A stretch of 22,777 bases of DNA from positions 1 to 22,777 of IMG/VR virus record IMGVR_UViG_3300010354_000709. The stretch is one strand, 5' to 3'. Below the pieces are notes generated by a model. That model did no database searches and was not told the DNA's origin. It saw nothing but the letters and a program-made list of their open reading frames with translations. Below are positions 1 through 22,777 of the stretch, one piece after another. How positions within the stretch are numbered: position 1 is the first letter of the stretch; each line of letters opens with the position of its first letter. A program made the position numbers and the translations under genes. The DNA is from a virus.

Positions 1-756
1 ACAACTGGAACTTGCGTGTATCTGTTTGGCTCTACTGGTGACCATGCGACTGTAAAGCGAGCAGATAACGGCAGTGATGCAACTTCAGCAAAAACAGTTG
101 GTGTTGTTGGTGCAAGTATTGCTGCTTCAGGAAACGGACCAGTTGTTACTCGTGGCTATGTTGACGGGATTAACTTAAGTACTGGATACACTGCTGGCGA
201 TGTTTTGTGGCTCGGAGAAAACGGAGCATTCACAAAAACTAAACCAAGCGCTCCAGATCATCTGGTTTTCATTGGCGTCGTGGTTCGTGCTACTAATAAC
301 GGAATAGTCTACGTAGCAACACAGAATGGTTATGAATTGGATGAACTACATGATGTTTCTATAATCAGTAAGACTTCTGGTGATTTCCTCAAGTACGACG
401 GGTCATTGTGGGTGAATGACCAAATTAATCTAGGTACTGATACGGTTGGTAATTACGTTCAAAATTTAGTCGCAGGAACTGGAGTCACCCTAAGTAACAA
501 TTCTGGCGAGGGCGCTACTCCGACAGTAGCTATTGGTCAGGCAGTCGGCACAAGTTCGTCAGTTCAATTTGCCTCAGTTAGCACAAATACCTTAACTGTT
601 GAAGGAATTGAAATTGATACTTCAGGGGTAGCGAATGGATATGTGTTAACGTATTCTCAGGTAGAAAACAAGTTTAAACCACTTCAATCAACCGGCGGCG
701 GTGGTGGCAGTAGTGGTGGGGCGCAATTGGCTACTGCATGGTGGCTTGGAGGCTAA
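1..756 (+). CDS. Phage tail fibre / structural protein, 5' end outside the window
   Basis: The reading frame is open to the left edge (T-T-G-T-C precede the first possible start, a GTG at 16), so this is the C-terminal part of a longer protein. The visible part begins with a beta-rich domain. It continues with the module GDFLKYDGSLWVND followed by NLVAGTGVTLSNNSGEGATP, which recurs in aquatic phage fibres and appears again in the protein at 11505-12806. It ends in a Gly/Ser-rich tail (GGGGGSSGG) just before the stop. The role is inferred as a virion fibre or fibre-attached protein. The next gene starts one base after the stop, with its ribosome binding site inside this gene's end, so the two are probably translated together. 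The exact position in the virion cannot be told. Confidence 0.8.
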   Translation, partial: TTGTCVYLFGSTGDHATVKRADNGSDATSAKTVGVVGASIAASGNGPVVTRGYVDGINLSTGYTAGDVLWLGENGAFTKTKPSAPDHLVFIGVVVRATNNGIVYVATQNGYELDELHDVSIISKTSGDFLKYDGSLWVNDQINLGTDTVGNYVQNLVAGTGVTLSNNSGEGATPTVAIGQAVGTSSSVQFASVSTNTLTVEGIEIDTSGVANGYVLTYSQVENKFKPLQSTGGGGGSSGGAQLATAWWLGG

Positions 757-757
757 A

Positions 758-1087
758 ATGGCACAAATTATTGAACGAATCTCTACTTTGAACCCGAGCG
801 CCAATTCGCCATCGGTAATATTGACCTCTAATAGCACTTTCCTTATATCCATAATCGCAACAAACAAATCGAGCACAGAAAATGCCTATGTTTCGGTATG
901 GGTTGCCCCTTTGGGGGATAATACTGAAAGCGCTAGAGGCTATATTGCATCAGGGCTCGCAGTTAGCCCATCCAACACTCTCGAGACTATCAGATTCGCT
1001 ATAGTAGATGATGACGTTATTTATGTAGAATCATCGTCAGCAAGCACTTCATTTACTTGCCAAGGAGTGAACCAGCTTGCTCTCTAA
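758..1087 (+). CDS. Small phage structural protein (predicted beta-sandwich), 109 aa
   Basis: The ATG at 758 is chosen over an in-frame start at 701 because GGAGG at 748-752 lies correctly spaced before it and the 701 start would run deep into the preceding fibre gene. The product is rich in Ser, Thr, Val and Ile, with alternating hydrophobic strands and no charged clusters, as in small virion decoration or fibre-cap proteins. The general pattern (strand, polar turn, V.VWVAPLG, then strands ending in a short Leu-containing tail) resembles the 122-aa protein at 12831-13199, which also follows a fibre gene. No named family is recognised. A virion role is inferred from context. Confidence 0.75.
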   Translation: MAQIIERISTLNPSANSPSVILTSNSTFLISIIATNKSSTENAYVSVWVAPLGDNTESARGYIASGLAVSPSNTLETIRFAIVDDDVIYVESSSASTSFTCQGVNQLAL

Positions 1088-1102
1088 CGGATTGGAACCA
1101 CT

Positions 1103-1384
1103 ATGCCAGGGTTAATTAACAACAATACGCCGACCTCTGTTGTCCAAGACTCGGCACCCGATCTCACGGTGGCCCCAAGCAAGACTTTTTATGGGTTTCG
1201 TTTTGACAATACAACTGGAAAATTAACGGTGGAAAAAATCTCAAACGATGGCGTAATTCGTCTTCCGGTTACTAATGTAGTTAAAGAAACAGACTATAAG
1301 CACTGGCTGTGGTCAGAAAATGAGTTAAACTTTTATTGGGACTCTGGGGACGACCCAGACAGACTGTTAGTAGAGGTAAGGTAA
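1103..1384 (+). CDS. Hypothetical phage tail-region protein, 93 aa
   Basis: This is a compact acidic protein beginning MPGLINNNTPTSVVQDS, a beta-strand-rich sequence with a Trp-rich C-terminal section (HWLW, NFYWDSGDDPD). It sits 15 bases after the previous gene and one base before the large fibre gene, so it is part of the late tail operon. The ribosome binding site is weak (only GGA-type matches upstream). I do not recognise the family. The size and position suit a small structural or fibre-associated protein. Confidence 0.65.
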   Translation: MPGLINNNTPTSVVQDSAPDLTVAPSKTFYGFRFDNTTGKLTVEKISNDGVIRLPVTNVVKETDYKHWLWSENELNFYWDSGDDPDRLLVEVR

Positions 1385-1385
1385 C

Positions 1386-3683
1386 ATGACGCAGATAATT
1401 GATCTTGGCAAGTTGAGAATGGACTTCAAGGGAGTCTATGATCCTGCCACTACTTACGAGCTGAACGATGTTGTTAGTTATGGCGCCAATGCTTATGTCT
1501 ACAAGTTTGCAACTGCAACAGCCGGAAACTTGCCCACAAATACTACTTATTGGGCATTAATGGTTTCAGGTATTCAATTTGAAGGTGTCTGGAGTAGTTC
1601 GACAGCATACCAAGCAAGAGATGTTGTCACTTTTGGCGCTAGAACATACATTTCATTACAGGCTCACACAAACCAGAACCCTACTCAAACAGATTACTGG
1701 GAAGTTTTGGCAAGCGGTATTCGCACTCTTGGCGATTGGAGTAATGCCACTGCCTACTATTTTCCTGGTGACGTAGTAACGCGAGGCGGCACTCAATACA
1801 TCACATCTTCTTATCATGTACCAAATGTAAACTTTTCAATTGATTTAGGTGCATCAAAATGGACAGTGTTTGTTTCTGGTTTACGTTTTAGAGGCGTTTG
1901 GGCGGCAAATACTGCGTATTTGAAAGATGACCTTGTAACAGACGGTTTGAATTCGTATTTAGCAACACAAGATTTTACTTCCAATGGCGCAACTTTTTCA
2001 GCAGAAACTGCTGGGAATTGGACACTGTTTACTCCAGGAACAGACAACCTACCAGCACAAGCAGGTAATGAAAATTACTTGTTGACAACAGATGGAACTG
2101 ACCCGCTTTGGACAGATTCAATAGACCTCGGTGGAAGCGCTACCGTTGCTGGGACCGTATATACAGGACCAGGTGCAGCAGCATTTGAGACTTCGGCCGC
2201 ACTAACAAATGCCGCCTCAGTTACTGTGTTTAACAATAATTTAAGTGAAGATGGATTTGCTCAAATAGCATTCCGCAATGCTGACGATACTTCGTCGTCT
2301 GACATTATTGCTTACTCAGCAGACGGCAATGATGTAACTGGTTGGGTTTCGTTGGGTGTCACTGGGAAAGATTTTGGCGACCCAGAATTCACATTAACAA
2401 CAGGCAATACTGCTTACGTTTTCTACGAAGCAGAAGATGATGCAGCCGCTAATGGCGGAACAGGAAATCTTGTTTTTGCAACTGGCGACAAAGGAACAGA
2501 TAACGCAATTGTGTTTGCGGCTGGCGGTTTTGCCAGCGGCACAGAACAGATGACGATTACTCCCAACGAGAATGTTCATATTGAAATTTCCACGGAGTCA
2601 ACAAGTCCATCAAATGGTGCATTTACCGTCGTTGGTGGAGCTGGAATTCAGGGTAATTTGAATGTTGCAGGCAATGCGGCCATTCAAGGTAATCAAAGCC
2701 TTGTAGGAAACTTAGTAATTCAAGGTTCACTCAGTGTTGCCGGTGGTCAATTTGCCACCGAAAATCTTTCATCGACAGACCCATTGTTGTTTGTTGGTAA
2801 CCAAAACGAAGGCAATGAATTTGACCTAGGGTTTTTGACAGAAGCAAAACAACCTGCAACCCCCATAAGTTTCCCACTTAGTTCAGTTTCAGTTTCTTCA
2901 AATGTTGTCACGGTGACTTCAAGAAGCTATACCGTACTCTTCAAATCAATTACAAGCAATGTTGCGACTCTGTCAATAGGTTCACACAGTTATGCAGCTG
3001 GCAATGTTGTGACCGTGACTGGAGTAGATGCCACATTTAATGGAACCTACACAATTACAGCAGTAGCGGCAACCACAATTTCTTATGCTAAAACTGCGTC
3101 AGATCTTTCACAAACTGCTGCTACAGGAACGGTGCAAGTATTGTTTAATACATCGCCGACCATAATTGCTGGCGATTTTGTGACCATTTCTGACAGCGGT
3201 ACTGCTTTTGATGGGGTTCATCATGTTACTGCGATATCCTCAACAACTTTTTCGTTTGAACAAACAATAGCAAATCAAGCCTCGACCAACTTGGCCGCAG
3301 ACACAATTGCCACAAGATCATCTAGGTCCAAGTATTCGGGAATTGTAAAAAACAACACCGATGGCGCTTGGTATCTGTTTTCAAATTTGGAAAACAGACC
3401 AACTACCACAGTTGATTTCACGAGTCCAGAAATAGTTCTAGATAAACTAAATATCGGTATTTTAGATGTGTCTACCACCTCTACCTTTAGGGGCGATGTA
3501 GTTGCTCAAAAGAAATTTAATGTATTTGCAACTGCAGCAGCACGAGATGCTGCTATACCAGCCCCAGATGCAGGGACAATGTGTTACAGGACAGACATAA
3601 AATCGCAAGAGTTTTACACAGGAACAAAATGGGAAGTAGTAGAGAATGCAATATCTCCGCTGCTCACCATGGCATTGCTGTAA
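1386..3683 (+). CDS. Large multi-domain tail fibre protein with chitin-binding-like repeats
   Basis: This is a 765-aa fibre. Residues about 14-218 hold four repeats of 47-52 aa of the form G.W....TAY...DVV..G...Y......W......G, which resemble the carbohydrate-binding CBM5/12 fold. A beta-rich shaft follows, with short Gly/Asn repeats near residues 420-455 (IQGNLNVAGNAAIQGN type). Then come repeats around 490-635 of the VVTVT..GVDATFNGTYTITAV type seen in phage structural proteins. The C-terminus has ATAAARDAAIPAPDAGTMCYRTD then FYTGTKWE, typical of phage fibre ends. The ATG follows a GAGG-containing site and lies one base after the preceding stop. The inferred job is host surface glycan binding. 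The repeats are clear; the sugar ligand is unknown. Confidence 0.85.
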   Translation: MTQIIDLGKLRMDFKGVYDPATTYELNDVVSYGANAYVYKFATATAGNLPTNTTYWALMVSGIQFEGVWSSSTAYQARDVVTFGARTYISLQAHTNQNPTQTDYWEVLASGIRTLGDWSNATAYYFPGDVVTRGGTQYITSSYHVPNVNFSIDLGASKWTVFVSGLRFRGVWAANTAYLKDDLVTDGLNSYLATQDFTSNGATFSAETAGNWTLFTPGTDNLPAQAGNENYLLTTDGTDPLWTDSIDLGGSATVAGTVYTGPGAAAFETSAALTNAASVTVFNNNLSEDGFAQIAFRNADDTSSSDIIAYSADGNDVTGWVSLGVTGKDFGDPEFTLTTGNTAYVFYEAEDDAAANGGTGNLVFATGDKGTDNAIVFAAGGFASGTEQMTITPNENVHIEISTESTSPSNGAFTVVGGAGIQGNLNVAGNAAIQGNQSLVGNLVIQGSLSVAGGQFATENLSSTDPLLFVGNQNEGNEFDLGFLTEAKQPATPISFPLSSVSVSSNVVTVTSRSYTVLFKSITSNVATLSIGSHSYAAGNVVTVTGVDATFNGTYTITAVAATTISYAKTASDLSQTAATGTVQVLFNTSPTIIAGDFVTISDSGTAFDGVHHVTAISSTTFSFEQTIANQASTNLAADTIATRSSRSKYSGIVKNNTDGAWYLFSNLENRPTTTVDFTSPEIVLDKLNIGILDVSTTSTFRGDVVAQKKFNVFATAAARDAAIPAPDAGTMCYRTDIKSQEFYTGTKWEVVENAISPLLTMALL
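1425..2039 (+). repeat. Four tandem carbohydrate-binding-module-like repeats (protein level)
   Basis: Inside the large fibre, four tandem units each begin near a GVW/GVY/GDW turn, contain TAY followed by DVV or DLV, and end with a Trp before V.(S/P)G. The four are clearly diverged, so this is an old internal duplication. This layout is typical of CBM5/12-like modules in phage fibres. Confidence 0.75.
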
Positions 3684-3717
3684 TAATTAATAACAACAAA
3701 TCAATAAAGGATAAACA

Positions 3718-4551
3718 ATGGCACTAGTAAGTTATAAAACATTAGGACAAGTACGCTCAGGCTGGGCTACTAAACGACTTGTCGCAATTAGTCGAGTAGT
3801 TACGAGCAACGTAGTTACTATTACTTCTGCAACAGACCATGGTCTAGTTACTGGTGACAGAGTTTTTGTCAGCGGAGCAGGTGCAAGCTTGGACGGCATT
3901 CACGTAGTAGCCGCTGTAGACTCTGCAACAACCTTTAGCTACCCAACAACATCAGGTAATGCTTCAAGTGCCACACTTGCAAGTGCGTACTTCCAAGGAA
4001 TGAAAACAGATTTGGAAGCTATTAGCGTTGCAAACGTTGTACGAGCCAACAATATTCTTACAGTTACCACGGACGTAGCACACGGAATTTCGGAAAACGA
4101 ATACGTTTATGTTGAGGCTGGCACAACCAACGCAACAGGTTTGTTCCAAGTATTGGATGTTCCGACTGCAACAACATTTAGGGTTGTGTCATTTAACGCA
4201 GCACTATCAAGCACCAGTTGGGCAGCAAACACAGGCAACGCTTCTGTTAGCCGAGCATTGGCTCAAACTGTTTACCAACCAGCAGCAGGAAAATCTGGTT
4301 TGATTTCATCTCTTGTTTTGTTCAACGCTACCGAACAGAACGTAGTAGTTGACCTCTACCAAACACCATCAACTGCTTGGGCAAGTCTTACACAAAAAGA
4401 CAAGTATCTGATTCAAGGTGTAGTAACACTTGCACCGAAAGAAACCTACTCTGTAAACCTTGCAATGACTGTTGCAAACCAAGAGAGGGTTGTGATGATT
4501 GCAGATACTCCGGGAGTTCAAGCGCTTGCTTATGGCACTGAATTTGAATAA
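3718..4551 (+). CDS. Phage structural protein with two HGL..GD-type beta repeats, 277 aa
   Basis: A good ribosome binding site (AAAGGA) precedes the ATG. Residues about 28-78 and 104-160 form two copies of a small beta repeat: VVTITSATDHGLVTGDRVFVSG, then the second copy with TTDVAHGISENEYVYVEAG. Each copy ends with a TATTF-type strand. Similar repeats occur in the large fibre just upstream and in many phage structural proteins. The C-terminal third (from about residue 190) is a separate beta domain with VVVDLYQTP and VVMIADTPG, in style like the small proteins at 758 and 12831. It is likely a virion protein of the tail or fibre assembly. There is no enzymatic motif. Confidence 0.75.
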   Translation: MALVSYKTLGQVRSGWATKRLVAISRVVTSNVVTITSATDHGLVTGDRVFVSGAGASLDGIHVVAAVDSATTFSYPTTSGNASSATLASAYFQGMKTDLEAISVANVVRANNILTVTTDVAHGISENEYVYVEAGTTNATGLFQVLDVPTATTFRVVSFNAALSSTSWAANTGNASVSRALAQTVYQPAAGKSGLISSLVLFNATEQNVVVDLYQTPSTAWASLTQKDKYLIQGVVTLAPKETYSVNLAMTVANQERVVMIADTPGVQALAYGTEFE

Positions 4552-4594
4552 GAGTTAAGTGTCCGATACCAAGTATGAGCAGGAGAGTTAAGTG
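4551..4594 (+). repeat. 11-bp direct repeat around the intergenic gap
   Basis: AGAGTTAAGTG occurs at 4551-4561, directly at the end of the structural gene, and again at 4584-4594, where it includes the GTG start of the first RCC1 gene. The copies are 33 bases apart. This may be a recombination scar from insertion of the RCC1 gene cassette, or chance. Confidence 0.5.
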
Positions 4595-6247
4595 GCTTTC
4601 ACTAGACGAAAAAATCGTAAAAGTACTACAAACTTTGCAAGAACACGTGTCTTATCTAACACACTGGACAGCAACGCTCCACTAGAACTGGTTCAAAATA
4701 AGCACTATCAATCATGTGCTTTCCTTCCTAGAACAGATCATTTGCCATATCAAAATATCGGAAACTCCGGTGCTGTTATGTATTGGGTTACCAATGGTGG
4801 TAAACAGATTATGACTGCTGGGTACGGGCCACAAACCTTGGCTGGTGGAAGAGCAGCAGGCAACCATGACATCCTTGAACCACGACCATGTTCTCTAAAA
4901 CCAGAATTAGACAGAGATGATTTTATTGTTGATTACGCTATTGGTTTTTACTACTGTTTATTTGTAACAAATAAAGGATACGTTTACTCAGGCGGTAATA
5001 ATGATCAAGGGCAACTAGGACACGGGGACACTACTGCAATCCCATTCTTTAAACGAGTAACTTCCACAGCAGGTGGTGTTTTATTTGGTCCTGGTGGAGA
5101 ACGAGCCGTTAGGTGCTACACAAATATAGACTACGGAAATTCTGCAAATAGACGATCTTTGATTCTTACAGAATCAAAACTTCTTTATGGTTGTGGGTTC
5201 AACTCCAACTACGAATTAGGAATAAGCGGTAATACAACTCAACAAAATGCATTTGTTCGTGCTGCCCCGACACTTTCAGATATCAAAGATGTATATGTTG
5301 GAAGACTTACCACTGGTGCGGTTTTGCCAAACGGACAGTTTTATACTTGGGGGTTTAACGGAAACGGAGAGCAAGGGTTAGGAAATACCACAGTTCAACA
5401 AGTTCCTGTTCTTTCAAACTCAAACGTTGCCTTGGTCCGCCATGCTTGGAACGCTTCAAACAACAGATCTTGTTTTATTCTTAAAACAGACGGCACGGTT
5501 TGGTTTACTGGTTTTCAAGCAAGCTATGGTCAAGCAGGACTTGGTAACTTGACAAACTATACCTCATGGCAACAAGTAACAGACGCCTTAATCAACAATA
5601 CTAGTAGTCGTGTAGTTGACATTCAAACTTCCGGATGGTCTGGAGACGCCAACCAATACGCAACCACTTGGTTTCTTATGGATAACGGCACGATTTATTC
5701 TTGTGGTTACAACACATACGGACAAATGGGCTGGAACGGTACATCTCACTCCAATACTCTAGGAGCTTTAATTATCCCTGCTGGTTTTCCTAAAGTAGAT
5801 CAGATTTTCCAAATGGGCGGACATTCGATAACTACATTTTATGGAATTAACAAGGCTTCTGGAAGAATGTTTGCAGTTGGGAATTGGAGCTGGGGAGCAC
5901 TTGGGTATGGTACCGGAGACTGGGCGGCAAGTTCGGGTTCTGGCAGATGGGATAATAGGACTGTAACTAATTTCCGAGCGCATTGGCCAGCAAGAGAAAT
6001 TGATGCCCCGCCTGTAATTGAGGATGGTTTGGCCAAGTTTCACTCTATAGTTGGGTTGAATCTTGCTGACGCTTCAGGAGGCCAACAACCCAATCCGATG
6101 ATTTTATGCACAGATGGAACAGTGTGGACAAGGGGATACAACCTCAACGGCTATCTTGGTATTGGACTTGTACAGCCTTACAGCGGAGCAAACTCTTATG
6201 CTAGACAAGAACAGTATAATTTTGCGTGGAGGCCTGTATTATTATGA
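4592..6247 (+). CDS. RCC1-repeat beta-propeller tail protein, paralog 1
   Basis: This is a 551-aa protein that starts at GTG 4592, placed by AGGAGAG at 4581-4587. It carries repeated RCC1 blades, recognised by units such as YSGGNNDQGQLGHGDTT, YGCGFNSNYELG, YTWGFNGNGEQGLGNTT and YSCGYNTYGQMGW, each followed by a strand and spaced 50-60 aa apart. RCC1 propellers are interaction platforms. In a phage late region they most likely form a receptor-binding or baseplate component, which is inference. The start MAFTRRK and the overall arrangement match the next two genes, so the three arose by tandem duplication. No catalytic motif was seen. Confidence 0.8.
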   Translation: MAFTRRKNRKSTTNFARTRVLSNTLDSNAPLELVQNKHYQSCAFLPRTDHLPYQNIGNSGAVMYWVTNGGKQIMTAGYGPQTLAGGRAAGNHDILEPRPCSLKPELDRDDFIVDYAIGFYYCLFVTNKGYVYSGGNNDQGQLGHGDTTAIPFFKRVTSTAGGVLFGPGGERAVRCYTNIDYGNSANRRSLILTESKLLYGCGFNSNYELGISGNTTQQNAFVRAAPTLSDIKDVYVGRLTTGAVLPNGQFYTWGFNGNGEQGLGNTTVQQVPVLSNSNVALVRHAWNASNNRSCFILKTDGTVWFTGFQASYGQAGLGNLTNYTSWQQVTDALINNTSSRVVDIQTSGWSGDANQYATTWFLMDNGTIYSCGYNTYGQMGWNGTSHSNTLGALIIPAGFPKVDQIFQMGGHSITTFYGINKASGRMFAVGNWSWGALGYGTGDWAASSGSGRWDNRTVTNFRAHWPAREIDAPPVIEDGLAKFHSIVGLNLADASGGQQPNPMILCTDGTVWTRGYNLNGYLGIGLVQPYSGANSYARQEQYNFAWRPVLL

Positions 6248-6276
6248 AAAACAATTCATTAAAGAGGAAAGACTAA

Positions 6277-8100
6277 ATGGCTTTCACTAGAAAATCCAAG
6301 GCGGTTAATTTCAACGAACCTGGAAAAGAGAACGTATATAACACTACCTCTGCTTCAAAAGACCTCAGCACTACTCCAATAACGGCCCCTCACCCTTACT
6401 TTTTTGTATCTGAACTTCCAGACACATCCACAGTTAATACTGGCGCAAGCATTTTCACCGAACGAAAAATGTATGCCCTCATGGAAGGTAATAGGAGAAT
6501 AAAAGCTTGGGGTACCTCTGGAAGCTACGGACTAAGTGGCTATTCTAACCAAACTGTCCACCCTATTTTCCCACAGTTAGTTCAGTTTGATTACCCTTTA
6601 GAAAAAGATGATTTCATTACTCAAATAGCCGTTGGTAAAGGTCATATGGCTGCTTTTGTAACTGCAAAAGGTTATTTGTATACAGGCGGTTATGCAGACA
6701 ATGATCGCTGGATGGGGTTTGGTGATGATGTACACCGTTATGCCTTTTCACGAGTTTCTCATGCTGAAACAATAACAACTGCTACGTTTAGTTCTGGTGG
6801 TGCCGTAGGAGCAAACAATTTTGTTATTACAGCAGTAAATGCAAACATAGTCGTTGGTCAGCAAGTAGTAGGTTTTGGAGTTCCTTCATGGACAACAGTA
6901 ACTGCTGTTTCGGGTACGACAATTACCTTAAGTAACGTATTCAATCAAGTCGCTGCTGGTGTGTATAGTTTTGGTCGCCCTTGGGGTCCAGGTGGAGTAT
7001 GTGCTAAAAAAGTATATCTACCATCAAGCACTCTTAACACAAGCTCTGAACAATGGGCGTTGGTGCTTAGCACAGATAGCAATGTGTATGCCTGTGGCTA
7101 CAACGGACATGGGCAAATGGGCATTGGTAATACAGCTACCCCTCGCGGGTATTGGGACAGAGTTCCAGGAATTTCCAACATTAAAGAAGTCTATTGCAGT
7201 AATTACACTGCTTTCGCAATAACATACAGCGGACAGTTATGGGGTTGGGGCTATAACGGCTATGGGCAATTAGGCATAGGCAGCACCGGTAACGCGACTT
7301 CTCCAACGTCCTTAGTTGCAAGCGGTGTAAACAAAGTCTTTCATAAGGGTAATGAATACGAAACATCCTTTTATATTTCTAACGATGGGTTAGCTTATTC
7401 TTGCGGTGCAAACCATTATGGGTCTTTGGGGATTAACGTAGAAAACACAAGTAATACAACCACATGGACTGTTGTAAACACAACAAACATAGGAACACGC
7501 AGGGTTATAGATATTAAAGCTGCTGGCACTGGCACGTACAATACGACGTGGTTTTTGTGCGATGACGGAACTGTTTTTGCATGTGGTAATAATGGTTCTG
7601 GACAAGTTGGAGATGGCACCACTACTACTAGACAGATCCCTACTTTAATTACGCAACCTTCTGGATTCCCCAAGGTAGACAGAATTGTTGTTGCAGGTGG
7701 CAGCAATACCCATTTTGTCATGGGAATAAACATGGCTACTGGGCGTATGTGGTCTGTTGGTAGTTGGAACTATGGAGCGATTGGTCAAGCTATTGGTGAG
7801 CCAACAGGTACTTGGGCATTTACAAATACCTCAACTAGAGCACAATACCCAGCAAGAGAAACTTTAAGTATCCCATCAGTAGAAGACGGATACACAAAAA
7901 TTAAAGATTTTTTTGTAATGTCTGGCCCCAACGGAGAATCAACAGTTTATGCTCTTTGTTATGATGGAACAATTTGGGTTAGAGGATATGGCCACTATAA
8001 CGCAAAAGGACATAAATTCGTGCAGCATTATTGGAATGGTAACTTAACCTATCAAGGTACGCAATACACAGATACGGGATGGAAGCAAGTGGAGTTCTAA
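6277..8100 (+). CDS. RCC1-repeat beta-propeller tail protein, paralog 2, with an inserted domain
   Basis: This is a 607-aa protein with a good ribosome binding site (AAAGAGGAAAG) before the ATG. The RCC1 blades are obvious: YACGYNGHGQMGIGNT, WGWGYNGYGQLGIGST, YSCGANHYGSLGI, FACGNNGSGQVGDGTTT. Compared with its two sister genes it carries about 69 extra residues (roughly 165-233). The extra stretch contains GQQVVGFGVPSWTTVTAVSG and TTITLSN, a beta module known from other phage structural proteins. The sisters have only a short turn at that point (TSTAGG..FGPGG). The length difference from the third paralog matches the insert. It is probably a virion surface propeller. Confidence 0.8.
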   Translation: MAFTRKSKAVNFNEPGKENVYNTTSASKDLSTTPITAPHPYFFVSELPDTSTVNTGASIFTERKMYALMEGNRRIKAWGTSGSYGLSGYSNQTVHPIFPQLVQFDYPLEKDDFITQIAVGKGHMAAFVTAKGYLYTGGYADNDRWMGFGDDVHRYAFSRVSHAETITTATFSSGGAVGANNFVITAVNANIVVGQQVVGFGVPSWTTVTAVSGTTITLSNVFNQVAAGVYSFGRPWGPGGVCAKKVYLPSSTLNTSSEQWALVLSTDSNVYACGYNGHGQMGIGNTATPRGYWDRVPGISNIKEVYCSNYTAFAITYSGQLWGWGYNGYGQLGIGSTGNATSPTSLVASGVNKVFHKGNEYETSFYISNDGLAYSCGANHYGSLGINVENTSNTTTWTVVNTTNIGTRRVIDIKAAGTGTYNTTWFLCDDGTVFACGNNGSGQVGDGTTTTRQIPTLITQPSGFPKVDRIVVAGGSNTHFVMGINMATGRMWSVGSWNYGAIGQAIGEPTGTWAFTNTSTRAQYPARETLSIPSVEDGYTKIKDFFVMSGPNGESTVYALCYDGTIWVRGYGHYNAKGHKFVQHYWNGNLTYQGTQYTDTGWKQVEF

Positions 8101-9716
8101 TGGCAATATCAAGAAGAAAAAGTGCAGAAAAATATATAACCAACCCTTCAGCAAAGTTAGTAAGGGAGACTTTAGATAATTCCACAATCCCCACATGGAA
8201 CCCTTCTAAGAATTATCAAAAATGTGCCATGCTCGTTCACAATAGAACTGCTGCTGGTGGTATGGGTGTTGACACTTATCAATCATCATATTTTCTCATG
8301 GAAGGGCAGAAAAGGTTTACGGTAGCAGGGTACCAAACGGGTTACAATATGGCCGGCTATTCCAATCAAGAAGCTCTTGCCGTAGAACCTGTATTAGTAC
8401 AGAATAACCCACCTTTAGCGCTTGATGAATACTTCGTAGATGCTTGTATGGGTTACGTTTGTCTTTACGCAGTGACAAACAAAGGCAATGTGTACACTGG
8501 TGGCTATAATCCTCATGGCAATCTTGGTCACAATGACACTACCCCTAGATATTCTCTCTTAAAAGTAACTTCAACCGCAGGTGGAATACAGTTTGGTCCA
8601 GGAGGAGTACAAGCCGTTAAAGTGTTTTCTACCGGATGGTCTGGCTACACAGCAAATACAGCCTACGTTTTGGATTCGGAAGGTAAAATCTATGGGTGCG
8701 GTTTTAACACTCAATACCAACTTGGCGATGGAACGACAACACAACGTAACGCTTTTCAACGCATTGGATCTTTAGAAGACATTACAACACTTTTCACGGG
8801 TGGTCAGTATGTTTTTGCTTTAAGAAATGATGGCAACCTGTACGTATGGGGAGATAACGCCAACGGTCAATTGGGTGTTGGTGATACTACTGCCCGTACA
8901 ACTCCAGTGTTGTCTACAACAGGTGTTAAAAAAGCACTAACAATGGATAACACTACTTACAAAAATGCTCACATCCTCAAAGCAGATGGAACCGTTTGGT
9001 TTACTGGATATTCAGGCTCAAATGGAGTTAGCGGTCTTGGTACTGCCACACAACATACAACTTGGCAACAAGTTACGATTAACATTTCTGGTAAAAATGT
9101 TGTAGATATTATTTCTAATGGACATGGCGCTGAATCGCGTTCTACTTGGGCACTTATTGACGATGGTTCTATTTATTCGTGGGGCTATAACGGCTATGGT
9201 CAATTGGGGCATAGTGCAACTACAGCTCAAGGTTCTCCTAACCTGTTAGTACAACCAACAGGGTTTCCAAAAGTAGATAAAATTCTGTCATTTGGTTCCG
9301 CTTCACAATATGGGTTTAAAGCCGTAAATATGGCAAGTGGAAGAATGTTTACAGTTGGGAATTGGTGCAATGGTGCTATTGGTATATCCAACAGTGACCC
9401 ATCTGGTACTTGGCCCCAAGAAAACCCTGAAACTAACCGTGCTCACTATCCAGCACGAGAGGTAGCAAGTCCTCAACCAGTGCAACAGGGATATGCAACT
9501 ATTAAAGATATTGTAGCTATGAGTACAGACAACAATGATCAAACTAGAGTATTTTGCTTATTGTCAGATGGCACAGTATGGGCCAAAGGATCTAACAATA
9601 AAGGAGAAATGGGCACAAAATACACAATGACTTTCTACAATGATGGCACAAACACACCTTCATTTCAATGGGGCAATCTTCGGTGGAATCCAAATTGGCA
9701 GCAAATTGACTTTTAA
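8100..9716 (+). CDS. RCC1-repeat beta-propeller tail protein, paralog 3
   Basis: This is a 538-aa protein. The ATG at 8100 overlaps the previous stop by one base (TAATG) with GGAG just upstream, and gives MAISRRK, matching the MAFTRRK and MAFTRKS starts of the sisters. An earlier in-frame ATG at 8079 lies inside the upstream gene and is less likely. RCC1 blades include YTGGYNPHGNLGHNDTT, YGCGFNTQYQLGDGTTT, YVWGDNANGQLGVGDTT and YSWGYNGYGQLGH. The segment GGYNGYGQ-type blade in this gene and in paralog 2 is almost identical at DNA level (around 9184 and 7249), which suggests recent duplication or gene conversion. It is the last gene before the strand switch. Confidence 0.8.
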   Translation: MAISRRKSAEKYITNPSAKLVRETLDNSTIPTWNPSKNYQKCAMLVHNRTAAGGMGVDTYQSSYFLMEGQKRFTVAGYQTGYNMAGYSNQEALAVEPVLVQNNPPLALDEYFVDACMGYVCLYAVTNKGNVYTGGYNPHGNLGHNDTTPRYSLLKVTSTAGGIQFGPGGVQAVKVFSTGWSGYTANTAYVLDSEGKIYGCGFNTQYQLGDGTTTQRNAFQRIGSLEDITTLFTGGQYVFALRNDGNLYVWGDNANGQLGVGDTTARTTPVLSTTGVKKALTMDNTTYKNAHILKADGTVWFTGYSGSNGVSGLGTATQHTTWQQVTINISGKNVVDIISNGHGAESRSTWALIDDGSIYSWGYNGYGQLGHSATTAQGSPNLLVQPTGFPKVDKILSFGSASQYGFKAVNMASGRMFTVGNWCNGAIGISNSDPSGTWPQENPETNRAHYPAREVASPQPVQQGYATIKDIVAMSTDNNDQTRVFCLLSDGTVWAKGSNNKGEMGTKYTMTFYNDGTNTPSFQWGNLRWNPNWQQIDF

Positions 9717-9722
9717 TTAGTT

Positions 9723-9741
9723 GTTATTTTTAATAAATAAC
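9723..9741. terminator. AT-rich hairpin between convergent genes
   Basis: GTTATTT (9723-9729) and AAATAAC (9735-9741) form a 7-bp inverted repeat with a 5-base loop. It lies in the 46-base gap between the third RCC1 gene and the convergent halogenase gene. The stem is AT-only except for the closing pair, so it is weak. It may act as a terminator in one or both directions. Confidence 0.4.
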
Positions 9742-9762
9742 TTATAAATTACTAAGTTTTGC

Positions 9763-11262
9763 TTAAAAGCGACTTGACCTAAGAAGTTCAATAAATTCAG
9801 TATTGTCCATAAAATCTTTTGAAATTAAATTCATATGCTCGATATGGCGCTCATAATCTTTTTTTCCATGATCCCCTTGCTTGTACTGCTTCAATTCTCT
9901 CAATGCCATTTCTTTGGAAATAAAACCAAGACCAGCAAGAACCCAATTGTAAATTCCAGAACCAGCAAAACCCATCATTACATTTAACTCATCATCTAAA
10001 ATAGTTTTATGTTTTGACGACTCAATTATCCATAGTGCTCGTTCAGTACGTCTTTCGGGCTTAGAAATGTCACGCCAAAACTCAGTATCGGTTCTTTCGC
10101 TGGCGTAGTGAACGCTAATAAAATCTTTAAAGCCTTCGTATAGCTCGCCTATCATTTTGTTATATGCCGCTATCGAAGCCCAGTTACAGGTAGCTTTTAT
10201 GTCTTGCTTAAGATAGTTAAAAACAAAATAGTGAAGTTGTGTAATTGTCCCATGAATACTTGTTGCCTCTAGTGGCTCCAAAAATGCTGATGATAAACCG
10301 ATAAATAAACAATTGTTTTTCCAAACTTCAGATAATCTGCCTGCGTCAAAGTCAATAAACTTTATCGGATTAATTTCTTGCCTCAGAAGCATTTCAATTT
10401 CTTTTTGAGCATCTTCTTTTGTTGTGTACGATGAGTCAAAGACATATCCGCAACCCATTCTGTCTTGAGTTGGTGTCATCCACATCCAACCGTGTTTTTG
10501 TGCATAAGCAACAATTACTGGGTCAATCCTGAACCCTTCTTTATGCTGAAGAATAAAAGGCATTGCCGTATTCACTGGCAAATGTTTTGCATATGACTCC
10601 CATTTGACGCCCATTTTCTTGGGAAGTACTCGATTAAACCCAGTGGCATCAATAAAAAAATCAGACTCAACATTTTGCCCAGACCCAAGCGTAACAAACT
10701 GTATATTTCCAGATTCGTCTATTTTTGCATCTGAAATTTTCCCGTCAATTACCGTCACGGATTGGCACCGGCGTTTAAAGTATTGACCCACTAAGTGTCC
10801 ATCAAAGTTGTAGCCGTAGTTGTTCCCTGCCTTTAAAACATCTCCCTCAAAATGAAATGGCGACAGTGATTTGGAAGTCAAATATCCATTTCTACTTGCC
10901 GTATGCATGGGAATATCGTTAGCTATAACATGCATGAAAGAAGGAAAAGTCCCATACTCTAATTGGCCAGTACCGTCTATTGGGGCAATATATTCGTGGT
11001 TAAGTTTTCGCCAATCAACATGATGAATTGCCATTTTGGGAGTTGCATTTGTTTCTTTAAAAAATTCTGTTTCATTACAGCCATAGTTGAAACGAGAGTT
11101 TTTTATAATATTTGTCAGGGTTCCTGTGCTGGCTTCCCCGGCACCGATTATCCCTATTTCGCTAGATTCAATTACGGTCACTTGGTGCTCTGGGTGAACT
11201 TTACTGATCATAAAAGCAGCAAGCCAACCTGCCGTTCCCCCACCTAGGACGGTTATTTTCAT
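9763..11262 (-). CDS. Flavin-dependent (tryptophan-halogenase-like) halogenase
   Basis: The 499-aa product has the FAD-binding Rossmann start MKITVLGGGTAGW (GxGxxG at 7-12). It also has the putative catalytic Lys76 in NATPKMAIHHVDW, FIDATGF at about 203-209, a WMWMTP at 259-264 corresponding to the halogenase WxWxIP signature with Thr for Ile, and AFLEPLEATS with Glu332 in the place of the catalytic Glu of PrnA. Length and motifs fit the tryptophan halogenase family, in which FADH2 and oxygen make hypohalous acid that is guided to a Lys. Cyanophages carry such enzymes (VirX1 of phage Syn10 was characterised as a halogenase). The substrate is unknown. It needs reduced flavin, presumably from the host, since no flavin reductase is in view. 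It is a single minus-strand gene between two plus-strand fibre clusters. Confidence 0.9.
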   Translation of the reverse strand: MKITVLGGGTAGWLAAFMISKVHPEHQVTVIESSEIGIIGAGEASTGTLTNIIKNSRFNYGCNETEFFKETNATPKMAIHHVDWRKLNHEYIAPIDGTGQLEYGTFPSFMHVIANDIPMHTASRNGYLTSKSLSPFHFEGDVLKAGNNYGYNFDGHLVGQYFKRRCQSVTVIDGKISDAKIDESGNIQFVTLGSGQNVESDFFIDATGFNRVLPKKMGVKWESYAKHLPVNTAMPFILQHKEGFRIDPVIVAYAQKHGWMWMTPTQDRMGCGYVFDSSYTTKEDAQKEIEMLLRQEINPIKFIDFDAGRLSEVWKNNCLFIGLSSAFLEPLEATSIHGTITQLHYFVFNYLKQDIKATCNWASIAAYNKMIGELYEGFKDFISVHYASERTDTEFWRDISKPERRTERALWIIESSKHKTILDDELNVMMGFAGSGIYNWVLAGLGFISKEMALRELKQYKQGDHGKKDYERHIEHMNLISKDFMDNTEFIELLRSSRF

Positions 11263-11314
11263 AAAAACACCATATCACTTTTATTTAACTCTTAGTTTTT
11301 AGCAGAAAAAAATA

Positions 11315-11323
11315 TGGGATAAT
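11315..11323 (+). promoter_or_regulatory. Candidate extended -10 promoter, leaderless
   Basis: TGG-GATAAT (TG at 11315-11316, hexamer 11318-11323) lies six bases before the ATG at 11330 of the second fibre cluster, in the 67-base divergent gap. There is no Shine-Dalgarno sequence and no good -35. Transcription would begin at or next to the start codon. Confidence 0.45.
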
Positions 11324-11329
11324 TGCAAC

Positions 11330-11515
11330 ATGGCTTTATCTTTTCCTATGTCCCCCGCCAATGGCGATCGGGTAATTTTGGCTGGGAGAGAGTATCAATT
11401 CATTAGTCCAAAATGGCTAAGTTATAAGTCTGTTATTATTGATTCTGGCTTAAGCACGACCGTGTTCACCCCTAACTCAGAAACTGTTGACGGAGGAAAT
11501 GCCAATGGCATATAA
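11330..11515 (+). CDS. Small fibre-leader protein, 61 aa
   Basis: This short protein starts MALSFPMSPANGDRV, then AGREYQFISPKW. That layout (SFP..P..GD....G..Y.....W) is common at the N-terminus of phage fibre or structural proteins, where it often heads a longer chain. Here it stops after 61 codons and overlaps the next gene by 11 bases. It could be a small virion subunit or a remnant split from a longer fibre. No ribosome binding site is visible before the ATG; a -10-like GATAAT six bases upstream suggests a leaderless mRNA. Confidence 0.65.
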   Translation: MALSFPMSPANGDRVILAGREYQFISPKWLSYKSVIIDSGLSTTVFTPNSETVDGGNANGI

Positions 11516-12806
11516 AAGAATTTTATTGAGGCGAGACACTGCCGCCAATTGGACATCGGGCAATGCCATCCTTGCTTCTGGCGAACTCGGCTACGAAACA
11601 GATACTGGTAAGTTCAAAATTGGGAATGGCTCAACTTCTTGGAATTCCTTAGTTTATTCCATAAATGCAATTATGGGTTCTATATCTCTAAACGATGTTG
11701 GGGATGTCACAATTACTAGTGCCACCAATGGTGATTTTTTGCGGTGGAACGGTAGTGCATGGATAAACGATGCAGTTAATCTTTCAACCGACACTATCGG
11801 TTCCTACGTTGAATCGCTGGTTGCTGGGACTGGTGTCACTCTTGCGAACAATTCTGGCGAAGGGGCAACACCAACTATTGCTGTTGACACAACTGTTATT
11901 CAGGCCCGAGTAGTCGATGTTTCTGATACGGAAATTGGATACCTAAATGGCGTAACTTCTGCAATTCAGACGCAAATAGACAACAAGCAATCAGTTGTGA
12001 CCAATGTTTCTGACACCGAAATTGGTTATCTAGATGGTGTAACTTCAGCAATTCAGACACAGATTGACAGCAAGGCACCACTTGATTCGCCAACATTTAC
12101 AGGTACCGTAACTCTTCCGGATAACACTGTTGCTCTTGGCACAAAGACAACTGGCGCCTATGTCGAATCTTTGGTTGCTGGAACTGGCGTAACCCTTACC
12201 AACAACTCTGGAGAAAGTGCTACTCCGACTATTGCTATTGGTCAAGCCGTTGCCACAAACAGTAATGTCACCTTCAATGATGTCATTGTTAGCGGAAACT
12301 TGACTGTTTCTGGTACGGCAACTTCTGTAAATACCGAAATACTTACGGTTGATGACAATATTGTCGTGCTCAACAACAATGTTACGGGTTCTCCAACAGA
12401 GAATGCTGGTCTTGAAATTGAGCGTGGTACATCCGCAAATGTTCTGCTTCGCTGGAATGAAGCAAGCGATATATGGGAAATTACGACAGACGGTTCAACT
12501 TACGGTCAGATTGCCACCACTGGCGATGTCGCTACAGCCACTGGTGCAGTAAGCGTAGACAACCTTTCTGATGCAACAATTACCTCGGCAGCCAATGGAG
12601 ATTTCTTAAAATACAACGGCGCCGCATGGGTAAATGACGCAATCAATCTGGGCACGGACACAGTAGGTAACTATATGACGGACCTATCGGCTGGGGATGG
12701 AATTTCAATTACTCACACTCCTGGCGAAGGTTCTACAGCAACTGTTGCCGTAGATACAGCAATTGCGTCAAATGACCAGTTCGTACTGGCAGGGCAAATT
12801 TTCTAG
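11505..12806 (+). CDS. Tail fibre protein with repeated fibre modules, 433 aa
   Basis: The ATG at 11505 is chosen because GGAGG at 11492-11496 is 8 bases upstream; the ATG at 11499 is too close. The N-terminus MAYKRILLRRDTAANW followed by GELGYETDTGKFKIGNG is the phage fibre opening (LRRDTAANWTS..N..L..GE.G) found in many aquatic phages. Three copies of a YVESLVAGTGVTL..NNSGE.ATP-like module occur, the last diverged, as do two copies of VSDTEIGYL.GVTSAIQTQID and a VSGNLTVSGTATSVNTEILTVDDN segment. The same modules occur in the fibre at the left edge of the window. The product is probably a trimeric host-recognition fibre. Confidence 0.85.
   Translation: MAYKRILLRRDTAANWTSGNAILASGELGYETDTGKFKIGNGSTSWNSLVYSINAIMGSISLNDVGDVTITSATNGDFLRWNGSAWINDAVNLSTDTIGSYVESLVAGTGVTLANNSGEGATPTIAVDTTVIQARVVDVSDTEIGYLNGVTSAIQTQIDNKQSVVTNVSDTEIGYLDGVTSAIQTQIDSKAPLDSPTFTGTVTLPDNTVALGTKTTGAYVESLVAGTGVTLTNNSGESATPTIAIGQAVATNSNVTFNDVIVSGNLTVSGTATSVNTEILTVDDNIVVLNNNVTGSPTENAGLEIERGTSANVLLRWNEASDIWEITTDGSTYGQIATTGDVATATGAVSVDNLSDATITSAANGDFLKYNGAAWVNDAINLGTDTVGNYMTDLSAGDGISITHTPGEGSTATVAVDTAIASNDQFVLAGQIF
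11913..12072 (+). repeat. Two-copy VSDTEIGYL/GVTSAIQTQ fibre repeat
   Basis: Two near-identical units of about 23 aa (VSDTEIGYL then GVTSAIQTQID) lie back to back within the fibre, and the DNA of the two copies is also similar. This motif is well known from phage fibres, where it probably forms a coiled or triple-helical shaft segment. Confidence 0.75.
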
Positions 12807-12830
12807 TAAGTTAGATACAGGAGATAGAAC

Positions 12831-13199
12831 ATGGCAACATTTAGTAAACAACTTCTTTCAGCAAGCACTGACGGTCGAGCAATCAAGGTTGTGGCAACAG
12901 CCATTGGTTCATCTCCGACCCTAATTCATACTGGTCAAACTTCAACAAGCATTTTGGAAGAAGTCTGGATTTACGCTCAAAACAACCACACAGCAGATGT
13001 TGCTGTACGAATTGGTTTTGGTGGAGTAACAGACCCAGATGACATCATTGAATACACAGTAAAAACCAAAGGCGGTTTATATCTAGTTGTTCCTGGTTTA
13101 ATTCTTAAGGGCAATGCAACCCCACTTACGGTTCAAGCGGCAGCAGGAACAGCAAACGTTATTTCGTTGTCAGGATACGTCAACCGAATTGCACCATAA
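12831..13199 (+). CDS. Small phage structural protein (predicted beta-sandwich), 122 aa
   Basis: A clear AGGAGAT ribosome binding site precedes the ATG. The protein has strands typical of a small beta sandwich (ILEEVWIYAQNN, ADVAVRIGFGG, GLYLVVPGLILKGN, NVISLSGYVNRI). It is similar in layout to the 109-aa protein at 758-1087, and like that protein it directly follows a fibre with the SLVAGTGVTL module. A fibre-tip, collar or decoration role is inferred. No enzymatic feature was seen. Confidence 0.75.
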   Translation: MATFSKQLLSASTDGRAIKVVATAIGSSPTLIHTGQTSTSILEEVWIYAQNNHTADVAVRIGFGGVTDPDDIIEYTVKTKGGLYLVVPGLILKGNATPLTVQAAAGTANVISLSGYVNRIAP

Positions 13200-13202
13200 A
13201 TT

Positions 13203-14213
13203 ATGTCTGAATTCATCAAACGAGGTGCCGTCAGTCAGGCTGTAAGCGGTGGTCCGCTTGCGCCTCGTCATAATCGAAACAACAAAACAGATGGTATATT
13301 TGCTTATTGGTTTGCTCAAGGCAAATCTATCCTTGCGGCTTTTATTGATTCTTTCACGCGAAGCAATAATGCAAGCAGCGTAGCAGGTGGCCCAGTGGAT
13401 TGGGTAGCAGAAAGTGGTACTTGGGGTATTGATACAAACATGGCAACCACGAGCACAGCTGCTTCTTCTTATCCTGTAGTTACTTTTGATGCCGGAACAG
13501 TGGCCGCAACGGTGAAGGCAACCTTGCCGACCACAAGATCTGCAGGCGCAGGTGTTGCATTTTGGGTTACCGACACCAACAATTGGTGGGCGGCTGTTGC
13601 TGACAAAGTGGATTCGACTGGTGCGCCATACAACTGTTCTGGTCCAGGAACTGCAAATAACTCAACCGGTAATTGTTCTTATACTTATCAATCAGTTGGT
13701 GGCGGACCAGGCGTTGCACCAGGTGGCTACTATCCGTATTGGGCATGCAGTAGTGGAACACTGTTTGGGAATGGTTGCTGGTACTACGATGGCTACACTT
13801 GGATTCAGTTCGGTACGGGTTATATTGCTTGTTGTACTTATGTAGCTCCGTACCCTTACAATGCTCCATACAATTACACCCCAGTGCCAGTAACCTACGC
13901 TGGCACCGCAAGTACCTATAATCGTTCAGATATTAAAATTATTAAAAAAACTGCTGGGGTTATTTCAACTGTTTCTACGACCCAAGTCGCCAACCCAACA
14001 TCAACTTCATATTTAACCTATATTCAAGCGGCAACTACGCCTACTGGAGTTACGGTTACGGCAGTTGATAGTTCAGCACCAAATACTGTTGTGACTGCAA
14101 ATGCGCTCGCAGGATTACCGTTGCCTGCTCAAAAATTTGGTATTGTCTATACCCCATCAACCCTTTATGGAAATCCGAAAGTTGAACAAGTTGAGTACAC
14201 CCCTGCTCCGTGA
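13203..14213 (+). CDS. Lectin-like adhesin with a Cys/Tyr/Pro-rich insert, 336 aa
   Basis: The start of the protein (IDSFTRSNNAS then WVAESGTWGIDTN, AGVAFWVTDTNNWWAAVAD) has the pattern of laminin-G/concanavalin-like beta-sandwich domains common in phage adhesins. That domain resumes at about residue 240 (RSDIKIIKKTAG through LPLPAQKFGIVYTP). Between them, residues about 137-233 form an insert with six cysteines (145, 158, 182, 192, 210, 211), about 16 tyrosines and several prolines, including VAPYPYNAPYNYTPVPV. The ATG lies three bases after the preceding stop with no ribosome binding site, so translation is probably coupled. The product is likely an exposed receptor-binding protein. The insert could be disulfide bonded or a target of modification enzymes encoded nearby, which is inference. 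Confidence 0.75.
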   Translation: MSEFIKRGAVSQAVSGGPLAPRHNRNNKTDGIFAYWFAQGKSILAAFIDSFTRSNNASSVAGGPVDWVAESGTWGIDTNMATTSTAASSYPVVTFDAGTVAATVKATLPTTRSAGAGVAFWVTDTNNWWAAVADKVDSTGAPYNCSGPGTANNSTGNCSYTYQSVGGGPGVAPGGYYPYWACSSGTLFGNGCWYYDGYTWIQFGTGYIACCTYVAPYPYNAPYNYTPVPVTYAGTASTYNRSDIKIIKKTAGVISTVSTTQVANPTSTSYLTYIQAATTPTGVTVTAVDSSAPNTVVTANALAGLPLPAQKFGIVYTPSTLYGNPKVEQVEYTPAP

Positions 14214-14364
14214 TTTTGCAAAAGAAAGATTTGAGATTTGCAGAAGTTGTCCTCGATACTTCAAGTTGACATCAACTTGTCGCGAGTGTGGATGTTTTAT
14301 GATATTAAAAATACAACTAGCTTCAGCTAGTTGCCCAATTAAAAAATGGAGTGCAAATGTATAA
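14167..14364 (+). CDS. Seven-cysteine zinc-ribbon-like small phage protein
   Basis: This 65-aa product overlaps the 3' end of the adhesin gene by 47 bases. Its C-terminal half has Cys spacing CX2C-X9-CX2CXC-X12-C and ends CPIKKW. The spacing and the CGCFM..K..L...CP..KW signature are exactly shared with the minus-strand protein at 22156-22389, so they are one family, seen widely in aquatic phages. The cysteines suggest metal binding. The start is uncertain: the ATG at 14167 is the simplest, but TTG codons at 14182 and 14191 are possible and none has a clear ribosome binding site. The function is unknown. Confidence 0.7.
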   Translation: MEIRKLNKLSTPLLRDFAKERFEICRSCPRYFKLTSTCRECGCFMILKIQLASASCPIKKWSANV

Positions 14365-14635
14365 TAGAACCGTATCTTTTAATACAAACTCCGAGGACTT
14401 GGTCAAGGCAGTAAATTCTCTTCTTTTTTATCTCAATGTGGCAAAAGATAGAATTTTGGAAGACTCCGAATATCCTGCAACCAACGAAATAATCATGCCA
14501 TTTGACGAAGCTAGGGCTTTGCTTGCCGCAATGTATAGTCTTTCTACCCTGCCAGATAGCGAAGCCTTACCAATGGATAGTCAATTTTCCTTGGAAGAAT
14601 TTTACATTCAAGCCAAACAGATACCTCAATTCTAG
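14357..14635 (+). CDS. Hypothetical phage protein, 92 aa
   Basis: The ATG at 14357 is placed by GGAG at 14348-14351; a GTG six bases earlier in the same frame is the alternative. It overlaps the preceding stop by eight bases. The protein is acidic and mostly helical by appearance (DLVKAVNSLLFYLNVAKDRILEDSEYP; FDEARALLAAMYSL). No family is recognised. Confidence 0.65.
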   Translation: MYNRTVSFNTNSEDLVKAVNSLLFYLNVAKDRILEDSEYPATNEIIMPFDEARALLAAMYSLSTLPDSEALPMDSQFSLEEFYIQAKQIPQF

Positions 14636-14641
14636 GGTTTT

Positions 14642-14650
14642 TGCTAGGCT
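14642..14650 (+). promoter_or_regulatory. Candidate extended -10 promoter, leaderless
   Basis: TGC-TAGGCT (TG at 14642-14643, hexamer 14645-14650) sits six bases before the ATG at 14657, the same geometry as at 11318-11330. No Shine-Dalgarno sequence precedes this gene and no convincing -35 was seen. Confidence 0.35.
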
Positions 14651-14656
14651 TGCCCT

Positions 14657-15058
14657 ATGGCAGCACAAATTCTTTCAAGCAGTCAAGGGCCAGTGGTGGT
14701 TTATGAGGGACTTGTTCTTCGTATGTCCGATGTTGAGGGTATGTTGGCCGCAGTTGATGATACCCCTAACTTGCTTCAAGATCTAGAAAAATCAATTATT
14801 GAACATTTTCTTTTAGTAGTTGAATTTGTGAAAGAAAATTTTTTAGATAAGAAAAAACATCTTTATGTCAAACTGGTTTCAGATGCATTGACGACAATGG
14901 ATGATTTTAATAAATTTGCCAATGTTGAATATATTTCATACTTACACAATAGAACATTACAGAACAATCCCCATATGACCCCAGAACAAGCAGACAAGGA
15001 AATGCGTCGACAAAATCGTCAAGATATTAACGATTTCTACGCACCAAAACAAAAATGA
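14657..15058 (+). CDS. Hypothetical helical phage protein, 133 aa
   Basis: The product is strongly charged and looks helical from residue 30 on (LLQDLEKSIIEHFLLVVEFVKENF; KLVSDALTTMDDFNKF) and ends with a basic, Gln-rich stretch (EQADKEMRRQNRQD). It precedes a chain of oxygenase genes and its stop overlaps the first of them by four bases (ATGA), which ties it to that operon. No Shine-Dalgarno sequence was seen; a -10-like TAGGCT lies six bases upstream. The family is not recognised. It might be an assembly or regulatory partner, but nothing visible shows this. Confidence 0.65.
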   Translation: MAAQILSSSQGPVVVYEGLVLRMSDVEGMLAAVDDTPNLLQDLEKSIIEHFLLVVEFVKENFLDKKKHLYVKLVSDALTTMDDFNKFANVEYISYLHNRTLQNNPHMTPEQADKEMRRQNRQDINDFYAPKQK

Positions 15059-15672
15059 CTCACAAACCATCTGATGTAAGGTATGACAGACCAGTAAATA
15101 ACTGCACCCCGCCTTTTATTGTTGTCTCTAAAGTATTCACACATAAAGAGTGTGCAGAAATTATTAGTATCGGAAACTCTAAATCTCTTGAGCCAGGCAA
15201 GATCGGTGACGGTTCAGTTAAGTCTGAAATTCGAAGTTCCGATTTAAGATTTATTGAACCTTTAAATCTAGAAAAAATTGGTTGGATTTTTGAAAGACTA
15301 AAAGAAATTATTGACAACGTAAATGACCGAGTTTACGAGTATGACCTTAAGTATTTTGCTCCTCCGCAATTCACCTTATACAAAGAGGGTGATTTTTATG
15401 ATTGGCACATGGATTTAATTATGGGAAATCCGTGCCCAAACTTATTTATGAGGAAACTTTCCGCAACGGTTTTTCTTTCAAACCAAAACGAATTTACTGG
15501 TGGCGAATTTTTGATAGGCAGAAAATCAGACGGATCACACGAAAATGTGATTGAAAACGAACAAGGTGCCGTGGTTTTGTTCCCGTCTTTTATGTGGCAT
15601 AAAGTTAACCCTGTTTTGTCGGGTCAAAGATTTTCTTTAGTTGTTTGGACAGAGGGAGACAAATTCAAATGA
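15055..15672 (+). CDS. 2OG-Fe(II) oxygenase, prolyl-4-hydroxylase/PKHD type (1)
   Basis: This 205-aa enzyme has the jelly-roll oxygenase signature. The iron ligands are H118 and D120 (DWHMD) and H182 (FMWHKV), and R192 (QRFSLVVW) binds the 2-oxoglutarate carboxylate. The surrounding TVFLSN....GGEFLIG and GAVVLFPS strands fit PKHD-type and P4H-like hydroxylases. Such enzymes hydroxylate protein side chains or small molecules using oxygen and 2-oxoglutarate. The start codon overlaps the previous stop (ATGA), and its own stop overlaps the next gene in the same way, so translational coupling is likely. The substrate is unknown; tail proteins are a plausible target. Confidence 0.88.
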   Translation: MTHKPSDVRYDRPVNNCTPPFIVVSKVFTHKECAEIISIGNSKSLEPGKIGDGSVKSEIRSSDLRFIEPLNLEKIGWIFERLKEIIDNVNDRVYEYDLKYFAPPQFTLYKEGDFYDWHMDLIMGNPCPNLFMRKLSATVFLSNQNEFTGGEFLIGRKSDGSHENVIENEQGAVVLFPSFMWHKVNPVLSGQRFSLVVWTEGDKFK

Positions 15673-16442
15673 GCAACGATTTAACCGTCTATTGGGCGCC
15701 ATGGATTGAGGGAGAATATTCTGGGCAGCGAAATAAATTAGGTCCAAATCAATGGATCTATCAAGAACCTGAAAGCGTTTATAAAGATGTTCTTTCAAAA
15801 AAAAGCGATCAAAAAATAACCAAAAATTTTTTTCAATGTCCGGCAGTAAGAGATGCTCTGCAGTCTGTCTATGTAATTAAATGTCCATTTGCGACAGAAG
15901 CAGAAGTTGTCCTGAAGGAAGATGGAGCAGTAGACAAGATTGAACAAAATTGGGCCAAGGACCTACCAAACCTCTTATCTCAGTGCCCCATAAAACTAGC
16001 CCATGCCCCATCTAAGGAAAATGAATTGCTGGTAGTGGTGGAATATACCTATCTATTTTTCTGCGAAGAGTCTTTGGAAATGAGAATGACGGCGCCATGG
16101 TTCCATGAGGCTCCCCACCTACAATATGGTGCGACGGTACCTGGGGTGTTTGACATTGGTCGCTGGATGAGACCAGTACATTTTGAAGTAAATTTATGGC
16201 AGGGGCAGACAAAAATAAAATATGAAGAAAACGAAGCAATGGGCTATATTGAGTTTGGTACGAATAAAAAAATTAATTTTCAAAGATTTGAAACAACTCA
16301 AAAAATAAAAGAAATTGTTGGCGATGCAATCAACACTAGAAACAAAAGATTTACACCAAGCCTATTGAAGCGGTACGAAATTTTTGATCGTTCACCAGTA
16401 AAAAAAATGTTAGTAAAAGAGATAAAGGAGAACCTTTTGTGA
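15669..16442 (+). CDS. Hypothetical protein of the oxygenase operon, 257 aa
   Basis: The ATG at 15669 overlaps the preceding stop by four bases with GGGAG upstream; an in-frame TTG at 15645 is the weaker choice. The sequence begins MSNDLTVYWAPWIEGEYSG, with FFQCPAVRDALQSVYVIKCPF following and APWFHEAPHLQYGATVPGVFD in the middle. It is rich in aromatic residues and beta strands without a catalytic motif I can name, and ends in a basic helical tail. I recall similar WAP...CPA....YVIK proteins in large aquatic phages but no name. Its place between oxygenase genes suggests work in the same process. Confidence 0.7.
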   Translation: MSNDLTVYWAPWIEGEYSGQRNKLGPNQWIYQEPESVYKDVLSKKSDQKITKNFFQCPAVRDALQSVYVIKCPFATEAEVVLKEDGAVDKIEQNWAKDLPNLLSQCPIKLAHAPSKENELLVVVEYTYLFFCEESLEMRMTAPWFHEAPHLQYGATVPGVFDIGRWMRPVHFEVNLWQGQTKIKYEENEAMGYIEFGTNKKINFQRFETTQKIKEIVGDAINTRNKRFTPSLLKRYEIFDRSPVKKMLVKEIKENLL

Positions 16443-16975
16443 TATTTCTCGAAACATCGTCGTTGATAGTTGACAATATGAAAGAAATAGAAGAGTCAAT
16501 TAATTTTGCTGGCTTTAAATATCACGACATTTATGGTGACCACGAAATGACCACCAATCATATGAATTACAATCTGTTTGCTCTTTTGTCTCTGGATTTG
16601 AATTTTTATTATCTCTATGCAGAACTACAACACAGAATTAGGGATGTTTTGGGTTATGAAAAACCGCTTTGGATGCAGGCATGGTTAAATGTGCATTCAG
16701 AGGCTGCGGTGCTTGATTGGCACGATCATGCTTGGCCATGGCACGGATATATATGTATTGACCCCAAAAAAACAAACACTGTTTTCAGGAATCCAACAGA
16801 TGGATCAGAGTACAAGGTAGAGAATAAACCAGGTCAAATTTATTTTGGAAATGGCGGGATATTTCATAAAGTTGAAGTTGTAGAAAGTTATTCTGGCTTT
16901 CGTACAACAATTGGGTTTGATGTAACCGATCAAGCAGGGGGAAAATTAAAAAGTGTCAGTTTTATACCGTTCTAA
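16439..16975 (+). CDS. Putative 2OG-Fe(II) oxygenase, PF13759-like (2)
   Basis: This 178-aa protein starts at GTG 16439 after a strong AAAGGAG site, overlapping the previous stop by four bases (GTGA). The core has MQAWLNVHSEAAVLDWHDHAWPWHGYICID with H95 and H97 as candidate metal ligands, then PGQIYFGNGGIFHKVE with H143, and SGFRTTIGFDV with R155 in the place of the oxoglutarate-binding residue. The order W.N.......H.H...GY......F..P..G......HKV....R matches putative 2OG-FeII oxygenases of the PF13759 type, but the family fit is less certain than for its neighbours. The substrate is unknown. Confidence 0.7.
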   Translation: MIFLETSSLIVDNMKEIEESINFAGFKYHDIYGDHEMTTNHMNYNLFALLSLDLNFYYLYAELQHRIRDVLGYEKPLWMQAWLNVHSEAAVLDWHDHAWPWHGYICIDPKKTNTVFRNPTDGSEYKVENKPGQIYFGNGGIFHKVEVVESYSGFRTTIGFDVTDQAGGKLKSVSFIPF

Positions 16976-17573
16976 ATCCAAAGAGGAACAATATTCTCAG
17001 GGCGATCACATAGGTGTTTGGGATAATTTTTTTTCGCCAGAACTATGTCAAAAATTTATTAATTTTTATGAATACCGTTCCAAAATTGCATTTCAAAGAA
17101 ACAGTCAAGACAAGCAAGACTTTTCTATAAATCTTGGCAATGAACCAGCGATGCGAGATCTGGTCTTGGATCCCTCAATGAGCGACGAGTGCTTACATGA
17201 GTTTTTGGATCAGTTTTGGGGAAAGTGCTACCCAATGTATCTTGACAAACATCCACAAATGACATCGGCTGCCTCACCACCAATTTTATCAACAATCAAA
17301 ATACAGAAAACACTGCCTCAAGGCGGCTACCATGTTTGGCATTGCGAGCACGCAAATATCGAAACAGGGCGAAGATTTGCTTTTATTATTCTTTATTTGA
17401 ACGATGTTGAGTCTGGCGGGGAGACAGAGTTCCTGTATCAGTCTGCTCGTGTTGAGGCTTCTCAGGGACGCCTAGTGCTTGCACCAGCCGCCTATACGCA
17501 CATGCATAGGGGCAATCCACCACTTACGGGCGCAAAATACATCCTTACTTCGTGGCTGGAGTTTGAGAAGTAG
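16953..17573 (+). CDS. 2OG-Fe(II) oxygenase with HxE motif (3)
   Basis: This is a 206-aa enzyme. The GTG at 16953 lies inside the previous gene by 23 bases, with AGGGGG about 11 bases upstream, so the start is fairly but not fully sure. The iron site reads YHVWHCEH with H130 and E132 in place of the usual HxD, followed by ILYLND....GGETEF, APAAYTHMHRGNPP (distal H183) and KYILTSW with Lys195 where other family members have Arg. I recall this WH.E......GGETEF....HRGNPP pattern from cyanophage-type oxygenases, so the Glu is probably a lineage feature and not damage. The substrate is unknown. Confidence 0.85.
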   Translation: MSVLYRSKSKEEQYSQGDHIGVWDNFFSPELCQKFINFYEYRSKIAFQRNSQDKQDFSINLGNEPAMRDLVLDPSMSDECLHEFLDQFWGKCYPMYLDKHPQMTSAASPPILSTIKIQKTLPQGGYHVWHCEHANIETGRRFAFIILYLNDVESGGETEFLYQSARVEASQGRLVLAPAAYTHMHRGNPPLTGAKYILTSWLEFEK

Positions 17574-17583
17574 AGGTTAACCT
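17574..17583. repeat. 10-bp palindrome AGGTTAACCT after the oxygenase stop
   Basis: A perfect 10-base palindrome begins right at the end of the third oxygenase gene, in the 95-base gap before the secreted protein. It has no loop and no U tract, so an operator fits better than a terminator. It may be chance. Confidence 0.3.
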
Positions 17584-17598
17584 GCATAACCGCTTGCC

Positions 17599-17627
17599 TT
17601 GTGATTGGCGTCGGCAGTAGATAGACT
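17599..17627 (+). promoter_or_regulatory. Candidate sigma-70-like promoter for the secreted-protein gene
   Basis: TTGTGA (17599-17604) and TAGACT (17622-17627) are separated by 17 bases, each matching four of six consensus positions. They precede the ATG at 17669 by about 41 bases, in the longest gap of this region. No Shine-Dalgarno site is seen before the ATG. Confidence 0.35.
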
Positions 17628-17668
17628 AAACCGACAAACCATAACTAAATAGAAAACACTACTAACCT

Positions 17669-18418
17669 ATGAAAAAAATTTTGGTAAGCATTGTTCTGAC
17701 ACTGATTTTCTCTATGTTCACGGCGGGTTCTGTGCTTGCAAACCCACCAGCAGACCAAGGCTCACAAATAGAAAATGGCATAACTGTCCAAGCACTTGCG
17801 AATCCGTTAGAGGAACTCAGTGATGAAGTGCCATCAGTTATCCTGCCCGTACCTAGCCACCCCGCACCGGGTGAATACCGTTGCGGAACAAGTCAATACT
17901 TAACCTTAATTCTTGGCGAAGATGGCTGGAACTATCAATGCCAAAAAGTCGGCAACCTACTACTGTGGAGATACTACGACTGCAATTTTGGTCAAAATGC
18001 AGATTGCATAAAGCGTGCATCAAATTCAATACAACCGGAAATTCAAGATAGATGGGAGGACTACGGTGGGTATTCTATCTACGGCGATGTTGTTGGGTAT
18101 TACCTAAAAACAAGCACCAACACATTTACTACATACACTTTTCAAATAGCATTAGATTCGGCATACACGCAAGTTGTATATTCGTTTACTGCTAGTCCAT
18201 ATTTTGACTCCAGTTGGAACTGCGATTTAAGATGGTGTTCTGTGGGCTTTGATATTTCAGCGCCGGGTAAAAGCCCATTTACATCTTGGAACAAAGTAAA
18301 CAGAATAACTGGAAGTTTCTACGCTAGAGCAACTGTGTCGAATTCTAACGGAATCGCCACAAAAGACTTTGGGCTAAGAACACTTCCAGGTTTACAAATG
18401 AATTGGAACAACAACTAA
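17669..18418 (+). CDS. Secreted protein of unknown function with Sec signal peptide
   Basis: This 249-aa protein has a classical signal peptide: MKK, a hydrophobic core (ILVSIVLTLIFSMFTAGS) and VLA before Asn25 as a likely signal peptidase I site. A low-complexity acidic/Pro stretch follows, with a Cys-containing domain from about residue 65. Six cysteines (72, 91, 105, 113, 185, 190) allow three disulfides, as in exported proteins. The C-terminal half is beta-rich (TFTTYTFQIALDSAYTQVVYSF). I do not recognise the family. A signal peptide is unusual for a virion protein; it could act in the host envelope, for instance in superinfection blocking or release, which is speculation. It has its own upstream gap and candidate promoter. 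Confidence 0.75.
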   Translation: MKKILVSIVLTLIFSMFTAGSVLANPPADQGSQIENGITVQALANPLEELSDEVPSVILPVPSHPAPGEYRCGTSQYLTLILGEDGWNYQCQKVGNLLLWRYYDCNFGQNADCIKRASNSIQPEIQDRWEDYGGYSIYGDVVGYYLKTSTNTFTTYTFQIALDSAYTQVVYSFTASPYFDSSWNCDLRWCSVGFDISAPGKSPFTSWNKVNRITGSFYARATVSNSNGIATKDFGLRTLPGLQMNWNNN

Positions 18419-18455
18419 CACACCCATAAAAAAGCAAATTAGGTTTTTACCATTT

Positions 18456-18465
18456 CCCTATAGGG
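18456..18465. repeat. 10-bp palindrome CCCTATAGGG
   Basis: A perfect palindrome in the 89-base gap between the secreted-protein gene and the DUF6065-like gene. No T-run follows closely enough for a textbook terminator, so an operator-like site or chance are both possible. Confidence 0.3.
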
Positions 18466-18507
18466 CAGGAAGCGTCTTTTATTTGAAAAGTAGCATTAAT
18501 CCATATA

Positions 18508-19206
18508 ATGACCATAATCACTTTACGCAAAACGCAAACAAATCCTCCAAAAATTAAACAGTCTCGAATAAAACGAGACTGGATGGATGCCACTTACAAT
18601 AAACATGCATACCAATGCAGACCAATGACTGTAGCGAATGTGTATGGGTGGGAACTTTCTTTACCTTGCGATGTGCGTGTTGTCTGGCGTGGCGATAATC
18701 ATCAAGTTGATATTCTTAGCGGCGCAAACTGTGGCGCATCTTCGGGAATTATTGGAATGGTGACATTTTCGGTCGGCTGGAGATTTAAGACAGAGCCGGG
18801 TTTTTCTATACAAATTGGCGGTTCGCCAAATTTAATACTTCCGGGTGCTCAGGCTTTATCGGGAATTATTCCTACGGATTGGTGGCCAGATGAGTTTCAA
18901 ATGAATTGGATGATTACTGACCCAAATAGAGAAATAGTATTTCCTGCAGGGTTTCCATTTATGTTTTTTACCGTAATACAAAATTCGGTTGTTGAAACTG
19001 CCGAACTAGAATTAGATCTATCTATTGAAGATGCTGATTTTATTAAATCAAGAATAAAATATGGGAGTGAAAAAATGCGTCGCAATGTTGAATATCCTTG
19101 GACGTGGACAAAGGGTATTAAAACCGGACTAGATGCTGACGGGAATAAAATTGGAGATGTATTTACTGGTTTACCAAAACTTCACGAACCAAATGACGAA
19201 GGCTGA
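18508..19206 (+). CDS. DUF6065-like protein
   Basis: This 232-aa protein carries the run of motifs I associate with DUF6065: KRDWMDATYNKHAYQCRPMTV, ANVYGWEL then PC, DWWPDEFQMNWMITDP, and FPAGFPFMFF. The function of the family is not known, and it occurs in bacteria and in phages with oxygenase genes. The ATG at 18508 has no ribosome binding site, and a TATAAT (18504-18509) overlaps it. A later start at Met26 (WMDATY) would drop the region before the conserved motif. The 3' end overlaps by 25 bases with the convergent small gene at 19182-19346. Confidence 0.7.
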   Translation: MTIITLRKTQTNPPKIKQSRIKRDWMDATYNKHAYQCRPMTVANVYGWELSLPCDVRVVWRGDNHQVDILSGANCGASSGIIGMVTFSVGWRFKTEPGFSIQIGGSPNLILPGAQALSGIIPTDWWPDEFQMNWMITDPNREIVFPAGFPFMFFTVIQNSVVETAELELDLSIEDADFIKSRIKYGSEKMRRNVEYPWTWTKGIKTGLDADGNKIGDVFTGLPKLHEPNDEG

Positions 19207-19346
19207 TTTTCGGCTATTTCTACAATCTTGTCAATCGTTTCTTGATTAACAAAAGAGGCGAGAACATGGCTCACCCATTGGTAGGATGACTTTTCGCAAT
19301 AACCTTTGGTCTGCATTAATTTGGCTATTGATTCAATATCTTTCAT
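19182..19346 (-). CDS. Small hypothetical protein, 54 aa
   Basis: A 54-codon frame starts at ATG 19346-19344. Its first four bases overlap the stop of the upstream oxygenase (ATGA), as in other gene pairs of the window. The product starts MKDIESIAKLMQTKGYC and continues with SYQWVSHVLASFVNQETIDKI, mixed helical with charged and hydrophobic residues and no low complexity. It covers the otherwise empty stretch 19207-19342 and reaches 25 bases into the convergent DUF6065-like gene. The ribosome binding site is weak. It is likely co-translated with the oxygenase. Function unknown. Confidence 0.6.
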   Translation of the reverse strand: MKDIESIAKLMQTKGYCEKSSYQWVSHVLASFVNQETIDKIVEIAENQPSSFGS

Positions 19347-20038
19347 TTTTTTGCACTCGCAATAGTTCCATCTTCGTTGTATCCAGGGGTGTATCTATGA
19401 AATCTATCGTTGTAATCAAACATGGTCACTGCAGAATATTTCACACCAGAAGACACCGGCAAAGAAGCATGTGAGTAAATAAAATTTGAAGGACAGATGA
19501 CAATGTCGCCTTTGTGGGGGGTGTATTTTTGGTCAATATAAGGAAACCAAAGTTCCCCTCCTTCAAAATCATCATTAAGATAGCCAACGGTAGAAACAGA
19601 ACATGTGTATGAAAACCCGTGGTCTGCATGTACCTGAAAGTGTTGACCTGGTCCATATTTGACAAAATTAACCGCTTCAATGTAATCCATTGAAATTCCG
19701 TATTGTGAGGTGTAGTGATCTACGCATGCTTTAGTGTAAGCAATGAGGTCATTTAGCAAAGCGGCCATTGGTGCGTATTCTTTGGGTGCTTGGTCTAATT
19801 CGAATTTTCTAAGTTTGCAGTCAAAGCAATCTCGATAATCTTTTTTTTCTTCATAATCGCCAACCAAAGCAGGAAACCAAGAAACATTTTTTAATTTTCC
19901 TATCAACATTGCATTATCAATAGTTTCCGTATCGGTTGTGTGTGGAGGTAGCACTGAACGGTATATTTTTATGCCAAACCGAGGGTCATCGATGCATTCA
20001 ACACTAACTTGTGGTTGATTCATATTTGGGTTAGACAT
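19343..20038 (-). CDS. 2OG-Fe(II) oxygenase, prolyl-4-hydroxylase type (4)
   Basis: This is a 231-aa enzyme. The iron ligands are H137 and D139 (QVHADHGFSYTC) and H190 (YSHASLPV), with Lys200 in GVKYSAVTMF in the oxoglutarate-binding place usually held by Arg. GYLNDDFEGGELWFP and GDIVICPSNF are the typical middle strands. The C-terminal half is clearly related to the minus-strand protein at 20649-21182 (both have NDD..GGEL.F and SHASLPV..G.KYS). A -10-like TAGGAT with upstream TGT lies seven bases before the ATG. The product is likely a protein or small-molecule hydroxylase. Confidence 0.88.
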   Translation of the reverse strand: MSNPNMNQPQVSVECIDDPRFGIKIYRSVLPPHTTDTETIDNAMLIGKLKNVSWFPALVGDYEEKKDYRDCFDCKLRKFELDQAPKEYAPMAALLNDLIAYTKACVDHYTSQYGISMDYIEAVNFVKYGPGQHFQVHADHGFSYTCSVSTVGYLNDDFEGGELWFPYIDQKYTPHKGDIVICPSNFIYSHASLPVSSGVKYSAVTMFDYNDRFHRYTPGYNEDGTIASAKK

Positions 20039-20045
20039 AGCTGAT

Positions 20046-20054
20046 ATCCTAACA
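20046..20054 (-). promoter_or_regulatory. Candidate extended -10 promoter, leaderless, in a 15-bp divergent gap
   Basis: On the minus strand TGT-TAGGAT (hexamer 20051-20046) precedes the ATG at 20038 by seven bases. The plus strand carries TGA-TATCCT here, before the divergent oxygenase. The two genes share only 15 bases between starts, so any promoters must overlap each other and the coding sequences. Confidence 0.35.
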
Positions 20055-20635
20055 TGAATATGATTCGCATTGGAAGTAAGGAAAATATAGTATTTGTCCC
20101 CAATTTACTGACGACTGATGAGTGTGTCTCAATAACAAATTATTGTGAGTCGGTCAAATTATGGCATTCAAATTCCTATGACGGAAGCAATGACAAAGTG
20201 CATTCTATTGCATCGTTTTCTGACTCGTCTTTAAATGCGCTTAAAGTAGCAGTAAATTCGTTGCATGAAAAAATCGAGAATAGGTTTGGACGAGAACTTG
20301 GTCCACAATTCCCAGGAATTCGTAAATGGGAAGTCGGCGATTACCAACCCCTTCATGCCGATGGAGAAGACACCGACGGGAATCCAAATGAAGCCTATGC
20401 TGTTGACTATGCATCAGTTATTTATATAAATGACAACTACTTAGGTGGGGAAATAGAATTTCCACTACAGGAAATTATTTGGAAACCAGTATCTGGGACG
20501 GCAGTGTTTTTCCCTGCAAATAAGTGGTTTGCGCATAAAGTTCACGAAGTAACATGCGGCACTAGATACACGTCTGCTCAATTTTGGGTACCTACAAAAC
20601 ATTTAAAACTGCGAGACTTTTACTTTTCTAAGTAA
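20054..20635 (+). CDS. 2OG-Fe(II) oxygenase, prolyl-4-hydroxylase type (5)
   Basis: This 193-aa enzyme shows the full ligand set: H101 and D103 (PLHADGED), H161 (FAHKVHEV) and Arg171 (TRYTSAQFW). The middle strands SVIYINDNYLGGEIEFP and GTAVFFPANKWF are standard for the P4H-like group. It is the only plus-strand gene in the minus-strand block; it diverges from oxygenase 4 and converges on oxygenase 6, sharing a hairpin at its 3' end. A second ATG lies two codons downstream of the chosen one. There is no Shine-Dalgarno site. Confidence 0.88.
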   Translation: MNMIRIGSKENIVFVPNLLTTDECVSITNYCESVKLWHSNSYDGSNDKVHSIASFSDSSLNALKVAVNSLHEKIENRFGRELGPQFPGIRKWEVGDYQPLHADGEDTDGNPNEAYAVDYASVIYINDNYLGGEIEFPLQEIIWKPVSGTAVFFPANKWFAHKVHEVTCGTRYTSAQFWVPTKHLKLRDFYFSK

Positions 20636-20654
20636 TTTTTTTAGAAAATTACTT
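20630..20654. terminator. Bidirectional hairpin terminator
   Basis: AAGTAATTTT (20630-20639) and AAAATTACTT (20645-20654) make a perfect 10-bp inverted repeat with a TTTAG loop. It contains the stop codons of both convergent oxygenase genes (TAA at 20633-20635 and, on the minus strand, at 20651-20649). It is AT-rich, with T runs inside the stem on either strand. It probably ends transcription from both sides. Confidence 0.6.
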
Positions 20655-21182
20655 CCACCAACAAACAACAGAATATTTAATTCCTTTAGTTACTGGTAGC
20701 GAAGCATGAGAATGAACAAAATTTGATGGAAAAACTACTATGTCTCCTGCTACTGGTTCGTATATAAAATTTAACAAATCAAAATAAAGTTCTCCGCCCT
20801 GATAGTCGTCGTTCAAAAACCCAACTGCGCTAATTCTTCTTGGCGTAAATTCTGAGTCGTCATAGTGTGTCTTAAACTCTTCGCCGACCTCATATTTTAA
20901 CAAATTAAAATTGCTAATTTCTGGCAACACCACCGGAGCATTGAACCTACAAATGTAGTGACCTACTGTTTTTTTAAAATCTTGATTAAAAGACGTACTT
21001 ACCTCATGCGGAAATTGATTTGTATCCGAACTTGTTCTCAAATTAGAAGATGGCTTATCTCCGTATAGTGTGGATTTTTGCCAAACAGCAATTTTGCTGT
21101 TTTCTGTTAGACTAATTAAAAGTTGCGGATTTTGAATTGCTGAACGATAAATCGCTATGGCGCCAACGAGAATTGATTTCAT
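20649..21182 (-). CDS. 2OG-Fe(II) oxygenase, prolyl-4-hydroxylase type (6)
   Basis: This is a 177-aa enzyme. The iron ligands are H106 and D108 (KTHYDDSE) and H159 (HSHASLPV), with Lys169 (KGIKYSVV) in the oxoglutarate-binding place. Its second half aligns by eye with oxygenase 4 (GFLNDDYQGGELYFD against GYLNDDFEGGELWFP), so these two are paralogs with different N-terminal regions. It lies 54 bases downstream of the glycosyltransferase on the same strand. The start lacks a Shine-Dalgarno site; the AT-rich 54-base gap holds a candidate promoter. Confidence 0.87.
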   Translation of the reverse strand: MKSILVGAIAIYRSAIQNPQLLISLTENSKIAVWQKSTLYGDKPSSNLRTSSDTNQFPHEVSTSFNQDFKKTVGHYICRFNAPVVLPEISNFNLLKYEVGEEFKTHYDDSEFTPRRISAVGFLNDDYQGGELYFDLLNFIYEPVAGDIVVFPSNFVHSHASLPVTKGIKYSVVCWWK

Positions 21183-21206
21183 AATTTAAATTTTAAATAC
21201 TAAAAA

Positions 21207-21234
21207 AGTGTATCAAAGAGAACAATTTTTGCAA
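21207..21234 (-). promoter_or_regulatory. Candidate promoter for oxygenase 6
   Basis: On the minus strand TTGCAA (21234-21229), a 16-base spacer and TACACT (21212-21207) preceded by TGA form a possible promoter with an extended -10. The ATG is 24 bases after the hexamer, without a ribosome binding site. A TAAAAT seven bases before the ATG is an alternative. Confidence 0.3.
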
Positions 21235-21236
21235 TA

Positions 21237-22151
21237 TTATAAACACTGAAATCTCGCTTTAAATTTTTTTAAATCTATATTCATTATCCGTATTGCCTCA
21301 GCAGCAAGTTCTTTGTTTGGTGCCCCCCAAAGACCAGTAATAGTTCCGTCAAATATTGATGCCACTCGCTGAAGAGTGTATCTATCCATAGATGTAATTA
21401 TTGATGCACGAGTATCGGAAAAATAAGATGTCCTCCAATCGTTGGCTTTGAGTGAATTAAAATATTTATCACTTTTATCTAAATGGTATATATCAATATA
21501 ATCTGTAGAAAAACTTCTTATACCTCTTGAAATTAAACGAAAATACATACTGTGCTCCTCCCCATAAAACCACATATGTGGATCGGGGGGGACATCCAAG
21601 AAGGTACTTGCTTCAGAAAACAAGTATGCAGCACTAACTGCATAGTTTTCTTTCCAATCAATAGTGCTTTCCAAAACCCAATTGTTTGACCAAACACGAA
21701 ACATATCGTCAATAAATAGCGACGATGGTTGCTCATTTTTTTTAATTGGCGTCATTCCATCTTTTTCATCTTCCCTACACGGTGACACATGCTGCGAAAT
21801 TACAACTCTTTCTTTGCAATTTTTTACAATTGCATTATACCTAGAGACAATTTCTTCGTCCCAATTCTTACCAAAAAGCATGTGCGCATCACATTGAAGC
21901 ACATAGTCAAAATATTGTGCATTTTTTAATGCCATATATCGAACAATTCCCACCCCAGGTGGGATACTAGATTCATATTTTGTATGTATTACGAATTTGT
22001 TTTGTAAGTCAGAAAATCTGGAATCACTCCTGAATTCACACACACTAATCTGAATGTCGTGTTTGTTGCTTTTATTGTCAAGTATTGAATTAACAGTTTG
22101 TTTTATGTGGGATTCGTTATACGCTGCAATAGCAACAAGAATGGTTGCCAC
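21237..22151 (-). CDS. GlcNAc-type glycosyltransferase (PF11397/GT60-like)
   Basis: This is a 304-aa enzyme. It begins TILVAIAAYNE as in GT-A glycosyltransferases. It then shows PPGVGIVRYMAL and the DxD-like VLQCDAHMLFGKNWDEE (D88, H90), a WFYGEEHSMYFRLISRG block (about 194-210) and IDIYHLD (H223). This order matches the GlcNAc-transferase family PF11397 (GT60), whose Dictyostelium member Gnt1 adds GlcNAc to hydroxyproline of Skp1 after a prolyl hydroxylase has acted. The start is GTG 22151, with TAGG near it inside the end of the upstream gene. Being beside several hydroxylase-like genes makes a coupled hydroxylation-glycosylation role plausible. Sugar and acceptor are unproven. Confidence 0.82.
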   Translation of the reverse strand: MATILVAIAAYNESHIKQTVNSILDNKSNKHDIQISVCEFRSDSRFSDLQNKFVIHTKYESSIPPGVGIVRYMALKNAQYFDYVLQCDAHMLFGKNWDEEIVSRYNAIVKNCKERVVISQHVSPCREDEKDGMTPIKKNEQPSSLFIDDMFRVWSNNWVLESTIDWKENYAVSAAYLFSEASTFLDVPPDPHMWFYGEEHSMYFRLISRGIRSFSTDYIDIYHLDKSDKYFNSLKANDWRTSYFSDTRASIITSMDRYTLQRVASIFDGTITGLWGAPNKELAAEAIRIMNIDLKKFKARFQCL

Positions 22152-22155
22152 ATGC

Positions 22156-22389
22156 CTACCATTTACCTAAAGGGCAAACAGCCTCTTGAAGTTTTACTTT
22201 TAGGGCCATAAAACAACCGCATTCTTTGCATTGTTTTGTTACTTTTATTAAGCGGTCACAATCAAGACAAGTATTGAGTCGTTTTTCTGCAAGTTCGTTA
22301 CTTGCATTTTCGGTTGTTGGGTTTAATAAATCAAATATAGTAACTCCATTTTTTTGTTTATATTGTTCCCATCTTGATTTTGCGTTCAT
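22156..22389 (-). CDS. Seven-cysteine zinc-ribbon-like small phage protein, second copy
   Basis: This is a 77-aa protein with the spacing CX2C-X9-CX2CXC-X12-C and the ending CPLGKW, as in the protein at 14167-14364. It has an extra N-terminal stretch (MNAKSRWEQYKQKNGVTIFDLL). The ATG overlaps the stop of the upstream gene by four bases (ATGA) and GGAGAG lies about 10 bases before it. The glycosyltransferase follows after four bases, so the three are one operon. It may bind zinc. Function unknown. Confidence 0.8.
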   Translation of the reverse strand: MNAKSRWEQYKQKNGVTIFDLLNPTTENASNELAEKRLNTCLDCDRLIKVTKQCKECGCFMALKVKLQEAVCPLGKW

Positions 22390-22777
22390 AGAACAGTCTC
22401 TCCAAATTGGTCAATTCTTTGCTCAACGCCATTAATTAGTTCGGTTGTAAAAAATCCGTCTTCATCATATTTCCAGCCTATATTGACTAGCGAACCCTTA
22501 ACAATTGGTACTACAAGTGGATTGCTTAAAAGAATTGCAGTAAACATCTCATCAACGGCAATTTCCGTAACAGTGCCATCGGTGTCTGCCAAAATAATTT
22601 CTACACCACTTGTCTCATCGACCCTTGATGTGTAAATTGAATTTGCAAGAAAAACATCATCCCCAATGTGTGGAGTAAAACCGTTGGCCAACACAACTTC
22701 GCCATCAATAATAAAAGCCAAAGGGGTACATGGTTTTTCTACAACTTCATAAGAGTGAGATGTGCCAAAATCAGCAG
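22386..22777 (-). CDS. Phage protein of unknown function, 5' end beyond the right edge
   Basis: The frame is open to the right edge. A TTG at 22721 could be read as a start, but the same frame continues upstream without a stop (ending ...SYEVVEKPCTP), so this is the C-terminal part of a longer protein. It is acidic and beta-rich (FTPHIGDDVFLANSIYTSR; GVEIILADTDGTV; LVVPIVKGSLVNIGWKYDEDGFF). No family is recognised. It heads the minus-strand operon with the seven-cysteine protein and the glycosyltransferase and may be structural. Confidence 0.65.
   Translation of the reverse strand, partial: ADFGTSHSYEVVEKPCTPLAFIIDGEVVLANGFTPHIGDDVFLANSIYTSRVDETSGVEIILADTDGTVTEIAVDEMFTAILLSNPLVVPIVKGSLVNIGWKYDEDGFFTTELINGVEQRIDQFGETVL

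Follow-up and report, generated by a model that had tools for sequence, protein, structure and literature searches.

A GT60-like glycosyltransferase encoded beside prolyl-hydroxylase-like oxygenases in a viral tail region and in SAR86 bacteria: a possible hydroxylate-then-glycosylate protein modification

Introduction

Does a virus that carries a GT60-like glycosyltransferase gene directly upstream of a prolyl 4-hydroxylase (P4H)-like oxygenase gene use the two products in turn, first hydroxylating a protein and then attaching a sugar to it? To our knowledge, protein modification of the hydroxylate-then-glycosylate type has so far been described only in eukaryotes. The question is raised by a 22,777-base virus record, the whole of which is called the window here, and by a sequence-only reading of it, which likened the gene pair to the Skp1 pathway. 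That pathway, in Dictyostelium and Toxoplasma, employs the prolyl 4-hydroxylase PhyA and the GT60 enzyme Gnt1 (PMC6939170).

Results

The glycosyltransferase gene and its family

The glycosyltransferase ORF (Table 1) is a genuine gene, and its product shares 64% amino acid identity with a protein in two further viral contigs. Apart from the window, its nearest relatives represent a single lineage, since L001 and L002 have the same sequence throughout the stretch; in the phage collection no close relative was found, only distant ones from jumbo phages. The proposed membership of the PF11397/GT60-like family was borne out by profile search, with 66.9 bits (E 2.9e-18) against a cut-off of 21, and the L001 relative scored 65.2 bits. 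Enzymes of the GT2 type were not the best match: PF00535 gave 18.5 bits, under its cut-off of 23.3, and the fold favours GT27 (see below). The alignment to PF11397 falls into two stretches, profile positions 1–43 and 102–299 of 352, and canonical members of the family span positions 1–350; the window enzyme and its relatives are referred to here as short-form.

The three motifs read earlier from the sequence are present, DAH at residues 88–90, GEEHSM at 197–202 and IYHLD at 221–225. Across a 46-member alignment, D88 is conserved in 46 and H90 in 45 sequences, E199 in 38 and H223 in 33. By analogy, H223 is a plausible third metal ligand.

Table 1. Features of the window, with positions, strands and principal database matches.
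Feature	Position	Strand	Details
Short-form GT60-like (PF11397) glycosyltransferase	21237..22151	-	GTG start, 304 aa; DxH (D88/H90), GEE (197-199), H223
P4H-like 2OG-Fe(II) oxygenase	20649..21182	-	177 aa; PF13640 5.1e-14; HxD...H...K present
2OG-Fe(II) oxygenase	20054..20635	+	193 aa; PF13640 1.3e-8; syntenic homologue in L001
2OG-Fe(II) oxygenase	19343..20038	-	231 aa; PF13640 5.3e-11; 84% identical homologue in L001
DUF6065 protein	18508..19206	+	232 aa; PF19541 1.4e-43
2OG-Fe(II) oxygenase	16953..17573	+	206 aa; PF13640 9e-9; phrog_61 1.7e-40
Divergent 2OG-oxygenase-like protein	16439..16975	+	178 aa; phrog_2696 4.3e-41, oxygenase phrog_81 1.6e-6
2OG-Fe(II) oxygenase (P4H/PKHD-like)	15055..15672	+	205 aa; PF13640 2.7e-14
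Tryptophan halogenase	9763..11262	-	PF04820 5.1e-87; phrog_2928; amid tail genes
RCC1-type protein	4592..6247		PF25390 9.7e-48
RCC1-type protein	6277..8100
RCC1-type protein	8079..9716
Cysteine-rich DUF6171 protein	14101..14364
Cysteine-rich DUF6171 protein	22156..22389	-	directly upstream of the glycosyltransferase gene

Fold and likely chemistry of the glycosyltransferase

An AlphaFold2 model built from the 46-sequence alignment of viral relatives reached a mean pLDDT of 93.1 and a pTM of 0.92. The first 41 rows returned by Foldseek with this model were all GT27 polypeptide GalNAc-transferases (E from 2.1e-11), enzymes that have a GT-A fold and a DxH metal motif (PMC6939170). VIA comparison with GT27 gave Z 23.5 over 266 residues, the best non-GT27 chain reaching 17.9; the GT2-type enzyme SpsA, with which the fold is shared, scored Z 16.3, far under the GT27 value. 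At the sequence level, no kinship with structurally solved GT27 enzymes was visible, as the family profile matches no PDB chain at E<=10. PDB sequence searches with the glycosyltransferase or its profiles gave chance hits (coatomer, dUTPase) or none, and no GT60 structure was found among them. Taken together, the GT27 fold match and the near-invariant DxH make the modelled enzyme look like a protein glycosyltransferase, not a GT2 enzyme of lipid or polysaccharide synthesis. Its chemistry would be of the retaining, UDP-HexNAc-dependent kind.

Oxygenases and other genes of the window

The earlier reading had placed a P4H-like oxygenase gene one gene downstream of the glycosyltransferase on the same strand, and this is what was found, with a gap of 54 bp and a clear PF13640 match (Table 1). 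The best PDB match of its product is the Bacillus prolyl 4-hydroxylase (3itq, 2.7e-7). Four other window ORFs pass PF13640; they and a divergent oxygenase-like ORF occupy the 15.0–20.7 kb region. The divergent product had no match in a Pfam search and no clear HxD was seen in it. Five more such genes had been counted nearby, a number that holds if the divergent ORF is included; the strands are mixed, and most of the five lie opposite to the glycosyltransferase. Its strand is shared by the adjacent oxygenase gene and the more distant one starting at 19343, and the one starting at 20054 and the group at 15–17.5 kb are on the plus strand.

In the oxygenase alignment (A4), H106 and H159 are invariant and D108 nearly so. 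When 18 oxygenases of the window and of related loci were combined into a profile and compared with the PDB, the Bacillus P4H (3itq) ranked first at 2.5e-21, followed by PKHD-type hydroxylases, the P4H 5c5t (1.9e-16), prolyl 3-hydroxylase 1 and collagen P4H, with 7zsc at 1.1e-11, and TET-like enzymes reached only 6e-5. The same preference for P4H upholds the view of these proteins put forward earlier. Individually, the product starting at 15055 has sub-threshold matches to PKHD-type NCBIfam models (best 9.7e-17), and that of the adjacent gene scores 17.2 bits (E 0.0032) against Tet_JBP, under the threshold of 34.9. P4H-like is thus a fair description of the window oxygenases, which belong to a broad family in which sequence does not reveal the substrate.

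The model of the DUF6065 protein (pLDDT 82.6) resembles dUTPases in fold, at Z 11.3 over 116 residues; its motif III reads, by eye, GIIPTDWW, without the usual dUTPase GxID. Tail-type genes of the window encode RCC1-like repeat proteins and repetitive fibre-like proteins. The three tandem, similar-looking RCC1-type proteins (545–607 aa) are probable tail adhesins. Two small cysteine-rich DUF6171 proteins are also encoded (Table 1).

Pairing of short-form glycosyltransferases with oxygenases in phages

A scan with short-form sequences returned 363 relatives, of which the best 80 were kept, and the short-form locus counts rest on these. Where at least 3 kb was available on both sides of the glycosyltransferase, a 2OG gene lay within 3 kb at 29 of 49 short-form loci and at 1 of 71 canonical PF11397 loci. 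Since some seed loci owed their selection to 2OG genes or PPFF repeats on the contig, the count was repeated without their clusters; at the level of 70%-identity clusters it then stood at 15/22 short-form against 1/26 canonical (p 2e-6). A maximum likelihood tree (quick search) grouped the window enzyme with 34 others in a clade of SH-aLRT 99, in which a 2OG gene lies no more than 3 kb away for 24 of the 35 members and is missing from that range for 11; the canonical phage clade has none in 26. The co-occurrence of the two families expected for related phages thus holds for the short-form clade and fails for canonical PF11397 enzymes. The broader notion that phage PF11397 always accompanies 2OG genes was discarded, because among 50 records carrying distant PF11397 relatives just 4 had any PF13640.

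Because 2OG genes may abound in the tail regions of aquatic phages, genes were also compared within loci. Fifteen of 25 glycosyltransferase genes adjoin a 2OG gene, compared with 25 of 187 other genes of the same loci, and none of 5000 relabellings reached 15. Immediate 2OG neighbours of short-form genes are on the same strand in 18 of 24 cases, and in 16 cases the gap is an operon-like <20 bp. The third recurrent partner is DUF6065, found within 3 kb in 10 of 27 short-form clusters. Short-form islands also carry tryptophan halogenase, sulfotransferase-like and further glycosyltransferase genes. Carbamoyltransferases occur near short-form genes as well, and at other loci two more tryptophan halogenases do.

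SAR86 and other bacteria

The genome scan found 54 bacterial relatives of the glycosyltransferase. In the SAR86 ocean bacteria and in a gammaproteobacterial MAG related to them, its gene and a P4H gene are arranged back to back within a conserved gene order (uvrD-like, rpiR-like, P4H, glycosyltransferase, mazG-like; names assigned by eye). The SAR86 pair is located at 7317–8996 of L488, and also occurs in L508, L489 and L465. The SAR86 P4H matches the Bacillus P4H at 3e-30 and that of Chlamydomonas at 2e-28. Among 61 genomes of the SAR86 order (that of G171), which may be incomplete, a P4H homologue was present in all 17 PF11397-positive genomes compared with 12 of 44 negative ones (p 1e-7, a statistic that ignores kinship). 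The P4H gene is adjacent to the glycosyltransferase gene in six of the 17 and elsewhere in the genome in 11. Limnobacter and some other bacteria have the transferase with no adjacent 2OG gene.

The pair turns up across many phages that are not related to one another, and short-form linkage, adjacency within loci and co-occurrence in SAR86 together make a hydroxylase–protein-glycosyltransferase unit well supported.

Proline-rich and collagen-like proteins as candidate acceptors

Tail-type ORFs of the window have at most 7 prolines per 40 residues, and no proline-rich ORF was found in the window. Elsewhere, several loci are suggestive: an FN3-(PPPF)n protein neighbours the glycosyltransferase in L001, an FN3-APPTF/Cys-rich protein is near it in L373, a 1638-aa collagen-like (GPQ) fibre adjoins a GT60-like gene in L059 (11361–16277), with a 2OG oxygenase a few genes off, and GSPG repeats occur nearby in G153. 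A proline-rich or collagen-like substrate beside the glycosyltransferase was nevertheless rejected as a general feature, as the counts around short-form genes show no persuasive enrichment (15/72 against 6/47 random contigs). Such ORFs accompany 8 of 36 short-form genes that have a 2OG gene near, and 31 of 72 canonical PF11397 genes.

A pattern scan for (PPFF)n tail-type proteins yielded a set of viral contigs (L125–L242) in which PF13640 oxygenases were present in 47 of 50, with 1–12 copies each, compared with 1 of 42 contigs taken at random. Of 70 (PPFF)n genes, 45 lie within 2 kb of a 2OG gene. PF11397 was no commoner in these contigs (3/50) than in random ones (2/42). Proline repeats may well be substrates of some of these oxygenases, and the link between PPFF and 2OG genes does not involve PF11397.

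Discussion

The reading that we favour, with a probability of roughly 0.5, is that the gene encodes a metal-dependent polypeptide transferase of the GT60/GT27 kind, retaining and of O-HexNAc type, that works with the adjacent P4H-like oxygenases. During infection, the oxygenases would hydroxylate a virion protein encoded in the surrounding tail-fibre region, at side chains that are most likely prolines; the transferase would then add a sugar, taken from a host UDP-sugar, to some of the hydroxyls so formed. We infer this order of action, as well as the hydroxyproline acceptor and the tail-protein target.

An arrangement that we consider unlikely, yet serious, is that the transferase is a Ser/Thr O-glycosyltransferase of tail fibres and the oxygenases modify other residues or proteins, the genes sharing a variable tail island with no sequential action. 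GT60 also includes a polypeptide GlcNAc-transferase of Trypanosoma cruzi that has been linked to mucin-type O-glycosylation, so that hydroxyproline does not follow from membership of PF11397 by itself, and GT27, the nearest fold, glycosylates Ser/Thr (PMC6939170). Canonical phage enzymes that lack 2OG genes, often near proline-rich or collagen-like proteins (the 31 of 72 above), would suit such a role, as would the halogenase, sulfotransferase-like and other glycosyltransferase genes of the islands. Taken alone, though, it leaves unexplained why the short-form and not the canonical clade pairs with 2OG genes, why the two genes adjoin more often than other genes of the same loci, and why P4H co-occurs in all 17 PF11397-positive genomes of the SAR86 order, where no tail island is involved.

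Modification of host-surface glycans is the role of many phage glycosyltransferases. That the target of the window enzyme is a teichoic-type polymer or a glycan of the host surface, for receptor masking or superinfection exclusion, is decidedly improbable: GT-A enzymes of the TarP, TarS and KfiA types do appear further down the fold lists, but at Z about 15–16 against 23.5 for GT27, and sugar-nucleotide-type enzymes are near some short-form loci (in L370, a DegT-type aminotransferase and an isomerase-like protein), but the window showed no polyprenyl-sugar partner, and it is a P4H-like oxygenase that recurs as partner of the transferase. Hypermodification of DNA or nucleotides, with TET/JBP-like 2OG enzymes oxidising a base that the transferase then glycosylates, is very improbable despite the weak Tet_JBP match, a DUF6065 fold that would suit a nucleotide pathway and the position of the PF11397 gene of Xanthomonas phage XacN1 near a DNA polymerase and a carbamoyltransferase, because the oxygenase profile favours P4H over TET by about 16 orders of magnitude and the SAR86 chromosome pairs a canonical P4H with the transferase; moreover, 4–7 oxygenases per tail region would be excessive for one base, and the DUF6065 motif III departs from that of dUTPases.

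Sequential hydroxylation and glycosylation, the favoured reading, may not be confined to viruses: viruses and bacteria may both use a two-step modification of this type. More tentatively, it is possible that the SAR86 P4H–GT60 pair represents an oxygen-dependent hydroxyproline-glycosylation pathway of bacteria, homologous to that of Skp1, and that phages took up parts of it and multiplied them for their tail proteins. As a bacterial Skp1-like pair, the SAR86 P4H–PF11397 genes deserve a study of their own. If the reading is true, a compact bacterial or phage system of hydroxyproline glycosylation would be tractable for study, would help to explain the arrays of 2OG oxygenases in tail regions of aquatic phages and would bear on the origin of the eukaryotic oxygen-sensing pathway of Skp1.

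Comparison with known systems

A search of the open literature, a scope outside which most subscription journals and preprints fall, found no description of PF11397 enzymes paired with P4H-type enzymes in phages or bacteria. The window oxygenases resemble the Bacillus prolyl 4-hydroxylase (3itq/5hv0), their closest solved relative, and the phrog_61 2OG oxygenases of cyanophages. According to passages of two earlier papers, prolyl-hydroxylase-like folds are widespread in marine phages (a structural survey; PMC12774648), and cyanophage 2OG enzymes had been proposed to serve DNA repair and 2OG balance (PMC3037559); those passages draw no link from phage oxygenases to a GT60 enzyme.

The canonical phage enzymes, such as ORF334 of XacN1 (260.8 bits), belong to the same Pfam family as the window glycosyltransferase. 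Unlike it, they are longer, form a separate clade (23% identity) and are not linked to 2OG genes. In jumbo phages of this kind, the full-length canonical enzyme is encoded directly upstream of a carbamoyltransferase (XacN1, L013 7992–11709). With GT27 polypeptide GalNAc-transferases, the window enzyme shares the DxH motif and, by a wide margin, its closest solved fold; unlike them, it is of phage and bacterial occurrence, lacks a lectin domain and has no PDB sequence match at E<=10.

The closest known system is the eukaryotic Skp1 pathway. The differences are that the genes described here belong to phages and bacteria, that there are several oxygenases per locus, that the glycosyltransferase is shorter (304 aa) and divergent, that there is no Skp1 acceptor and that activity is predicted. 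What the two have in common is the pair itself, a P4H-type oxygenase together with a transferase of the PF11397/GT60 family.
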